Positions 1 through 64,000 of a DNA stretch of 64,000 bases are shown in pieces. Position 1 is the first letter of the stretch. Each line of letters begins with the position of its first letter. The notes below the pieces were generated by a model, which searched no databases, was not told the origin of the DNA, and worked only from the letters and a program-made list of their open reading frames with translations. Position numbers and translations under genes: made by a program. The stretch is from the NCBI RefSeq assembly GCF_029338295.1, contig NZ_CP119791.1:2418001-2482000 (forward strand). Direction: 5' to 3'. This stretch comes from Haladaptatus sp. QDMS2 (GTDB lineage Archaea > Halobacteriota > Halobacteria > Halobacteriales > Halococcaceae).

Positions 1-1241
1 AAATTCTCTGTGATAGCCGCATCGAGTTCAGCCGCGAGCGGCGGCTTCTCCACGTCCGGCGGTAAACCCACCGTGACGACGACTTCGGAGGGAGAGCGTG
101 TGAGTGCGCTTTCGGTGAATTCTACCTCCACGTCCAACAGGGTCACCTCGTCGTACGCCGGTCGGTCGAGCGTGGTCTCGATTTGGGTCTGGATGTTCTC
201 TTCTGCGTTGGCACTCGAGAACGACGCGAGCGTTACGCCCCCGAGGAAAAGCGAGAGTACGAGGATGGCGGCGATGAGGACGCCAGCCCGCTTGAGCGTT
301 CGCGACCGCGCGGAGTCGAGTTTGAACCAGCGGTCGGGACGGTAGCCGGTGTACCAGAGCGTCGTGATTGCGGCGAGATTGATAGAGAGGGCGTTGACGA
401 GCGCGAGCACTCCCGAACCGAGTACGACCATCGGGAGTCCCCAGGCGATACCGATGCCTACGGCAGCCGCCGGCGGGACGAGCGCCACGGCAATCATGAC
501 GCCGACGAGCGAGGCAGAGACGCCGGCAGAGAGGCTGAACGCGCCGGCAACGCCAGCACCGAGAGCGACCATCAGCGAGAGGAAGTCAGGTGAGAGTCGC
601 TCTCTCACCTGCGCGATTTCGGTTGGGTCGATGCCCGGAGGAATCAAGTGAATCGTCTTGACGAGCCACGAAAAGAGCGCCGCTGCAGCGATCGCAGCCG
701 CAAAGCCGATGAGCTGGAGCTTGACGCCCCGGAGGAACAGGTCACGGTCGTCGATGACCGTGCCGACGCTCGCCGCCATCGCCGGACCGATGAGCGGCGC
801 GATGACCATCGACCCGACGACGACGGCCGGCGAGTCGAGGAGGAGCCCTGCCGTGGCGATGACGCCGCTCACGACCGTCATGGTGAGGTAGGTCACCATC
901 GACGGGGCGAGGTTCGTCGCCGTCGTCACCAACTCTTCGCGGGCGATTCGTTCGTCGCTTTGGTCGCTCTCGTCGTACTTCTCCTGTAATGCCTCGAAGC
1001 GCCGCGAGATGACGGTCTCTGCGTCGATGACGACAGTGTAGGCTTCGTCTTCGACGCCGACCTCGCGGAGGCGTCCGAGTACGTGTTCGACGGCGTTCGT
1101 CGGGAGCGGGAACGACACGACGCCCGTAAACTCGCGTCCGCTCGTCTCGTCGGTGAGGACGTAGTCGATGCCCTCGTCGTCTAAGGTATCGAGAATCGCC
1201 TCCCGTTTGCCCGCTGGAATGGTAACCTGTACGAGTCGCAC
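1..1241 (-). CDS. DUF389 (TIGR00341) family membrane protein, 3' end cut by the window
   Basis: The minus-strand frame is open from a GTG at 1241-1239 to the left edge (413 codons seen, no stop). The first ~85 residues form a soluble region with alternating hydrophobic strands, starting [11 protein letters not shown]. It is followed by several membrane segments, including [20 protein letters not shown] and [13 protein letters not shown], which are typical of the TIGR00341/DUF389 family, and then by a polar C-terminal region. The function of the family is unknown; a transport or envelope role is only a guess. A start further upstream would run into engB's promoter region. The neighbour engB is divergent, leaving about 70 bases for both promoters. 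Confidence 0.85.
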
Positions 1242-1310
1242 ACCGGAACCGATGCAGGCGGGCGAAAAATAACCCGCGGTGGTTTTGAGGGCGGAGCGAA
1301 AAGGAAGGGT

Positions 1311-1931
1311 ATGTTCGAAAATCGCCCCGACCGCGACACGGAAATCGTACTCGTCGGGCGGTCAAACGTCGGCAAATCCACGCTCATGCGCCTGCTCACC
1401 GGCCACAAGAAGTTCAACACGGGCAAGAAACCCGGCGTTACCCGCCAGCCGAACCACTTCGACTGGGCACCAGAGAGCTTCATGCTAACCGACCTCCCCG
1501 GGTTCGGGTTCATGTCCGGCGTCGAGGAGGACCACCGTGAGGCAATCAAGACCAACATCGTCCAGTACATCGAGGAGTACGCCGACAACATCACGCTCGG
1601 CATCCTCGTGGTCGACGGCAAGAGCGTCATCGACATCATCGACCGTCACACGACGGAGGATTCCATTCCCCACGACGTGGAGATGTTCTACTTCCTCCAG
1701 GAACTCGACATTCCCGTCATCGTCGCGGTCAACAAGATGGACAAGGTGGACGACAAAGACGAACGGCTCAACGACCTCTGTGATCGCCTCGGCCTCGCCC
1801 CGCCGTGGCAGCAGTGGCAGGACGTCATCTGCCCCATCATCGCCAAACGCGGCACCATCGACACGCTGAATGAGGCGATTCGAGAGCACTTGCACGCTGA
1901 GAAACGGGACGATTTGCTCAAATTCTTCTAG
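1311..1931 (+). CDS. engB: GTP-binding protein EngB (YihA/YsxC family)
   Basis: A 206-residue TRAFAC-class small GTPase. Visible G motifs are the P-loop GRSNVGKST (residues 16-24), DLPG (61-64) and NKMD (141-144), in the order and spacing of EngB; the length is also normal for the family. In bacteria EngB assists assembly of the large ribosomal subunit; a similar role in archaea is assumed from homology. A purine-rich ggaagg lies just before the ATG. The gene stands alone, with the 90-base double-hairpin repeat beginning seven bases after its stop codon. Confidence 0.93.
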
Positions 1932-1937
1932 AGCAAC

Positions 1938-2027
1938 TTTTTACGCTTCGGGTGCGCTTCGCGCACCGCTCAGCGCAAAAACTTTCATGAAAAAGGCCGG
2001 ATGCTCGCTTCGCTCGCATCCGGGTGC
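1938..2027 (+). repeat. Copy 1 of a 90-base double-hairpin repeat
   Basis: Two hairpins in series: an outer TTTTTACGCT/AGCGCAAAAA arm enclosing GGTGCGC-TTC-GCGCACC, then CCGGATGC / GCATCCGG around the 11-base loop TCGCTTCGCTC, ending GGGTGC. It aligns without gaps to 54747-54836. Stem changes are compensatory and both loops are the reverse complement of those in the other copy. It lies between engB and a small membrane protein gene and could act as a transcription terminator, but the conservation of fixed length points to a dispersed repeat family. Confidence 0.85.
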
Positions 2028-2079
2028 CGACAGTACCGCACAGCACCGCTATTAAATACTTGTAGGAAATATTTCAATA

Positions 2080-2274
2080 ATGACTGTCGATTTGCTCGGT
2101 TCGGAGGTTTTCTTCAATGCCGGCTGGGCACTGGTGTTCGTCAGCTTCGTCGCCCTCTTTTGTGCGCTTGGGTTCCTCGTCTTTCGCACGTATGGCATCC
2201 TCCTCGGTGCGGCAGTAGGATTCGTCGTCTTCGCCTCAATGCACGCCCGGGGCGAGCGTACGTCACTCAATTAA
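2080..2274 (+). CDS. Small hypothetical membrane protein
   Basis: 64 residues with two hydrophobic stretches (roughly residues 12-32 and 38-54) separated by FRTYG, so a two-pass hairpin membrane protein is likely. I recognise no family. An AT-rich stretch (attaaatacttg) about 25 bases before the ATG could be the promoter. Its 3' end overlaps the convergent DUF3179 lipoprotein gene by 12 bases. Confidence 0.55.
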   Translation: MTVDLLGSEVFFNAGWALVFVSFVALFCALGFLVFRTYGILLGAAVGFVVFASMHARGERTSLN

Positions 2275-3030
2275 CGTCGAATACGGCGGGGGCAACAGGA
2301 CGTCGGTGTCGGGGTAGCGCGCTTTCCAGTCACCCCACGTCGTGACTTCTGATGGGCGAATGGTGAGGCGTTCGCCTTCGAGCGGGCCGCAGATGGCCCG
2401 ACCGAGAATTTGACTCCAGTACGAGCGCGTTGCCTCGTCGTACATCACGAGGTTCGCGTTGTTTCGGACCTGTTCTGAGACGGCGGAACTGTTCTCGTAG
2501 GCGACGAACGTTCGGTTGTCGAGTTCGCTCGCGGCGGCGTACACACCAGGCGCTTGCCAGAGCAGCCCCGAGACGAAGAATCGAGTCGGTTCACCCGCTA
2601 CGACGCTGTCCGCGACGAGGCCGCTGCCACAGAGCGGGCAGTAGGTCACCATCACCGGGCCGCCGAAGTCGTCGTTCACGATTTCGTGCCACCAGAGAAT
2701 CGTCAGGGGGTAGGCTCGTGCCCGGTTGCCGTCGCGGAGGCCAACGACCGTCTGATGGTCCGAAAGCGTCTGCTGGTTCCGGCGCAGGTACTTGCGTTCG
2801 ACGGTGAGGCCGTCCCAATTCGTACCGAATCGTGGTTCGACGACGGCGCGGATGGTCTTCTCTTTGATTTCCTCTGCGCAAATCGTGCTTGGGAAGCCCT
2901 GTTCTGCGAGCGTCAGGGGTTCGACTGGCGTCCCGGTCGTCGGTTCTGCGTCGCCACCCGTCCTGGCGAGACAGCCGGCGAAACCGCTCACACCAGCGGC
3001 TGTGGCGGCGAGAAATCGACGACGGTCCAT
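2263..3030 (-). CDS. DUF3179 domain protein, Tat-exported lipoprotein
   Basis: 255 residues from the ATG at 3030; a GTG 15 bases upstream is also possible. The N-terminus DRRRFLA followed by a hydrophobic stretch and SGFAGC is a twin-arginine signal with a lipobox, so the protein is predicted to be exported folded and lipid-anchored. The body matches DUF3179: RAYPLTILWWHEIVND, then TYCPLCGSG with a Cys pair, and later a further Cys in RAICGPLEGERL. The family is widespread and uncharacterised; the paired cysteines could bind metal or be redox-active. Confidence 0.85.
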   Translation of the reverse strand: MDRRRFLAATAAGVSGFAGCLARTGGDAEPTTGTPVEPLTLAEQGFPSTICAEEIKEKTIRAVVEPRFGTNWDGLTVERKYLRRNQQTLSDHQTVVGLRDGNRARAYPLTILWWHEIVNDDFGGPVMVTYCPLCGSGLVADSVVAGEPTRFFVSGLLWQAPGVYAAASELDNRTFVAYENSSAVSEQVRNNANLVMYDEATRSYWSQILGRAICGPLEGERLTIRPSEVTTWGDWKARYPDTDVLLPPPYSTLIE

Positions 3031-3201
3031 GCGAGTGGTAGGCACGAGAGAGATGTAACTGATTCGCGCGTGGGTGGCCGTCGCTCACAACTGGTCTGAG
3101 AGTGGGCGGCTCAGGAATTGAGCGTCGTCACAAGGGGCTCAGTGGGGGTAACTGTCGTCACCGCCGCCCATCGGGACGTACCCGACGGAGGGATTTGACG
3201 C

Positions 3202-4047
3202 TTACCAATCGGCGAGTCCACCGAGTTCAAGCGCGACGGTGGCCACGTCTCGGGTGTCGAACGGGCCGGCTTCGGTGGCGATATACCGCACGAGTTGGGG
3301 CGGCGTCCGGTCGAACGTCGGGTTCGACACGTCGATGGCTTTCTCGCCGTCGTACAGTTCAGTGGCGGCTCTCGGTTCCGGGTCGTACTGGTTTCGCGGA
3401 CTCACCTTGTCGAGCGAGCACACCGCGTAGAAGGGGATACCGAGGGAGACTGCGGCGCTCGCGGCGGTTCGCGTCCCCACCTTGTTCACGATGCTGCCGT
3501 CGGGGAGCACCGTGTCCGCTCCGACGAGGACGGCGGAGACGTCCAATTCTGCGAGTGCCTGCGCGATTCCGGCGTCAGAAACGAGCGTGACCGCCGTTTT
3601 GGCGGCCAGTTTTTCGGCTACGCCAACGCCCTCGCGTCCGGGGCGCGACTCGGCGACGACGACTCGCTCGGGAGCCGTCTGTTCCAGCGTCCGGGCGACC
3701 GTACCGGACCGCGAGAGGGTGCATATCGTCCCGCCATCGAGGAGCGTCGCGGCTTCGGCGGCGGCCTGTGCGTCGGCGGCCGTGGCCCGGTCACGGACCT
3801 GCTTGGCGTGGTCTGCGACGGAGTCCGGGGTGTGGTCGGCGGCGTGCATCACGCGGTTTACGCGGTTCTCGATGACCACCATGCTCGGGCGGGCGGCGAC
3901 GAGTTCGCGTGCGGTTTCGACCACCGAGTCCCACGCGGTGGCGTGCGTTGCGACGTCTCGCAGAACGTCGAGCGCCCACAGCGAAAGCTGCGCAGAACCG
4001 TGGTCGCGGTCCTCGCGAATGGTTTCGACCGTCAGGTCGGGAGCCAT
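3202..4047 (-). CDS. eIF2B alpha/beta/delta-like (ribose-1,5-bisphosphate isomerase-related) protein
   Basis: 281 residues, starting at the ATG at 4047; the frame is open much further upstream but that extension lies antisense to cofE and is not coding. Motifs of the eIF2B/MtnA/R15P isomerase fold are visible: ICTLSRSGTVARTL, VVAESRPGREG, VLVGADTVLPDGSIVNKVGT and GIPFYAVCSLDK, the phosphosugar-binding core. Haloarchaea carry several paralogs, one of which is the ribose-1,5-bisphosphate isomerase of the AMP/nucleoside pathway. This shorter copy cannot be assigned a substrate from sequence. It diverges from the metallophosphoesterase gene. Confidence 0.8.
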   Translation of the reverse strand: MAPDLTVETIREDRDHGSAQLSLWALDVLRDVATHATAWDSVVETARELVAARPSMVVIENRVNRVMHAADHTPDSVADHAKQVRDRATAADAQAAAEAATLLDGGTICTLSRSGTVARTLEQTAPERVVVAESRPGREGVGVAEKLAAKTAVTLVSDAGIAQALAELDVSAVLVGADTVLPDGSIVNKVGTRTAASAAVSLGIPFYAVCSLDKVSPRNQYDPEPRAATELYDGEKAIDVSNPTFDRTPPQLVRYIATEAGPFDTRDVATVALELGGLADW

Positions 4048-4101
4048 ACCTGTCTCTTCGACCGGCGAACATTTAGATGGGCGGGCGGCGAACCACCGGC
4101 C

Positions 4102-4599
4102 ATGCCACGTGTGGCACTCATCAGCGACACGCACATTCCCTCCCGAAAAGAGACCATCCCGGAGTGGGTAGTCGAAGCCGTCGAAGCAGCCGACTACACC
4201 ATCCACGCCGGCGACTTCGACTCCGACGCGGCGTTCGAGCGCGTTCGGGAAATCGCCGGCGAGACGCTCACCGCCTGTGCCGGCAACACGGACCCGCCCA
4301 CGCTCGGACTGCCCGACGTTGCGACCCTCGACGTGGAGGGCGTCCGCTTCGTCGTCACCCACGGGACGGGCGACCCGGACACCTACAAGGAACGCGTTGC
4401 GGGAATCGCCGCAGAACACGGCGAGGGGACCGTCATCGGCGTCTCGGGACATACCCACCGCGTCCACGACGAGGTGGTGGACGGCGTGCGATTGCTTAAC
4501 CCCGGCAGCGCGACGGGGGCCGCACCCGCTCTCACGACGACGATGCTGGTCGTCGATGTCGAAGGCGACCACATCGCAGTCTCTCGGGTCGAAGGCTAG
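4102..4599 (+). CDS. YfcE/MJ0936-type metallophosphoesterase
   Basis: 165 residues with the calcineurin-like metal-binding motifs in order: DTH (residues 9-11), GDF (about 37), GNTD (about 59-62), THGTG (about 82) and GHTHR (about 117). This is the compact single-domain phosphodiesterase form; the natural substrate is unknown. The ATG at 4102 gives a protein that begins at the first strand of the fold (MPRVALISDTH); the longer open frame upstream is the antisense of the eIF2B-like gene. Confidence 0.9.
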   Translation: MPRVALISDTHIPSRKETIPEWVVEAVEAADYTIHAGDFDSDAAFERVREIAGETLTACAGNTDPPTLGLPDVATLDVEGVRFVVTHGTGDPDTYKERVAGIAAEHGEGTVIGVSGHTHRVHDEVVDGVRLLNPGSATGAAPALTTTMLVVDVEGDHIAVSRVEG

Positions 4600-4647
4600 C
4601 TTGCACCTATCGGGTCGCTTTTTACGGGACGCGGGCGAGCAACAGGT

Positions 4648-5403
4648 ATGGAACTGTTCGCGGTGCCCGACATCCCCGAGGTGCGTCCGGGCGACGACAT
4701 CGCCGCGCTCGTAGCCGAGCGCGTCTCGCTCGAACCGGACGACGTCGTGGTGGTCGCGAGCACCATCGTCTCGAAAGCTGAGGGGAGGCAGGCGAACCTG
4801 TCTGACTTCCCCGCCGGGCCGCGTGCCCGGGAAATCGCGGCGAATCTGGCGTCGATTACGGGCGACGAGAAAGACCCGCGATTCGCCCAGGCCGTCCTCG
4901 AAGAGTCGACGGACATCGTGATGGACGCCCCGTTTTTGCTCACCGAAACGCGCTGTGGACACGTCGGCGTGAACGCCGGCATCGACCGGTCGAACGTCCC
5001 CGACGCGGACCTGTTGCTCCTCCCGAAACGGCCAAGCGAAAGTGCAGCGCGAATCCACGACGAACTCGGCGTTCCCGTCGTCGTGACCGACACCTGCGGG
5101 CGGCCGTTCCGCCATGGCCAGCGTGCCGTCGCCATCGGATGGGCCGGCATGCCCGCGAGTCGAGACTGGCGTGGGGAAACCGACCGAGACGGCCGGGAAC
5201 TCGGCGTCACGGTGCAGTGTGTCGTGGACGAACTGGCCGGCGCGGCGAACCTCGTCTCCGGCGAGGGCGACGACGGCACGCCCGTGACCGTCGTCCGGGG
5301 CTGGGAGTTCGGCGACCACGGCGGTAGCGACAATCTCTTTCGACCGGTGGCATCGGATTTCGTCCGCCAAGCGCTACGGGGGTGGTCGTATGAAGGGCAT
5401 TGA
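4648..5403 (+). CDS. cofE: Coenzyme F420-0:L-glutamate ligase
   Basis: 251 residues, the usual archaeal CofE length. It adds glutamate residues to the phospholactate side chain of F420-0 with GTP. Diagnostic segments are IVSKAEGR (residues about 39-46), TETRCGHVGVNAGID (about 99-113) and VTDTCGRPFRHGQ (about 148-160). The gene overlaps mer, an F420-dependent enzyme, by 14 bases, so cofactor maturation and use are translationally linked here. Confidence 0.94.
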   Translation: MELFAVPDIPEVRPGDDIAALVAERVSLEPDDVVVVASTIVSKAEGRQANLSDFPAGPRAREIAANLASITGDEKDPRFAQAVLEESTDIVMDAPFLLTETRCGHVGVNAGIDRSNVPDADLLLLPKRPSESAARIHDELGVPVVVTDTCGRPFRHGQRAVAIGWAGMPASRDWRGETDRDGRELGVTVQCVVDELAGAANLVSGEGDDGTPVTVVRGWEFGDHGGSDNLFRPVASDFVRQALRGWSYEGH

Positions 5404-6355
5404 ACTGACGCCCGAACATTCGGTTTCGACCCTCGCCGAATACGGCGAACGCGCCGAAGTCGCCGGGTTCGACACCATCTTCGCCTCCGCACACTACAAC
5501 AATCGCGACCCCTTCGTCGCCCTCGACCGAATTGGGCGGGCGACCGAGGAGATTCGCGTCGGGCCGGGCGTCGTCAACCCGTACGAAACCCATCCCGTGT
5601 CGCTCGCCTCCCGCGTCGCGACGCTCGACGAAGCGACCGGCGGCCGGGCGGTATTCGGCCTCGGCGCGGGCGACCGTTCGACGCTCACGAATCTGGGGTA
5701 CGACCGCGACCGCCCACTCCGGCGAGTGCTCGAAGCGATGAAGGTCTCCAAGCAGCTGTGGGCCGGCGAGCGAGTGACCCACGACGGGACGTTCGTTGCA
5801 CGGGACGCGGGTCTCAACTACGACGTGGGTGAGATTCCGGTGTACGTCGGCGCACAGGGACCCCACATGCTCAAGATGAGCGCGAAACACGCAGATGGCG
5901 TGCTCATCAACGCGTCACATCCGGCGGACGTCGAGTGGGCGGCAGGGCAGATTGCAGAGGGGTTGGAAGCGCGCCCCGACGACCGCGGAGCGTTCGACGC
6001 CGCGGCCTACGCCAGCGTGAGTGTAGCCGAAGACCGTGAGGCGGCACGAGAGGCGGCGCGGCCACCGGTCGCGTTCATCGCCGGGGGCGCAGCGCCGCCG
6101 GTGCTCGAACGCCACGGCATCGACCCCGAAGCTGCTGAACGAATCGGGGAGCGAATCGGTGCGGGCGCGTTCAGCGAGGCGTTCGGCGCGGTCACCGAGG
6201 AGATGATAGATGCCTTCTGTATCGCCGGAACGCCGGACGAGGTCGAGAAGAAGGTCGCGGCGGTCCTCACGCACGTCGACAGCATCGTGTTGGGGTCGCC
6301 GCTCGGGCCAGACGTGGAGACGGCTATCGACCTTGCTGGGGCGGTCCCTGCGTGA
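5390..6355 (+). CDS. mer: Mer-type 5,10-methylenetetrahydromethanopterin reductase homolog (F420-dependent, LLM fold)
   Basis: 321 residues of the bacterial-luciferase-like (LLM) family. Features include the N-terminal HSVSTLAEYGERAE, GPGVVNPYETHPV, and GLGAGDRSTLTNLGYDR, resembling methanogen Mer. Haloarchaea lack methanogenesis, so the enzyme is presumed to act in C1 folate chemistry with F420; this is inference from family membership. The start codon lies inside the end of cofE. The 3' end overlaps a convergent small membrane gene by 32 bases. Confidence 0.87.
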   Translation: MKGIELTPEHSVSTLAEYGERAEVAGFDTIFASAHYNNRDPFVALDRIGRATEEIRVGPGVVNPYETHPVSLASRVATLDEATGGRAVFGLGAGDRSTLTNLGYDRDRPLRRVLEAMKVSKQLWAGERVTHDGTFVARDAGLNYDVGEIPVYVGAQGPHMLKMSAKHADGVLINASHPADVEWAAGQIAEGLEARPDDRGAFDAAAYASVSVAEDREAAREAARPPVAFIAGGAAPPVLERHGIDPEAAERIGERIGAGAFSEAFGAVTEEMIDAFCIAGTPDEVEKKVAAVLTHVDSIVLGSPLGPDVETAIDLAGAVPA

Positions 6356-6542
6356 GGTCGCCAACGAGCGCGTCGCCGACGGCACCGAGGGCGAGATAGC
6401 CTATCACGAGGACCGAAAAGCCCGTCAGAAGCGCGCCCATCGTGAGCAGGAGTGCAGAGAGTGGGTCACTCAGCGCGACGTCGGTGAACCGCATCGTGAG
6501 TTCGACGACGTTGTTCAGCAGTTCGAGAGCGATGTTTGCCAT
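6324..6542 (-). CDS. Small hypothetical membrane protein
   Basis: 72 residues; one strongly hydrophobic span (about residues 29-55, LSALLLTMGALLTGFSVLVIGYLALGA split by small residues) after an amphipathic N-terminus, and a Gln/Pro-rich tail. No family recognised. Its 3' end overlaps mer on the opposite strand, so the last ~10 codons are dual-use sequence. Confidence 0.5.
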   Translation of the reverse strand: MANIALELLNNVVELTMRFTDVALSDPLSALLLTMGALLTGFSVLVIGYLALGAVGDALVGDLTQGPPQQGR

Positions 6543-6619
6543 ACCCGAGGGATTGTACTGCGGGTATTTGATTGCTACTGTCCGCCACGGCTAAGACCGG
6601 GCGGGGGTAATCGGGCATT

Positions 6620-6874
6620 ATGGAGAAGGATTCGACGCTCGATTCGTTTCTCGGCGGGTCGGTGGAGTCTGACGAGACTGACGAGGAGACGCCGTCCCCG
6701 GCGTCGGTTTCGCCGCAGGCTGAGGGGGCGCCCACCTCAGCGTCGGTCTCACCGGCCACGTCCACCTACGCGTGGTCGCCCGAAGGCGTCGCCTGCGCCG
6801 TATGTGATGAGGTGGTCACCCGCCGCTGGCGAGACGGTGACGAATTAGTCTGTGAATCCTGTAAGTCCTGGTAG
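6620..6874 (+). CDS. Haloarchaeal zinc-ribbon protein, DUF7573-like
   Basis: 84 residues. A disordered Ser/Pro/Asp-rich N-terminus (about 50 residues) leads to a C-terminal CAVC...CESC pair set 17 residues apart, which would bind one zinc ion, ending in CKSW. The layout (acidic linker plus terminal zinc ribbon) resembles small haloarchaeal families of unknown function. The DUF assignment is from memory and uncertain. Confidence 0.65.
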   Translation: MEKDSTLDSFLGGSVESDETDEETPSPASVSPQAEGAPTSASVSPATSTYAWSPEGVACAVCDEVVTRRWRDGDELVCESCKSW

Positions 6875-7026
6875 CGTACGTGTCGAGCCAGCCAGTAAGG
6901 TTAGATGCGTCGGGCCGCTATAAGGGGCGAAGAGGAACGATTCGGGTTGGCCACATGACAGAAAGCATTTGTAAGCGGCCTCCCGAGTGTCAGACAACCT
7001 CATTGTAGAGTTTGAGCACCCCTCCC

Positions 7027-8004
7027 ATGACTGACGCCGAAATCACTAGCGCCGAACCGAGTACCCCCGAAACAGCCCTCTCTATCGAGGAAGCGGGGAA
7101 TCTCGCACAGGACATCATCGACAACGTAGAACAGGTAATCGTCGGGAACCACGGCACCGTCGAGCAGATCGTGACGGCCATCCTGGCCCGTGGGCACGTG
7201 CTGCTCGAAGACGTTCCCGGCGTCGGGAAGACGATGCTCTCTCGCGCCGTCGCCCGCTCTGTGGACTGTTCGTTCAAGCGCGTCCAATTCACCCCCGACC
7301 TGTTGCCCTCCGACGTGACCGGCGTCAACGTCTTCAACCAACAGACCCGGGAGTTCGAATTCCGTCCCGGCCCGATTTTCGCGAACTTCGTTCTCGGCGA
7401 CGAGATAAATCGCGCCCCGCCGAAGACCCAGAGTTCGCTGCTCGAAGCGATGGAAGAAGAACAGGTGACCGTAGACGGCGAAACCCACCGCGTCCCCCGC
7501 CCGTTCACCATCATCGCGACGCAGAACTCCGTCGAGCGAAATCGCACCTACGAACTGCCGATGGCAGAGATCGACCGGTTCATGAAGAAACTCCACCTCG
7601 GCTACCCCGACGAGGACGCAGAGAGCGAGATGCTCCACCGGGTAGTCGGCCACCACCCAATCGAGAAACTCGAACCAGTGGCGACGGGCGAGGACCTCCA
7701 GTCGGCCCGCGAAACCGTCGCAGGCGTGTCCATCGAGGAGCCGATTCGCCGCTACGTCACGCAAATCGCGGGCTACACCCGCAACAACGCCGTCCTCGGC
7801 GTGAGTCCCCGCGGTTCGATTTCCCTCCTGCGGGCCGCCCAGGCACGGGCGGTCATCGACGGGCGTGACTACGTCATCCCCGACGACGTGCAGTCAGAAG
7901 CCGTCTCCGTGCTCGCCCACCGTATCCAACTCGGGGCGGACGCTGCGGGCACGACCCGGCGCGAGCTCGTCGAGGCGGCCCTCGAGCACGTCTCCGTGCC
8001 ATGA
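7027..8004 (+). CDS. MoxR-type AAA+ ATPase
   Basis: 325 residues from the ATG at 7027; a TTG at 7012 is also in frame but ATG is preferred. Walker A is PGVGKT (residues 64-69), Walker B lies in VLGDEINRAPPK, followed by the sensor region IIATQNSVE. The C-terminal AAA lid includes VSPRGSISLLRAAQARA. MoxR ATPases act as chaperones for assembly of metal- or VWA-containing complexes. It overlaps the DUF58 gene by 4 bases, which in turn overlaps the transglutaminase gene, forming the standard MoxR-DUF58-TgpA operon. Confidence 0.93.
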   Translation: MTDAEITSAEPSTPETALSIEEAGNLAQDIIDNVEQVIVGNHGTVEQIVTAILARGHVLLEDVPGVGKTMLSRAVARSVDCSFKRVQFTPDLLPSDVTGVNVFNQQTREFEFRPGPIFANFVLGDEINRAPPKTQSSLLEAMEEEQVTVDGETHRVPRPFTIIATQNSVERNRTYELPMAEIDRFMKKLHLGYPDEDAESEMLHRVVGHHPIEKLEPVATGEDLQSARETVAGVSIEEPIRRYVTQIAGYTRNNAVLGVSPRGSISLLRAAQARAVIDGRDYVIPDDVQSEAVSVLAHRIQLGADAAGTTRRELVEAALEHVSVP

Positions 8005-9008
8005 GTCTGACGCGTCGGGGCTACGTGGTGGTGGGCGTGTGCGCCCTGTCGCTCGCGATGGCGTTCATGTTCGGGAGTCGGGCGCTCAACGCCGTCGTCG
8101 TCCCGGCAGCCGTCGCGCTGGTCGCCGGTGCGATTCAGAGTATGCGACTGCCGAAACCGGACATCACCCGCAGCCAGCCCGCCCCGGGGTTTCCGGGTGA
8201 AACGCGCTCGGTAACCCTCTCGTTCGAGGGAACCCACACCGCGAGCGCGAGCGTCGAGGAAGGCGTCAGCGAGGGCCTCGCCACCAATCACACTCGATTC
8301 GAAACCTCGGTTCCCGGCACGCTCACCTACGACGTCGAATACACCCGGCGCGGGGAGCACGAACTCGGACCCGTCACCGTGGCCGTCCGAGATATGTTCG
8401 GCCTTTTCGAGCGAACGTTCGAGTATCCACTCACGACGAAGACGCTCGTCTACCCGCGCTTAGAAGACCTCTCGGACGACGCCCGCCACGCGCTCAACCT
8501 CCTGTTCGACGAGATGGCGGTCGTCACTCGCCAGGAGTTCGACAACCTGCGTGAGTACGTCCCCGGCGACCCGCTTCGTGACATCCACTGGAAGACGAGC
8601 GCCAAGCGCGACGGCGACCTGCTGGTCGCAGAATTCATCGGCGAAGCAGAGGAAGACGGCCTCTCCATCGTCGCGGAGGGCGACGCCGGCAAGGCAGACG
8701 AGATGGCCTGCGCCGCCGCGAGCGTGGCCGCCTACATCATCGACGCGGGCCTCGCCTGCGACGTGACCGCGCCCGGCGGTCGAGTTTCCCGCGCTCGTGG
8801 CGATACACAACGAAACCGCGTGCTCACCCTGTTCGCCCAGACCCCCGCCGGTCGGGTCGCGACGACGCGCCGCGAGCTGGCAGATGTGCACATTTTCGTC
8901 CCGAGTGAGGGTGAAACGACCGTTCGGCTTCGTGACCGCGAGGTCACATTTACCGACCTGACTCGTGGGACTGCCGTCGCCGCAGACGGCGGGCGGGTGG
9001 AGCCATGA
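8001..9008 (+). CDS. DUF58 domain membrane protein
   Basis: 335 residues. Two N-terminal membrane segments (about residues 5-45) precede a soluble region and the DUF58 signature YVPGDPLRDIHWKTSAKR (about residues 188-205). DUF58 proteins have a VWA-like fold and are nearly always encoded beside MoxR ATPases. Start ATGAG overlaps the moxR stop, and its own stop overlaps the next start (both ATGA junctions), so translational coupling is likely. Confidence 0.92.
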   Translation: MSLTRRGYVVVGVCALSLAMAFMFGSRALNAVVVPAAVALVAGAIQSMRLPKPDITRSQPAPGFPGETRSVTLSFEGTHTASASVEEGVSEGLATNHTRFETSVPGTLTYDVEYTRRGEHELGPVTVAVRDMFGLFERTFEYPLTTKTLVYPRLEDLSDDARHALNLLFDEMAVVTRQEFDNLREYVPGDPLRDIHWKTSAKRDGDLLVAEFIGEAEEDGLSIVAEGDAGKADEMACAAASVAAYIIDAGLACDVTAPGGRVSRARGDTQRNRVLTLFAQTPAGRVATTRRELADVHIFVPSEGETTVRLRDREVTFTDLTRGTAVAADGGRVEP

Positions 9009-11248
9009 GCACCCAGACCCGAACCATCGTCGAGCGCACGGAACTCGGCCTGCGCGACCCGCTGCGCCTGCTCTCGTTGGTCACCGCCGCGCTCCTCACG
9101 ATTTCCTACGTGAGCGTCCTGCTTTCGGTGACGAACGTGGTCGGCGGGTCGAGCGACCTGCTGGTCATCGTCGGCGTGACGCTCGTCGTGAGCACGCTGC
9201 TCGCCCGGTATCTCTCCTCGTGGGTTGCGCTCGTACTCGCCGGCGTCCTGCTCGTGGGTGGGATGGCGTTCTACCTGACTTCGATTCCCGATGGCTTCGC
9301 GCTGTTGTGGCAGACCGAACGCATCACGAGCGACGTGACCGCGCTGCTGACCGGCCTCTCCATCCTGCGCGTGACCAAAGCGAGCGTGTGGGCGATGGCT
9401 ATCGCGCCCGGCCCCGTGTTCCTGTCGTGGTATTTCGTCATGCAGCGACGCTACGCACTCGGGGCCATCGTCGGGGCGGCCCCGCTCGGACTATTCGTCC
9501 TCACGGGCGACGCGGACCTGCTCATCACCGCGATGGGCGTCACCGCGGCCGCCGCGCTCGTCGGGTTCGGCGAACTCGAACGCCACAACGCCTCGCTTGG
9601 GCAAGCAGACCTGCTGACGGTCGTTCTCGCGACGATGGTCGTGCTTTCACTCACCCTCAGCGTGGTTCCCGGCGGCGCGTCGAACCCCCTGTTCTCCGGC
9701 CACAGCGGCGGGGAGACAATCGAGTCGAACCTCCTGACCGCAGACGAGGAAGTTGCCATCCTCGGCAGCATCAACCTCTCGCCGGAAGTGCGCTTCAGCG
9801 TGGAATCCGAGAGCGCTCAGTACTGGAAAGTCGGGAGCTACGACCGCTACACCGGCGGCGGCTGGGTCCGGACGGGCGAGAGCGAACTGTACACCTCCTC
9901 GCTTCCACGACCGGAGGGTGACTCCCGACGACTCGTCCAGAACTTCGAGATAGAGACCGCCCGGATGGCGACCATGCCCGCTGCGTGGAAGCCAGTCGCC
10001 GTCCGCGGGGCGCAGGCAGACCGGACGCGCGTGACCCAGCACGACGGCATCCAGCCGCTCGGGGCGCTGCGCGCGGGTGACGAGTACACCGTCGTAAGTC
10101 AGGTTCCGCGGACGCATCCCGACCAGTTGCGTGCCGCGGGGACGGAGTACCCTGACCACATCAAAGACCGCTACCTCCAGCTGCCCGAATCGACGCCCAG
10201 ACAGGTCGGTGAGTACACGAGCCAGCTGACCGCGAACGCGAATAACCCGTACGACACGGCGCGTGTCATCGAAACCTGGCTCGAAGACAACCGCCAGTAC
10301 TCACTCGACGTGGAGCGACCAGAGGGCGACATCGCCTACGCCTTCCTCTTCCAGATGGACAGCGGCTACTGCACCTACTACGCGACGACCATGGTGACGA
10401 TGCTGCGCACGCAGGGCATCCCGGCTCGCCTCGCTGTGGGCTACACGCCCGGCGAACAGGTCGCAGAGGACAAGTGGGTCGTCCGCGGGCTGGACGCCCA
10501 CGCCTGGGTAGAAGTCTACTTCCCCGGCACTGGCTGGGTAGAGTTCGACCCGACCCCGGCCGACCCCCGGGAGAACGCAGAGACCCAGCGTCTGAACCAG
10601 GCGCGCGCCGCTGACGAGCCGAACGTGGACACCAACGAGACGGGCGAGAACGCCCAGACCCAGACGACGCAGACGCCCGACACGGCGACGACCACCGCGA
10701 CCAACAACTCGACCTCCACCGGACCGTCCGACGACCGCCTCTCCGAGATTCTCGGCGGCGACCCCGGCGTTCAGACGACCGTTGGACCGAGCACGCCGCC
10801 CGGCGGCCCCGAGGGAACCGACCCGAACACCGACGAAGACGAGAACGGGGGCATCCCGATGCCGACTCGTGAGCAGGCCGCCGTTGGCCTGATTGCGCTC
10901 GTCGGTATGGCCGCGGGGGCCCACCGAACCGGCGCGTCGAGACGCGCCTATCGCGCCCTCTGGTTGCGCTGGCCGCAGTCTGGAACCCCGAGCGAGGACG
11001 CCGCCCGGGCGTTCGCCAGACTCGAATACCTGCTCTCGCGTCACCACGGGCCCCGACGCCCCGGCGAGACGCCGCGCCAGTTCCTCTCCCGCGTCGAGGC
11101 TGACGAGGCCGCCCGTCGGGTCGGAACCATCTACGAACGGGCGACCTACGCGGGTCGAGTGACCCGTGCGGAAGCAGACGAGGCGCTCGCCATCGTGAGC
11201 GACAAAGTCCGCGAACGAACGCCGGTGCTCAAGCGATTGAGCCGGTAG
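9005..11248 (+). CDS. TgpA-like transglutaminase-core membrane protein
   Basis: 747 residues. The first ~215 contain about six to seven membrane segments (DUF3488-like). A large extracellular region carries the transglutaminase/papain-like core: Cys456 in SGYCTYYAT, His499 in DAHAWVEVYF and Asp515 in VEFDPTPAD form the catalytic triad. A Thr/Asn-rich linker (about 535-620) follows, then one membrane span (about 625-645) and a C-terminal cytoplasmic DUF4129-like helical domain. Known relatives may cross-link or cleave envelope proteins; the substrate here is unknown. Last gene of the moxR operon. Confidence 0.92.
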   Translation: MSTQTRTIVERTELGLRDPLRLLSLVTAALLTISYVSVLLSVTNVVGGSSDLLVIVGVTLVVSTLLARYLSSWVALVLAGVLLVGGMAFYLTSIPDGFALLWQTERITSDVTALLTGLSILRVTKASVWAMAIAPGPVFLSWYFVMQRRYALGAIVGAAPLGLFVLTGDADLLITAMGVTAAAALVGFGELERHNASLGQADLLTVVLATMVVLSLTLSVVPGGASNPLFSGHSGGETIESNLLTADEEVAILGSINLSPEVRFSVESESAQYWKVGSYDRYTGGGWVRTGESELYTSSLPRPEGDSRRLVQNFEIETARMATMPAAWKPVAVRGAQADRTRVTQHDGIQPLGALRAGDEYTVVSQVPRTHPDQLRAAGTEYPDHIKDRYLQLPESTPRQVGEYTSQLTANANNPYDTARVIETWLEDNRQYSLDVERPEGDIAYAFLFQMDSGYCTYYATTMVTMLRTQGIPARLAVGYTPGEQVAEDKWVVRGLDAHAWVEVYFPGTGWVEFDPTPADPRENAETQRLNQARAADEPNVDTNETGENAQTQTTQTPDTATTTATNNSTSTGPSDDRLSEILGGDPGVQTTVGPSTPPGGPEGTDPNTDEDENGGIPMPTREQAAVGLIALVGMAAGAHRTGASRRAYRALWLRWPQSGTPSEDAARAFARLEYLLSRHHGPRRPGETPRQFLSRVEADEAARRVGTIYERATYAGRVTRAEADEALAIVSDKVRERTPVLKRLSR

Positions 11249-11340
11249 GACGACAGCGACGAACCGGAAACACCCGTCGGGTGGCCCGGCAGGCGGCGGC
11301 GCTCGATTTTTGCCCTCTACTACCCGACAGCGTTTTGTAG

Positions 11341-11658
<318 letters not shown>

Positions 11659-11781
11659 CCTTCGACCGAATCGTTATCCGGCCCCGGCTGGGCCCAACCA
11701 TCCACGTTCTATTTTATTCAGAGCGACCGCGTTTTCGAGAAGGAGCGCGGCGCGGCAGGTAGCAGAGCGGCGAGGCAGGAA

Positions 11782-12159
11782 TTAGAACGGCGAGTCAGGC
11801 CCCTCGTTGGCCTGTGCTGAGTCGGTTTCGTTCCCGGAGACGATGTCGTACTTCCACGCATCGAGGCCGCCAGCCATGCTCTCGACGCTGGCATGGGCAG
11901 TGCCCTCGTACGAGGCGATGAGTCGCGCCGCCTGCACGCTCGAAATCCCGTGTGGGCAGACGGTCACGATGTGGTCTGCGTCGGCGAGCGTCGGAATCTT
12001 GCTCACGAGGCTGTGAAACGGGATGTTCTCGCTGCCGGGGATGTGTTCCCGGGCGAACGCACCGGGCGAGCGGATGTCCACGACGCGCACGTCTGCGCCC
12101 TCGTCGAGGAGCGATTTGACCTCGTCCGGCGCAATCTCGTCGTCGCTGAGGTCGGTCAT
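11782..12159 (-). CDS. Rhodanese-like sulfurtransferase domain protein
   Basis: 125 residues, single rhodanese domain: VRVVDIRSPGAFAREHIPGS near the N-terminus split by the CH2A motif, and the active-site loop CPHGISS (Cys about residue 69). The His in the loop and its length fit the sulfurtransferase subfamily rather than Cdc25-like phosphatases. An acidic, Asn/Gln-containing tail ends the protein. The sulfur acceptor is unknown. Confidence 0.9.
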   Translation of the reverse strand: MTDLSDDEIAPDEVKSLLDEGADVRVVDIRSPGAFAREHIPGSENIPFHSLVSKIPTLADADHIVTVCPHGISSVQAARLIASYEGTAHASVESMAGGLDAWKYDIVSGNETDSAQANEGPDSPF

Positions 12160-12224
12160 ATAGGGTTGGTACTAGTTCAGATAGGATAAGCGTCTGGGTT
12201 CATACGGAGCTGAATATTTGTGAG

Positions 12225-12430
12225 TCAAAACAGTTGTTTCGAACACCTCGAAAGCCCCCGAGTGCTCGGCTCCCGCGACCACAGCTGCGCTCCTCACTCG
12301 CTTCGCTCGTTGCGGTGCTTGCTGGGTCGGGGTTCGCCGACCCCTCGGCCCCTTTCAGTCCCGCCCCGTAGTCCCGCCTCAGCAGACCTGCCCTTCCCCG
12401 GGTCGCGCGACGAGACGCGCGTCCCGGCCC
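12225..12430. repeat. Conserved haloarchaeal intergenic repeat with several hairpins, non-coding
   Basis: A GC-rich stretch between the rhodanese and Nudix genes. It includes GGGTCGG-GGTTCG-CCGACCC, a CTCACTCGCTTCGCTCG block like the loop of the 90-base repeat, and an inverted pair around GTCGCGCG/CGCGCGT. I recall very similar sequence as recurrent intergenic DNA in haloarchaeal genomes, where its plus-strand frame is often mis-annotated as a protein rich in Pro, Ser and Arg. That recollection is unverified. No start signal or real protein composition supports a gene. Confidence 0.55.
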
Positions 12431-12492
12431 TCGTGGTTGAGGCTGGTGATTGTGGCTGGTGATTGGGGCTGGTGGTTAGTGCTGGTGATTGA
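12431..12492. repeat. Short tandem repeat, period 12-14
   Basis: Four imperfect units of GGCTGGTGATTGT (variants ...GATTGG, ...GGTTAGT, ...GATTGA) lie end to end immediately beside the Nudix stop codon, plus a fifth degenerate unit (ggttgaggctgg) before them. Confidence 0.8.
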
Positions 12493-12494
12493 AT

Positions 12495-13037
12495 TTAGAT
12501 GAGCCCTTCTTCTTTCGCGAGCAGAATCCCCTCGATAGTCGCGTCGTTTGCGGGTTCCTGTCGGGCGACGTCGAGGGCGTCTTCGACGGGAACCGAAGTC
12601 ACGGTGATGAACTCGTTGCCGTCCAGTTTGCGTTCGACGGGCCGCAGACCCTCCGCGAACACGATACCTCGGCGGTGGCGAAGCACCCCGGTCGAACACC
12701 AGAACTCTTCGAGCAGGGCGAGGCTGTCGGGGGCGAAGCCGGTTTCCTCTTGCAGTTCCCGCGCTCCGGCCTGCGTGTAGGATTCGCCCTGCTCGACGAT
12801 ACCGGCGGGGAGTTCGAGACACTGCTCGCCGATGGCCGGACGATACTGGTCGACGAGGATGACTTCGTCGTCTGCGACGGCGACGACCACCACGGCGGCG
12901 GGCAACTCCGCCCAGTAGTACTTCTTCTCCGTGCCGTTCGGTTGAGAGACGAGATCGTAGCCGCCGGTGTACCAGCCGGTTTCGTACTCGGCTTTCGATT
13001 CGAGGACGGGCCAGTCGTGGTCGCGAGAATCTGTCAT
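12495..13037 (-). CDS. Nudix hydrolase, ADP-ribose pyrophosphatase-like
   Basis: 180 residues. A perfect Nudix box, GX5EX7REUXEEXGU, spans residues 79-101 (GIVEQGESYTQAGARELQEE continuing to TGF), giving the Mg-binding Glu residues. A Pro-containing context (QCLELPAG before the box) resembles ADP-ribose/NDP-sugar hydrolases. It would clear nucleoside diphosphate-linked metabolites; the exact substrate is not readable. Its ATG overlaps the stop of the upstream membrane-anchored gene by 4 bases. Confidence 0.9.
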   Translation of the reverse strand: MTDSRDHDWPVLESKAEYETGWYTGGYDLVSQPNGTEKKYYWAELPAAVVVVAVADDEVILVDQYRPAIGEQCLELPAGIVEQGESYTQAGARELQEETGFAPDSLALLEEFWCSTGVLRHRRGIVFAEGLRPVERKLDGNEFITVTSVPVEDALDVARQEPANDATIEGILLAKEEGLI

Positions 13038-13414
13038 ACGTCCTGTGTGATAGCCACCCGATAAAGTGTGCCGTTCTGGGTGACGTACACGGTGTCTCCC
13101 TCGACGGCCGCAGGGTTGCGATTCCCGAGGGCGGAGCGTTCGTCGAACGGCGAGTGGGTGAAGGCTTCTTTGAAGCCAACCGGGCCGTCCCAGTAGGGTT
13201 CAGACTGGCCGTCTGCGAGCGCGGCCGTGGTGAACGGATAGCGGTGGCTCGGCAGTTCGGAACCGTTTACCGCCTCGTGGTCGCCCTCTGCGGGCGTCGC
13301 GGTCAGGTAGTAGGGGTCGCCGCTCTTGAGCAGGCTCGGAACCGCGCCGAGCGCGAGCAGGAGGACGATGAGTGCGCCGATTGCGAGCAGCGCGTTGCGG
13401 GTGACCGTGCGCAT
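13034..13414 (-). CDS. Hypothetical membrane-anchored protein
   Basis: 126 residues: a single N-terminal membrane segment (about 7-28, ALLAIGALIVLLLALGAVP) and an outer domain rich in aromatic residues and Gly, containing DPYYLTATPAEG and GDTVYVTQNGTLYRVAI. The topology is consistent with an uncleaved signal anchor. Coupled by a 4-base overlap to the downstream Nudix gene; no known family recognised. Confidence 0.7.
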   Translation of the reverse strand: MRTVTRNALLAIGALIVLLLALGAVPSLLKSGDPYYLTATPAEGDHEAVNGSELPSHRYPFTTAALADGQSEPYWDGPVGFKEAFTHSPFDERSALGNRNPAAVEGDTVYVTQNGTLYRVAITQDV

Positions 13415-13450
13415 GGTCGTCCTTCGGGCCGGACGCGAAAAAGCACCTCG

Positions 13451-13873
13451 TTAGTCGAGCAGCACGTCGCGGTAGATGCGACCGAACGCCTGGCGACGGA
13501 GCGTAGCGATGGCCGCCTCGGGTTCGTTCTGGAAGGTCGCCGCGACGACGGTGTCGGCGAAGGGCGCGACGTGCCAGACGACGTTGTCCACCGTCTCGCT
13601 CCCGGCTTCGATGACCTCGTAGCTCTGGTGGGCCGCACACCACTCGTCGAATTCCTCGCGGGTGCCCACGGTGACGGTAAGCAGCGACGAAAAGAGGGCG
13701 TTTCGCGCGGTCGTGACCACGTCGCCGGTGACGCGCTCGTGGTACTCCGTGCGGTCGAAGTCCATCGCTTTCGCCGTCTCGCGGACGACGAGTTGGGCGG
13801 CCGGGCCGACCTGTTCGAACTGCTCGCGGGCGTCGGCTACCGTTTCGGGTGCGAAGAGGCCGTCTTCGTGCAT
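13451..13873 (-). CDS. DUF5809 family haloarchaeal protein
   Basis: 140 residues, soluble, with the characteristic start HEDGLFAPETVADAREQFE followed by GPAAQLVVRETAKAMDFD. I recognise this as the halophile-specific DUF5809 family, usually next to a DUF5810 gene as here. Function unknown. Confidence 0.8.
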   Translation of the reverse strand: MHEDGLFAPETVADAREQFEQVGPAAQLVVRETAKAMDFDRTEYHERVTGDVVTTARNALFSSLLTVTVGTREEFDEWCAAHQSYEVIEAGSETVDNVVWHVAPFADTVVAATFQNEPEAAIATLRRQAFGRIYRDVLLD

Positions 13874-13897
13874 GGGTGGTGAACGTGGGCGGGGCAG

Positions 13898-14311
13898 TTA
13901 CGCGTTTTCGTCTTCGTCGGCCTCGCGGTGGGCCTTCGCCATGCGTTTTGCCTCCTCGATTGCTTCCTGCGTTTTTGCGTCGAGTTGTGGCGACTGCTCC
14001 GGTGGTTCGATGTCGTGGGGGGGGTTCTCGGTATCGTCCTCGAACAGGTCGCCCGGGCGCACGTCGTCGTCGTGTTCGTGGTCGTGTTGGTCCGTCGTGT
14101 CCTCGAACACCTGCGGATACTCGCGTTCCTCAGCGAACTCGGTGACGCGGGCGGCGAGTTCGCGATGTCCCTCGTCGGACCAGCCCGGCGCGTGCTCGTC
14201 GAGCCACGTTTCGTGGTCGGCGTTGCCGAGCATCGCGGTGAACGCGAGGTGGTTGGCGAGGTGTTTTCCGTCCATCTGTGGCGCGTCACAGACCGGGCAG
14301 GCGTATCCCAT
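13898..14311 (-). CDS. DUF5810 family haloarchaeal zinc-finger protein
   Basis: 137 residues. The N-terminus GYACPVCDAPQMDGKHLANH carries a CxxC and two His residues, a likely zinc site of C2H2 type; the rest is helical and acidic with a His-rich stretch (DHEHDDD). Recognised as DUF5810. It lies just upstream of the DUF5809 gene on the same strand, 24 bases apart, so they are probably co-transcribed. Confidence 0.8.
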   Translation of the reverse strand: MGYACPVCDAPQMDGKHLANHLAFTAMLGNADHETWLDEHAPGWSDEGHRELAARVTEFAEEREYPQVFEDTTDQHDHEHDDDVRPGDLFEDDTENPPHDIEPPEQSPQLDAKTQEAIEEAKRMAKAHREADEDENA

Positions 14312-14350
14312 GTCCGGCTAGACGGGGGCCGTCGAAAAAAGGGACTCGTC

Positions 14351-14821
14351 TCAGTTGTCGGACTTGACGAACACGAGCGCGTCCTCGCCATCCTCGTAGT
14401 AGCGAGGAATCCGGTGGTGGGGCATAAAGCCGTACCGCCGGTAGAGCGACTGGGCCGCCTCGTTCGACTCCCGGACTTCGAGTTTCACCGTCTCGACAGC
14501 GTTGGTTGCGAGGACGACCAGTGCCCGCTCAAGGAGGCGTGCGCCGATGCCCTGGCCGCGATGGTCGGGCGCGACGGCGAAATCTTTGATGTGGCCGATT
14601 GGCCGCCCGTGGTTCGGCACGATGTCTGCGACGACGTAGCCGACGACCTCGCCCGCCTCGGCGACGAGGAAGCCCGGTTCGTCGACGAAAAACTCGAAGG
14701 CAGCGTAGGGCCACGGCTGGGGGAACGACTGGCGTTCGATGCGAAATACGGCGAGCAGGTCTGCGAGGGTCGCTTCCCGAATCTCGACCGGTCCGCCCGC
14801 ACCCTCGGCCGTCGTGGTCAC
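14351..14821 (-). CDS. rimI: RimI-like GNAT N-acetyltransferase
   Basis: 156 residues from the GTG at 14821. GNAT signatures: ERQSFPQPWPYAAFE, IKDFAVAPDHRGQGIGARLL (acetyl-CoA-binding Q/RxxGxG/A) and ESNEAAQSLYRRYGF. In archaea this family acetylates protein N-termini (Ard1/Nat-like), including but not only ribosomal proteins. An ATG 33 bases further upstream falls inside the TATA box (14845-14851), which sits 24-30 bases before the GTG, so the GTG start and a leaderless mRNA are more likely. Confidence 0.88.
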   Translation of the reverse strand: MTTTAEGAGGPVEIREATLADLLAVFRIERQSFPQPWPYAAFEFFVDEPGFLVAEAGEVVGYVVADIVPNHGRPIGHIKDFAVAPDHRGQGIGARLLERALVVLATNAVETVKLEVRESNEAAQSLYRRYGFMPHHRIPRYYEDGEDALVFVKSDN

Positions 14822-14844
14822 GAGAGAGGGTACGCACTGGACGC

Positions 14845-14851
14845 TATATAT
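14845..14851 (-). promoter_or_regulatory. TATA box of rimI
   Basis: TATATA(T) on the minus strand centred about 27 bases before the GTG start of rimI. This is the spacing expected for a leaderless haloarchaeal transcript, and it settles the start choice. The remaining intergenic DNA up to 15011 shows no gene. Confidence 0.65.
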
Positions 14852-15011
14852 CACGTTTGGACGAAAGTTTTTTTAACTTACAAATGCAGTGTAATAATTG
14901 CACCCAAGTGAGGGTGTTCCCCCAACCCCAACCTCAGTATCCTTTTCGGGACACCGCAGAACATGTTAGCAGACGCTCAGGTTCGTAAAAATCGAAAACG
15001 TGAGAGGTTCG

Positions 15012-16979
15012 TTAGTCGTCCGCCGGTGCGGCGCCGCCTTCGGTCTGCATCTTCGTGTGTGGCAGTTTGCCACCGTCTGCGAGGATGCGGCGTTCGCGCT
15101 CGGAGGCTTCGAGTTCGGCGGTGAACTCCCAGTCGTCGTTGACGCGGACCGTGAACTCTTCTTTGCCCTCACGGACACCTTCTGCGACGTCGTCGACGAT
15201 TTCGATGTCGTCGCCCTGTTCGAGCGTGGTGTACGTCTCCTCGTCGATGACGAGCGGGACGAGTCCGAAGTTGAACAGGTTCGCCTTGTGGATGCGGGCG
15301 AACGACTGTGCGAAGACGCCCTTGATGCCGAGGTACATCGGACAGAGGGCGGCGTGTTCGCGGGAGGAACCCTGCCCGTAGTTCTCGCCGGCGACGAGGA
15401 AGCCGCCGTCGGAGTCGAGGGAACGCTGGGCGAAGCTCTGGTCGACACGCGAGAGCGTGAACTCGGAGAGCTTCGGGATGTTAGACCGGTACATCAGGAT
15501 GTCCTGGGTTGCAGGGATGATGTGGTCGGTCGTGATGTTGTCCTCCATCTTGAGGAGTGCCGAGCCTTCGAGGTGGGCGTCGAGTGGGTCCTTCAGCGGG
15601 ACGTCGCCGATGTTCGGGCCCTTCACGAGGCTGTCGTCGACGGCCTCGTCCGGCGTGATGATGTCGGCCTTCGAACCGTCGTACTTCTCGGGCAGTTCTG
15701 CGCCGGGTGCTTCGAGGTCACCGAGTTCCTCGGCGAAGTCTCGTGGGTCGACGATTTCGCCCTTGAGACCGGCGGCGGCGGCGACTTCCGGCGAGCAGAG
15801 GTAGACGTTGTCGTCCTCGATGCCGGAGCGGCCTTCGAAGTTGCGGTTGAACGTCCGCAGGGAGACGGAGTCGGAGGCTGGCACGTGACCGATACCGATA
15901 CACGCACCACAGGTTGCCTCGGAGAAGTTGACGCCAGCGGCCATCATCTCTGCGACCCAGCCCTCACGGGCGAGGAGTTCCGCAGACTGCTTGGAACCGG
16001 GAGCGACGATGAACTCCGTCTTCTTGTTGACTTCGCGGCCTTTGACCATCTTCGCGGCCGGGAGCATGTCGGTGTAGCCACCGTTGGTACAGGAGCCGAC
16101 CATGACCTGGTCGACTGCGGTGCCAGCGACTTCGCGGACTGGCACGACCTTGTCCGGCATGGACGGGCACGCGATGAGCGGTTCGATGTCGGAGAGGTCG
16201 ATGACGATTTCGTCGTCGTACTCCGCGTCCTCGTCCGGCTGGAGGTCCACGTATTCGTCCTCGCGGTTGACCTTCGAGAGGAAGTCCTTCGTCTTCTCGT
16301 CGGTTGGGAAGATAGAGGACGTCGCGCCGAGTTCCGTACCCATGTTGGTGATGGTCGTACGCTCGGGGACGGTGAGCGTCTCGACGCCGGGGCCGGTGTA
16401 CTCGAAGATTTTGCCGACGCCGCCCTTGACCGAGAGGCGACGGAGCATCTCGAGGATGACGTCCTTCGCGGTAGACCACTCTGGAAGCTCGCCTTCGAGG
16501 CGAACGTTCACGACTTCAGGCATCTCGACGTAGTACGGGCCACCGCCCATGGCGACGGCGATGTCGAGGCCACCCGCGCCGATGGCGAGCTGGCCGAGGC
16601 CGCCGGGCGTTGGCGTGTGCGAGTCAGAGCCGAGGAGCGTCTTGCCGGGTGCGGCGAAGTTCTCCTTGTGGACGTTGTGACAGATACCGTTGCCGGGGCG
16701 AGAGAAATATGCGCCGAAAGTCCCGGCCGCAGAGCGCAGGAAGCGGTGGTCGTCGGAGTTCTTAAAGTCGAACTGGTAGGTCTGGTGGTCGCAGTACTGG
16801 GCTGCGAGTTCCGTCTGGACCTCGTCCATTTCCAGGGCTTCGAACTGGAGCCAGACGAGCGTCCCCGTCGTGTCCTGTGCGAGGACCTGGTCGATCTCGA
16901 TGCCGATTTCCTCACCTGTCTCGAGTTCCCCCTCGACGAGGTGGTCAGCAAGAATTTTTTCCGTAAGCGTCTGTCCCAT
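15012..16979 (-). CDS. acnA: Aconitate hydratase
   Basis: 655 residues. Interconverts citrate and isocitrate in the TCA cycle with a 4Fe-4S cluster. The cluster cysteines are Cys297 (VGSCTNGG) and Cys357/Cys360 (TCGACIGIGH). Other family motifs: LLGSDSHTPTPGGLG near residue 115, the swivel-domain YGQGSSREHAAL and QSFARIHKANLFNFG in the C-terminal part. The single-chain order (domains 1-3, linker, swivel domain) and the length match the short archaeal/mitochondrial-like form. A TATA box lies about 30 bases before the ATG. The long plus-strand open frame opposite it is a GC shadow. Confidence 0.95.
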   Translation of the reverse strand: MGQTLTEKILADHLVEGELETGEEIGIEIDQVLAQDTTGTLVWLQFEALEMDEVQTELAAQYCDHQTYQFDFKNSDDHRFLRSAAGTFGAYFSRPGNGICHNVHKENFAAPGKTLLGSDSHTPTPGGLGQLAIGAGGLDIAVAMGGGPYYVEMPEVVNVRLEGELPEWSTAKDVILEMLRRLSVKGGVGKIFEYTGPGVETLTVPERTTITNMGTELGATSSIFPTDEKTKDFLSKVNREDEYVDLQPDEDAEYDDEIVIDLSDIEPLIACPSMPDKVVPVREVAGTAVDQVMVGSCTNGGYTDMLPAAKMVKGREVNKKTEFIVAPGSKQSAELLAREGWVAEMMAAGVNFSEATCGACIGIGHVPASDSVSLRTFNRNFEGRSGIEDDNVYLCSPEVAAAAGLKGEIVDPRDFAEELGDLEAPGAELPEKYDGSKADIITPDEAVDDSLVKGPNIGDVPLKDPLDAHLEGSALLKMEDNITTDHIIPATQDILMYRSNIPKLSEFTLSRVDQSFAQRSLDSDGGFLVAGENYGQGSSREHAALCPMYLGIKGVFAQSFARIHKANLFNFGLVPLVIDEETYTTLEQGDDIEIVDDVAEGVREGKEEFTVRVNDDWEFTAELEASERERRILADGGKLPHTKMQTEGGAAPADD

Positions 16980-17005
16980 AACGGCTTGAGATGCAGGCTA
17001 CACGG

Positions 17006-17013
17006 TTATAAAT
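17006..17013 (-). promoter_or_regulatory. TATA box of acnA
   Basis: ATTTATAA on the minus strand, about 30 bases before the acnA ATG, predicting a leaderless or near-leaderless message. It is flanked by CACGG and CCGTG, a short palindrome. Confidence 0.65.
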
Positions 17014-17170
17014 CCCGTGAAATTAGCCATGGAAAACCATCATAAACACCGGTTTCGTCGGCAACTTTCTCGAAATTATTGCCATTTTCTTGGAATCTGA
17101 TAGACACATGGTAACGTACACGGTTTTGAATTTCGGCAGACCTTTGCTATCGGGCCAGTCACCCTCCAGT

Positions 17171-17671
17171 ATGTTCAGAAGCGGGCAATTCGTCGCAGAC
17201 CACGTTACCCCCGTCACCGCCGACCAGATTCAACCGAACGGCATCGACCTCACGCTCGAAGCGGTGTTCGAACAGCGCGAACCCGGCCGCATCGGCATGG
17301 ACGGGAAGGAAGTGGGCGACCGCCAGAAACTCGCGGGCGAACAGGTCGTCGAAGTGCCCCCGGAGGACCCCGACCCGAACGACGCTTACTACCTGCCACC
17401 GGGCGGGTACATCGTGCGCTACGCCGAAATCGTCTCCATCCCCGAGGACCACGTCGGGTTCATCTACCCGCGCTCGTCGCTCCTTCGTAACTCCTGTATG
17501 CTGAACACGGCCGTCTGGGACGCCGGCTACGAGGGCAAAGGCGAAGGCCTCCTGCAGGTCCACCACGACATCGAAATCGAACACGGCGCACGCATCGCCC
17601 AGCTCGTCCTCGCCGACGCGGACCACGAGGGTGTCTACGAGGGGAGCTACCAGGGCGAAAATATCGACTGA
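17171..17671 (+). CDS. dut: dUTP diphosphatase / dCTP deaminase family nucleotidohydrolase
   Basis: 166 residues from the ATG at 17171; an upstream in-frame ATG would add 27 atypical residues. Family motifs: QIQPNGIDLTL, GFIYPRSSLLRNSCMLNTAV, WDAGYEGKGEG, GARIAQLVL. The PRSSLLR and WDAGYEG segments form the dCTP deaminase-dUTPase active site. Haloarchaeal homologs with this exact layout are annotated as dUTPase; bifunctionality is possible and cannot be decided by eye. Removes dUTP and supplies dUMP for dTMP synthesis. Confidence 0.87.
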   Translation: MFRSGQFVADHVTPVTADQIQPNGIDLTLEAVFEQREPGRIGMDGKEVGDRQKLAGEQVVEVPPEDPDPNDAYYLPPGGYIVRYAEIVSIPEDHVGFIYPRSSLLRNSCMLNTAVWDAGYEGKGEGLLQVHHDIEIEHGARIAQLVLADADHEGVYEGSYQGENID

Positions 17672-17721
17672 GAGCTTTCAATTTTATTAATTAAATTATA
17701 AATTAATTCCGATAGCGACAG

Positions 17722-17730
17722 ATTTTAATT
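17722..17730 (+). promoter_or_regulatory. TATA-like box of the first subtilase gene
   Basis: ATTTTAATT sits 23-31 bases before the ATG at 17753, in an unusually AT-rich 80-base stretch (17670-17735), consistent with a leaderless transcript. Confidence 0.5.
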
Positions 17731-17752
17731 GAGCTTGCCCGTGGAAGGTTCC

Positions 17753-19186
17753 ATGGCACGTCACAACACGCCACGACGGACCTTCCTCAAAGGAATCGGC
17801 GCGGCTGGACTCGGAACGACACTCGCCTCCGGCAGTGCAGGAGCCTCCCTCCCGCTCGTCGACGACCTGCTCAACCTCACGAGCGACGACGCACAGGAAG
17901 TCCTCGTGGTGTTCGACCAGAGGGAGAACGTCTCACTGCTCTCCCAGCTGGACCTGCTCGACGGGTTCGTCGGGATGAACGTCTTCCCCATCGGGTACAC
18001 ACGACTCACCGGCAGTCAAATCGAAGAAGTCGCCTCCTGGGACAGCGTCCGGCGCATCGAGGCGAACAAGGAACTCGACTATCACAACGCGGACGCCCGC
18101 GAGGTGACCGGCGTCTCCACCGTCCAGTCGGACCTCGGTTACAAGGGAGACAACGCCCACACCGCTGTCATCGACTCCGGAATCTCCGCCCTCCACCCCG
18201 ACCATCAGGAGAACCTCCAGCACAACTACCGCTATCTCAACCCGCTCGGGTCCTCGGGCACGACGTTCTGGGTGGACGTCGGTTCCATCGACACCGACGA
18301 CAATGGCCACGGCACGCACACGAGTGGCTCCATCGCTGGCGACGGGTCGAACACCGAGGCCAACCGCGGGATGGCTCCGAGCGCGGACCTGACCGTCTAC
18401 TCGGCGGGCCTGACGCTACTCGTCATCCACGCCGTCTCGGCGATGGACCATCTCGTTTCCGAAAAACTCGCCGGGAACACCGACGTCCAGGTCGTCTCCA
18501 ACTCATACGGGAGCGCGAGCGGGAACGACTACGACCCCGACGCCGCGCTCAACGTCGCGACGTGGGAAGCCTTCGAGGCGGGCATCCTCCCCGTCTTCTC
18601 CGCGGGCAACAGCGGCCCGGCGAACAACACCCTCAACGACTACGCGAAAGCCCCCCACGTGCTCAGCGTGGCTGCGACGAACGACCAGAAAGCAGTCACC
18701 GACTTCTCCTCGCGCGGGCGGGCGTCCTCGTACGCGGGCGAGACGAACTACGACCGGCAGACGGCACTCGACAACCTCCGCGCCCATCACGACGGCGAGT
18801 CGGTGAGCGGACCGGTCGGCCTCTACCGCAACGGCGTCGGCGCACCCGGCAACGCTGTCGTGAGCACGCTCTCACCGCTCGACCCGCTCAACGCGACGGG
18901 TGGCGGCAACGACCTGTACTACGGCCCGCTCAGCGGGACGAGCATGTCCTGTCCCGTCACCGCCGGAATTGCCACGCTCGTCGTGGACGCCTACTACGAC
19001 GCGACGGGGTCCTACCCCGACCCGCTCGACGTGCTGAACACCATCGAAGCCGAGAGCAACGAAGTCCGTGCGGACTACACCCCCGCGAACATCGGTGCCG
19101 GGTTCGTCGACGGTGACGCCGCCGTCACCCGGGCCGCGAACGGAAACCTCGCCGACTTCAGCGAAGTCGACATCGTCTCGGAATAA
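17753..19186 (+). CDS. Secreted subtilase (halolysin-like S8 peptidase), Tat substrate
   Basis: 477 residues from the ATG. The N-terminus TPRRTFLKGIGAAGLG is a twin-arginine signal; a pro-region (about 45-115, I9-like inhibitor) follows. The catalytic triad is Asp141 (VIDSGIS), His186 (NGHGTHTSG) and Ser397 (GTSMSCP), with the oxyanion-hole Asn in SAGNSGP. There is no C-terminal accessory domain. It is closely related to the next subtilase (both have EATG/EVTG and VQ after a DYHN segment), which suggests tandem duplication. Likely an extracellular scavenging protease active at high salt. Confidence 0.93.
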   Translation: MARHNTPRRTFLKGIGAAGLGTTLASGSAGASLPLVDDLLNLTSDDAQEVLVVFDQRENVSLLSQLDLLDGFVGMNVFPIGYTRLTGSQIEEVASWDSVRRIEANKELDYHNADAREVTGVSTVQSDLGYKGDNAHTAVIDSGISALHPDHQENLQHNYRYLNPLGSSGTTFWVDVGSIDTDDNGHGTHTSGSIAGDGSNTEANRGMAPSADLTVYSAGLTLLVIHAVSAMDHLVSEKLAGNTDVQVVSNSYGSASGNDYDPDAALNVATWEAFEAGILPVFSAGNSGPANNTLNDYAKAPHVLSVAATNDQKAVTDFSSRGRASSYAGETNYDRQTALDNLRAHHDGESVSGPVGLYRNGVGAPGNAVVSTLSPLDPLNATGGGNDLYYGPLSGTSMSCPVTAGIATLVVDAYYDATGSYPDPLDVLNTIEAESNEVRADYTPANIGAGFVDGDAAVTRAANGNLADFSEVDIVSE

Positions 19187-19345
19187 TCAGACCACTCTGG
19201 TAGACTCCCGGAGGACCGCTCCGGAGTGCCACACCAGATGCTTTTCCTCTGCGTGCAGTTCCGCGTGCTCGAACGCCTCGTACTCGCTGCTCGCCCGGAC
19301 GCGGAAGCCACAGTCCGGAACCGGACATTCGTACTCGTATGCCAT
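19187..19345 (-). CDS. Small C2H2-like zinc-finger protein, DUF1059-like, 52 residues
   Basis: Found by reading the minus strand between two protease genes. ATG at 19345, stop at 19187, directly abutting the stop codon of the upstream subtilase. The protein starts MAYEYECPVPDCGFRVRASS and continues with a region holding three His (FEHAELHAEEKH), giving the CPxxxCGF...HxxxHxxxxH pattern of small haloarchaeal zinc fingers. Such proteins often escape gene callers because of length. Function unknown; its location between proteases may be chance. Confidence 0.72.
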   Translation of the reverse strand: MAYEYECPVPDCGFRVRASSEYEAFEHAELHAEEKHLVWHSGAVLRESTRVV

Positions 19346-19446
19346 GCTAGAGATACACACTCAAAGAAGAAAGCGTTGTGTTGGGTCAGATTGACGAACT
19401 GTTTGCCGAACCAAGCAGACAGTTGGATGGTTTTGTCAGAACACTG

Positions 19447-19454
19447 TTTTATAG
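19447..19454 (+). promoter_or_regulatory. TATA box of the second subtilase gene
   Basis: TTTTATAG ends 20 bases before the ATG at 19474, the layout of a leaderless haloarchaeal promoter. Confidence 0.6.
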
Positions 19455-19473
19455 ATACGTGTTGGCTAGTGCC

Positions 19474-21693
19474 ATGCGCTTCAGTAGACGCAGTGTACTC
19501 AAAGCGACGGGCGCGGCGGGCGCGGCGACACTGCTTCCATATACGGGAAGCGGCGTCGCACAGACACCGACTATCGACGGGCAGCTCGAGACGGACTCGG
19601 CCGACCTCCAGGAGGTGCTGGTCGTCTTCGATTCGAACGACAACGTCGATTTACTCTCGCAGTTCGACCTGGATGCAGGGTACTTCAAATTCGACGTCCT
19701 CCCGATTGGCTACGCGAAACTGACCGGCGACCAGATAGCGACGGTCGCCGAGATTCCAGCCGTTCGCTACGTTCAGGCCAACCGTGAACTCGACTATCAC
19801 AACGAGGACTCCCGCGAGGCGACGGGCGCGGACATCGTCCAGAACAACCTGTTCTACACCGGCGAGACAGCCCACTCGGTCGTCATCGACTCCGGTATCG
19901 ACGGCGACCACCCCGACCACGAGACGAACCTCCAGCACAACTGGCGGTACGTAGACCCCCTCGACGAAGGCACGATGTGGGTGGACGCCGGCCCCGCGGA
20001 CACCGACGACAACGGTCACGGCACCCACACCTCGGGGTCGGTGGCCGGCGACGGCACCGCGAGCGACGGGAAGTACAAGGGGATGGCTCCGGACGCCGAG
20101 TTGACCGTCTACTCTTCGGGTGCAACCTTGCTCATCCTCCAGGCCGTCGGCGCGTACGACCACCTGCTCTCGCGGGTCGAACAGGGCAAAACCGAGGTGC
20201 AAATCGTCTCCAACTCCTACGGTACCTCCAGTCCGGACGACTTCGTGCCGAGCGACGCGCTCAACGTCGCGACGTGGGAAGCCTTCCAGCGGGACATCCT
20301 GTCCGTCTTCTCCGCGGGCAACGCCGGGCCCGGCGAGAACACGCTCAACAACTACACCAAGGCACCGCACGTCCTCGGCGTCGCGGCGACGATGGACGAC
20401 AAGAGCGTCACCGACTTCTCCTCGCGCGGCCGGTTCGCCGACTACGACGGCGGCGGCGAGGGCGCACAGTACGACCGCGAACTCGCCCTCTCGAATCTGA
20501 CCGACTACTTCGACGCGAACCTCGCAGACCAGCCAGTGCTCACCGAGGAATCCTACTCCGGAACCGTCGGTCCCGGCTCCAGCGATGCCGGTGTGGGCGA
20601 CTCAGTGTACCAGGAGTGGACCGCCCCCGAACAGGCGGGCTACGTCGAAGCCGACGTGTCGTGGACGCCACCTGGACAGGACTTGGACATCTACCTCCAT
20701 CAGGGGGCGAAAGACGGCCCCGTCGTGGCCAGCGGCGCGACGCTCGACAATCCAGAGCACGTCGCAGGTGCGGTCAACGGTGGCCAGACGTACTTCTTCG
20801 AAATCGTCCCGTACGCGAACGTCAGCGCGTCCTGGACCATCGACCTCGTCTCACGCGAGGCCCCGCCGAAGGGCCAACAGCCCGAAGGGCCGTTCGGCAT
20901 CTATCGCAACGGCGTCGGCGCGAACGGCAACCTCGTGATGAGCACGCTGTCGCCGGACGACCCACTCCAGGCATACGCCGGACTGAGCGGTCCAGAAGAA
21001 CAGGACAGTGAAATCTGGTACGGACGCATCTCCGGGACGAGCATGTCCTGTCCCGTCACGGCGGGCGTCTGCACGCTCGTCGTGGACGCCTACTACCAGA
21101 ACCACGGCGAATACCCCGACCCGCTCGACGTGCTCCTCATCATGGAGGCGAGCGCGAAGGACGTGCGCGGCGACTACAACCCGGCGAACATGGGTGCCGG
21201 ATTCGTCGATGCGGTGGCCGCCGTCAAACTCGCAGAAGAGAACAAACCGCATCCGGCGAAGTTCAAGGACGTGGACCTGACGAGTCTCGATTCGACCGCC
21301 ACGGACACCGTGTTCGAGGCCACGGGGTCCCGGGCCGACGACGGGTCGGTGTTCACCGCGGGCCAGACCAATCGCGTGGACATCACCGTGGACAGTTCCA
21401 CCGGCTCAGCGTTCGTCCGTGACGCGATTCCGTTCGACTGGACGCTCGTCGGCGGTGACGACGCCACCGTCTACACCGAAGACGGCACGCGCTACGTCGA
21501 GTTCACGAACCCGGTCGGCACCGTCGGCGAAGACGACGACCCGGTCACCCGGACGTACTTCCTCGAAGCGCCAGACTCGACGGGCACCTACGAGTTCGGC
21601 CCCGCAGAAGCAATCTCGACGTTCGACGAGTCGAAATCCGTCACTCTCACCGGGACGGACAGCAACACCGTCGGCGGCGTCGACACTAGCTAA
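19474..21693 (+). CDS. Secreted subtilase with internal PPC-like domain and C-terminal module, Tat substrate
   Basis: 739 residues. Twin-arginine signal FSRRSVLKATGAAGAA at the N-terminus, then a propeptide. Triad: Asp139 (VIDSGID), His182 (NGHGTHTSG), Ser523 (GTSMSCP). Between the oxyanion Asn region (SAGNAGP) and Ser523 lies an inserted beta-rich domain (about 345-460) with VEADVSWTPPGQDLDIYLH, resembling pre-peptidase C-terminal (PPC) domains. The final ~135 residues form a beta-rich module (starting near DDGSVFTAGQTNRVDI) that is also present at the end of the third subtilase. Expected outside the cell. Confidence 0.93.
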   Translation: MRFSRRSVLKATGAAGAATLLPYTGSGVAQTPTIDGQLETDSADLQEVLVVFDSNDNVDLLSQFDLDAGYFKFDVLPIGYAKLTGDQIATVAEIPAVRYVQANRELDYHNEDSREATGADIVQNNLFYTGETAHSVVIDSGIDGDHPDHETNLQHNWRYVDPLDEGTMWVDAGPADTDDNGHGTHTSGSVAGDGTASDGKYKGMAPDAELTVYSSGATLLILQAVGAYDHLLSRVEQGKTEVQIVSNSYGTSSPDDFVPSDALNVATWEAFQRDILSVFSAGNAGPGENTLNNYTKAPHVLGVAATMDDKSVTDFSSRGRFADYDGGGEGAQYDRELALSNLTDYFDANLADQPVLTEESYSGTVGPGSSDAGVGDSVYQEWTAPEQAGYVEADVSWTPPGQDLDIYLHQGAKDGPVVASGATLDNPEHVAGAVNGGQTYFFEIVPYANVSASWTIDLVSREAPPKGQQPEGPFGIYRNGVGANGNLVMSTLSPDDPLQAYAGLSGPEEQDSEIWYGRISGTSMSCPVTAGVCTLVVDAYYQNHGEYPDPLDVLLIMEASAKDVRGDYNPANMGAGFVDAVAAVKLAEENKPHPAKFKDVDLTSLDSTATDTVFEATGSRADDGSVFTAGQTNRVDITVDSSTGSAFVRDAIPFDWTLVGGDDATVYTEDGTRYVEFTNPVGTVGEDDDPVTRTYFLEAPDSTGTYEFGPAEAISTFDESKSVTLTGTDSNTVGGVDTS

Positions 21694-21860
21694 TCGACCT
21701 CTCGACTTTTCGAACCATCGGCTTGATTCCCGAACGAACCGTATTCTCTGGTTCTGAAACTCCGCCACGGGAGTTACATACGGCAAATATTGTCAACACG
21801 ACCCACACCTAACGGCTTTGGTTGTGCCTACTTGTCGGCTGTCCGCTCATCACGTATTGC

Positions 21861-21875
21861 CTGAATAATCGTGAT
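21861..21875 (+). promoter_or_regulatory. Shared 15-base motif at the start of the short regulator
   Basis: CTGAATAATCGTGAT; the GTG within it is the first possible start codon of the regulator. 14 of 15 bases recur at 25391-25405, upstream of the paralogous membrane regulator. Either a common control site or a remnant of duplication. Confidence 0.45.
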
Positions 21876-22431
21876 GATGATGCGTCTTTCCTCCACATGT
21901 GTCAGCCGTACAGACTCGAACGACCTCCTCGACCACGACGGGCGTGCGACCGTCTTCTCCGTCATCCGCGAGTCACCCGGTATCTGCATGTCCGCCGTCG
22001 CGGTTCGCGCCGACATTCCGCTTTCGACGACCCGCCACCACATCCGCGTCCTCGAACGCGGAAACCTGGTCGCGGAAACCAAGATTCGTGGCAAACGCCG
22101 GGTGTACGCCTCGAACGCGACCAACATCGAACTGGCGGCGGCGCTCGCAGACGAGGCCACCGCGGCTGTCCTCGACGCACTCTCACGACTCGGGCCGGTC
22201 TCTGTCTCGGCCCTCGCAGACGACCTGGCACGCGACCCGAGCACGGTCACCCATCACCTCCAGCGCCTCGCCGCCGCTGGCCTCGTTGAGCGCGAGCGAC
22301 AGGGCCGAGTCGTCATCAACGCCCTCGCCGGAGAGGCAAAAGATGCACTTGCCCCGGCGGTGCGTGAGGAATCGATGCCACAACCCCGCCTCATGGCCGA
22401 CGGGTCGGGGTTCGGCGAAGACGACTGCTGA
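21871..22431 (+). CDS. Double winged-helix transcriptional regulator (soluble paralog)
   Basis: 186 residues. Two winged-helix DNA-binding domains in series: the first around DHDGRATVFSVIRESPG...DIPLSTTRHHIRVLERGNLV (recognition helix STTRHHIRVLE), the second around SRLGPVSVSALADD...DPSTVTHHLQRLAAAGLV (recognition helix STVTHHLQRL). The same pair forms the cytoplasmic end of the larger protein at 25476, including the closing MADGSG. It lies between subtilases two and three and is convergent with the third. Regulation of these proteases is inferred from position only. The start may be GTG 21871 or one of three ATGs directly after. Confidence 0.82.
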   Translation: MMMMRLSSTCVSRTDSNDLLDHDGRATVFSVIRESPGICMSAVAVRADIPLSTTRHHIRVLERGNLVAETKIRGKRRVYASNATNIELAAALADEATAAVLDALSRLGPVSVSALADDLARDPSTVTHHLQRLAAAGLVERERQGRVVINALAGEAKDALAPAVREESMPQPRLMADGSGFGEDDC

Positions 22432-22458
22432 CCTTCTCAAAAAAGCCGCTGTCGCGGT

Positions 22459-25320
22459 CTACGTGCTCTGTCCGAGCACCGTGTTGTCGTCGCTCGTGCC
22501 AGCCACCGCGACCCAACCGTCGCCAGCGTAGGCGTCGCGGTTGACTGGGAGGACTTCGACATCGCCGAAGGTGTAGACGTTACTCTCTTCGAGCGAGGCA
22601 GGTGCCTCGGCGAAGTAGCTCGCAGCGAGTGACTCGACGCCGTCGCCCGACGTGCCCGTGAGGTAGACGTACTGGACGCCGTCGCCCTGTTCGACGGACA
22701 CGACGTCGCCGTATTCGGTGTCCACCGTCCACGCGGCGGGGACCACGTCACGGACGTACATCGGCCCGTCTGCGTCGCTCAGTTCGATGTCCACCTGATT
22801 CGTCTGCCCGCCGGTGAACACCGAGCCGTCGTCGCTGCGCGTTCCCGTGACCGAGAACGGAAGTTCCGTCCGCGTCGTGTCGAGGTCGAAGTGGGCCTGC
22901 ACGTCGTAGCCGTTGACCGCGCCGGGGACGTTCACGAGTTTCGCGACGACGTAGTAGACGCCGGATTCGAGTGTGAAGGAGACAGCGGCGTCGCCCGTGA
23001 GCCCCTGTGCCTTCGTCACGACGTTCGGCTCGCCGTTCGCCGCCGGGTTCGCGGCGTCGTAGACGAACAGGTCGAAGTGCGGGTTCTCCTCGGCCATGCC
23101 CTTGTTCCCGCCCGCGTAGTGGCTGAACGAGAGGTCAACGGTGTAGACGCCGGGTTCCGTGAGATAGCCAGCGACCGCCCGGGAGTCCGCGGGGACGTTC
23201 AGGCCGAGGACTTCCGCGCCCTTGTCCGTGAGTGGGGTCGTCACGGCATCCACCGCGGCGTCCGGGTTCACCCGGCCGAAGCCCTCGTACGGGTCGCGGC
23301 CGCCGAACTCGTAGGTCGGCACGTGCGCCCGGTGGTACGGCGCGGCGGTAAAGGCCGTCTCCGTGGCCGTGGCCAGAAGCACCTGTTTGAGGCGCATCAC
23401 GTCGTCGAACTCGGTCTGTGCTGGCTCGGGGAGGCGGATTGCGGTGGGTGCCTCTGTGCTCTCCATCGCCTCCGCGACGAGACCCGTCGTGCCCGTGACG
23501 TACGGCGCGGCCATCGACGTGCCCGCCTTGCCCGTGTAGTCGCGCACGTCTGCGTCGTCGTCCTCGATGTCGGAACTGAGCGCCTCTGCTGCGTTCGCGA
23601 GGTCGGTGAGCGACCCGCCGGGTGCAGTGACGTCGGGTTTCATGTAGACGCTGTCGTCGTCTTCGTCGACGCCGCCGACGCCGCCCGAGGAGTAGGCGAC
23701 CAGTCCGTCGCGCGGGCCGGTCGCAGCCACGGAGACGGCCTCGTCTGCGATGCCGGGTGCACCGTTGCCGTTGGCTGGCGTCGCCGCGTTACCTGCCGCG
23801 GCGAGCGTGAGGATGCCGCCCTCTGCAATCTGTTTGATGCTCGCCGGAATATCGTCGAGGAAGCCACCAGCCGCGCCAAGCGGGAGGCCGCCGATGTAGC
23901 CCCACGACATATTGACCGCGCGCATGTTGAACGTACTCGCGAAGGATTCTGCGTGGGTGCCGAGATCTACCGTCGGGCCGGAGAGTCCCTGAAGGCCGAC
24001 GAGACTCGCGTTCGGCGCGAGGCCGGCGTGCAACGAGAGGTCGCCTGTTTCGAGGCGGTCTGCGACCGTCTCGTCCGGGGCGAGGAACGCGCCGACGCGA
24101 ACCGAATCCACCGTGCCTGTCGAGGCCGCCTCGCCGCCCGCGGGCCGGACGTAGCACGTGTAAGTTCCGGACTGGGTGACCGGCGCTTCGGCCACGTTGT
24201 TGTCCACGAGGCTCGTGTCGCTGCCGACCTCGGAGCTGTCGAGTTCCTCGCCGTTTGGTCCCTCGATGATGAGTTCGATGGCCTCGCCGTAGGCGCTGAT
24301 GAAGACGCCCGTGCCCGCCTCCGCTGGGACGGAGTATTCGAGGAAATCACCGGCGGTGAGGACGGCGTTCGGTTCCTCTTTGACGACGGTGGTCGCGTCT
24401 ACGGCGCTCGCCCGCCCGGATCCGCCCATGATGGACGAACAGTGTGACCCGTGGCCGTCGGGGTCGCGGGGTTTGTCGAGACTCCCGTAGCGCGTGCCAG
24501 CATCGTACCAGCCGACGACTTTCGGCATCGTCGAGGTGACGTCGTCTGCGTCTACGTCCGCGAAGGCGACGCTCGACGACGCCGGATACGTCGTCATTTC
24601 GCCCGTCGTGTAGACGTACCCGCCTGCGATGGTGTAGTCCGCGATGACGTTGATGTAGGATTCGACGACGAACCGATAGACTGCCTCGGGTTCGACGATT
24701 TCCAGAATCTCCTCCGGTTGTCCGGCGTTCGTAGAGGAGGCGACGCGCTGCCAACTGCCGTCTGCCTGTTGCTTGTCGAGGTAGAGTTCGAGGTCCTCGC
24801 CGGCGCTCGTGACGTCTGCGTCCTGGTTCTCCGGTTCCCAGGTCATCGTGGCGTCGATTTCGAGTTCGTTCGCTTCGTCGGGAAGCGCAGGGGTCGTGAA
24901 CTCGTGGGTGGCCGTCGTCGGCGTGACGAACGTGCCCGTCGCGAGCGTGCCCGTGTACTCGTAGGTTTCGCCGTCGAGGGTGTGCTCCGTCAGGTCGTTT
25001 TCGGCCGGTCGCGTGAGTTTGAGTTCGCCGTCGCGGACGAGCGCGAGGACGCCGTTCCACGGCCCGATGTCCGGGTGGCGAGCGTCGATGCCCGAGTCGG
25101 TCAGCCCGATAGCCCGGTCGGCTCGGCCGCGATAGCCGCGCGCCCAGACCTTGCTGGCCTCTAAGACGCGGAAGTTCGCATATTCCGGATGAATGTTCGC
25201 GTGTGCTCGTACGTTGCCGGTTGCCTGTGTTCCGAGGAGGCCGGCTCCCGCCGCGAGGCCCGTCGCCTGGAGGAGTGCCCGCCGCGAAAGCTCGATGGTG
25301 GGTGTGTTTTGTTCTGTCAT
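22459..25320 (-). CDS. Large secreted subtilase with two domain insertions, Tat substrate
   Basis: 953 residues from the ATG at 25320. Signal: LSRRALLQATGLAAGAG. Triad: Asp75 (LTDSGID), His290 (DGHGSHCSS) and Ser602 (GTSMAAP). The Asp-His interval of 215 residues is far above the usual ~40, because a beta-rich domain (about 105-240, with TMTWEPENQDADV) is inserted. A second beta-rich insert (about 316-410) follows His. Both resemble PPC domains. After the catalytic domain come another PPC-like region (about 710-800) and a C-terminal module shared with the second subtilase (DDGSVFTGGQTNQVDI onward). Divergent from the membrane regulator gene, with 155 bases between. Confidence 0.9.
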   Translation of the reverse strand: MTEQNTPTIELSRRALLQATGLAAGAGLLGTQATGNVRAHANIHPEYANFRVLEASKVWARGYRGRADRAIGLTDSGIDARHPDIGPWNGVLALVRDGELKLTRPAENDLTEHTLDGETYEYTGTLATGTFVTPTTATHEFTTPALPDEANELEIDATMTWEPENQDADVTSAGEDLELYLDKQQADGSWQRVASSTNAGQPEEILEIVEPEAVYRFVVESYINVIADYTIAGGYVYTTGEMTTYPASSSVAFADVDADDVTSTMPKVVGWYDAGTRYGSLDKPRDPDGHGSHCSSIMGGSGRASAVDATTVVKEEPNAVLTAGDFLEYSVPAEAGTGVFISAYGEAIELIIEGPNGEELDSSEVGSDTSLVDNNVAEAPVTQSGTYTCYVRPAGGEAASTGTVDSVRVGAFLAPDETVADRLETGDLSLHAGLAPNASLVGLQGLSGPTVDLGTHAESFASTFNMRAVNMSWGYIGGLPLGAAGGFLDDIPASIKQIAEGGILTLAAAGNAATPANGNGAPGIADEAVSVAATGPRDGLVAYSSGGVGGVDEDDDSVYMKPDVTAPGGSLTDLANAAEALSSDIEDDDADVRDYTGKAGTSMAAPYVTGTTGLVAEAMESTEAPTAIRLPEPAQTEFDDVMRLKQVLLATATETAFTAAPYHRAHVPTYEFGGRDPYEGFGRVNPDAAVDAVTTPLTDKGAEVLGLNVPADSRAVAGYLTEPGVYTVDLSFSHYAGGNKGMAEENPHFDLFVYDAANPAANGEPNVVTKAQGLTGDAAVSFTLESGVYYVVAKLVNVPGAVNGYDVQAHFDLDTTRTELPFSVTGTRSDDGSVFTGGQTNQVDIELSDADGPMYVRDVVPAAWTVDTEYGDVVSVEQGDGVQYVYLTGTSGDGVESLAASYFAEAPASLEESNVYTFGDVEVLPVNRDAYAGDGWVAVAGTSDDNTVLGQST

Positions 25321-25390
25321 ACGCGTTGCGCATGTCACTCGTAACCACCTGTCTAAAAAGAAATTCTGACAACTCTGTCCAAACGTGGGT

Positions 25391-25405
25391 CTGAACAATC
25401 GTGAT
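25391..25405 (+). promoter_or_regulatory. Shared 15-base motif upstream of the membrane regulator
   Basis: CTGAACAATCGTGAT, differing by one base from 21861-21875. It sits 71 bases before the ATG of the membrane regulator and within the divergent promoter region of the third subtilase. Confidence 0.45.
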
Positions 25406-25475
25406 AGAACCACAATGTATATCCGGTTGTACAGGAAAATCGGAGTATCAGCGGTGCAGGCAGGTATCCCGTGTC

Positions 25476-27290
25476 ATGAAAATCATTGACAACAGTGGGG
25501 GGTTACGGGTGCTGGGAATAATGCTCGTAGTCGCATCACTTCTCGCCGTCCCGGCCACCGTCGCGGCGACGCCTGACGACCCGCTTTCTGACGACGGAAC
25601 GACGACGAACACGACGACCACCGACACGCTCTCCGACACGCAGACGACCACCGAGACGACGACAACGACCGAAGCACCGACCGCGACTGACACGCTCACA
25701 GACAGCACAGAATCCACGAGCACAGCGGTCAAGGACGAGACGAGTGAGACGCTCGACGGAACGGACGAATCCGTCGAAGAAACGAGTGAAACCGTCGAGG
25801 ACACCGCCACCGCAGTCGAGGAGACGGCAACGGACACGACCGACGACGCCCAGACGACCGTGACCGACACCGTCGATTCGACGCTCAATGACGCGGCATC
25901 GACCGCCGAGGACACGGATTCGACCGTCGAAGATGGGGCAAAGACCGTGACCGAGACGGTAGACGACACGCTCTCGGACACCGACGAGACCGTCGAAACG
26001 GTCACCGAGAAGATGGACGACGCGACGGAGACCGTCGCCCCCTCGCCAGATGGCACGACCGAGGTCTCACTCGGCGACACCGGAGACGCCGAACTCGACG
26101 ACGGCACGGAGACGCCAGCATTGGATGCCGGCAATGAAACACCCCAACTCGATTCTGGGACGGAAACCTCACAGCTCGACGGGGACACAGAGAATCTCGA
26201 GACGGTAAGCGAACCCGTCACGGACACGGTAGCGACGGCCGGTGAGAGCGTCCCCGGCGCGGACGACGCGACGCTGAGCGAGGACGCGCCGGCCACCACG
26301 ACGTTTGTCGGTGACGACGAGCAGTCAGGTGACGGTGCGGAAACTCCCGCCCCGGCGAGCGACGACGCGCGTGCGACGGCCGACGAGACTGACGAGCGCA
26401 AGGAACCCGACAGAGAGACCCCCGCACCCGCCGGCGGGGCCGCCTTCGACGGTGACTCTGGAGGCGCACAGATCGAAGGCGGCGAAAAAGACGGGCGGAC
26501 GCCAACGGGCGATTCGACCGGGACCGACGGCGCACTTGCCGCGCTCTCCGCGGTCAACATCCCCGAACCAGTAGACGACGAGACGGGTATCGCCCTCGGT
26601 ATCGGCGCAATCGTCACCGCCGGCGTCTTCCGCTATGGCTCCGCCGTCGACCTCTCAGGATTCGGACAGGCGGCAGGGCAGGCGACCCACCCGCTAGTGA
26701 GGACGCAAGTCAACAGGGTCACCGACGCGATAGAACGCCTGTTCCGCATTGTCGCGCCGTTCCGGTACAGTCGGTTCGATGACTCCGACCCACTCGAACA
26801 CGACGGCCGCGAAGCCGTCTACGAGGTCATCAACGAGTCGCCCGGGGCGTACCTCTCGGAGGTGGCGACCCGCGCCGACATTCCGCTCTCGACGACCCGC
26901 CACCACATCCGCGTCCTCGAACGCGAGAAGTTGGTCTCGGGGGCGAAAGTCCGCGGCAAGCGCCGCTTCTACGTCTCGCAGGCCGCGGACATCGAACTCG
27001 CCGCGGCGCTTGCAGACGAGGCCACCGCGGCCGTCCTCGACGCGCTCTCGCGACTCGGCCCCTCGTCTGTCTCCGACCTGGCCGGGGACTTAGAACGCGA
27101 CCCGAGCACGGTCACCCACCACCTCCAGCGCCTCGAGGAGAACGACATCGTGAAGCGCGAGCGAGAGGGCCGTGCGGTCATCAACCGACTCTCGCCTGCG
27201 GCGAAGGCGGCGCTGTCGCCCGACCTCGAACCGACGCCAGGCGAACCACAGCGCGTCATGGCCGACGGGTCGGGGCTAGAAGAACGCTGA
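25476..27290 (+). CDS. Membrane-spanning double winged-helix regulator with long Thr/Asp/Glu-rich outer stalk
   Basis: 604 residues from the ATG at 25476. Residues 1-31 are a Sec-like signal (hydrophobic core ending VPATVAA). Residues ~32-365 are almost wholly Thr, Asp, Glu, Val, Ser and Ala, with repeating TVEDT/TVTDT-type units, suggesting an extended, possibly O-glycosylated stalk. One membrane span follows (about 370-392, GIALGIGAIVTAGVFRYG). After it, two winged-helix domains (recognition helices STTRHHIRVLE and STVTHHLQRLE) would lie in the cytoplasm. This outside-to-inside topology suits one-component signalling from the cell surface to DNA. The C-terminal half is a close paralog of the protein at 21871. 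Divergent from the third subtilase. Confidence 0.85.
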   Translation: MKIIDNSGGLRVLGIMLVVASLLAVPATVAATPDDPLSDDGTTTNTTTTDTLSDTQTTTETTTTTEAPTATDTLTDSTESTSTAVKDETSETLDGTDESVEETSETVEDTATAVEETATDTTDDAQTTVTDTVDSTLNDAASTAEDTDSTVEDGAKTVTETVDDTLSDTDETVETVTEKMDDATETVAPSPDGTTEVSLGDTGDAELDDGTETPALDAGNETPQLDSGTETSQLDGDTENLETVSEPVTDTVATAGESVPGADDATLSEDAPATTTFVGDDEQSGDGAETPAPASDDARATADETDERKEPDRETPAPAGGAAFDGDSGGAQIEGGEKDGRTPTGDSTGTDGALAALSAVNIPEPVDDETGIALGIGAIVTAGVFRYGSAVDLSGFGQAAGQATHPLVRTQVNRVTDAIERLFRIVAPFRYSRFDDSDPLEHDGREAVYEVINESPGAYLSEVATRADIPLSTTRHHIRVLEREKLVSGAKVRGKRRFYVSQAADIELAAALADEATAAVLDALSRLGPSSVSDLAGDLERDPSTVTHHLQRLEENDIVKREREGRAVINRLSPAAKAALSPDLEPTPGEPQRVMADGSGLEER

Positions 27291-28238
27291 CTGCAGGAGG
27301 GAGAGCTGTTTTTCGAGGTCTTCGGGCGTGTGAACAACCTGTCCGAGGATGACCTCGTCGAACCCGAGGCGTTCGACGGCGGCGAGGTCGGCCCGCATGT
27401 CGTCTGGGGTGCCGGTGAGACAGAACTCCTGTGCGTAGTCGAAATCCCGGTCGGCCGCGAGGAAGTCCTCGAAGGCCGCCTTTTGCTCGCGATGGGCCAC
27501 CTCTCGGTCGTCAGTCTCCACGACGTGGACGTACTGGAGCATCACGCGACGCAGCGAGTCGGGGTCGACGCCCCGGTCGCGGGCGTGGTCCGCGATGATG
27601 TTCCACTCGGCTTCGAGTTTTTCGGGGTTGGTCGGCCGGGCCAGCCAGCCGCCGCAGTCGAGGATTCGGTCGAGGATGGGCCGCGGGATGCGTCGGTTTC
27701 CGTCTTCGTCGCGAACCGACGACCCGCCCGCGAGCAAGTTCGGCGGCGCGTCCAGTACCGGGTCGATGCGTACGTCCTCGAACTCGTGAAATCGCCCAGA
27801 GAAAGACGCCTCTCCGGCGAACAGGCGGTTCAGTACCTCCACGGCCTCGCTGAGACGCGGCCCGCGTTCGTTGTGCGGGACGCCCGTCACCTCGAATTCT
27901 TTTGGCACGTACCCCGCGCCGAGGCCGAGGGTGACCTGCCCATCGCTCAAGTGCTGGAGCGAGAGCGCCTGCGAGGCGATGTTCGCGGTGCGCCGCAGCG
28001 GCGCGATGAGAATCGAGGTGCCGAGGTTGGCGGCGGGCGCGACGGCCGCGGCGTGCGAAAGTGCGATGAGGGGGTCTAGAAGACTGGTCCGGTACGGTTC
28101 TGGCTTCACGACGTGGTCGAGCGCCCAGAGGCCGTGAAAGCCGGCGTCGGTCGCTTCGCGGGCCCACCAGCGAATCGTCTCCGCGGGGACGCGGTACTCG
28201 CCGGTACAATGGGTTGGCAGCATACTCCCGAGGTGCAT
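27276..28238 (-). CDS. LLM-class F420-dependent oxidoreductase
   Basis: 320 residues of the luciferase-like monooxygenase fold: HLGSMLPTHCTGEY at the N-terminus, WALDHVVKPEPYRT, LGTSILIAPLRRTANIASQALSLQ split by the usual strand, and GLGAGYVPKEFEVTGVP. These resemble F420-using TIGR03619-type enzymes. Substrate unknown. It overlaps the convergent regulator gene by 15 bases at the 3' ends. Confidence 0.87.
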   Translation of the reverse strand: MHLGSMLPTHCTGEYRVPAETIRWWAREATDAGFHGLWALDHVVKPEPYRTSLLDPLIALSHAAAVAPAANLGTSILIAPLRRTANIASQALSLQHLSDGQVTLGLGAGYVPKEFEVTGVPHNERGPRLSEAVEVLNRLFAGEASFSGRFHEFEDVRIDPVLDAPPNLLAGGSSVRDEDGNRRIPRPILDRILDCGGWLARPTNPEKLEAEWNIIADHARDRGVDPDSLRRVMLQYVHVVETDDREVAHREQKAAFEDFLAADRDFDYAQEFCLTGTPDDMRADLAAVERLGFDEVILGQVVHTPEDLEKQLSLLQSAFF

Positions 28239-28294
28239 GGGTTCACAATCGGGTGTGTGGATAAGTAGCTAGCCCAGGACGCAACCGTTGCAAC

Positions 28295-28612
28295 TTACGT
28301 CTCGAAGTACCGGTCGTGATGAGCGCGACAGCCCGGATTGAACTCCGCCTCACACGCGGGACACTCGTTCGCCGCGTCGAGGTACTCGGTGACCGTGAGT
28401 TCCGTCTCGCAGACGCCACACAGCACCGCCGGTTCGTCGAACCGGTCGCGGAGCCAGACCGTCGCCGGGTGGTCGGCCACCGCCTCGTGGCACTCGAAAC
28501 ACGGGTAGTACGTCTCACAGCAGGCGAACTTGAGCGCGACGACGTCGAGCGACGAGTCGTAGTGGGCACACCGCGTCGCTGCGTCCACGGCGACGCCCCT
28601 AACATCGGGCAT
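28295..28612 (-). CDS. CHY zinc-finger protein
   Basis: 105 residues. The spaced motifs RCAHYDSSLDVVALKFACC, YYPCFECHEA, CGVCETELT, CPACEAEFNPGC and HHDRYF follow the CHY zinc-finger arrangement (about three zinc sites). Eukaryotic CHY domains occur in ubiquitin ligases, but free-standing archaeal/bacterial ones have no assigned role; metal or redox sensing is a guess. Confidence 0.88.
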   Translation of the reverse strand: MPDVRGVAVDAATRCAHYDSSLDVVALKFACCETYYPCFECHEAVADHPATVWLRDRFDEPAVLCGVCETELTVTEYLDAANECPACEAEFNPGCRAHHDRYFET

Positions 28613-28689
28613 GGGTGAGAGTTCTGCGTGGGGTGGGTTGAAGGTTCTGTCACTGCGGCCAGCTCAACGCTTTTGTCACTCGTCGAAAA

Positions 28690-29958
28690 ATGGGAGCCAT
28701 GGCCAGCTCGTCTGCATCGCTCTCTGAGCCGTACGTCCTCGCGCACACGAAACGGCGGCTCTTCCCGAACGCGGAGGACCCCCAGAGCTACGCGGTCACG
28801 GACACGCAGTTTTCGACCGGAACGTGGCTCGCGGGCGAGCAGATACGACAGGATGTGGTCGCGGAACTCGCCCCCTTCAACCACGTCCAGATTGGGAACG
28901 GCTACCCCGACCTCGTCGGCGTCACCCGACTCGACCCCGAGTTGCTCGCCGTCGACCGCCTCGGTGACGACCCGCCGCTCGTCGTGGTCGAATCGAAGGG
29001 ATACACCGCGAACCGACTGGTGGACACGGAACGGGGCATCGTGCAGGCGTACAACCGCCTCGACGAGGCGAACGCGGCCTTCCTCGCGGCTCCAGCCGAC
29101 GCAATCACGCAAACCGACGAGACCCTCGCCCGCGAGTTGAACGTCGGCATCCTCGGCGTCGGTCCGGGTGGCACCGTCGAACCGGCCGTCGTCCCGCGGC
29201 TGGTCGGGCATCGCGGCGCAGAGGGGGCGAACGCAATCCGCTTTCAGGCGAGCGCACAGGGCGTCGCGAACAAGTCGTTCGGGTTGAATCATCCGAAAAA
29301 TTATCTCGGCTACGCGCTGGCGATGGCTGAGGCGCAGCACCGAGAGGAGGCAGACCGGCTTCTCGAAACGCACGTCGTCGGGGACACGGCGAGCGCCAGA
29401 CAGGGGGCCGCGTTTCTCGGCCTCGTTGACACCTCCCTCGGACGCGACCGACTGACGCCGCTTGGCCGAGAAGTTGCCCGATTCGCCCAGGAGCAAGAGG
29501 GGTCTGTGCGGGCGGCGCTCGAACGGTTCGCAGACTGGAAGCGGACGCGAAGTCGCTTTTCGACCGAGGCTCCACGGTGGGGACAGCTCGCCCGGCGCGT
29601 CGTCTTCGCGTACCCGGCGACCCAGTTGCTCGTCGCGGAACTGGAGGAACTCCACGAGTGGAACGAGCCAAATCCGACGCTCGTCGACCTCGTGACCTCG
29701 TTGTTCACGCAGCATCCCTCGTTCACCGTCGAGTTGTTCATCCGCGGAACCGCCGAGGCCCGGCAGGCAGTGCTGGACACGGACGGGAAGCTCCGGCAGG
29801 CGGCGCTCGCAGACGGCGACGTGTACCACTCACCCACCGTATTTCAGTTGAAAGCGATGCTCTATCACGTCGGATTGCTCACGGAACGAGGACGCGAACC
29901 GAACCGACTGGACCCGGAGACCGACGTCTGGGCGCTTCGTAATCCAGTCAGTCGGTGA
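28690..29958 (+). CDS. PD-(D/E)XK nuclease-like protein with C-terminal helical region
   Basis: 422 residues, no known family recognised. The first ~130 residues contain a plausible restriction-nuclease-like core: GYPDLVGVTR (Asp) followed about 33 residues later by VVVESKGYTANR (Glu-x-Lys), the PD-(D/E)XK pattern. A helical region with winged-helix flavour follows (GLVDTSLGRDRLTPLGREV). The body otherwise resembles restriction-type or 'resolution' nucleases without a methylase partner nearby. DNA cleavage activity is inference. Confidence 0.6.
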   Translation: MGAMASSSASLSEPYVLAHTKRRLFPNAEDPQSYAVTDTQFSTGTWLAGEQIRQDVVAELAPFNHVQIGNGYPDLVGVTRLDPELLAVDRLGDDPPLVVVESKGYTANRLVDTERGIVQAYNRLDEANAAFLAAPADAITQTDETLARELNVGILGVGPGGTVEPAVVPRLVGHRGAEGANAIRFQASAQGVANKSFGLNHPKNYLGYALAMAEAQHREEADRLLETHVVGDTASARQGAAFLGLVDTSLGRDRLTPLGREVARFAQEQEGSVRAALERFADWKRTRSRFSTEAPRWGQLARRVVFAYPATQLLVAELEELHEWNEPNPTLVDLVTSLFTQHPSFTVELFIRGTAEARQAVLDTDGKLRQAALADGDVYHSPTVFQLKAMLYHVGLLTERGREPNRLDPETDVWALRNPVSR

Positions 29959-29973
29959 AAAATGCCGCGTGGG

Positions 29974-30462
29974 TCACGCCCGCGAACCGGTGTCGGCGCG
30001 TCGATACCGGCCGAGGCGACTGTATCCCTGTATCGACCCGTCACCCGCGATGAGCACCTCGTACTGGCCGAGGATGTCCTGGGTGTCGGGAACCGAATGG
30101 CGTTCGACGACTTCGACGACCGCTCGCCAGCCCTCGTCGCCGTCCTGCATCACTTCGGTGACGCCGTCGAGGTCGTGGCCGATGAGGTCGGCTGATGTCG
30201 TTTCGACCTTCGAGCGAACGTCGAGGATGGACGAGACTGAGTCGTCTTCCTGCTGGCCACCGTCCGCCTGTCCCGTCTCAGCTTGCTGGGTATCTTCCGT
30301 CGATTCCTGCTGGTTGGCGGCGTCCTGGGACTCGTCCGCGTCGTCCACGGTCGGGTCGCTCTCGTCGTGTTGGTAGCAGAACTTCCCGTCTGCGGCCGTC
30401 CGGCCACAGCGCTCGCCACCCTCGGTGAGCGCGTGACACTGGGCTGCCTCGGAATCGCTCAT
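29974..30462 (-). CDS. gvpO: Gas vesicle protein GvpO with N-terminal zinc-finger-like segment
   Basis: 162 residues. The C-terminal ~85 match GvpO: SADLIGHDLDGVTEV, GWRAVVEVVERHSVPDTQD, ILGQYEV and GYSRLGRYRR. GvpO is required for gas vesicle formation in Halobacterium. The N-terminus (about 8-32) has CHALTEGGERCG...FCYQH, a CCCH pattern that could bind zinc and is absent from the classical Halobacterium GvpO; a Gln/Asp-rich linker joins the two. It lies 4 bases downstream of gvpA on the same strand. Confidence 0.9.
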   Translation of the reverse strand: MSDSEAAQCHALTEGGERCGRTAADGKFCYQHDESDPTVDDADESQDAANQQESTEDTQQAETGQADGGQQEDDSVSSILDVRSKVETTSADLIGHDLDGVTEVMQDGDEGWRAVVEVVERHSVPDTQDILGQYEVLIAGDGSIQGYSRLGRYRRADTGSRA

Positions 30463-30466
30463 GACT

Positions 30467-30721
30467 CTAGCTCGTCGCCTTGATTTCGAACTCCTGGATG
30501 TCCTCTAAGTCACCAGATTGTGTTACCTGCTCTATCCTGCTCATCTCCGCCGCGTACTTGAGGAACGTGTCCACGGAGGCGGCGACGACGCGCGCCTCGA
30601 CCGTGAGCAGTTCGATGCCCACGACCGACAGGCGGGCGAACACGTCAATGACGACGCCCTTGTCGAGGATGCGGTCGAGCACGTCTGCGAGACTTGAGGT
30701 GTCTGGTTGGGAACCTGCCAT
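30467..30721 (-). CDS. gvpA: Gas vesicle structural protein GvpA
   Basis: 84 residues from the ATG at 30721, reading on through the conserved core: [18 protein letters not shown], then [19 protein letters not shown] and FLKYAAEM. GvpA forms the ribs of the gas vesicle wall. The acidic/polar tail is short. A TATA box about 50 bases upstream predicts a ~20-base leader, as known for the Halobacterium gvpA. Transcription would run into gvpO. No gvpC or gvpN follows, unlike the classical gvpACNO unit. Confidence 0.96.
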
Positions 30722-30765
30722 AGCCTCTACCCATCTCTCGTGAGGCCCTTTATTCGTTGAGGCCA

Positions 30766-30777
30766 ACATTTAAATTT
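30766..30777 (-). promoter_or_regulatory. gvpA promoter in the divergent gvpA-gvpF intergenic region
   Basis: On the minus strand AATTTAAATG forms a TATA box about 47-54 bases before the gvpA ATG. The whole 151-base spacer (30722-30872) separates the two gvp transcription units; I see no obvious GvpE activator site and no gvpD/gvpE genes in the window. Confidence 0.55.
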
Positions 30778-30872
30778 TCCAGAACGTTTGGCCGTCACTA
30801 TTAGAAGGTGGTACCGCAAACGGTTACGGGAACGATGAACCGCCAGACCGAACACAGCCGGGCAGTGGGGCG

Positions 30873-31517
30873 ATGACGAGCAACTACTACGTCTACGGCG
30901 TGCTGGAGAAAACGACGCTCGACCTCGAAGTGGCGGGCGTGGAAGGCGCGAGTCACGTCTCCACCGTCGATTACCCGCCGTTCTCCGCCGTCGTCTCGGA
31001 TATCGACGTGGAGGACCCAGAGGAAACCGACGAGAACGCCCGCGCTCACGACGACGTGTTGCAGGCCGTGATGGAGCACGGTGGCGGACACACCGTCGTC
31101 CCGATGCAGTTCGGGATGGTGTTCGACTCCGCACGCGGCGTGAAGAACATCCTGCGCGGGGGCCGCAGAGCCTTCACCAAGGCACTCCGCGACACCGAGG
31201 GGATGGTCGAACTCGGCGTCAAACTCGTCGCAGAACAGGACACCGACGTGGACACGGAGACGATTCGCGAGGACGCGGCGGAGCGTCTCGCCACCGTAGC
31301 CGACGAAGTCGCAGAAGGCGACCTGTTCAGTGACCTCATCGTGTTGAACCGGTCGTATCTCGTCGCCCGCGAGAAGCGCGAGGCATTCGACGAGGCGGTT
31401 GACGAACTCGAAGCCGACTACCCGGACCTCCGGGTCCAGTACACCGGCCCGTGGGCCCCGTACAACTTCGTAGACATCGAAATCAGCGGCTCTCGGAGCA
31501 ATGTTCCTCATCGATGA
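30873..31517 (+). CDS. gvpF: Gas vesicle protein GvpF
   Basis: 214 residues. GvpF/L family: starts MTSNYYVYGVLEKTTLDLEV, has VDYPPFSAVVSDID, VVPMQFGMVF and ends VQYTGPWAPYNFVDIEI, matching haloarchaeal GvpF. An essential accessory protein thought to act in early assembly with GvpA. First gene of the rightward gvp unit; overlaps gvpG by 17 bases. Confidence 0.94.
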   Translation: MTSNYYVYGVLEKTTLDLEVAGVEGASHVSTVDYPPFSAVVSDIDVEDPEETDENARAHDDVLQAVMEHGGGHTVVPMQFGMVFDSARGVKNILRGGRRAFTKALRDTEGMVELGVKLVAEQDTDVDTETIREDAAERLATVADEVAEGDLFSDLIVLNRSYLVAREKREAFDEAVDELEADYPDLRVQYTGPWAPYNFVDIEISGSRSNVPHR

Positions 31518-31752
31518 CCTGCTCTTTCGACCGCTGCTCGCCATCCTCGACGCTATCCACTCGGTCGCGCTCACCGAGCTGTACGACGTCGAGGAGATAC
31601 GCGACCGTATCAAGGAAAACCGGTTGCTGTACGAACTCGGCGACCTGTCGAAAGCCGAGTACGAGGAACGAAAGGCAGCGCTGGAAGCCGAACTGGAGGC
31701 GGCCCGCCGCGCCCACGAACGGGTCGGGAGCAGAATCGAGGTGAAACGCTAA
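31501..31752 (+). CDS. gvpG: Gas vesicle protein GvpG
   Basis: 83 residues: MFLIDDLLFRPLLAILDAIH, YDVEEIRDRIKENRLLYELG and a basic coiled-coil-prone tail ending MEVKR-like IEVKR, as in Halobacterium GvpG. Essential minor gas vesicle protein. Overlaps gvpF and is followed after 2 bases by the next gene. Confidence 0.93.
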   Translation: MFLIDDLLFRPLLAILDAIHSVALTELYDVEEIRDRIKENRLLYELGDLSKAEYEERKAALEAELEAARRAHERVGSRIEVKR

Positions 31753-31754
31753 CC

Positions 31755-32495
31755 ATGGATTCAAACACCGAAGACAAACTGGACAAGGCAAAAGACGTCG
31801 CGGCCGACGTTGCAGAGACCATCTCCGAGGAAGTCGAAGACCGTGCCCCGGAGAAAGTAAACCGTGTGAAGACGGCGAAAGACGAGGCCGAAGCGATGGC
31901 CGAGACCATCAACGTGAGCGAACTCGTGCAGGCCATCAATCTGCGCGAAGTTCCCGACGCCATCGACGAGGACGACCTGAAAGAGGCCATCACGGAGCGC
32001 GACGTGGCCGAGGCACTCGACGTGGCTGACGTGCCCGACGCCGCAGACGGTGAGGACGCATGGGAGGCGATGGACGTCCGCGAGACGTGGCGACACGGCC
32101 GAAAACTGGTCGCGGCGCTCAAAGGCGACGAGGAACTCGACGTGCCGACGCCAGACGTCGAAGACGAGGTAGTGGACTCGCCGGACGATTTAGACGAGTT
32201 CAGCCAACTCGCCATCCAGAAGAAGGCGAGCGACGCCGTAGACGAGTTCCGCGAGGAACTGCTGAAGACGCGCGCTCGGCTGAAGGAACTCCACGACAAG
32301 AATCGCGAGAAGACGACGCCCGATTCGAGAAAACCGAAGTCGAGAAGTCCAACCGCCGTCTCGACCGTCCCGAACAGCAAGCCGAAATCGACGCCGGGAA
32401 CGCGCTACTCGACCGTGCCGTCAGAGACGAAGTACTCGACCGCACCGAATCGAAAGCGCATCTACGGCAATCGGTTCGAGGACGACGATGGATAG
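31755..32495 (+). CDS. Gas vesicle cluster protein at the gvpH/gvpI position; GvpI-like tail plus seven nonapeptide repeats
   Basis: 246 residues. An acidic helical N-terminus (1-51) leads to seven tandem nine-residue repeats (52-114): INVSELVQA, INLREVPDA, IDEDDLKEA, ITERDVAEA, LDVADVPDA, ADGEDAWEA, MDVRETWRH. A helical middle follows, then a basic tail (about 190-246) with AVSTVP, YSTVP and YSTAP units and RIYGNRFED, which resembles GvpI. No Hsp20-like GvpH domain is visible. In Halobacterium, GvpH and GvpI are non-essential modulators of vesicle strength and length. It is possible that this is a fusion or a lineage-specific replacement of gvpH-gvpI. Confidence 0.75.
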   Translation: MDSNTEDKLDKAKDVAADVAETISEEVEDRAPEKVNRVKTAKDEAEAMAETINVSELVQAINLREVPDAIDEDDLKEAITERDVAEALDVADVPDAADGEDAWEAMDVRETWRHGRKLVAALKGDEELDVPTPDVEDEVVDSPDDLDEFSQLAIQKKASDAVDEFREELLKTRARLKELHDKNREKTTPDSRKPKSRSPTAVSTVPNSKPKSTPGTRYSTVPSETKYSTAPNRKRIYGNRFEDDDG

Positions 32496-32790
32496 TAGCC
32501 GCCCGACCCGCCAGCAGGGCGACCTCGCAGACATGGTCGAGATGCTCTTGGACAAGGGGGTCGTCATCAACGCCGACATCGCGGTGTCGGTCGGCGACAC
32601 CGAACTGCTCGACATCCGGATTCGCGCCGCGCTCGCGTCGTTCGAGACGGCCGCCCAGTACGGCCTCGAATTCCCGAGTGGCACCGACATGGAGCGCGTC
32701 GAACAGGCGTCCGGCCGGCCCGAACTCGAAGAAGAGCCAATCGACGCAACATCGATGACCGTCGAGTCGGAGCACGATGACGACGATTGA
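32488..32790 (+). CDS. gvpJ: Gas vesicle protein GvpJ
   Basis: 100 residues, a GvpA-paralog: QGDLADMVEMLLDKGVVINA, IAVSVGDTELLDIRIRAALA, SFETAAQYGLEFPSGTDM, then an acidic tail. A minor, essential vesicle component thought to shape the conical ends. Its start overlaps the preceding gene by 8 bases and its end overlaps gvpK by 14. Confidence 0.94.
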   Translation: MDSSRPTRQQGDLADMVEMLLDKGVVINADIAVSVGDTELLDIRIRAALASFETAAQYGLEFPSGTDMERVEQASGRPELEEEPIDATSMTVESEHDDDD

Positions 32791-33085
32791 CGTAGACGGA
32801 GAAGACGGCGGCCTCGTCACACTCGTCGCCACGATTGCGGACGTGTTGCTCGAAGTGATGGAGCGCGAAGCCATCCGTCGAATGGAGTCAGAGACGCTCA
32901 CCGACGAGGAGATAGAACGCCTCGGCCAGCGACTCGCGACGCTCGAAGACGAACTGGAACAGTTCAAACGCGACCAGGGAATCGAAGACGACGTCGACCG
33001 CCTCAGAGGTGACCTGAACGGCCTCATCGAGTCGGCGCTCGAACTCCCCGACGACGCGGCTGGACTGGAACGGAGGGCGCAATGA
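32777..33085 (+). CDS. gvpK: Gas vesicle protein GvpK
   Basis: 102 residues: TIDVDGEDGGLVTLVATIAD, EVMEREAIRRMESETLTDEE, IERLGQRLATLEDELE and LRGDLNGLIESAL are all characteristic of GvpK. Essential accessory protein in haloarchaeal vesicle formation. Overlaps gvpJ and gvpL (4-base ATGA), so translation of the whole unit is probably coupled. Confidence 0.93.
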   Translation: MTTIDVDGEDGGLVTLVATIADVLLEVMEREAIRRMESETLTDEEIERLGQRLATLEDELEQFKRDQGIEDDVDRLRGDLNGLIESALELPDDAAGLERRAQ

Positions 33086-33861
33086 CCGCCGACCGACGGT
33101 ACGTCTTCTGTGCAGTCTCAGTCGCAGACGGACCGGACACCTACCGCACCGTCGGGCTTGACGGAACCGACGCCTACCTCGTCCGAGAGGGGGCGGTCGG
33201 CGCACTCGTCCAGCCACAGGACGCCGCCTTCGAGCGCGACGACGACGAAGCCGTCCAGCGCCTGCTCGTAGACCACCTCGCCATCGTCGACGAGGTGGGC
33301 GAGACGTTTGGCACGCCGCTTCCGCTGCGCTTTAACACGGTGTTCGAAGGCGGTGACGACGGCGTCCGCGAGTGGCTTCGAGACGACAGCGAGCAAATTG
33401 CGACCCAGCTCGACCAACTTGCCGGCCACTGGGAGTACCGCATCGAGGTCGTCTGGACTGACGACCGCCCGGCGACCGACGAGAACGACGACCGACTTGC
33501 GGAACTCGACGCAAAACTCGAAGATGCGGCTCCCGGCAAACGGTTCCTCCTCGAAAAGCAACGCGACCAGCGGGTCGCCGAATTGGCCCGAGAGCGAAAA
33601 GCCGCAGTACAGGACGACCTCGAATCCCGGGTTGCGCCACACGCGAAGGCGGTCGCGGCGCTCGACGACCAGTCGCTCGAAATCGGCGGGCAGGAAACAG
33701 AAGGTGAGGTCGTCGCCCGCGTGTCGGTCCTCGCGACGGACGAGGGGGCGAGCGCCATCGGAGACCTGCTCGACGAGGTGGCCGCAGAAGAGGGTGTCGA
33801 GGTCCGGTACACCGGCCCGTGGCCCCCCTACACGCACGTCTCGGAGGGCGTGCCGGAATGA
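33082..33861 (+). CDS. gvpL: Gas vesicle protein GvpL
   Basis: 259 residues, GvpF/L family: RRYVFCAVSVADGPD at the N-terminus, TPLPLRFNTVFEGG, a central coiled coil (LEDAAPGKRFLLEKQRDQR), and VRYTGPWPPYTHVSEG at the end, the same closing motif as GvpF. GvpL interacts with most other accessory Gvps in Halobacterium and is considered a scaffold. Overlaps gvpM by 4 bases. Confidence 0.94.
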   Translation: MTADRRYVFCAVSVADGPDTYRTVGLDGTDAYLVREGAVGALVQPQDAAFERDDDEAVQRLLVDHLAIVDEVGETFGTPLPLRFNTVFEGGDDGVREWLRDDSEQIATQLDQLAGHWEYRIEVVWTDDRPATDENDDRLAELDAKLEDAAPGKRFLLEKQRDQRVAELARERKAAVQDDLESRVAPHAKAVAALDDQSLEIGGQETEGEVVARVSVLATDEGASAIGDLLDEVAAEEGVEVRYTGPWPPYTHVSEGVPE

Positions 33862-34118
33862 AGCCGACCAAGAAAAACGAGGAAGCGCTGGCCGACTTCG
33901 TGGACGTCGTTCTCAGAGAGGGCGTCGTCGTGCAGGCCGACCTCGTGATTTCGGTCGCCGACATTCCACTCGTCGGCATTCAGCTCTCGGCGGCGGTCGC
34001 CGGCATGCAGGCGATGACCGAGTACGGCCTGCTCACTGAGTGGGACGAGGAGATTCGAGCAAGCACCGAGGAGACGACGGACGAGACGCCCGACGTACCC
34101 ACTGACCGAACACTTTAA
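33858..34118 (+). CDS. gvpM: Gas vesicle protein GvpM
   Basis: 86 residues from the ATG at 33858. A GvpA-like core: EEALADFVDVVLREGVVVQA, LVISVADIPLVGIQLSAAVA, GMQAMTEYGLLTEWDEE, then an acidic tail. GvpM is an essential minor component related to GvpA and GvpJ. It ends the rightward unit; a longer frame upstream is out of register with the family start. Confidence 0.93.
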   Translation: MKPTKKNEEALADFVDVVLREGVVVQADLVISVADIPLVGIQLSAAVAGMQAMTEYGLLTEWDEEIRASTEETTDETPDVPTDRTL

Positions 34119-34138
34119 TTTCTTGTCACGCCTGAGAG

Positions 34139-34540
34139 ATGGTAATGCGGCCCCCTGAAGAGTTCACAACCGGTGCGCTGATTTCTATCGACTACGTCTC
34201 GCCTCGCTCCCACAGACTCCAGACGGTAAGTGGTCGGATTACCGACATCGACCCAGAATGTATCACCATCCGTGAGCTGTGGCTGGGGGAACAAACGCAC
34301 CCCCACCGACTCGTCCAACTCGACACGGTCGACCGCGACCTGGTCTCGGTGACGACGAACCGGACCACGCTACTCGGCCGCGCACACCGCGTCGCCCTCC
34401 AGGCGCTCGCAGACCAGACCGACGACGAGGGGCTGTGCCAGTCGGTCGAGGCGCACTTCGCAGACGAGGTGCACCGGTACTTCGGCGGGTTCTACGAATC
34501 GTTCGCCGCGCCGCGCCACCCCACTGAGAGCATCTACTGA
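34139..34540 (+). CDS. Hypothetical protein downstream of gvpM
   Basis: 133 residues; GTG/ATG choices at 34139 and 34145. The first half is beta-rich (GALISIDYVSPRSHRLQTVS, ITDIDPECITIREL), reminiscent of a small SH3/Sm-like barrel, the second half helical. Only 20 bases separate it from gvpM, so read-through from the gvp unit is plausible, but no Gvp family match is seen. Confidence 0.6.
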   Translation: MVMRPPEEFTTGALISIDYVSPRSHRLQTVSGRITDIDPECITIRELWLGEQTHPHRLVQLDTVDRDLVSVTTNRTTLLGRAHRVALQALADQTDDEGLCQSVEAHFADEVHRYFGGFYESFAAPRHPTESIY

Positions 34541-34604
34541 GACTGCGCTTAGGCGAGCCTTCGGGAAGTTCAGATAGAAGTGGTCGCACGTCGAATCCCC
34601 TCCC

Positions 34605-34940
34605 GTGACAGAGCACGTAGACGACACCCCGACCGTCACCTGTTCGCGCTGTGACCGGGAGTGGGACCTCTCCTACGAACTCGACCGACTCGGCGTCGGC
34701 AACCAGTCGTTCGAGCAGTTCGCGCTCGACCACATGCGCCACACCGGGCACTTCCCCGACGACGTGACGCCGTGGATAGCCGACTGCGAGCAGTGCCCCG
34801 ACGGCGACCAGTTCCTTTCGGAGGGGCCGGCCCGACGCTGGGCCGAGACGCACGTCCGCCACACTCGCCACGCAGTCGTGCTTGAACACGGCGATGACGA
34901 CGCGACGCGAATCGACTCAGTGGGCGACGAAGCGTACTGA
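34605..34940 (+). CDS. Hypothetical zinc-ribbon protein
   Basis: 111 residues with a GTG start at 34605. Two Cys pairs (CSRC near residue 13 and CEQC near 62) and several His (HMRHTGHF, HVRHTRHA) could build one or two zinc sites; the repeated HxRHTxH is notable. No family recognised; haloarchaea have many such small zinc proteins. Confidence 0.65.
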   Translation: MTEHVDDTPTVTCSRCDREWDLSYELDRLGVGNQSFEQFALDHMRHTGHFPDDVTPWIADCEQCPDGDQFLSEGPARRWAETHVRHTRHAVVLEHGDDDATRIDSVGDEAY

Positions 34941-35036
34941 CCAACTGACGTCGGTGTTACTGCCCGTGTTATGGGGCTGTCTCGAGTAGTTTCAGGTACG
35001 TTCGGCGTCTCGACGCGCCGACGGCGACACGTGACC

Positions 35037-35648
35037 ATGAGTTCCGAGATACCCGTCACCCACGACCTGCCCGAGAGCCCGATTCACACCACCGGTACCG
35101 ACCACATGACCATCTGGGGGAGCAACGAGGCCGACACAGTTGCCTTCTACCGTGACCTGCTCGGCATGCCGCTGGTGCTCCGGCAGCCAAATCTCGACGA
35201 CCCCTCCCAGACGCACCTGTTCTTCGACACGGGCGACGGCCGCATCGTCACGTTCTTCGTGAGCGACGACCGCAAGTCGAATCCTCACGGTCAGCGCGGG
35301 GCCGTCGGGTCGGTCCACCACCTCTGTTTCCGCATCGCGCCCGACCGCTTCGAGGAGATGGTCGAAGCCATCGAGGATGACGACCGGCGCTACAATATCT
35401 TCGACCGGGGCATCTTCTTCTCGCTCTACACCCACGACAACAACGGCCTGGTCATCGAACTCTCGACCGACAAGTACGACATTCCCGACGACCGTCGCGG
35501 TGAGGTGCTGGCGAAGGTCCAAGAACTGCGCGAAGCCGACGGCTCCGATTTCGCCGAAGACCGCCACATGAAAGCCGCACTGGAGGCGTTAGGAATGGAC
35601 GCGACGGTCCACGACCTGCCCGCCGCGCCGACCGGGACTGGGGTCTGA
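35037..35648 (+). CDS. VOC (glyoxalase/extradiol dioxygenase fold) family protein
   Basis: 203 residues from the ATG at 35037. VOC metal ligands are visible: His in TTGTDHMTIWGSNE, then HHLCFRI (His about residue 98) and Glu in NNGLVIELSTD. DLLGMPLVLRQPN is the standard first module. The C-terminal ~50 residues are helical. It could be a dioxygenase or glyoxalase; substrate unknown. The long upstream open frame lacks VOC sequence. Confidence 0.87.
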   Translation: MSSEIPVTHDLPESPIHTTGTDHMTIWGSNEADTVAFYRDLLGMPLVLRQPNLDDPSQTHLFFDTGDGRIVTFFVSDDRKSNPHGQRGAVGSVHHLCFRIAPDRFEEMVEAIEDDDRRYNIFDRGIFFSLYTHDNNGLVIELSTDKYDIPDDRRGEVLAKVQELREADGSDFAEDRHMKAALEALGMDATVHDLPAAPTGTGV

Positions 35649-35655
35649 GGAACGG

Positions 35656-36264
35656 CTAGCGGGTCGATCTCCAGAGGTGCCACGCGACGGCGACGTTGAC
35701 AGCGATTGCTCCGAGACCGACGAACGCAATCTGGTCGAGGACCGGAAAGTCGAACTCTGGGCCGAGGCGGTGGAATGTGATTCCTGCTGCCGCAAACAAG
35801 GCAGTACCCTGCCACGGTCGCTCGCCGACACCGGTTCGGTACGCAGCCGAAACGAGAACGAGTCCGTACACGATGAACGGGAGCTGGAAGAGGGTGTAGA
35901 TTATCGGGAACCCACCGCTCCAATAGGTATCGAGTTGGTAGTACTGACCCTCGTAGACGATGGCGTACTGCCCCTGCCCGGGGTGGCTGTAGTCGCTGTA
36001 GAAAAACTCGTCTGGCATATCCTCTCGCCCGAAGATGGTGAGGCGGTTGTCCGGTGACTCGATCGTTCGCCGAACCACGGATTGCGCCTGTGACGAGAGA
36101 TTCTCGTACTGAAGAACCGGCATCTCTGCACGAAGTTCTGAGCCGTTGGTTTCGTCGACCGAAAATGACGCCTGCTCGCCCCAATCGCCCATCGTGACAG
36201 GTGCAGCGACGAGGGAAAACCCGACGAGGGCAGCGACGAACGCGAGCACAGCGCGGCGGTCCAT
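35656..36264 (-). CDS. Hypothetical membrane protein
   Basis: 202 residues. N-terminal span (about 5-22), an outer domain of ~100 residues (MPVLQYENLSSQAQSVVRRT, DEFFYSDYSHPGQGQYAIVY), then three spans in the last 80 residues. The outer domain resembles a haloarchaea-specific family of unknown function in which this ...QSVVRRTI...Y motif recurs; I recall it only vaguely. Confidence 0.65.
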   Translation of the reverse strand: MDRRAVLAFVAALVGFSLVAAPVTMGDWGEQASFSVDETNGSELRAEMPVLQYENLSSQAQSVVRRTIESPDNRLTIFGREDMPDEFFYSDYSHPGQGQYAIVYEGQYYQLDTYWSGGFPIIYTLFQLPFIVYGLVLVSAAYRTGVGERPWQGTALFAAAGITFHRLGPEFDFPVLDQIAFVGLGAIAVNVAVAWHLWRSTR

Positions 36265-36412
36265 ATCTCAACAATCAGGGTATTTGATAAGTACTTTCTG
36301 TGGAATATTGCCAACACGGTGACGACGACCTTCCCGCGGGCGTGACCCGTCTCGACTCGCAGGTTACGTTTTCACTGCTCACGTTGTTCGCAGGAAAATG
36401 GACCCGACGGGA

Positions 36413-36549
36413 CTCACGCGAGCGTCAGCGAGTGTGAGTAAGTCGGGTAGCGAACCATTCCGCAGGAATGGTGAGTGGACCGACAAGACCGAGCAAAACC
36501 GAAGGTTTTGCGACGGTCGTCGGGGAGTGAGACTTCGCGAAGCGAAGTC
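36413..36549. repeat. Cluster of perfect hairpins with C-GNA-G loops next to attL
   Basis: Three perfect hairpins follow one another: ACCATTCC-GCA-GGAATGGT (36454-36472); CCGAC/ACCG/GCAAAACC around GAA with matching 3' arms (36480-36523); GACTTCGC-GAA-GCGAAGTC (36531-36549). A weaker one, CTCAC...GTGAG, precedes them. All loops are GCA or GAA closed by C-G, the exceptionally stable DNA mini-hairpin type. A 13-base partial att copy (GGACCCGACGGGA) lies at 36400-36412. No gene is seen between 36265 and 36757. Confidence 0.75.
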
Positions 36550-36573
36550 GAACGGACCCGACGGGATTTGAAC
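36548..36573 (+). other. attL core of the integrated element
   Basis: 26 bases beginning TCGAACGGACCCGACGGG, identical to attR at 45799-45824 and in the same orientation. It equals the 3' 21 bases of tRNA-Arg plus 5 bases of trailer. Confidence 0.88.
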
Positions 36574-36728
36574 GCCATGTCAAGAACCTGGAACTTCGTT
36601 CCAGAACCTCTCCTTGATTCGCACTCGCACCGCTCGTGCTCACCCGCGACATCTCGGTACTCACTCGCTTCCGCTCGCTGCGCTTCCGACTACCTCGGAA
36701 CCAAGCATCACCGCCACGTGGACGGGCC
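36553..36728 (-). pseudogene. Interrupted, degenerate tRNA-Arg(CCG) copy carried by the element
   Basis: Read on the minus strand, four blocks of the intact tRNA occur in the right order: GGCCCGT (36728-36722), the anticodon 5' arm TGCTTGGTTCCG (36707-36696), CCGAGATGTCGCGGGT (36657-36642) and the full 3' 21 bases (36573-36553). Between them sit 38 bases in the anticodon loop and 68 bases in the T-arm, both hairpin-forming (for example CTGGAAC-GAA-GTTCCAG). The D-arm interval keeps nearly its normal length. It cannot fold as a normal tRNA without removal of the inserts. Confidence 0.65.
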
Positions 36729-36757
36729 GGCCGGCATCGGTTTGCAGGACAAGACCA

Positions 36758-37774
36758 ATGAGAAACCTGCAACCAATCAGCCCATCCGAAGCTGTAGAAC
36801 TGTACCTTACCGAACGCGCAGCAGAAGTCTCCAAACAGACACTCTACGCCCACACCTCCCGTCTCAACTTCTTCCTCCAATGGTGCGACGAGAACGAGAT
36901 AGACAACCTCAACGACCTCACCGGCCGCCAGCTCTACGAATACCGCATCTGGCGACGCGGCGACGGGAATCTCGCCAAAGCCACGTTGAAAACACAGATG
37001 GCGACCCTCCGCGTGTTCATCCGCTGGTGTGAAACCCTCGACGCCGTCGAACCCGACCTCCACATCAAAGTGGTCTCCCCGACGCTCAGCAAAGACGAAG
37101 CCAGTCGCGATGTCATGCTGGAGACCGACCAGGCTGAGGAAATTATCGCGTACCTCGAACGCTACCACTACGCGTCCATCCACCACGTCGTGTTCGTGCT
37201 GCTCTGGCACACCATGATGCGCCGTGGAGCCGCTCGGGCACTCGACGTAGAAGACTACCACCCTGATGAGCAGTACCTCGAAGTGAAACACCGCCCAGAG
37301 ACGGACACGCCACTGAAAAACAAAGAAGAAGGCGAGCGACTGGTCGCGCTCAGTCCCTTCGTGTGCAAGGTGCTCGACGACTGGATTCGCGACCAACGCC
37401 ACCCCGTCCAAGACGAGTACGGACGTAATCCACTGTTGACGAGCGGACGAGGCCGCATCTCGGCGGGAACCATCCAGAAGTACGTCTACGCATACACCCG
37501 GCCGTGTGTGACGACGAACGAGTGCCCCCACGGGAAGGAAATTGAAAACTGCAAGGCAGCACGCGCCGAGGGATACGCCTCGATGTGCCCAAGTAGTGTC
37601 TCACCGCACGCCGTTCGCCGGGGCGGTATCACCGACTGGCTCAAGCGTGATGTCCCGACGCGAGTGGTGAGTGACCGAGCGAACGTCTCCCAGGACATCT
37701 TGGACAAGCATTACGACCGGCGGACGGAGCGTGAGAAGATGGAGCAGCGTCGTCAGTTCCTCGATAATGATTGA
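36758..37774 (+). CDS. Tyrosine recombinase (integrase) of the element
   Basis: 338 residues from the ATG at 36758; the frame upstream is the tRNA remnant. N-terminal SAM-like core-binding domain (LYLTERAAEVSKQTLYAHTS), catalytic domain with Arg in LWHTMMRRGAARAL, HxxR in SPHAVRRGGITDWL and the nucleophile Tyr in DKHYDRRTEREK. It would recombine attP with the 3' end of tRNA-Arg. Placement directly inside attL and the XerC/D-like form resemble integrases of pleolipovirus-type proviruses and haloarchaeal integrative plasmids. Confidence 0.92.
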   Translation: MRNLQPISPSEAVELYLTERAAEVSKQTLYAHTSRLNFFLQWCDENEIDNLNDLTGRQLYEYRIWRRGDGNLAKATLKTQMATLRVFIRWCETLDAVEPDLHIKVVSPTLSKDEASRDVMLETDQAEEIIAYLERYHYASIHHVVFVLLWHTMMRRGAARALDVEDYHPDEQYLEVKHRPETDTPLKNKEEGERLVALSPFVCKVLDDWIRDQRHPVQDEYGRNPLLTSGRGRISAGTIQKYVYAYTRPCVTTNECPHGKEIENCKAARAEGYASMCPSSVSPHAVRRGGITDWLKRDVPTRVVSDRANVSQDILDKHYDRRTEREKMEQRRQFLDND

Positions 37775-37860
37775 GTCGGATGCCGTCGCTGCTGGATGGA
37801 GAAGGTCGAACCACCCCCTCCGGAAGTGATACTTTTCTGGCACGCCAAAGAGAACGGGTG

Positions 37861-38379
37861 ATGAGTGCCAGAAGCCCCGACCCACGACCCCATATCATCA
37901 TTGAATACACCGGTGAGCAGCGCGATCCCGGCTGGGAGACCGACCACAACCCGCTCCACGTCCCCATCGAGAGCCCAGCCATGTACGACATAATCGTGAA
38001 GGTGTTCCACCGACTCCTCACCGAGCCGGAACCGCTCTCCCAGCTCTCGCTCACGGAGTTCCTGACCGATGCCCAGCGAGAGGAAATCGAGGCCCGGTTC
38101 AAGAAGAAAATCTTGGAGATGGGATTCGACCCCGACACCGGCGTTCGCAAAACTACCAGGTGGTTCACTGCACAACAGGCGTTGGCGTATATCGAGACAC
38201 TGCTCACTGAAGGCGAAGAGTCCTACGAGTTCACGCTCAAACCAACTGGCGACCCCGACCAGACCCAATACGAAATTGGCATCGTGCAGCTCGGGTGGAG
38301 CGACGATGATAACGCGTTTGTGCCGCGCTCAGATGTGGAGAACAATGGTTCTGAGCTACCGGGCGACAATACCCTATGA
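37861..38379 (+). CDS. Hypothetical protein linked to the integrase
   Basis: 172 residues from the ATG at 37861 (the frame stays open to the integrase stop). Mixed alpha/beta, soluble: PHIIIEYTGEQRDPGWETDH, LTEFLTDAQREEIEARFKKK, TTRWFTAQQALAYIETLLTE. No family recognised. Coupled by a 4-base overlap to the following small membrane gene. Its position matches the second gene of integrase modules such as that of SNJ2, whose products assist recombination; this is analogy only. Confidence 0.65.
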   Translation: MSARSPDPRPHIIIEYTGEQRDPGWETDHNPLHVPIESPAMYDIIVKVFHRLLTEPEPLSQLSLTEFLTDAQREEIEARFKKKILEMGFDPDTGVRKTTRWFTAQQALAYIETLLTEGEESYEFTLKPTGDPDQTQYEIGIVQLGWSDDDNAFVPRSDVENNGSELPGDNTL

Positions 38380-38621
38380 GCGGCGGTGAAGGCGCAGTCA
38401 AACTCCTTGTCGGTATTCTCGTAAGTGCACTCATCGCTCTGACCGTTGTGGTCATTTTCGATGCGCTCCTTCAGACTGGTCTCAGCCCGAAGCCAGGCGA
38501 CCCGCTGTACCCCGCGTGGGTGAACCAGGTCAATGCGAACACCGTTGTGTTGCCGTTGACCGTCGTTGGTGTTGGTACGGTGGCCGCATTCCTCATCGCG
38601 CAACTGAGGGGAGGTTTCTGA
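38376..38621 (+). CDS. Small two-span membrane protein linked to the integrase
   Basis: 81 residues with hydrophobic spans at about 8-30 (LLVGILVSALIALTVVVIF) and 55-75 (VVLPLTVVGVGTVAAFLIAQ). Start overlaps the upstream stop (ATGA). Third gene of the apparent int-orf2-orf3 unit. Function unknown. Confidence 0.65.
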   Translation: MSGGEGAVKLLVGILVSALIALTVVVIFDALLQTGLSPKPGDPLYPAWVNQVNANTVVLPLTVVGVGTVAAFLIAQLRGGF

Positions 38622-38682
38622 CCGAGTTGGCTCAATCTTGAAAATCCACTATTTGACCTTTCGGCGGACTATGAGTTTGTAG

Positions 38683-39261
38683 TCAAGCAATCACAATCAA
38701 AAATACAACAAGACCGATAACCGTGGCAAATGCGATGATGGGTATTGCGTAGTGTCTGAGCAAGGCAAGGGCGGCTCGAATCGTGTAGAAGATTGAATAT
38801 GGGATTCTGAGCAGTGCAGAGAGAATCGATGAGCCAAAGCCAGAATTTAACTTGTCACTCTCAACTGAGAGCTTGGGCACGTCACCTGCAAGCGTCCCAT
38901 CGGGATTGGTATCTGGGCCGGCGTCTCCGCCACTGAGCTTTCCAAATTCGGTACGTTGGCCTGATTGACCTCTTGGCTGTGGTGAATCGGAGCGCTCAAA
39001 CTCTCGTGAGGATGTTGGCTCGTGTTCCTGTCTTCTGGTTTTGTGCTTCTGTGTAGGTTTGTATCGAGCACCGCGCGTTCCAGGTTTTTCGACAGCAGCA
39101 GAGAATGCGCTTTCAAATCGCCTGCTATCAGCACTCGTCGAGGTGACACCGAGACACTGATGGTTTTCTGGAAGGCGGTGTTTGCTGCAGAAGGTACCCT
39201 CACAGTACTTGCAGCGATAGGGCATGTCGTCGTCATCAGTGCAGTACTCGCATATGCTCAT
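38683..39261 (-). CDS. AN1-type zinc-finger protein with C-terminal membrane anchor
   Basis: 192 residues from the ATG at 39261 (a GTG at 39309 would add 16 Ser-rich residues). The N-terminus CEYCTDDDDMPYRCKYCEG continuing to TFCSKHRLPENHQC fits the AN1 pattern of Cys/His ligands for two zinc ions. A long polar, disordered middle ends in two hydrophobic stretches near the C-terminus (ILSALLRIPYSIFYTIRAAL and IPIIAFATVIGLVVFLIVIA). Haloarchaeal AN1 proteins of this layout are common; on this element it may act at the membrane. Confidence 0.78.
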   Translation of the reverse strand: MSICEYCTDDDDMPYRCKYCEGTFCSKHRLPENHQCLGVTSTSADSRRFESAFSAAVEKPGTRGARYKPTQKHKTRRQEHEPTSSREFERSDSPQPRGQSGQRTEFGKLSGGDAGPDTNPDGTLAGDVPKLSVESDKLNSGFGSSILSALLRIPYSIFYTIRAALALLRHYAIPIIAFATVIGLVVFLIVIA

Positions 39262-39389
39262 TCTATCTGAATACTCGTGTTGAGAGCTCTCGGTCGAAGC
39301 GTTACTCACCAGACATTAATATCAGACAGAACATAATTCATGCGGTGGTGAATATTTGGTCGAAGACTGGGCCCCAGGTATAGAAATTC

Positions 39390-39443
39390 GGCTCTGTTGA
39401 AATCCACAGAAGTTGACAGAACTTGCGTGCTGAATACAGAGGT
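39390..39443. repeat. Possible isolated insertion-sequence end or small MITE-like repeat
   Basis: A 54-base stretch starting GGCTCTGTTGAAATCC and ending TGAATACAGAGGT, with a 6-base inverted repeat (CTCTGT / ACAGAG) at its edges. The start resembles ends of IS5-like elements in haloarchaea as I recall them. The rest of 39262-39553 is AT-rich and shows no gene. Confidence 0.35.
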
Positions 39444-39553
39444 TACATTCATCATATCAGATGAATAAGGGATATTATGAGAGCAGCCGAGAGGTGGGCA
39501 CGGAGGGACGCCGATACGCCGCCAGTATCGAAGACTCCTGACTGTGTAATCCG

Positions 39554-40018
39554 ATGACTCGCCTCCCGCTACTGTTCGCTGTCTTCGCCCTCATCGGACT
39601 TACCGCTATTTCCGGCTGCACGTACCCGTCGGCGAGCGAGAATAGCGTTGAGTTCAGCGGCGACATTGAGCGCATTGACGGGCAGTTCCGCATGGCGGGT
39701 ACCGTGTTCGTCGATGGAACGAATAGGCGGGATGTAACCGACGTGGCCGTGGTGCTGTATGACGAGAACCAGACGGTCATCGACCGCATGCCCGTAGGGT
39801 CGATTTCGAGTCACTCCGAAGGACCGTATCCGACCAGACAACCGGTCAACATCACGACCGACCGCTTGCCAACTTACGTCATCATCGAATCGCCCGACAT
39901 CTGGACACCCAACATCTGGGGGAACAGTGTTCCATCAAGGGCATCCCGCTGGACTCGGTACGGATACTACCAAGATTACTGGGTCGCGAGTGAGGACGAA
40001 CGATTCCCATCGGCATGA
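39554..40018 (+). CDS. Hypothetical lipoprotein on the element
   Basis: 154 residues. N-terminal signal with lipobox LTAISGC (Cys about residue 22), then a beta-rich domain: GDIERIDGQFRMAGTVFVDG, DVAVVLYDENQTVIDRMPVG. Looks like a small Ig/FxLYD-like fold; about 130 residues would be exposed on the cell surface. No family named. Its presence could alter host surface properties, but that is speculation. Confidence 0.7.
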   Translation: MTRLPLLFAVFALIGLTAISGCTYPSASENSVEFSGDIERIDGQFRMAGTVFVDGTNRRDVTDVAVVLYDENQTVIDRMPVGSISSHSEGPYPTRQPVNITTDRLPTYVIIESPDIWTPNIWGNSVPSRASRWTRYGYYQDYWVASEDERFPSA

Positions 40019-40204
40019 GCCACATAATTCGAACCATACCTACGCTCTGCAAGATATGCGCGCTGAGTTCAGCACGACCGCAGAAACCTATCACTGATTG
40101 AGGGGTTCAACAGGACCACTTATTTCGAACCTCGGACTCCCTTCGCGGCTCCCGGTAAGTATTACAAGGACTACCGAGAGTGGCGTCTGAACACCGGACG
40201 CTGC

Positions 40205-40726
40205 TCAAGTCACATCACGCGACTCGTTCGACTGGACTGGCACATCGGTCGCCTCGGTGCCGGATGTGCTCGTGATTGCGTCAAGCGCGGCGAGTTCCTC
40301 CTCAGAAAGCCCCGACCCAAGACCCTCCCCAGCAGAGTGTTCGATGGAGTGCTTTTCCGGTTCGGTTTCGATTGCGCCGACCTCACCGAGCCACTCAGCC
40401 CACCAGCGAGCGACCTGTGCTGCGCGGTAGTGTTCGCCGTCTTCGATGAGATTCAGCATGGCCCCTTGCAGCACGCTGTCCATCACGAACTGGTGGCTCT
40501 CACCAAGATGCTCGTTTACGTAGGCTGCGAGCCTGTCCAGGTCTTTGCTGATTTGCTGCTGGGAGACGCCGTAGCGCTTGGCCAGTTCGGTCTGATTGAG
40601 CGCACGGGGGTGGCCAGCTTCGCGGATGCGTTGTAGGAGGTCGGCCCGCCGTTCGACGTACGTGTACGCAGTCGGTGCTTTTTGCTCAGGAACAGCGACC
40701 GAATCGTAGGCGATGTCACTACTCAT
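40205..40726 (-). CDS. HTH protein, terminase-small/replication-regulator-like
   Basis: 173 residues. An N-terminal region (about 22-75) has a clear helix-turn-helix: LLQRIREAGHPRALNQTELA, KRYGVSQQQISKDLDRLAAY. The rest is helical (HYRAAQVARWWAEWLGEVGA) with an acidic Thr/Ser-rich tail. Similar proteins occur in haloarchaeal plasmids and proviruses; a role in DNA recognition for regulation or replication is likely, the exact function unknown. Confidence 0.7.
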   Translation of the reverse strand: MSSDIAYDSVAVPEQKAPTAYTYVERRADLLQRIREAGHPRALNQTELAKRYGVSQQQISKDLDRLAAYVNEHLGESHQFVMDSVLQGAMLNLIEDGEHYRAAQVARWWAEWLGEVGAIETEPEKHSIEHSAGEGLGSGLSEEELAALDAITSTSGTEATDVPVQSNESRDVT

Positions 40727-40965
40727 TACTACTCGAATGTGGCTCGGTTGGAGTGAACCAGAAATGGGATGTGACTGGTTGCGGATCGATGTGGTTGGAA
40801 TGCGCGGGACATCTGTACGTGTACCTTTGCTCGACTGCGTGAGTCACCAGCGCCGGACCAACAACATAGGGCTCAGCGTGACGTGAGTCGGCGCAAAGCC
40901 ATCCAAGAAAAGGGGATTCGGTGGTCAGCAAGCTGCTGCCGAGCTGCCTGCGATTCCGCCGCCGT

Positions 40966-43900
40966 TCAAAACCTCGTTTCGGGGGCGACTTGCGAGCCCA
41001 ACGAATAGCGTGATGCAGGGTCAGCATCTGGGTGAGTGTCGTCGAGCACTGGGAGTTCCACTTGACCGTGGTCGTTGACCCGGTGGAGGCCATTGGCCAA
41101 ATAGACGTAGCCCCGACCCTCGACACGACGGTTGAGGACTCCGAGCTCAGCAAGGCGTGCGAGGTGTGTCCGTACCTGCCGGTCGGAGATGGTCACGGCA
41201 GAGTGAGAGCTTACGTCAGCGCGTGTCCAGTCGCCGGGGTGCGTCTTTGCAAGGTCACGACAAGCATCGAGCACCGCACGCTCGCCGTCGCTCCGCGTGC
41301 GAACGATATGCCCTTCGGCACAAATTGGGAACCAATCTGGGAGCGCTCCAGTGTGGACATAGACGGTTGCGCCATCACCGTCACGACCGAAGCGGAGCAC
41401 CGCCTGTACGGTTTGGTGTTCGCGCATATGGCGGAGGACGCGGTCGCCATAGTCACCGTAGGAGAGCCCCATCCCCCGAGCGTCTGGGTCACTCCGGTCG
41501 GGAGTGACAACCGACTCACCGGCGAGGGCGGTCCAGAATTTGACGTAGGCGTCGCCATAATGGCGCGACCCATAGACGACACCGAGACGAGCCTGCTTGT
41601 GTCGGTTCGAGCCGAGCAAATCACCGTACCACCGACCACCGCCGTCAGGGTCAGACCCACGCAGATAGTCGGGAAGGAGATCGTCAGGAAATAGCTCTTC
41701 ATCAGCGTTCTGGAGCGCTTTACAGGCGTTCCGCGAGGTAATCACGCGTGGTGTTTGGTCATGAGTGGCTCTGATTTCATCAAACAGAGCTGCGGCGTCC
41801 TTTGGTGAAACGTGCTCACTGGAGGAGACAGGATGCGCGTTCTTGGTGGTCTGGATGACCCGCAGACCAAGCGTGTCGCGGACATACTCAGCACATTCGT
41901 CGTCGATGAGCACTTGACGGGTCGTCAAGTCAGTATCGAGCACATCCTCCCACATCCCGTGTGTGGGAGTCCCATCAAGAGCGAGTAGGGCAGTTGCGTA
42001 GTCGAACACCGGTGGACGGTGAATGTGAACGGCGCGGTGACCAGAGTTGGTCGCCCCGACGACGGCGTATCCCTCGTCGTTCGGAAGCGTGACCCGCCAC
42101 CAGCCATCACCACACGCCTGACATTCGATGTCGAGGTCAGAGAGGGCGTCAGCATCAGCGCCTGTAGCGAGTCGAACGAAGGTGGCGTGTGCGGCGAGCG
42201 CATGCCCAGACTTCGATGACGCGGCGTGGGCAGGGTCATCACGAAGGCCGTTGGTGGCGAACCACGTGAGGGCGTCAGCCACCTCAGCGGCCCGGTTAGG
42301 GTCAGTGAGTGCGGCGTCAAGGTCGGCGATGTCGGCGAACGGCAGTGCAGGCTGCTCTCGAAGATAGGCGTTCACGACCGGATCGTCAGGTGGCCCGGCT
42401 ACTGCTGGGTCGTCGCTAAACGAGGTCGTGAAAGCCTGTTCGGGGAACTCATCAATAGCTACCGCCCGGCCAGCTACGACAGTCGGGACGTACGCATGAC
42501 CGTAGTGACCGAGAAGCACGCCATACGCATCGGAGTCGAATTCCCACTCCACCGAGTACGGGCACGCACCGTCTTCGTTGCACGGCAAGGGACGACCAAA
42601 CCATTGCTCTGCGTGCGTATGGAGGGCAACGGGCGGGACACCGCGGGCGTGTAGGTCGCGGACACGTTCACGCCAGTTCTCGCCGTGCTCGCCTGTGAAC
42701 GTCGGGCAGTCACGGTGGGCGCTGGGCAGGGTGAAGTGCGTAAGGTGATGCTGGTCGGCCCATTCGCGTGCTTCTCGGTACTGTTCACGGTTCCCGCGTG
42801 GGAGAAGCAACGTGAGTGGTGTATTTGTTTCAGCCGCCGCTGCGATACTCCCAGAAGTCTTACCCGCACCAGGAAGAGCATGGAATAGGGCCTGTGAACC
42901 TCCGCGAAGAACGTCAGCCAAGGCCTTGCTCGTTCTGTCACGGACTGCGTTGAGCGATAGTGAATCGTCCTCAGCATGGCGGTCATCGGGACGAATACCA
43001 CCCCACTTACCCTCGCCGGAGTCGGCGGGGAGGACGGCCCGAGGAACTGTCTCAGTATCCGTTGTAGGCAGGTCGTATCCAGCCGCTCTCGCAGCGCTGA
43101 AAATTTCCCGCCACGTTTCAGTTTCGAGACTATCTGTCGTCCACTCGCCACACGAAATAATTCCCTGCTCCACCCCGATGAGATGGTAGGCGTTGCCAGC
43201 ACAGTCGTGCCCTTCGCGCCAACACTGCCAGGTCTCACCGCCTGGGTACACATGGAAATTCGACCCGGTCGAAGAGCCGTGGAACGGATGAGGTCGTCGC
43301 TTGCCCTCGGGGTACTCCTCGCGTGAAAGGACATCGTACACCGAGAGCGAGACCGTATCTTCACCGCTGCTGCTATTCGAAGTGTCCCCGACCCGGAAGT
43401 GTCCCGTACTATTCTCTATACGTGTGACTTCCGGGTCACCCTCCGCATCCTGTGGCTGAGTTCCTTGGTTGAACTGAGCAGAGACTTCAGCGTAGGAGGG
43501 GTGTTCACGAGCAGGCTTCGCACTGCATAGGACGGCACCGAGAGACCCGTTCATCCAGTGGAGATAGTCGTCAAGGTCTACTTTGTCGAGGCCGAGGCGT
43601 GGAAGATGTCCGAGACGCACGTCAAGTCCCCAGTCAGCGACGGAATCAAGCGCAGCAGCCGTGCGAAGTGACCCTTCCTCTCCGGCCCCAAGTTGTGGGA
43701 TGTGGAGTGCTTTGAGGCCACGTTCTTCGGCGTTCTTACCAAGCGTGCTCTCGGGCCGTTCGGCGTCCTGAACGATGTACACTCGCGGCACATCCCATCT
43801 TCGAAGGATGTCGAGCAGCGGTTCGTGGTGGTCGTCCTTGAACTGTTTCGTCACCGGTGAGATGCACGGATAGCCGTACTGGTGCGCGGTGATGGCATCG

Positions 43901-44403
43901 GCAATCCCCTCGGTGATAATGACCGGGGTGTCTACTTGGAGTGAGCCGAGACCGAAGATTGGCTCCGTGACGTGGGAGTAGTCCTTTCGCGAGATACATT
44001 TCGTGTATTTCTGGTCAGCCTTCGGGTCAGCTGGGTGGTCTGCCGACCGGCTGATAGCGTACACGGGTCTGTTCTCTGCGTCAAAATACGGGAACACGTA
44101 GCGCCCACGGAAGTGCGGCGTGAGTTCTTCGTAGAAGAGCCCCGTCGCGAGAATGGCAGCTCGCGGGTGCCCCTGCTCAAAGAGATGGTCTCGGAGGGCG
44201 GCTTCGTCAATCGGTGCCCAGCCGAGGCGCTTTTCGGTGATTGTTTCGCGGTTCCATCCCCGTTCCTGCGTGAAATATGCCTCTGCTTCCTCGCCGATGG
44301 TACCATCATTCTCAACGACCGGGCGGTTGAGTTGGTCGTGGAAGTAGTCCATCGCATCTGAGAACGCCGCCCTCACTGCATCGTCCGAGATGTCACCGTT
44401 CAT
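40966..44403 (-). CDS. Multidomain primase/helicase-like replication protein
   Basis: 1145 residues. N-terminal DnaG-type core: LGWAPIDEAALRDHLFEQGH, a TOPRIM fold with TEGIADAITAHQYG (about 160-175) and YIVQDAERPE. Then a Cys/His-rich region after TOPRIM (WQCWREGHDCAGNAYHLIG, about 410-430), unlike DnaG where zinc precedes. A P-loop ATPase follows with LPGAGKTSG near residue 510 and Walker B VAIDEFPEQ near 650. A winged-helix (TISDRQVRTHLARLAELGVL) sits near the C-terminus. Expected to prime and unwind the element's DNA. It overlaps the small HTH gene upstream by 11 bases. Confidence 0.85.
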   Translation of the reverse strand: MNGDISDDAVRAAFSDAMDYFHDQLNRPVVENDGTIGEEAEAYFTQERGWNRETITEKRLGWAPIDEAALRDHLFEQGHPRAAILATGLFYEELTPHFRGRYVFPYFDAENRPVYAISRSADHPADPKADQKYTKCISRKDYSHVTEPIFGLGSLQVDTPVIITEGIADAITAHQYGYPCISPVTKQFKDDHHEPLLDILRRWDVPRVYIVQDAERPESTLGKNAEERGLKALHIPQLGAGEEGSLRTAAALDSVADWGLDVRLGHLPRLGLDKVDLDDYLHWMNGSLGAVLCSAKPAREHPSYAEVSAQFNQGTQPQDAEGDPEVTRIENSTGHFRVGDTSNSSSGEDTVSLSVYDVLSREEYPEGKRRPHPFHGSSTGSNFHVYPGGETWQCWREGHDCAGNAYHLIGVEQGIISCGEWTTDSLETETWREIFSAARAAGYDLPTTDTETVPRAVLPADSGEGKWGGIRPDDRHAEDDSLSLNAVRDRTSKALADVLRGGSQALFHALPGAGKTSGSIAAAAETNTPLTLLLPRGNREQYREAREWADQHHLTHFTLPSAHRDCPTFTGEHGENWRERVRDLHARGVPPVALHTHAEQWFGRPLPCNEDGACPYSVEWEFDSDAYGVLLGHYGHAYVPTVVAGRAVAIDEFPEQAFTTSFSDDPAVAGPPDDPVVNAYLREQPALPFADIADLDAALTDPNRAAEVADALTWFATNGLRDDPAHAASSKSGHALAAHATFVRLATGADADALSDLDIECQACGDGWWRVTLPNDEGYAVVGATNSGHRAVHIHRPPVFDYATALLALDGTPTHGMWEDVLDTDLTTRQVLIDDECAEYVRDTLGLRVIQTTKNAHPVSSSEHVSPKDAAALFDEIRATHDQTPRVITSRNACKALQNADEELFPDDLLPDYLRGSDPDGGGRWYGDLLGSNRHKQARLGVVYGSRHYGDAYVKFWTALAGESVVTPDRSDPDARGMGLSYGDYGDRVLRHMREHQTVQAVLRFGRDGDGATVYVHTGALPDWFPICAEGHIVRTRSDGERAVLDACRDLAKTHPGDWTRADVSSHSAVTISDRQVRTHLARLAELGVLNRRVEGRGYVYLANGLHRVNDHGQVELPVLDDTHPDADPASRYSLGSQVAPETRF

Positions 44404-44716
44404 CGCGACCCGCCTCCGGGAAGAAGGGGCAGTCTGGCCACGCGGCCAGTTGGTCGGGGTGCGCGGTCTCTACCGCCTGCGCTCCAAAAGTCTCCTTGAC
44501 CGCTTCCAGATACGTTACAACGGTCGCTTCGGTCACACCCACGCGTTTGGCGATACCACTGCGGGAATACCCCAATCGGCGGTATGCGAGTGCAAGCGGG
44601 ATAGAGCGGCGGTCATCGTCACCCCACGGTGTTTTACGTCGAAGGTACTGAGCACGACGTTCGGCGACTCGATCATCACCAGCTTCTCGCCACCACGCCG
44701 AATCGGTGGGATTCAC
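44393..44716 (-). CDS. Small HTH protein preceding the primase
   Basis: 107 residues with a GTG start overlapping the upstream stop (GTGA). Contains a homeodomain-like helix-turn-helix: LALAYRRLGYSRSGIAKRVG, VTEATVVTYLEAVKETFGAQ. Probably a DNA-binding regulator or loader linked to the primase, whose start lies within its last codons. Confidence 0.72.
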   Translation of the reverse strand: MNPTDSAWWREAGDDRVAERRAQYLRRKTPWGDDDRRSIPLALAYRRLGYSRSGIAKRVGVTEATVVTYLEAVKETFGAQAVETAHPDQLAAWPDCPFFPEAGRDER

Positions 44717-44952
44717 TGGCCCTCACCTCGGGTCTCGGCGCAATCGACACAACATCCCGTGCTGACATCACGCACGAGACCGGTACCGGACAGAGATCGT
44801 CCACCGGGGACCACCTCGTGCACAGGTTGGTTTCGATGGCTTACGCGAACCACGCCCGAGACAGTCGGTGGACTGGAGAGCCTCGGAAAGAGGTTGCCGT
44901 CGTGAGTGCAATGAACAGCCGTCCAGATAGTGGACGAAGGTCCGACGGTCAT
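44713..44952 (-). CDS. Small hypothetical protein in the replication operon
   Basis: 79 residues from the ATG at 44952. A Cys-rich end (VSTGCCVDCAETRGEG) suggests metal binding. Overlaps both neighbours by 4 bases (ATGA and GTGA), which supports it as a real gene. No family recognised. Confidence 0.55.
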   Translation of the reverse strand: MTVGPSSTIWTAVHCTHDGNLFPRLSSPPTVSGVVRVSHRNQPVHEVVPGGRSLSGTGLVRDVSTGCCVDCAETRGEGQ

Positions 44953-45101
44953 CGCTCCTCCTCCACGCCACAGGCGTAGTAGACTTCGCGCCAACTCGCA
45001 TGGTTATCGAGCGTTCGCAGCCCGACATGGCGACGGTCGCTCGGCTCAACACGAGCTGGTGCCCGGTCGAACCAGTCCTTCGGCGGGACTCTGGAGGTCA
45101 T
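44949..45101 (-). CDS. Tiny hypothetical protein in the replication operon, 50 residues
   Basis: Read by hand: ATG at 45101, TGA at 44951-44949. Begins MTSRVPPKDWFDRAPARVEP and ends WREVYYACGVEEER. Supported by 4-base ATGA overlaps with the genes before and after, a pattern unlikely by chance. Function unknown. Confidence 0.5.
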   Translation of the reverse strand: MTSRVPPKDWFDRAPARVEPSDRRHVGLRTLDNHASWREVYYACGVEEER

Positions 45102-45244
45102 TTCGACCGCGCCTCCGTTCCCACGTCAAGGTACGGACTCTCGCCATCACACCGCGGGCAGTAGAGTCGGGGGATGCCACCCCGAGTTGTCCCTCGGGAG
45201 AGCGGGCCTGCAAATTCAGGGCAGTGCAGTCCGGTCATGCGCAT
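45098..45244 (-). CDS. Tiny zinc-motif protein, first gene of the replication operon, 48 residues
   Basis: ATG at 45244 (or 45238), TGA at 45100-45098, overlapping the next start by 4 bases. Sequence includes GLHCPEF and LYCPRCDGESPYL, i.e. CPRC plus an upstream Cys, a probable zinc ribbon. Small CPxC proteins are common in haloarchaeal mobile elements. A palindromic site sits just upstream. Confidence 0.55.
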   Translation of the reverse strand: MRMTGLHCPEFAGPLSRGTTRGGIPRLYCPRCDGESPYLDVGTEARSK

Positions 45245-45265
45245 CGCTCCTGGAGGGGCAGGTTT

Positions 45266-45284
45266 TGATTACCAACAGTAATCA
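45266..45284. promoter_or_regulatory. Palindromic operator-like site before the replication operon
   Basis: TGATTACCAACAGTAATCA: perfect 7-base arms around CAACA, 22 bases before the first ATG of the leftward operon and overlapping the likely promoter. Candidate binding site for an element-encoded HTH repressor. Confidence 0.55.
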
Positions 45285-45798
45285 TAAGGCGTGACAGGCC
45301 GTTAGATGACATGACGGCCCTCGTCGTAGGTGGTCGTCGATAGCTTACTCGTACTTCCGCGATGGGCGGTGGGACGCCCATCTATTTTCGCTGGCCAATG
45401 CGACGAATGGACCGTGTAATTTTGCGTCATTCAGTTCGTACTTTGAACGAGTGAGCGAGCGACCCCCCCAGCAAAACAGGAAGATACGTCAATTAACGAA
45501 TTCGGCCAAGTCAGGTGACGAGGGGGAAAATTAATATCGGAGAATGTGACAGTGATTCCGAGAGTTTACTGACCATTTGTTCGCTTCTCTTGGTCCGTCG
45601 CCACAGTTTGACTTCGCTCCCCCGCGCAAGATTGTCGAAACTGAGATGGTAGTGGGTGGCGTATGACTCTGTGCAAATCGATAACCGGAAAGCCCGCGAG
45701 ACGCAGGCGTCATGCTGCGTGACGGACTCTCTTCTCAGTATTCTGAGAGTAGTGATAAGGGAGGCGGCGCTGTCGAGTGATTCCGCATCGCCACAAAA
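45285..45798. other. Non-coding end of the element
   Basis: No convincing gene. Contains AT-rich patches (around 45470-45540), a run of C residues at 45463-45469 and the hairpin listed separately. Could hold an origin of replication for the excised form; no iterated repeats are evident. Confidence 0.4.
45361..45382 (+). terminator. Perfect hairpin followed by T-rich sequence
   Basis: GATGGGCG-GTGGGA-CGCCCATC, 8-base perfect stem, then TATTTTCG. It resembles a terminator on the plus strand, yet no plus-strand gene precedes it; it may instead be a structural element of the element's replication region. Confidence 0.4.
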
Positions 45799-45824
45799 TC
45801 GAACGGACCCGACGGGATTTGAAC
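45799..45824 (+). other. attR core of the integrated element
   Basis: Second copy of the 26-base direct repeat; here it forms the 3' end of the intact tRNA-Arg gene plus its trailer. Confidence 0.88.
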
Positions 45825-45876
45825 CCGCGACATCTTGGTCCGGAACCAAGCACTCTGTCCACTGAGCTACGGGCCC
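45804..45876 (-). tRNA. tRNA-Arg (anticodon CCG)
   Basis: 73 bases, cloverleaf fits: acceptor GGGCCCG/CGGGTCC (one G-U pair), anticodon stem CTTGG/CCAAG with loop TTCCGGA, T-arm GCGGG-TTCAAAT-CCCGT, discriminator G, no encoded CCA. The intact copy stays functional because the element supplied or shares the 3' end. Integration target of the element. Confidence 0.95.
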
Positions 45877-45917
45877 TCACAGGTGAATTCCTCGCAGGGG
45901 GGTAAAACCGTTGTGAG

Positions 45918-47336
45918 TCAGTCCTCACCGTCGGCGGCCCCTCGCGGTTGGTCGATGACCGACCGCTTCCAGGTGCCGCGGGTGAACCACGCGACGGCGG
46001 CGATTGCGCCGACGATGTTGCCGAGGGCCATCCCCCACCAGATGCCGGTCGGACCCATGCCCTCGACAAAGGCGAGGTAGTAGACCGTCGGCACGCGGCC
46101 AATCCAGAGGGCGACCATGGAGAAGACGAGCGCCGTCTTCGTGTTGCCCGCGCCGCGGTAGGCTCCGAGGACGACCTGGAGGACGCCGATGAAGGCGAAT
46201 TCGACGGAGCGAATCCGGAGGTACTCGCTGCCGAGGCGGATGGTTTCTGCGGCTTCGGCCGTCCCGGTCGCCATGAACACGCCGACGATGGGTTCGGGGA
46301 ACAGCGCGGCGATGACGGCGACGACGAGCATGACGCCCGCGCCGGTGACAGCGGCGAGTTTGACGGCGCGTTCTGCACGGGCGGTTTGGCGTGCGCCGAG
46401 GTTCTGGCCGACCATCGTGTTGGTCGCGCGGCCGAGGCCCATCGCCGGGAGGAACACGAGCGAGATGAGGCGGTTGCCGAGGCCGTAGGCGGCGACGACG
46501 GGTGGGGAGAACGTGACGACCATCGCGGTGAGGGTAATCATCGCGAGGGCGCTCGCGGACTGTTCGAGCGCGCTCGGCACGCCGATAGAGACGATTTTCT
46601 TGATGATGTCGAGGTCGGGTTTCAGGTCGGGGAGGCGGACGTCCGGGCCGGATGGCGTCCGGAAGAGGACGTAGAAGCCGAGGGCGGTTGCGACGGCTCT
46701 GGAGACGAGGGTCGCGAGTGCCGCGCCTTCGATTTCGAGGCGCGGGAACCCGAACCAGCCGAAGATGAAGATTGGGTCGAGCACGACGTTGAGCGCGACG
46801 CTGATGGCCATGATACGCATCGGGGTCCTGGTGTTGCCGTACCCGCGCATCAGCGCGGAGAAGACGAAAAAGCCGAACAGGAACGGCGTCCCGAGGAAAA
46901 ACACCTGCATGTAGTCGGCTGCCAGTGGGACGACCACAGCAGCAGTCTCCGGGTCGCTCGGCAGCACGCCGAGCATGGGTTCGGTGGCGAGGAAGCCGAG
47001 GATACCGAGAACGATTGCGAGAACCGTGACGAACGAGAGCGTCTGTCCGGCGACCATGCCCGCGGAGCCTTCGCTTTTTGCGCCTGTGTACTGGGCGACG
47101 AGGGTGCTTCCGGCGACGGTGAACCCGCCGCCGACCGAGAGCAAGAGGAAGATAAGGGGAAACGCGAGGCTCATCGCGCCGACGGCGGCGGTCGAAAGCC
47201 GGCCGAGCCAGATGGTGTCGGCGATGTTGTAGGCGACCTGGAGGAGCTGGGTGATGACGATTGGCCACGCCAGCCGGAACATCGGTCCGGCCAGTCCCCC
47301 TTCGGTTATCGAACTCTGCGTGTGGCCACTACTCAC
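45918..47336 (-). CDS. MATE family multidrug/Na+ antiporter
   Basis: 472 residues, about 12 membrane spans. Typical segments: AWPIVITQLLQVAYNIADTI, WLGRLSTAAVGAMSLAFP in the first bundle and AYGLGNRLISLVFLPAMGLG, ATNTMVGQNLGARQ in the second half. MATE transporters (NorM/DinF type) export cationic compounds in exchange for Na+ or H+. The substrate cannot be read. Not part of the mobile element; it starts outside attR. Confidence 0.92.
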   Translation of the reverse strand: MSSGHTQSSITEGGLAGPMFRLAWPIVITQLLQVAYNIADTIWLGRLSTAAVGAMSLAFPLIFLLLSVGGGFTVAGSTLVAQYTGAKSEGSAGMVAGQTLSFVTVLAIVLGILGFLATEPMLGVLPSDPETAAVVVPLAADYMQVFFLGTPFLFGFFVFSALMRGYGNTRTPMRIMAISVALNVVLDPIFIFGWFGFPRLEIEGAALATLVSRAVATALGFYVLFRTPSGPDVRLPDLKPDLDIIKKIVSIGVPSALEQSASALAMITLTAMVVTFSPPVVAAYGLGNRLISLVFLPAMGLGRATNTMVGQNLGARQTARAERAVKLAAVTGAGVMLVVAVIAALFPEPIVGVFMATGTAEAAETIRLGSEYLRIRSVEFAFIGVLQVVLGAYRGAGNTKTALVFSMVALWIGRVPTVYYLAFVEGMGPTGIWWGMALGNIVGAIAAVAWFTRGTWKRSVIDQPRGAADGED

Positions 47337-47385
47337 TATTGTTACCCACTTGAAGGAAAGATATCAGCGCTGTGGTTCCGGCGCG

Positions 47386-47964
47386 TTACGGCGTCTCGCC
47401 GGTTTCGAGCGTGAACGGCTTCTTCGGGTAGGCGACGCAGGTCAGCATGTAACCCTTGCCGAGTTCTTCCTCGCCGAGCATCTGCTGGTTGTCGTGAACG
47501 ACGAAGTCCTCTGCGTTCTCGCCGGAGGCGACCTTGCCTGCACAGGAGATACACTGGCCCTGACGGCAGGCGTAGGGGAGGTCCCAGCCCTCGTCTTCGC
47601 CGGCGTCGAGGAGCGTCTCGTTGTTCGCAACTTCGATTGTCTTCCCCTCTTTCGCGTACTCGATTTCGAAGTACTCGATTTCGTCCTCGGGGATGTCAGC
47701 CGGGCTCGAAGAGCCAGCGGCCTCGCCGCCTTCTTCGAGTTCGCCGCCAGCCTCGCCCCCGGCGACTGCGCCGACGGCGCCGCCACCAATCGAGCGGTTC
47801 ATCGGTTCGGGGAAGTCCGTTTCGACGACGGACGCGGCGCGCCGCTCGAGGACCTGTTCGGTGATGTCCTCTGGAAGCGGCTTTGCCGTCCCCGTCGAGT
47901 AGTGCAGGGCCACCGCGATGAGCGTTAACAGCAGCCCGAGCGCGACACCCAGTACTTCAACCAT
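47386..47964 (-). CDS. Membrane-anchored 2Fe-2S ferredoxin
   Basis: 192 residues. A single N-terminal membrane span (about 5-22), a Gly/Ala/Glu-rich linker (about 60-90), then a plant-type ferredoxin domain with the cluster motif CRQGQCISC and the fourth Cys in GYMLTCVAYP. N-terminal anchoring is unusual compared with the soluble haloarchaeal ferredoxin; it may deliver electrons to a membrane enzyme. Monocistronic. Confidence 0.9.
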   Translation of the reverse strand: MVEVLGVALGLLLTLIAVALHYSTGTAKPLPEDITEQVLERRAASVVETDFPEPMNRSIGGGAVGAVAGGEAGGELEEGGEAAGSSSPADIPEDEIEYFEIEYAKEGKTIEVANNETLLDAGEDEGWDLPYACRQGQCISCAGKVASGENAEDFVVHDNQQMLGEEELGKGYMLTCVAYPKKPFTLETGETP

Positions 47965-48047
47965 GGTCGGCGGTACGGAACCCTAGTTTAACAGCATTTT
48001 GATTAGGGCGGACCGATTGGGGGCAAAAATTGGAATTCGCGGCCGTA

Positions 48048-48305
48048 TCAGGGTTCGATTCGCGCGAGCGAATCACCCCGACGGAACTCGTCGCCCTCCG
48101 CGACGAGCACCTCTGTGAGCGTCCCCGACTGCGGGGCGGGCACGTCGACGCTCACTTTCTCGATTTGAATCTCGCAGATGGTCTTGCCCGCCTCGACGGT
48201 CGCGCCCTCGCGGACGAACCAGTTCGAGACGACCGCTTCGTCTACGTCCATCGCGTCGTCCGGCCAGACCGACGCCGAATCGACGAGGATGGCTGCTTCG
48301 CTCAT
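48048..48305 (-). CDS. Free-standing lipoyl/biotinyl attachment domain protein
   Basis: 85 residues, a single beta-barrel of the lipoyl type: VVSNWFVREGATVEAGKTIC, EIQIEKVSVDVPAPQSGTL, GDEFRRGDSLARIEP. The Lys in the IEKVS turn is the attachment residue. It overlaps the E1-beta gene by 4 bases, so it is the carrier of that 2-oxoacid dehydrogenase, replacing an E2-fused domain. No E2 or E3 gene follows. Confidence 0.88.
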   Translation of the reverse strand: MSEAAILVDSASVWPDDAMDVDEAVVSNWFVREGATVEAGKTICEIQIEKVSVDVPAPQSGTLTEVLVAEGDEFRRGDSLARIEP

Positions 48306-49315
48306 TGGGTGTCACGGACGGCGTCTGCGATTTGCTCGACGCTCGGGTTGACGTGCGTTTCGAGCGGGCGAGCGTACGGAATCGGTACGTCTGGAATCGC
48401 GAGTCTGCGAACCTCCTCGAGGTCATCGAGAGCGTGCTCTGCGACGCGGGCGATGACCTCACCCGTCACGCCGAACGACCGATAGTCCTCGTCGACGACG
48501 ATGAGGCGGCCCGTCTTCTTCACCGAATCCACGATCGTCTTGGTGTCGAGTGGGACGAGCGTCCGGAGGTCTACGATTTCCGCGTCGATGCCCTCGTCTT
48601 CGAGTTCGCCGGCGGCTTCGAGAGCGCGGTGGACGTGCAGTCCAAGGGTGACGACGGTCGCATCTGCGCCTTCGCGCTTGATGTCGGCCTGCCCGAACGG
48701 AATGGTGTAGGGGTCTTCCGGCACGTCGTTCTTGGGCCCCGCGGGCGCTGGCATCCAGCCAAGACCCATGAGTCGTTTGTGGAACATGTATACGACCGGG
48801 TCGTCGTCTCGAATCGCGCTGTGCATCAGCCCCTTCGCGTCGTAGGCCGTCGACGGCACGACGACCTTCATGCCGGGCAGGTGGGCGAAGGTTCCGTACA
48901 GCGTCTGCGAGTGCTGAGCCGCGTCGGAATACGTCCCGCCGACGGCGGTCATGAGCACCATCGGGACGCTGACCGCCCCGCCGCTCATGTAGGTGTTCTT
49001 CGCCATCTGGTTGTAGATCTGATCCATCGCGACCCCGAAGAAATCGACGAACATGAGTTCGGCAATCGGCCGCATGCCGGCCTGGGCCGCGCCGACGGCC
49101 GCACCGATGAACGCCGTCTCGCTGATGGGGACGTCCATCACGCGGTCGCGGCCGAACTCGTCTAACAGGCCCGTCGTGGAGCTGAAGATGCCGCCGTAGT
49201 CGGCGATGTCCTCGCCCATGAGGAACACCTCTTCGTTCGCTTCCATCTCCTGTTTGATGGCCTCGACCATCGCACGGCTCATCGTCAGTTCTCGTTCTGC
49301 TACTTGCTGGCTCAT
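48302..49315 (-). CDS. 2-oxoacid dehydrogenase E1 component, beta subunit
   Basis: 337 residues. PDH/BCDH E1-beta features: TMSRAMVEAIKQEMEANEEV, FLMGEDIADYGGIFSSTTGL, and MRPIAELMFVDFFGVAMDQI near residue 90. Pairs with E1-alpha to decarboxylate a 2-oxoacid with thiamine diphosphate. Overlaps the E1-alpha stop by one base and the lipoyl gene by 4. The actual substrate of several haloarchaeal OADH complexes is unresolved. Confidence 0.92.
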   Translation of the reverse strand: MSQQVAERELTMSRAMVEAIKQEMEANEEVFLMGEDIADYGGIFSSTTGLLDEFGRDRVMDVPISETAFIGAAVGAAQAGMRPIAELMFVDFFGVAMDQIYNQMAKNTYMSGGAVSVPMVLMTAVGGTYSDAAQHSQTLYGTFAHLPGMKVVVPSTAYDAKGLMHSAIRDDDPVVYMFHKRLMGLGWMPAPAGPKNDVPEDPYTIPFGQADIKREGADATVVTLGLHVHRALEAAGELEDEGIDAEIVDLRTLVPLDTKTIVDSVKKTGRLIVVDEDYRSFGVTGEVIARVAEHALDDLEEVRRLAIPDVPIPYARPLETHVNPSVEQIADAVRDTQ

Positions 49316-50355
49316 TAGTCGTCACCTCCCTGTGTGGCGGCCTGTTGTACCGCCTGCTCCCACTCCTCCGGTGGGTTGTGGAACACGTCTTCGAGCGACT
49401 CGTGTGGCTCCGGTTCCGGTTGCTGTTTCGCCCATTCGATGGCTTCGTCCACGCGTTCGTGGGCGCGCGTTCGAATCTCGTCCAGTTCCGCTTGCTCGAC
49501 GCCCTCGGATTTGAGGTCCTTCTCTAAGCGTGGGATTGGGTCGAGTTTCTTTACGCGCTCGACCTCGTCGTCGGGCCGGTAGCCCTCTGCGTCGCCCATG
49601 AAGTGGCCCATGTGGCGGTGGACCTGCACTTCGAGCAGGGTCGGACCGTTGCCGTTTCGGGCGCGGTCGACCGCCTTCTTCGCCGCCTCGTAGACGGCGA
49701 TGGCGTCGTTCGAGTCGATGCGCTCGCCGGGCATGCCGTGGCCCTTCGCGCGAATCGACCCGTCTTTGACGTCAGTGACGCGGTCTTTCGGCATGCTGAT
49801 GGCCCAGTCGTTGTCCTCGATGACGAAGACGACCGGGAGTTGCTGGACCTGTGCGAGGTTCAGCGACTCGAAGAAGCCACCCTGGTCGATGGCCCCCTCG
49901 CCGAGGAACGCGACAGCCACCGAGTCGAGGCCGCGCTTTTTGGCGGCCAGGGCCGCGCCGACGGCGGGCGGACAGCCCTGCGCGATAATGCCGCTGCACG
50001 CGAAGTTGACCGACGGGTCGAACAGGTGCATGTGGCCACCTTTCCCCTTGCAGAGACCGGTTTTCCGGCCGAAAATCTCCGCGGTCATCTTCTTCAAGTC
50101 GACGCCCTTCGCGATGGCGATGTGGTGCGGTCGGTGCGGGCCGGTGACGGTGTCGTCGTCGCGCAGGTGGATGCAGACGCCTGCACCCGAGGCCTCGTGG
50201 CCGGCGGCCAGATGCAATTCGCCTGGTATTGGGCCGGCGGAAATATCGAACGCCGGTTGCTTGCCTTCCAGATACTCCTCTTGAAGCCGTTCTTCGTAGT
50301 ACCTGGCCAATACCATATTTTCGTACATTTCTTGTAATTCGCTAACACTTGGCAT
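49315..50355 (-). CDS. 2-oxoacid dehydrogenase E1 component, alpha subunit
   Basis: 346 residues from the ATG at 50355 (a GTG 15 bases upstream is possible). TPP-binding signature LGEGAIDQGGFFESLNLAQ (about 155-173) ending EDNDWAISMP, and KGKGGHMHLFDPSVNFACSG, where phosphorylation-loop Ser-type residues lie in mitochondrial homologs. First gene of the E1a-E1b-lipoyl operon. Long Glu/Pro-rich C-terminal tail. Confidence 0.92.
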   Translation of the reverse strand: MPSVSELQEMYENMVLARYYEERLQEEYLEGKQPAFDISAGPIPGELHLAAGHEASGAGVCIHLRDDDTVTGPHRPHHIAIAKGVDLKKMTAEIFGRKTGLCKGKGGHMHLFDPSVNFACSGIIAQGCPPAVGAALAAKKRGLDSVAVAFLGEGAIDQGGFFESLNLAQVQQLPVVFVIEDNDWAISMPKDRVTDVKDGSIRAKGHGMPGERIDSNDAIAVYEAAKKAVDRARNGNGPTLLEVQVHRHMGHFMGDAEGYRPDDEVERVKKLDPIPRLEKDLKSEGVEQAELDEIRTRAHERVDEAIEWAKQQPEPEPHESLEDVFHNPPEEWEQAVQQAATQGGDD

Positions 50356-50495
50356 GGATTCCCCTCGCACAGGGAACTTGCACCCAAGGTAAATTAAACG
50401 TTCACGTCTGTGGAGAGAACTGACTCAGGAGGGTGAGCGTCCAGAAAAATGGGGGTAAGGGGATTGGGGTAGTGGGGATGCGGTACGGTGGGGGA

Positions 50496-50681
50496 TTAGC
50501 ACATAGACCGGAGGTCCTCGACGAAGTGGTCTCGCTCGATACGAATCCACTCTGTGTTGCCGAGTACGCGGAGTTTGTCGACAGTAAGTTCGACGTACTC
50601 GCCGCGGTACGCGACGTCTAGCGTGCTGTTCTCGTACTCCAGGTCCACCGCACGGGGCGTCCCGTCTTGGTTGGCCTGCAT
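50496..50681 (-). CDS. Small hypothetical haloarchaeal protein, 61 residues
   Basis: ATG at 50681. Compact alpha/beta-looking sequence: MQANQDGTPRAVDLEYENST, LDVAYRGEYVELTVDKLRVL, ending FVEDLRSMC. Composition is typical of a real halophilic protein (acidic, balanced), unlike the antisense frame. No family recognised. Confidence 0.55.
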   Translation of the reverse strand: MQANQDGTPRAVDLEYENSTLDVAYRGEYVELTVDKLRVLGNTEWIRIERDHFVEDLRSMC

Positions 50682-50918
50682 CAATCTGTGCTCAGGAGTA
50701 GGAGGTACTTAAGGTAGCGAAACCGGCGAATAACGCAAAAAATGATTATATTCCCAAAAGTTGATGCTATGATGAGACATAGCACGATTCCGGCGGTGTC
50801 TGTCTGAAATCGACTATTCAATCCCGTAGATAGTCACGCAATCGTAAACGAAGAGACGACCAATCGACCGGCTGTCGTGTCTGCATAGGAACACGATGAG
50901 GCGTCGCTTCGCGGCGTT

Positions 50919-51815
50919 CTACTCTTTGCGCGCGACTTCGTGCCGACCGAATCCGTAGCGAAGGCGGTTCGCAAGGCGACGGGCGAACCGCTCCTCGGTC
51001 CGACTCTCGAAGCGTTCTGCGAGCGACTGGTAGATGAGGGGGACGGGAACTTCCTGCTCTAAGGCCTCCTGTACCGTCCACGTGCCCGTCGAACCACCGG
51101 CGACGTGGTCTGCGACGTCGCCCAAATCGTTGCCCTCCTCCGCGAACGCTTCCTCACAGAGTTCGAGGAGCCACGAGCGGATGACCGCACCGTTGTTCCA
51201 CGTGCGGGCGACGGCTTCTAAGTCGAGGTCGTAGCGTCCGTTCGCGAGCAGGTCGAAGCCCTCGCCGTAGGCTTGCATGAGCGCGTACTCGACGCCGTTG
51301 TGGACCATCTTCACGTAGTGGCCAGAACCTGCTTCACCCATGCGGTCGTGGCCAGCTGGGCCAGTTGCGACAGCGTCGAAGACCGGCGTCAGCTCGTCGT
51401 AGGCCCACTCGGGGCCGCCAATCATGAGCGAGAAGCCGAGTTCCGCGCCCGCGGGGCCGCCCGAGGTCCCGCAGTCGAGGTACGCCGCCGGGCAGTCCTC
51501 CGCGCGGCGCGTGGACTCCTTGAAGAACGAATTGCCCCCGTCCACGACGACGTCCGCGTCGGTGAGCGACGGGTTCAGTTCCGCGAGCGTGGCGTCCACG
51601 GCGTCGCCCGCCGGAACCATGAGCCAGATGCGCTTTTCTTCGCCGAGTTGCGAGAGGAAGTCGTCGAGGGTGGTGGCCGGCGATGCGCCCGCCTCCGCGG
51701 CGGTGGCGACTGCCTCGTCGCTGAGGTCGTAGGCGACGACGTCGTGGCCCGCGTCTACGACGCGATTGACGACGATTTGCCCCATTCTACCGAGTCCGAT
51801 GACGCCGAGTTGCAT
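50919..51815 (-). CDS. gnd: 6-phosphogluconate dehydrogenase (decarboxylating), short NAD-type
   Basis: 298 residues from the ATG at 51815. Rossmann motif GVIGLGRMGQ at residues 4-13, DGGNSFFKES near 95, CGTSGGPAGAELGFSLMIGG around 115-134, and GSGHYVKMVHNGVEYALMQA near 165-185 with the catalytic Lys. Length matches the short bacterial/haloarchaeal (YqeC-like) form. Produces ribulose-5-phosphate; haloarchaea use it in an oxidative pentose phosphate route. The upstream open frame is not coding. A hairpin-rich leader for valS lies across the divergent promoter region. Confidence 0.9.
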   Translation of the reverse strand: MQLGVIGLGRMGQIVVNRVVDAGHDVVAYDLSDEAVATAAEAGASPATTLDDFLSQLGEEKRIWLMVPAGDAVDATLAELNPSLTDADVVVDGGNSFFKESTRRAEDCPAAYLDCGTSGGPAGAELGFSLMIGGPEWAYDELTPVFDAVATGPAGHDRMGEAGSGHYVKMVHNGVEYALMQAYGEGFDLLANGRYDLDLEAVARTWNNGAVIRSWLLELCEEAFAEEGNDLGDVADHVAGGSTGTWTVQEALEQEVPVPLIYQSLAERFESRTEERFARRLANRLRYGFGRHEVARKE

Positions 51816-51941
51816 ACTGCACCCTCCGTGGTCGCAAAGTAAGGGATTGTGGTTCGGCGCGCGGCGCGCTGTGGGGCGGAGACGGGAACCTTTATCAAAA
51901 TACGGGCAATCTCTCAGGGTATGAGCGTGATGTCGTCGGTA

Positions 51942-52026
51942 GTATATTGCCGACTGTAAGTCAGTGGGAGCTCTCGACGACACCCGGTCGTCGAGTATAC
52001 ACACCCAGTTACAGTCGACGATATAC
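51942..52026 (+). promoter_or_regulatory. Nested inverted repeats in the valS leader region
   Basis: A 20-base imperfect inverted repeat (GTATATTGCCGACTGTAAGT at 51942-51961 and its near complement at 52007-52026, about 17 of 20 matching) encloses a perfect hairpin CTCGACGAC-ACCCG-GTCGTCGAG (51973-51995). It lies 95-180 bases before the valS ATG. Either an RNA leader or a cruciform-forming control site. The remainder of the 304-base gap (51816-52119) holds no gene. Confidence 0.6.
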
Positions 52027-52119
52027 GCCACTAGCGCGAGTACATCGCGCATGTTTCTTCAGCCGACACAGACCCGTCAGTACCGGGTCAGGCCCTGCTC
52101 AACCGAGTGCTTTCAAACT

Positions 52120-54828
52120 ATGACAGAGATGCGAGAGAACTACGACCCCGACACGATCGAGCGAAAATGGCGCGACGCCTGGGAAGACTCCGACGTCTAC
52201 GCCTACGACGACGACGAAGAACGCCCAGACTACATCATCGACACGCCCCCACCGTACCCCACCGGCGACTTCCACATCGGCAACGCCCTCGGCTGGTGTT
52301 ACATGGACTTCGCCGCCCGCTACCACCGCCTGAAAGGCGACGACGTGCTGTTCCCGCAGGGCTGGGACTGCCATGGCCTCCCGACCGAGGTCAAAGTCGA
52401 GGAGAACCACGGGATTCACCGGACGGATGTCCCCCGCGACGAGTTCCGCCAGATGTGTATCGAGCACACCGAGGCGCAAATCGACGCGATGTACGAGACC
52501 ATGCAGACACTCGGGTTCAGCCAGGACTGGGACCACGAGTTCCGCACGATGGACCCCGAATACTGGGGTAAGACCCAGCGGTCGTTCGTCGAGATGGCGG
52601 ACAAGGACCTCGTCTACCGCGACGAACACCCCGTCAACTGGTGTCCGCGCTGTGAGACGGCCATCGCAGACGCCGAAGTCGAGAACATCGACCGTCAAGG
52701 GAATCTCTACTACATCACCTTCCCCGGCGTCGACAACGACGAGATAGAGATTGCGACGACCCGTCCGGAATTGCTCGCCGCCTGTGTCGGCATGGCGGTC
52801 AATCCGGACGACGAACGCTACGCGGACCGCATCGGCGACACCTTTGAGGTGCCACTGTTCGGACAAGAAGTCACCCTGCTCGCGGACGACGACGTGGACG
52901 GCGACTTCGGGACCGGCGCGGTCATGATCTGTACCTTCGGGGACAAACAGGACGTTCGCTGGTGGGCAGAACACGACCTAGACCTGCGGCCGGTGTTCAC
53001 CGAAGACGGCCACCTGAACGAACTCGCCGGCGAGTTCGAGGGGCTGACCATCGCCGAAGGGAAGGAGGCCGTCGCGGAGAAACTCGACGCAGAAGGCTTC
53101 CTCAACGACACCCAGCCGACCGAGCAGTCCGTCGGGGCCTGCTGGCGCTGTGACACCCCAATCGAAATCCTGAGCAAGGAACAGTGGTTCATCCGCGTCG
53201 ACACGGACGAAATCATGGCGAAGGCCCAGCAAATCGAATGGATTCCAGAGCACATGTACACCCGCCTCGAAGACTGGGCGGAAGGCATGGAGTGGGACTG
53301 GGTCATCTCCCGCCAGCGCGTCTTCGCGACGCCGATTCCGGTCTGGTTCTGTGGCGACTGTGACTACGTCCACGTCGCGACGGTCGAGGACCTGCCAGTG
53401 GACCCGACCGAGGAAGGCCCGTCCATCGGCGACTGCCCAGAGTGCGGGGGCGACCACTGGCACGGCGAAACCGACGTCATGGACACGTGGATGGACTCCT
53501 CCATCTCCGCGATGCACGTCGCAGGCTGGCCGGAAAACGAGTTCTCGCCCGTCCAACTGCGCGAGCAGGGCCACGACATCATCCGGACGTGGGCGTTCTA
53601 CACCATCCTCCGCACCGCGGCGCTCACCGACGAGATTCCGTGGGAAGAAGCCCTCATCAACGGGATGGTCTTCGGCGAAGACGGCCACAAGATGTCCAAA
53701 TCGCGCAACAACTTCGTCCAGCCAGAGGAAGTCGTCGCCGAACACTCCGCGGACGCCTTCCGCCAGGCCATCGCCCTCGGCGGCCAGCCCGGCTCCGACA
53801 TCCAGTTCCAGCGCAAGGAAGTCACGAGCGCGACCCGCTTCCAGACGAAGGTGTGGAACATCACCCGGTTCGCCCTCCAGCACTTAGACGAGGACACGCC
53901 GAAGATTCAGGACCCGGCTTACCGCGACGCCGACAAGTGGATTCTCTCGAAACTCGCCCGCACCGCCGACGACGTGGCCGAAGACATGGACGCCTACCGC
54001 TTCGACTCGGCGCTCCGCACCGTCCGCGACTTCGTCTGGCACGACCTCGCGGACGACTACCTCGAACTCATCAAGGGCCGCCTCTACGAGGGCCGACCAG
54101 GCGAGCGAAACGCCGCCCGCCACGCCCTCTATACCGCACTCAAATCCTCGCTCGTCATGCTCGCGCCGTTCGCGCCGTTCTTCGCGGCAGAAGCCTACAG
54201 CCACCTGCCCGGCGACGACGACGGCGTCCACGAGGCCGCGTGGCCGAACCTGAAATTCGAAGACGAGGAGGCAGAAGAACGCGGCAACCTCGTCGCCAAC
54301 GCCGCCTCCGCCATCCGCGCGTGGAAATCCGAGGAGGGCATGGCGCTCAACGCCGAACTCGACCGCATCGAGGTGTACCCAGACGACAGCATCTCCTTCG
54401 ACACCTACGACCTCTCGGGCACGGTCAACGCCCCGGTCTACATCGAACAGGGCATCCCCGACGTGGACCTCGTCCCCGTCGGCGTTGACCCCGACCACAG
54501 CGTCATCGGGCCGAAATTCCGCGGGAAGGCAGGAGCCGTCATCGGGGCGCTCGAAGCCGCAGACCCCGCCGACCTGAAGAAAGAAAAGCGCAAGGGCCAC
54601 GTCGACCTCGAAGTCGACGGCGAGACCATCTCACTCGACGCAGACGCCTTCGACATCAAAGAAGAACAGCAGGCCGCGACGGGTGAGGAAGTCGAAGTGC
54701 TGGAGATTGACGGGGCGACGCTTCTTCTTTTCCCCAGCCACGCACCTTTTTACTCGTCGGGTGCGCGAAGCGCACCTCTCCGAGTAAAAATCTGCACCAA
54801 AAAAGCCGGTCACGAGCGAAGCGAGTGA
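52120..54828 (+). CDS. valS: Valyl-tRNA synthetase
   Basis: 902 residues from the ATG at 52120. Class I signatures: [20 protein letters not shown] with HIGN at 52-55, the ValS-type [20 protein letters not shown], editing-domain [15 protein letters not shown], and KMSKS at 524-528. This distinguishes it from IleS. Residues ~876-902 are encoded by the 90-base repeat; the stop codon lies inside its second hairpin. The true family C-terminus is therefore probably truncated or extended by the insertion. Charges tRNA-Val. Confidence 0.93.
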
Positions 54829-54836
54829 CCGGGTGC
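54747..54836 (+). repeat. Copy 2 of the 90-base double-hairpin repeat, overlapping the valS 3' end
   Basis: Ungapped match to 1938-2027. Outer arm TTTTTACTCG/CGAGTAAAAA is perfect, enclosing GGTGCGC-GAA-GCGCACC; second hairpin CCGGTCAC-GAGCGAAGCGA-GTGACCGG, then GGTGC. The valS TGA is bases 80-82 of the repeat. Confidence 0.87.
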
Positions 54837-54896
54837 AGTGCATGAGAAACTACCGCAGACCGCACCTGTTTTTGCCCCGCCTTCGGTAGAGAGGCC

Positions 54897-55994
54897 ATGG
54901 ACGAGCGAGTGCGCGAACACGCCCGAACCCTCGTAAACTGGAGTGCGCGAATCGAACGCGGTGATTACGTCGTCGTCAACGTCGGCGAAGACGCCCACGA
55001 CCTCGGCGTGGCCGTCGCCGAGGAACTCGGAAACGTCGGCGCGACCATGTTCGTGACCTACGGTTCCGGAGAGATGCTCCGGGCCTATCTCAAGAACCAC
55101 GACGGCGACTTCGAGGACGTCGCCGGGCCGGAACTCGCCGCCTACCAGAACGCAGACAGCGTGCTCTTTCTCGGCGGCGGACGAAACACCACGGAACTGG
55201 CCGACGTGAGAAGCGAGGTTCGCCAGGCGTACAACCGCGCGACCAACGAGGCCCGCGAGGCCCGGATGGACACCGACTGGGTCTCGACGGTCCACCCGAC
55301 GCGCTCACTCGCCCAGCAGGCCGGGATGGCCTTCGCCGAGTACAAGGACTTCGTCTACAACGCCGTCCTCCGCGACTGGGAGTCGCTCGCAGAGGAGATG
55401 GCCCAGATGAAGGAGATTCTCGACGAAGGCAGCGAAGTCCGCCTCGTCAAGGAAGACACCGACCTCACCATGAGTATCGAGGGACGCATCGCCGTGAACT
55501 CCGGGGCCTCCGTCGCCTACGACTCGCACAACCTGCCCTCCGGCGAGGTGTTCACCGCGCCGTACGACACCGAGGGAACCGTTTACTTCGACGTGCCGAT
55601 GACGCTCAACGGTAAGCGCGTCCGGGACGTCCACCTCACCTTCGAGGACGGGGAAGTCACCGACTTCAGCGCCGGGCAGAACGAGGCGGTTCTCGAAGAG
55701 ATTCTGAACACCGACGTAGGCGCACGACGACTCGGCGAACTCGGCATCGGGATGAATCGCGGCATCGACCGCTTCACCGACTCGATTCTCTTCGACGAGA
55801 AGATGGGCGACACCGTCCACCTCGCGGTGGGTCGGGCCTACGATTCGAACCTGCCAGAAGGCGAGGAAGGCAACAAGAGCGCCGTCCACGTGGATATGAT
55901 TACGGACATGAGCGAGGACTCGCGCATCGAGGTCGACGGCGAAGTCGTCCAGCGAAACGGCGTGTTCCGGTGGGAAGACGGCTTCGAGGGCTGA
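54897..55994 (+). CDS. Aminopeptidase, M29 (AmpS/aminopeptidase T) family
   Basis: 365 residues. Starts with the DERVREHARTLVNWSARIER helix, then VVVNVGEDAHDLGVAVAEEL and VTYGSGEMLRAYLKNH. The metal-binding C-terminal half includes NSGASVAYDSHNLPSGEVFT, FSAGQNEAVLEEIL, ELGIGMNRGI and VHLAVGRAYDSNLPEGEEG. M29 enzymes are cobalt/zinc-dependent exopeptidases for cytoplasmic peptide turnover. Length is slightly below the usual ~410. Confidence 0.87.
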   Translation: MDERVREHARTLVNWSARIERGDYVVVNVGEDAHDLGVAVAEELGNVGATMFVTYGSGEMLRAYLKNHDGDFEDVAGPELAAYQNADSVLFLGGGRNTTELADVRSEVRQAYNRATNEAREARMDTDWVSTVHPTRSLAQQAGMAFAEYKDFVYNAVLRDWESLAEEMAQMKEILDEGSEVRLVKEDTDLTMSIEGRIAVNSGASVAYDSHNLPSGEVFTAPYDTEGTVYFDVPMTLNGKRVRDVHLTFEDGEVTDFSAGQNEAVLEEILNTDVGARRLGELGIGMNRGIDRFTDSILFDEKMGDTVHLAVGRAYDSNLPEGEEGNKSAVHVDMITDMSEDSRIEVDGEVVQRNGVFRWEDGFEG

Positions 55995-55997
55995 AGG

Positions 55998-56840
55998 CTA
56001 CGCCTCGAACACCGCCACCAGTGCGAACGCCGCACCAAGCAAGCCCGTCACGAGAACGACGTAGAGCAGAATGCCCGGCGGTGCGCCGTCGGCGACAATC
56101 CAGAAGAAGGCCGCCGCCCCGAGGAAGACGGCGGCGAAACTGAGCAACACCGCCTGGACCAGTCGGTCCGGTTCGTCGCGCTCGGGGCCGTCCTGTTCGA
56201 CGCCCGCTTCGAGCACCAAGGCGACCTGGTCGGACTGGTCTGCGGGAACCGAGACGAATCGCGGCGAGTTCAGTCGTGCAGCACCCCGTTTGTAGGAGAG
56301 ATAGCAGAGAACGACGTCCCCAATCTTCACGGTACGAACCCCCGCGAGGGCGTCGAGTTTCGTCGCCGCGCCGTAGCGCAGAACACCGCGTTCGCGGTCG
56401 ATGGAACCAACGCCCGCGAACAGCGAAATCGCCACGAGCAAGCCGAATTTGAAGATGAGAATCGCGAGAATCGCCCGCGAGTCGGCGCGGATGACGAGTA
56501 GATAGCAGGCAGCGAGAAGGACGGCGAGTACCGCAATTTGTCCCCAGTTTTCGATGTCCGAGAACACCGTCTGTTCGAGCGTCGGGCGCTGGGATGCGTC
56601 GGTCAGCATCGGCCAGAGGTAAAGCAGCGAGGCTGGGCCGCCAACGAGCGCGAGGATGACGACGAGCACGCCGACTTCCGTGGTCAGCGTGGCGAAGATG
56701 GCGGGCAGGGCGTAGGCAAACAGGAGCGCGAACAGGATGGCGAACGCTCCGATAGAGGCGGCGAGCGCGGTGCGAAGGACGCGGACGGTGCGGGCGGAGG
56801 TACCGTCTATCGTCCATTCGAGCGGCGGGGGTTCGGACAC
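55998..56840 (-). CDS. Hypothetical six-span membrane protein
   Basis: 280 residues. Hydrophobic spans at about 25-48, 55-75, 100-118, 125-145, 226-245 and 252-275, separated by a soluble loop (about 148-222) with beta-like VLRYGAATKLDALAGVRTVK, which resembles a PH-like membrane loop. No family named. Convergent with the aminopeptidase gene, 3 bases apart. Confidence 0.65.
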   Translation of the reverse strand: MSEPPPLEWTIDGTSARTVRVLRTALAASIGAFAILFALLFAYALPAIFATLTTEVGVLVVILALVGGPASLLYLWPMLTDASQRPTLEQTVFSDIENWGQIAVLAVLLAACYLLVIRADSRAILAILIFKFGLLVAISLFAGVGSIDRERGVLRYGAATKLDALAGVRTVKIGDVVLCYLSYKRGAARLNSPRFVSVPADQSDQVALVLEAGVEQDGPERDEPDRLVQAVLLSFAAVFLGAAAFFWIVADGAPPGILLYVVLVTGLLGAAFALVAVFEA

Positions 56841-56870
56841 AGTTCGACGGTTCTTGTCAACCGGGTAAAA

Positions 56871-57956
56871 TTATTCCCACCAGTCGCCCCGGCGGTCGGT
56901 GTAGGAGGCGTCGCGGAACGGAGCGGGATACTCGGATTCCGACGAGAACCCGAAGCCGTAGCCGAGCCACCAGCCGACGTGCCAGCCGGTGGCTTCGGTG
57001 TCGAGGCCCGTCAGCGTGATCTGGAGGTTGGTGTAGGTTTCGAGTTCGCCGTCGCCGTCGGGGTCCTGCCCGCGGACTGCGCCACACGACCCGGGGTCAG
57101 TGCCACAGGGTGAGGCGTCCGTGAACTGAATCACGACGTCGGCTTCGGCCTCGGAGTCGACGCTCACGAACGAGATGTTGGTCGGGACGTATCCCTCTGC
57201 GCCCGACGCGTAGTAGTCGAGGGCGTGTTGGACCTGCTCGCGGGTTTCGGCGCGGTCACGGTCCCGGACGGCGCTGTAATCGACGTAGACGCGGAGTTCA
57301 GAGCGGTCCCACGGGTTTGGCTTGTCTGTCGCGTTGGTCATCGGGAGCGTGGTCAGGTTCGCGTGACCCGCCATGATGTCCGCTGGTTCGTCGTCGTGGT
57401 TCAGCCCCATCGCGTGGCCGAACTCGTGCTGGATGACGAGGACCGTGGACGAATCAGAGAGGCCCGTGAGAACCTGAATTCGCTCGGGTCGGTTTATCTG
57501 CCGAGAGTCGGTGATGTAGGGCGCACAGCCGGCGACTTCGCGTTTCTCGCCGCAGGTATCGACTCGTTCGACGAATTCGACGACCACGTCTGCGTCGTTC
57601 GCGTTCGGTTCGACGTCGAAGGAGAGGGCGTAGCCGGCGTACTGCTCGCTGTTCGCCTCCCAGTAGTCGAGGGCGTCCCGGAGGAGGGCGGTGTAGTCTC
57701 GCGAGTCACCGTCCGGTGCTTCGACGGCGATAGTCAACGTCCCCTCTTGCCACGGATTGGAGCGCGAATCGACGGCTCCCGGCGTCTGGGTCTGTGTCTG
57801 CGTCTGGACCGCGTTCGGCGTGCCGTCGGCTGGCGGTTGCGTGGTCTGGACCTGCGTGCTGGTCGTGTCGGCGAACCCCGGGTCGAGGGGAGCCGCACAG
57901 CCGGCGAGAACGACGAGGAGCGTCAACAGGAGGGCACGCCCGTTCATTACTGACAT
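56871..57956 (-). CDS. Matrixin-like zinc metalloprotease, lipoprotein
   Basis: 361 residues. N-terminal signal ending in lipobox VVLAGC, a Thr/Gln-rich linker (about 30-60), then a metzincin-like domain with QHEFGHAMGLNHDDE, i.e. HExxHxxGxxH, the zinc-binding signature of matrixins and related families. Downstream sequence includes QHALDYYASGAEGYVPTNIS and VVIQFTDASPCG, which echoes the region before HEXXH (VVVEFVERVDTCG), suggesting an internal repeat. Predicted surface protease. The gene starts just beyond the RNase P RNA 3' end. Confidence 0.87.
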   Translation of the reverse strand: MSVMNGRALLLTLLVVLAGCAAPLDPGFADTTSTQVQTTQPPADGTPNAVQTQTQTQTPGAVDSRSNPWQEGTLTIAVEAPDGDSRDYTALLRDALDYWEANSEQYAGYALSFDVEPNANDADVVVEFVERVDTCGEKREVAGCAPYITDSRQINRPERIQVLTGLSDSSTVLVIQHEFGHAMGLNHDDEPADIMAGHANLTTLPMTNATDKPNPWDRSELRVYVDYSAVRDRDRAETREQVQHALDYYASGAEGYVPTNISFVSVDSEAEADVVIQFTDASPCGTDPGSCGAVRGQDPDGDGELETYTNLQITLTGLDTEATGWHVGWWLGYGFGFSSESEYPAPFRDASYTDRRGDWWE

Positions 57957-58012
57957 ATCCGGCAGCGCTAAGTATCACGTTTGTGGTCACCGCAACTGCT
58001 CGTCGGTACGAA

Positions 58013-58334
58013 AGTGGCTGAGGGGAGTAAGCCCCCTTCTGTTCTTCCCGGTATTCGGCTGAGCGTCCGCATCGTTGTCCGGGCTACCTTGGCCGATGGG
58101 ACTTGCACCGGTGAGGTTTCGCCGTTCCATCCGTTCTCCACCATCGACCCTCGGTGGGTTAGCTCCCCGTCCTTGCGGTTGGGTTCGCGCACCTCATCGG
58201 TCCGGTGGAGGGGTCTCGTTTCTGTTCCAGCGCCAGCGGTCTCCCGCTCCAGGCTTGCGCCTGGTCACCTGCCCAGACAGTGGGGGGACTTTCCTCGTTG
58301 GCTCGCGCCACGGGAACCGGGCTCCCTCTGCCGG
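58013..58334 (-). ncRNA. rnpB: RNase P RNA (archaeal type)
   Basis: Minus strand. The 5' conserved block CGAGGAAAGTCCCCCCAC and the 3' block AACAGAAGGGGGCTTACTCC form helix P4 with the universal CR-I and CR-V sequences. Helix P1 pairs GGCAGAGGGA (58332-58323) with TCCCCTCAGCC (58026-58016). GACGGGGAGC and CGGTGCAAGTCCC segments lie between. Processes tRNA 5' ends with protein partners. End points are estimates; a TATA-like CTTAATTG about 25 bases before the 5' end supports the start. Confidence 0.92.
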
Positions 58335-58355
58335 CAGATGGTAGGCCGCGTAGCA

Positions 58356-58363
58356 CAATTAAG
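58356..58363 (-). promoter_or_regulatory. TATA-like box of the RNase P RNA gene
   Basis: CTTAATTG on the minus strand, about 25 bases before the predicted RNA 5' end. The gap to AMMECR1 also carries that gene's divergent promoter. Confidence 0.45.
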
Positions 58364-58461
58364 GCGTTCGATTGGCCGGGTGGAAATAGCGATTGAGATA
58401 GTTCGCGTTCCAGATTGTCTGAATGAAAGCGTTGATTATGCTCGTTCCCGTTACAGGTGGT

Positions 58462-59070
58462 ATGTCCGAGGCCCAGACTGCGCTCTTCTCGTACGACGAC
58501 GGCCGCCGCTCGGTCGACCTTGCACGCGAGGCGGTGGAACTGTTCGTAAAGAACGGCCAGCGAAAACAGCCGGGAAGCATGCGCGACGCCTTCTACAACC
58601 GGGCGGGCGTGTTCGTGCGCCTCCAGTCGGCACAGGGGCGTGGCCGCCTCCGTGGCTGTGCGGGTACCGTCCAGAGCCCCGACCGAGTCGGCCACTCGCT
58701 CGTCGAGGCGGCGATTCAGGCGGCGAGCGACGACTCCTGTGGCTCCGAAGTCGAGGCCGCAGAACTCAACGCCATCGCCATCTCGGTCTGCGTCGTCACC
58801 GACGTCATCGAGACGAGCGACCCCGCCGCCGACCTCGAAGTCGGCACCCACGGCCTCTTCGTCCAGGACCGCGCCCGCTCGGGGTGGATGTACCCGACCG
58901 TCCCGGTCGAAAACGGCTGGAGTGAGTTCGAGTATCTCGACCGTACCTGCCGGAAGGCCGGCCTCTCGCCGACCGCGTGGGAGGACGACGACGTGGACGT
59001 CCTGCTCTTTCGCAGTCAGGTGTTCGAAGAGCGCAAGCCGAAAGGCTCCATCAAGGAATTGACGTTCTAG
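58462..59070 (+). CDS. AMMECR1 domain protein (TIGR00296)
   Basis: 202 residues from the ATG at 58462. Domain marks: AREAVELFVKNGQRKQPGSM, FVRLQSAQGRGRLRGCAGT (the LRGC(I/A)GT hallmark), SDDSCGSEVEAAELNAIAIS, VGTHGLFVQDRARSGWMYPT. In other archaea AMMECR1 neighbours MEMO genes and is suspected to work in a chemical modification; here the neighbours are pncB and RNase P. Ends overlap pncB by 4 bases (convergent). Confidence 0.92.
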   Translation: MSEAQTALFSYDDGRRSVDLAREAVELFVKNGQRKQPGSMRDAFYNRAGVFVRLQSAQGRGRLRGCAGTVQSPDRVGHSLVEAAIQAASDDSCGSEVEAAELNAIAISVCVVTDVIETSDPAADLEVGTHGLFVQDRARSGWMYPTVPVENGWSEFEYLDRTCRKAGLSPTAWEDDDVDVLLFRSQVFEERKPKGSIKELTF

Positions 59071-60212
59071 TTCTCGCCGAAGCCGACTTTTTTCGCGTCC
59101 GTCGCGGCGCGTTTTGCTGCATCAGAGAGGTCGAACTCCCGAACGAGTTCGCCGTCGCGGATGAGCGGTTCGAGCAGCGGTTTCCCGTCGGTCGGCCCGG
59201 GCCGACTCGCGAGGCCAACGTGGTGGCCACCGTCGCGGGTGCGGTACACCTGCTTCTTCCCGGAGAGTTTCCCGCGCTTCGACGCGGGTTCGCCCTCAAC
59301 TTCGACGATGTCGAGCGCGAAGTCGAGTGGGTTCGCGTTCGAGACGTAGCCGCCGACGCCGAAGCCATCGACGAGGTCCTTCAGTTCGTGGAGGTCCGCA
59401 GGCCCGAGGCCGCCTGAGACGAAGATATCGACGTGGTCGTGGCCGCGGATGTCGAGTTCCCAGCGCACCTCTTTGACGATGTGCGCGAAGTCCCCGCGCC
59501 GCGAGCGGGTCGTGTCGATGCGCACGCTCTCTAAGTCATCGCCGAGTTCCGCGGCCGCGCGGAGCACCTCTTCGACTTCGTCCGAGTAGGTGTCACAGAG
59601 CGCGACGCCCTGCCCGGTCGTCTCGTAGAAAGCGCGCCAGGCGGCCTCCTGTTCGCCCCGGCCATAGCAGATGATGAGCGCGTGAGGCATCGTCCCGCTC
59701 GGTTCGCGCCCGAGCAGGTCGCCCGCAGCGACGGAGGAAAAGCCGTCGAACCCGGCGACGAGCGCGGAGCGTTCGACCATCGCGGCAATTGAGGGGTGGA
59801 CGTGGCGTGCGCCGAAACTGACGACCGGCGTGTCCGGGGCAGCGAGGCGTGCTTCGAGTGCTTTCGTCGCGATGCCCGTCGCGTGCGAGAGGAAGCCGAG
59901 CAGCGCCGTCTCGTAGCGAGCGAAGTCGCGGTAATTCCCCGAGATCTGGAGGACGGGTCCTGCGTCGAACAGTTGTCCCTCCGAGAGTGCGTCTACGTCT
60001 ACTGGAAGGCCTTCGAGAAGGTGGGCGGCGTCTTTGACGCCGGCGAAAAGATTGAACGCGCCCGTCGGGAACTGGTTGGCGGTTACCTCCGCGACGACCG
60101 TCGGGTTCAGTCCCGCGTGATCGAGCGTGGTTTCGGTCCGCTCGAAGTAGACATCCGTGGCGCGGCCGTCACGGATGGCTTCTGCGGACACGATATCGAA
60201 CGAATCGGACAT
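59067..60212 (-). CDS. pncB: Nicotinate phosphoribosyltransferase
   Basis: 381 residues, archaeal/bacterial short form. VTANQFPTGAFNLFAGVKDA, LGFLSHATGIATKALEARL, SFGARHVHPSIAAMVER, and the PRPP region VSGGLGPADLHELKDLVDGF split by the conserved Gly. Converts nicotinate and PRPP to NAMN in NAD salvage. The nicotinamidase-like gene about 3 kb away supplies nicotinate. Confidence 0.92.
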   Translation of the reverse strand: MSDSFDIVSAEAIRDGRATDVYFERTETTLDHAGLNPTVVAEVTANQFPTGAFNLFAGVKDAAHLLEGLPVDVDALSEGQLFDAGPVLQISGNYRDFARYETALLGFLSHATGIATKALEARLAAPDTPVVSFGARHVHPSIAAMVERSALVAGFDGFSSVAAGDLLGREPSGTMPHALIICYGRGEQEAAWRAFYETTGQGVALCDTYSDEVEEVLRAAAELGDDLESVRIDTTRSRRGDFAHIVKEVRWELDIRGHDHVDIFVSGGLGPADLHELKDLVDGFGVGGYVSNANPLDFALDIVEVEGEPASKRGKLSGKKQVYRTRDGGHHVGLASRPGPTDGKPLLEPLIRDGELVREFDLSDAAKRAATDAKKVGFGEN

Positions 60213-60243
60213 AGTCGGCGCTTACCCGCGAGGGGCGAAAAAG

Positions 60244-61557
60244 CTACCCGTCTATTCCCGAGAGGTCGGCTTCGGTCGGCGCGTTCACGATTTTCACTCG
60301 CGTCCCGTCGAGGGTCACGCGGAAGGCGTCGCCGTAGGGCTGGCTATCAGGAATCCGATAAACGCCCGACGAGCGTTCTGTCGCACCGTTGTTTTCGAGC
60401 ACCTGGAGGTAGGCATCGTTGAACTCCTGGGCGTCGGTCTCCGTCTCCCACTCGGTCACCCAGACGTAGCCGTACTCGCCGTCGTTGTGGTAGGGGACGA
60501 CCCTGTCGCCCGCCCACCCGGTCGAGGCGGGGAAAGTGTAGGTGTACGCAGACTGGTCGCCGGCCACGCCGTTCGCCCAGAGCATGGCGTAGATGGACGC
60601 CTCGCCGACGGTGTCGTAGTCGGGACGGTTCTCGAAGGTGAACCGCGACCACGCGTTCGAGGAGCGGTCTGGAATCGATATCTCGACGGGCGTATCCTCG
60701 GGGTAGTCTTCGGGGTGGATGACCTGTTCTGTGCTCTGTGGGACGGCGTCGTAGGCGTCGTTCACCGCCTCCCAGCCGCCGGATTCGCGCAGCGAGTCGA
60801 CGAATCGAGGGCCGTCGGCGTAGGGCTGGTAGATGGCCGAGAACACGCCGCGGTTGAAGTCGTCCGGCGACCCGGACTGGTTTCGCTCGGGACGGTCGAG
60901 GCAGTCCCACTCGGCCTGACACCGCTGTTCGTAGAGCGATTCGACGTAGTTCGCGTCGCCCTCGATGAGGCCGTCGTAGGCGAGTTCGCCGTCCTGCGTG
61001 TCGCGGTTGCCCGAGAGGCCGAAGTGCTGGTCCTGGAGGGCGTGGACGAGTTCGTGCGAGAGCGTCGTGCGGTCGACCATCGGCGTCTCGGAGTCGCTCA
61101 CGAGCGTGATTTCGCCGCCGCCGTAGTAGCCCTGGACCGCGCTACCGAACACGCCGCCGAAGGCGTCGTCGACGGTGGCCTCTTCGTCTACGAGGAACAG
61201 CGCTTCCCAGACCTGCTCGTTCCACCGCTGGTAGGTGTTCTGCTCGATGGTTCCCCCGTTACCACCCCGTTGGGCGCGGTACTCGTCGCGGGTGATGAGA
61301 TTCACCGGGACGGACTGTTTGAACTCGAGTTGGCGGATGACCTCCACGCGGGCCATCGTCCGCGAAACGACGGCTTCGCGTTCGGTTTCGTTCAGGCCGT
61401 CGCTCTCGTCTACGGCGAGCGGGTCGTCGTACCAGTAGCCGTTCTCCCAGCCGATAGTGTCGTCGTCAGGCGCGTCTCTGGGGCCGAAAAAGCCGCCGAC
61501 ACAACCCGAGAGGACGAGGAGGAGCGCGAGGCCCACGACAGCGATTGCCCTACGCAT
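60244..61557 (-). CDS. Hvo_1808 family surface lipoprotein with HExxH motif
   Basis: 437 residues. Lipobox LVLSGC (Cys about residue 19). The core carries TTLSHELVHALQDQHFGLS (about 160-180) and EGDANYVESLYEQRC (about 195-210), i.e. an HExxH helix followed by EGxA, the usual zinc-peptidase layout. Acidic, Asn/Asp-rich surface. Downstream a beta-rich region ends with TVKIVNAP-like VKIVNAPTEADL. Paralogous and directly adjacent to the next protein, with no gap between the stop and start codons. Confidence 0.85.
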   Translation of the reverse strand: MRRAIAVVGLALLLVLSGCVGGFFGPRDAPDDDTIGWENGYWYDDPLAVDESDGLNETEREAVVSRTMARVEVIRQLEFKQSVPVNLITRDEYRAQRGGNGGTIEQNTYQRWNEQVWEALFLVDEEATVDDAFGGVFGSAVQGYYGGGEITLVSDSETPMVDRTTLSHELVHALQDQHFGLSGNRDTQDGELAYDGLIEGDANYVESLYEQRCQAEWDCLDRPERNQSGSPDDFNRGVFSAIYQPYADGPRFVDSLRESGGWEAVNDAYDAVPQSTEQVIHPEDYPEDTPVEISIPDRSSNAWSRFTFENRPDYDTVGEASIYAMLWANGVAGDQSAYTYTFPASTGWAGDRVVPYHNDGEYGYVWVTEWETETDAQEFNDAYLQVLENNGATERSSGVYRIPDSQPYGDAFRVTLDGTRVKIVNAPTEADLSGIDG

Positions 61558-63063
61558 TTAGGCTCCAGCGCCGTCGTACACCGCAGGCAGGTCGCCTTCG
61601 GTTGGGGCGTTCACGATGGTGACGGTGTCACCCTCGACGTGAATCCAGAAGGTGTCCGCGTACGGTTCACCCTCGGGGATGACCCACGTGTTTTCACCGG
61701 CCTGCTCTGCGCCCCAGTGCTGGAGGAGGCGCTCGTAGCCGGTCACGAACTGGTTTGCGTTCTGCGGGGAGTCCCAGGCGAGTTGCCAGACGTAGGCGGT
61801 CTCACCGGCGTCGTTCCAGTAGACGTGCATCCGGTCGCCGTCCCAGCCACGCGTGTAGCGCAGGTCGTAGTTGAACGGGTCAGAGCTGTTGACCCGGCCG
61901 TTCTGCTCGTAGTTGATAAACTCCTGGGGTTCGACTACCCGCGAGCGGTTGTACTCGTCGGTGAACGTGTGGGCGAACATCGAGGAGAGTGCGGATTGGC
62001 CGAGGCTGGCGTAGGCCGGGCGCTCCTGACCGGGGTACGGTGACTCGGGAACGACGCGCTCCCACTCGCCGGAGTTCGTGTCCTCGAAGGTCACGTCAGT
62101 CGGCTGGTCTTCCCCGTACTTCTGCGGGTAGATAATCTGCTCTGAGCTGTTCGGTAAGTCGCTGTAGAGTCCGTTTACGCCGTCCCAGCCCTGCGTGCGG
62201 TGAATTTGGCCGACGAAGCCGGGACCGTCGCTGTACGGGAAGAAGTTGAGGAAGTAGATTCCCCAGTGGAAGTCGTCTGGTACCCCGCCACCGCCGCCGG
62301 AGTCGGGTGCTTCGAGGCACTCCCATTCGCCGCCACAGCGTTCCATGTAGAGGCGCTGGACGTAGTTTGCCTCACCCTCGATGAGGCCGTTGCGACCGTT
62401 GTGGAGTTCGCGGGTCGGACGGGAGATGCGAGAGAGGTTGAAGTGCTGGTCCTGGAGGGCGTGGACGAGTTCGTGAGAGAGCGTCCCCTCAGCGTCGAGC
62501 GACGGGGTGTCTGAGTTCGCCACGATGACGATGGCGTCCTCCTTCGGGCTGAAGTAGCCGAGGACGTTCGAACCGCGGTTCGTATTCTGGACATCGAGAG
62601 CGTCTCTGTCCTCGCCGACGAAGAACATCGCCTCGAACTTCGTGTTGTCGAATGCGCGGAAGGCGTCGGTGTAGTTCTCGTTCGACTGGTTCTGGTACTC
62701 TGCACGGGTGATGATTTCGACGGGAACCGTCTCCTGGAATTCGAGTTCGCGGACGTGCTCGACGCGGGCCATCGCTCGGGCAACGATGGCGTCGAGTTCC
62801 GTCTCGTTCAGGCCGTCGTCGGTGTTGACCGACAACTGGGCGTCGTGCCAGTAGCCGTTCTCCCAGCCGAGGACGTCAGATTCGGGGTCGGGCCGCGGCG
62901 TGGGAGCGGGCGTCTGCGTGCCGGGAGAATCGGTCGTCGGTGCGGCGGTCGACGGCGTGGAGGGCGTCTCCGTCGTCGTGTCGGTCTGCTCTCCAGTCAG
63001 TCCGGCGCTGCACCCAGAGAGAACGAGGAGGAGTGCAACGAGGACGCTGGCCAGTGCTCGCAT
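61558..63063 (-). CDS. Hvo_1808 family surface lipoprotein with HExxH motif, second copy
   Basis: 501 residues. Lipobox LVLSGC, a Thr/Pro-rich stalk (about 28-60) and a body like its neighbour: GTLSHELVHALQDQHFNLS, EGEANYVQRLYMERC, DTVTIVNAPTEGDL. Tandem duplication with the 60244 gene; this copy has a longer N-terminal stalk. Likely the first gene of a two-gene transcript. The name follows the Haloferax protein HVO_1808 family; catalytic activity is inferred only. Confidence 0.85.
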   Translation of the reverse strand: MRALASVLVALLLVLSGCSAGLTGEQTDTTTETPSTPSTAAPTTDSPGTQTPAPTPRPDPESDVLGWENGYWHDAQLSVNTDDGLNETELDAIVARAMARVEHVRELEFQETVPVEIITRAEYQNQSNENYTDAFRAFDNTKFEAMFFVGEDRDALDVQNTNRGSNVLGYFSPKEDAIVIVANSDTPSLDAEGTLSHELVHALQDQHFNLSRISRPTRELHNGRNGLIEGEANYVQRLYMERCGGEWECLEAPDSGGGGGVPDDFHWGIYFLNFFPYSDGPGFVGQIHRTQGWDGVNGLYSDLPNSSEQIIYPQKYGEDQPTDVTFEDTNSGEWERVVPESPYPGQERPAYASLGQSALSSMFAHTFTDEYNRSRVVEPQEFINYEQNGRVNSSDPFNYDLRYTRGWDGDRMHVYWNDAGETAYVWQLAWDSPQNANQFVTGYERLLQHWGAEQAGENTWVIPEGEPYADTFWIHVEGDTVTIVNAPTEGDLPAVYDGAGA

Positions 63064-63157
63064 ACCCCCATAGACGGGCCTGAGCGTGAAAAAGTACCCG
63101 CCGTGTCAGAATTCGTCGCGAGCCAGTTTTTTGCTGGCGGCGAACGCACTCTCCAGC

Positions 63158-63742
63158 ATGAACCTCGACCCAGCCAGAGTCGCCGTCGTCGTCGTCGACA
63201 TGCAAAACGGGTTCTGTCACCCCGACGGCAGCCTCTACGCGCCCGGCAGCGAGGCCGTCGTAGACGACGTGGCCTCACTCGTCGCCGACGCGAGAGCAGC
63301 AGGCGCGACCATCGTCTACACCCGAGACGTCCACCCGCCCGAGCAGTTCGACGACGCCCACTACTACGACGAGTTCGCGCGGTGGGGCGAACACGTCGTA
63401 GAGGGAACCTGGGAGACCGAACTCGTCGCCGACCTCGACGTGCGCGACGAAGACCACATCGTCGTGAAACACACCTACGATGCCTTCTACCAGACCGATT
63501 TAGAGGGGTTTCTCGACGCGCACGGCATCGACGACCTCCTGATTTGCGGGACGCTCGCGAACGTCTGCGTGCTGCACACGGCGTCGAGTGCGGGCCTTCG
63601 GGACTTCCGCCCGATGATCGTCCGCGAGGCCGTCGGCGCTATCGAAGACGCCCACAAACAGTACGCCCTCGACCACGCGGACTGGCTGTTCGGCGAGGTG
63701 ATTTCACGGGCGGACGTGGCGTTCAGGACTGAAACAGTCTGA
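63158..63742 (+). CDS. pncA: Isochorismatase-family hydrolase, nicotinamidase-like
   Basis: 194 residues from the ATG at 63158. Catalytic triad visible: Asp in VVDMQNGFCHPDG, Lys in VVKHTYDAFYQTDL and Cys in CGTLANVCVLHTA. The metal site residues (D/H near 50) YTRDVHPPEQF resemble PncA. Would deamidate nicotinamide for PncB. Some isochorismatase hydrolases differ in substrate, so the assignment is moderate; proximity to pncB supports it. Confidence 0.82.
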   Translation: MNLDPARVAVVVVDMQNGFCHPDGSLYAPGSEAVVDDVASLVADARAAGATIVYTRDVHPPEQFDDAHYYDEFARWGEHVVEGTWETELVADLDVRDEDHIVVKHTYDAFYQTDLEGFLDAHGIDDLLICGTLANVCVLHTASSAGLRDFRPMIVREAVGAIEDAHKQYALDHADWLFGEVISRADVAFRTETV

Positions 63743-64000
63743 AGGCGGCCTGTCCGGTGGCGACTTCTTTACGCTCGCCGTCTGGCGTCTCGCTCTCGAC
63801 AGTCACCTCGACCCAGCCAATCGACGACCCAGTGCGGATGACCTCTGCGTGGGCGGTAATGTCGCTCGACGCCCGACGCAGGTAGTTCACGTTGAGGTTG
63901 ACCGTCGCCAGCGTGTCCTCGATGGGGTTTTCGAGCGTGGTTCTGAGCGCGAGGCCGCCGGCGGTGTCGATGAGCGTGGCGGCGACGCCGCCGTGAATCG
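63723..64000 (-). CDS. PaaI-type hotdog thioesterase, 5' end cut by the window
   Basis: 92 codons seen, open to the right edge; stop TGA at 63725-63723, overlapping the pncA 3' end by 20 bases. Hotdog motif IHGGVAATLIDTAGGLAL (PaaI HGGxxxxLxDxAxG) and VNLNVNYLRRA. Acyl-CoA thioesterase of unknown chain preference. Confidence 0.85.
   Translation of the reverse strand, partial: IHGGVAATLIDTAGGLALRTTLENPIEDTLATVNLNVNYLRRASSDITAHAEVIRTGSSIGWVEVTVESETPDGERKEVATGQAAFRLFQS

Follow-up and report, generated by a model that had tools for sequence, protein, structure and literature searches.

Genes and features at the locus

The window is a stretch of 64,000 nucleotides of Haladaptatus DNA. It carries the gene for a predicted membrane-spanning regulator with a long stalk, here called REG, and genes for exported subtilases. 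The genes and the parts of REG are located as follows.

17753 to 19186, plus strand: 477-aa Tat-exported subtilase (Peptidase_S8)
19474 to 21693, plus strand: 739-aa Tat-exported subtilase (Peptidase_S8), a predicted REG target
21871 to 22431, plus strand: soluble paralog of REG with both winged helices, lacking the signal peptide, the stalk and the span; start position uncertain
22459 to 25320, minus strand: large Tat-exported subtilase (S8-L), 953 aa, Peptidase_S8 with a twin arginine in the N-terminus, a predicted REG target
25476 to 27290, plus strand: REG gene, ATG at 25476 and stop at 27290, 604 aa
25476 to 25568, plus strand: predicted signal peptide of REG, residues 1-31 (hydropathy 2.6 over 15 residues; A-x-A sites)
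25569 to 26600, plus strand: Thr/Asp/Glu-rich segment of REG (the stalk), predicted to be extracellular, residues ~32-375 (composition, periodicity)
26607 to 26663, plus strand: weak predicted membrane span of REG, residues ~378-396, basic on its C-terminal side (hydropathy 1.41; position conserved among relatives)
26802 to 26996, plus strand: first winged helix of REG, residues 443-507 (Pfam PF24266, HTH_HVO_0163_N, 40.1 bits, cut-off 31; AlphaFold2)
27009 to 27203, plus strand: second winged helix of REG, residues 512-576, SmtB/ArsR-like fold (Pfam PF12840, HTH_20; Foldseek)
29974 to 33861, strand not specified: gas-vesicle genes (GvpO, GvpA-like, GvpF/L, GvpJ-like, GvpK; Pfam), judged to be a bystander

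The REG and S8-L genes are divergent and 155 bp apart. S8-L has both features of S8 subtilases that were tested, an export signal and an Asp-His-Ser triad (Asp75, His290 and Ser602, invariant among 11 relatives). The preliminary description of this DNA had placed a divergent large subtilase, two further subtilases and a soluble paralog beside REG, and this arrangement is confirmed by the Peptidase_S8 matches and by 67% identity between the paralog and REG over 172 residues. Among three genus members examined, the paralog is present in the window species only, and it may serve as a bypass of the membrane input. The gas-vesicle cluster, which lies 2-6 kb downstream of REG, was absent from that description.

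Architecture of REG and its relatives

The N-terminus of REG contains hydrophobic residues at about 10-30, together with A-x-A sites, and leads into a stalk composed of 21% T, 14% D, 11% A and 10% E. Both winged helices are modelled by AlphaFold2 with pLDDT mostly above 90. The second matches HTH_20 over residues 512-561 (58.4 bits, cut-off 27) and superimposes on CzrA and SmtB folds with an rmsd of 1.4-2.5 Å over 70-80 columns (Foldseek). Within this architecture, the evidence is weakest for the membrane span. Its best 19-residue Kyte-Doolittle mean is 1.41, many relatives reach 1.5-2.0 at the matching place, and AlphaFold2 gives only a short, low-confidence helix there (residues 376-386). 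The predicted topology places the winged helices in the cytoplasm and the stalk outside. A signal peptide, a T/D/E-rich stalk, one span, albeit weak, and two winged helices are thus what the preliminary description had reported for this gene, and that part of it stands.

The stalk had also been described as a series of repeats, which holds only in part for the window copy, where TRF gives weak, short arrays and hydrophobic periods of 7 and 22 residues occur in the first 170 residues. In pooled stalks of the family, hydrophobic periodicity is found at 4, 7, 11, 18 and 22 residues and the spectrum peaks at ~3.65 residues, a pattern that corresponds to a hendecad signature. A helical stalk was sought with AlphaFold2 on full-length REG. 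Because the stalk is modelled as unstructured (pLDDT 32-45), the hendecad pattern is regarded as a signal in the sequence only. N-x-S/T sequons number 505 in 69 pooled stalks, where 191 are expected, which hints at glycosylation outside the cell; the window stalk shows no excess (2 versus 1.5 expected).

REG relatives are found in 103 of 392 Halobacteriales genomes searched with a profile built from genus members, and 37 of the 95 genera have at least one. Among the hosts are Natronomonas, Haloglomus, Halorarius, Haladaptatus, Halocatena, Natrinema, Natrialba, Natronorubrum, Halosimplex and Halogranum. Of the 83 loci examined, most encode a signal peptide, a low-complexity arm, a span and tandem winged helices, and the distance from span to winged helices is similar across most of them. 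The arm has a median length of 231 residues and reaches 1270 residues in one REG (L078:5875-10476), where it lies between signal peptide and span. A stalkless minority clade (L080, L092, L103, L117, L118, L120, L121, L123 and L126) has neither an arm nor a clear second hydrophobic segment. In its members the winged helices closely follow an N-terminus that resembles a signal peptide, and simple topology rules would oddly place their DNA-binding domains outside.

Linkage of REG to subtilase genes

Subtilases lie within 10 kb of REG in about 15 of the 83 loci. The 392 genomes contain 48 large-subtilase genes, 14 of which are within about 3 kb of a REG gene. In ten of the 14 (10 genomes, 4-5 families) the two genes are immediately divergent. 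The preliminary description had made its proposal depend on co-occurrence with subtilases in other genomes, and these counts establish such co-occurrence. Two genomes, G001 and G002, have REG and lack the large subtilase. In one locus (L127:7012-9108), a gene for a PAS-GAF-BAT-HTH_10 regulator sits between subtilase and REG; with the HTH_10 regulators found behind operators elsewhere (see below), this arrangement hints at a cascade.

A candidate operator

A 20-bp candidate operator, TTTGGAYGGNTTTGYCASAA, immediately precedes the TATA-like box of both subtilases in the window that are predicted targets. The two sites are as follows.

19419 to 19441, plus strand: candidate operator ACAGTTGGATGGTTTTGTCAGAA upstream of the 739-aa subtilase (31.2 bits)
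25364 to 25386, minus strand: candidate operator ACGTTTGGACAGAGTTGTCAGAA upstream of the large subtilase, within the divergent intergenic region (33.3 bits)

These are the sole matches in the 64 kb, the rest of which scores at most 4 bits, and they were found with a matrix trained on 49 unlinked sites of other loci, none from the window. Twenty Markov copies of the window gave maxima with a median of about 6 bits, the highest being 16.1 bits. The matrix scan found no operator upstream of the 477-aa subtilase. The site of the 739-aa subtilase is conserved in the genus relatives L015 and L016.

The operator is an imperfect palindrome in which 10 of 20 positions are self-complementary. It was first noticed upstream of subtilases in several REG loci. 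There, ACGTTTGGAYGGTTTTGYCAGAA recurs ahead of the subtilase genes of different loci and is followed after 5-10 bp by a T-rich TATA-like box. The end of the operator is commonly 35-50 nt before the start codon, and hence upstream of the TATA box. In archaeal promoters, a site upstream of the TATA box favours activation. The position of the operator therefore suggests that it mediates activation.

A matrix made from eight REG-locus sites picks out high-scoring sites in over 20 additional REG loci, some of which precede non-subtilase genes or REG itself. The operator precedes the REG gene in L050, L052, L054 and L055, and in many genomes it lies within a divergent intergenic region shared with REG. 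Two further loci, outside the set surveyed, are similar. In Halosimplex aquaticum (L232) an operator precedes a gene, adjoining REG, for a surface protein of a kind also found behind unlinked sites (see below), and in Halorarius halobius (L216) one precedes a subtilase gene a little upstream of REG. The operator was looked for at the REG-linked subtilase of G094, where none was found.

The operator also tracks REG across genomes. Searching the 392 genomes for the pattern TTTGGAYRSDNBTGNSAVAA gives 69 matches, spread over 42 genomes; the reversed control gives one. Exact matches are present in 39 of 103 genomes with REG versus 3 of 289 without it (Fisher 2.6e-22), and the matches in these three are off-consensus. 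Many of the 64 REG-containing genomes without an exact match may have variant sites. Genomes that have only stalkless relatives have no matches.

Promoters of the large subtilase show the same contrast. An operator of at least 16.8 bits is present in 27 of 28 promoters from genomes with REG, many of them unlinked to the REG gene, versus 0 of 13 from genomes without it, where the maximum is 1.9 bits (Fisher 8e-10); some of the 28 overlap the sites on which the matrix was trained, and promoters with variant sites outside the training set include those of G236, G296, G320, G334a, G308, G379, G388, G106 and G111. On the subtilase tree, an average of 5.7 of 6 independent contrasts have the same direction and none goes against it (p about 0.03). 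The correlation between operator and REG is strong. The preliminary description of a one-component, surface-to-DNA regulator tied to subtilases gains strong support from it, in that even unlinked subtilase copies share the promoter element when the genome has REG.

Predicted regulon

The genes behind the 49 unlinked sites encode 39 exported proteins, six HTH_10 regulators and four products of unclear type. Among the exported proteins are eight large subtilases, eight Tat-exported proteins of M14 carboxypeptidase type, seven Tat-exported proteins of LVIVD-repeat type, one purple-acid-phosphatase-like protein and three Sec-exported surface proteins, where family labels were passed from representatives to similar sequences. 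A further 12 are PGF-CTERM-like surface proteins, all in family f7; the NCBIfam PGF_CTERM match of such a target is below threshold (19.4 versus 24.5 bits). A C-terminal segment ending like GTxxTxVVGxST is common to the window subtilases and to many operator-linked, otherwise different, Tat proteins.

Besides the two subtilases, an HTH_10 regulator gene in the genome of the window has an operator (38.8 bits), as it does in G001 (35.4 bits). Weaker sites precede the genes for an M14-type exported protein (23.3 bits), an LVIVD-type Tat protein (24.5 bits) and another Tat protein (17.7 bits).

Some sites are less easily placed. An operator-like site of 29.9 bits (G000:C1:1911703, in L189) is not followed by a clear gene on the same strand, and a site in G002 (at 328276) is 138 nt before an aldolase-like gene. 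In three loci of one genus (L136, L142 and L155), exported proteins of 850-1320 aa are encoded behind the operator and are possible partner proteins. At least two of them begin with repeat-rich segments that resemble the REG stalk.

Possible functions

The best explanation, to which we assign a probability of roughly 75%, is that REG is a membrane-anchored one-component regulator of a regulon of exported peptidases and surface proteins, acting through the 20-bp candidate operator. We infer that REG is the protein that binds this element. The two cytoplasmic winged helices would recognise the imperfectly palindromic sequence just upstream of the BRE/TATA region of the target genes. In the window, these would be the divergent large subtilase and the 739-aa subtilase. 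Targets elsewhere in the genome would be the HTH_10 regulator and, at weaker sites, the M14-type carboxypeptidase and two Tat-exported proteins. The long, probably glycosylated outer arm might couple a condition at or beyond the S-layer to the regulon, and the soluble paralog, which has no arm, could use these operators independently of that input.

The operator might instead belong to another regulator that co-occurs with the REG family, with the stalked protein doing something else. Many haloarchaeal regulators co-occur, but this reading is improbable, given that the presence of the operator follows REG across independent contrasts, that the two share divergent intergenic regions in many genomes and that the REG gene itself has an operator in four loci. 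It is also conceivable that no specific regulator exists and that chance synteny is combined with a generic promoter element of exported-protein genes, in organisms so rich in subtilases that the window genome has 14 matches. However, the same subtilase promoters lack the element in 13 genomes without REG, the element is nearly absent from the 289 such genomes and the third subtilase of the window also lacks it, which leaves this combination with hardly any probability. Another candidate function is the control of gas vesicles, since no other neighbour of REG is as frequent as the gvp cluster, which lies within 10 kb in about 30 of the 83 loci, including the window. Yet no operator is present near gvp genes in 28 loci (maximum 5.9 bits), genomes with this linkage carry the operator elsewhere, before a surface protein gene, and only two clades show the linkage, in one of them as part of a long shared gene order with mutS and a CHY zinc-finger-like gene. 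Gas-vesicle control by REG, which appears very improbable on these grounds, was rejected after the operator proved absent from the gvp region of the window and from the 28 gvp-linked loci. Because the operator is absent there, the neighbouring gas-vesicle genes look like bystanders. The gvp cluster adjoins REG in the window, L015, L016 and about 27 further loci, with the CHY zinc-finger-like gene alongside, and the gvp-linked loci of family f7 have a divergent mutS.

The signal is a separate matter. Perhaps the subtilases cut the stalk and a second, intramembrane cut frees the winged helices, so that REG would report extracellular protease activity in a feedback loop on its own targets. Exported peptidases (S8 and M14) make up a large part of the predicted target set, the soluble paralog resembles a constitutively released form, and such a relay fits the logic of feedback. 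However, the gvp-linked clade (family f7) has the stalk to the same extent, and there the operator precedes the gene for a PGF-CTERM-like surface protein that is not a protease, and REG persists in G001 and G002 even though neither has the large subtilase. The relay is therefore considered unlikely. A somewhat broader possibility, which we put forward tentatively and expect to be wrong in more cases than not, is that a hendecad-patterned, glycosylated arm passing through the S-layer senses an outside state and adjusts the conserved exported-peptidase regulon via one class of operator; what it senses may be crowding, the activity of proteases, or a partner protein whose repeats resemble its own. 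Because at least two exported targets start with repeat-rich segments like the stalk, arm-to-arm contact with such targets (L136, L142 and L155) could be the signal.

Comparison with known systems

Transmembrane transcription regulators (TTRs), which are one-component systems of the ToxR/CadC type, are widespread in bacteria and archaea (PMC10269533). Like TTRs (PMC10269533), REG would combine a DNA-binding domain, here two winged helices that exceed Pfam cut-offs, with a membrane span, weakly predicted for the window protein, in one polypeptide and is proposed to act from the membrane. In contrast to TTRs, REG has a predicted N-terminal signal peptide and two C-terminal winged helices, a long low-complexity stalk takes the place of a folded sensor domain, and an operator predicted across genera is accompanied by a predicted regulon of exported peptidases.

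In Sulfolobus, ArnR and ArnR1 are membrane-bound regulators of the archaellum, and the helix-turn-helix of ArnR is N-terminal (cited in PMC13286277). ArnR, ArnR1 and, as predicted, REG are alike as archaeal, membrane-bound, one-component regulators of surface structures, whereas the helix-turn-helix domains of REG are C-terminal (residues 443-576), so the order of ArnR is reversed. The likeness to ArnR is one of general kind.

The second winged helix of REG also passes NCBIfam NF033788 for ArsR/SmtB repressors (69.9 bits, cut-off 55). In REG, unlike these repressors, this domain is joined to another winged helix and to a predicted membrane anchor, and REG has no metal-sensing site of the cysteine type, because the window protein is without cysteine.

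The halolysin SptA of Natrinema is an exported subtilase controlled by growth phase through palindromic cis elements, which are GAAATN7ATTTC, TTCTTN10AAGAA and GAAN4TTC (PMC6085418). These elements differ from the operator associated with REG. The same paper states that halolysin regulators, and the control of exoprotease production in haloarchaea, were undetermined (PMC6085418). A literature search, whose reach excluded many subscription papers, found no description of a haloarchaeal stalked regulator or of a halolysin regulator.

The general kind of REG is known, since membrane regulators are widespread (PMC10269533) and ArnR is an archaeal example (PMC13286277); none of the papers found describes the arm, the domain order, or the operator and regulon. 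For haloarchaeal exoproteases, the REG family provides a named candidate regulator, together with a precisely defined candidate operator and a set of genes that it is predicted to control; Natrinema, Haladaptatus and Natronomonas are among the lineages concerned. Archaeal membrane-anchored regulators gain a predicted operator that is conserved across families, and both the way in which such regulators find DNA and sensing by a structureless outer arm become directly testable.
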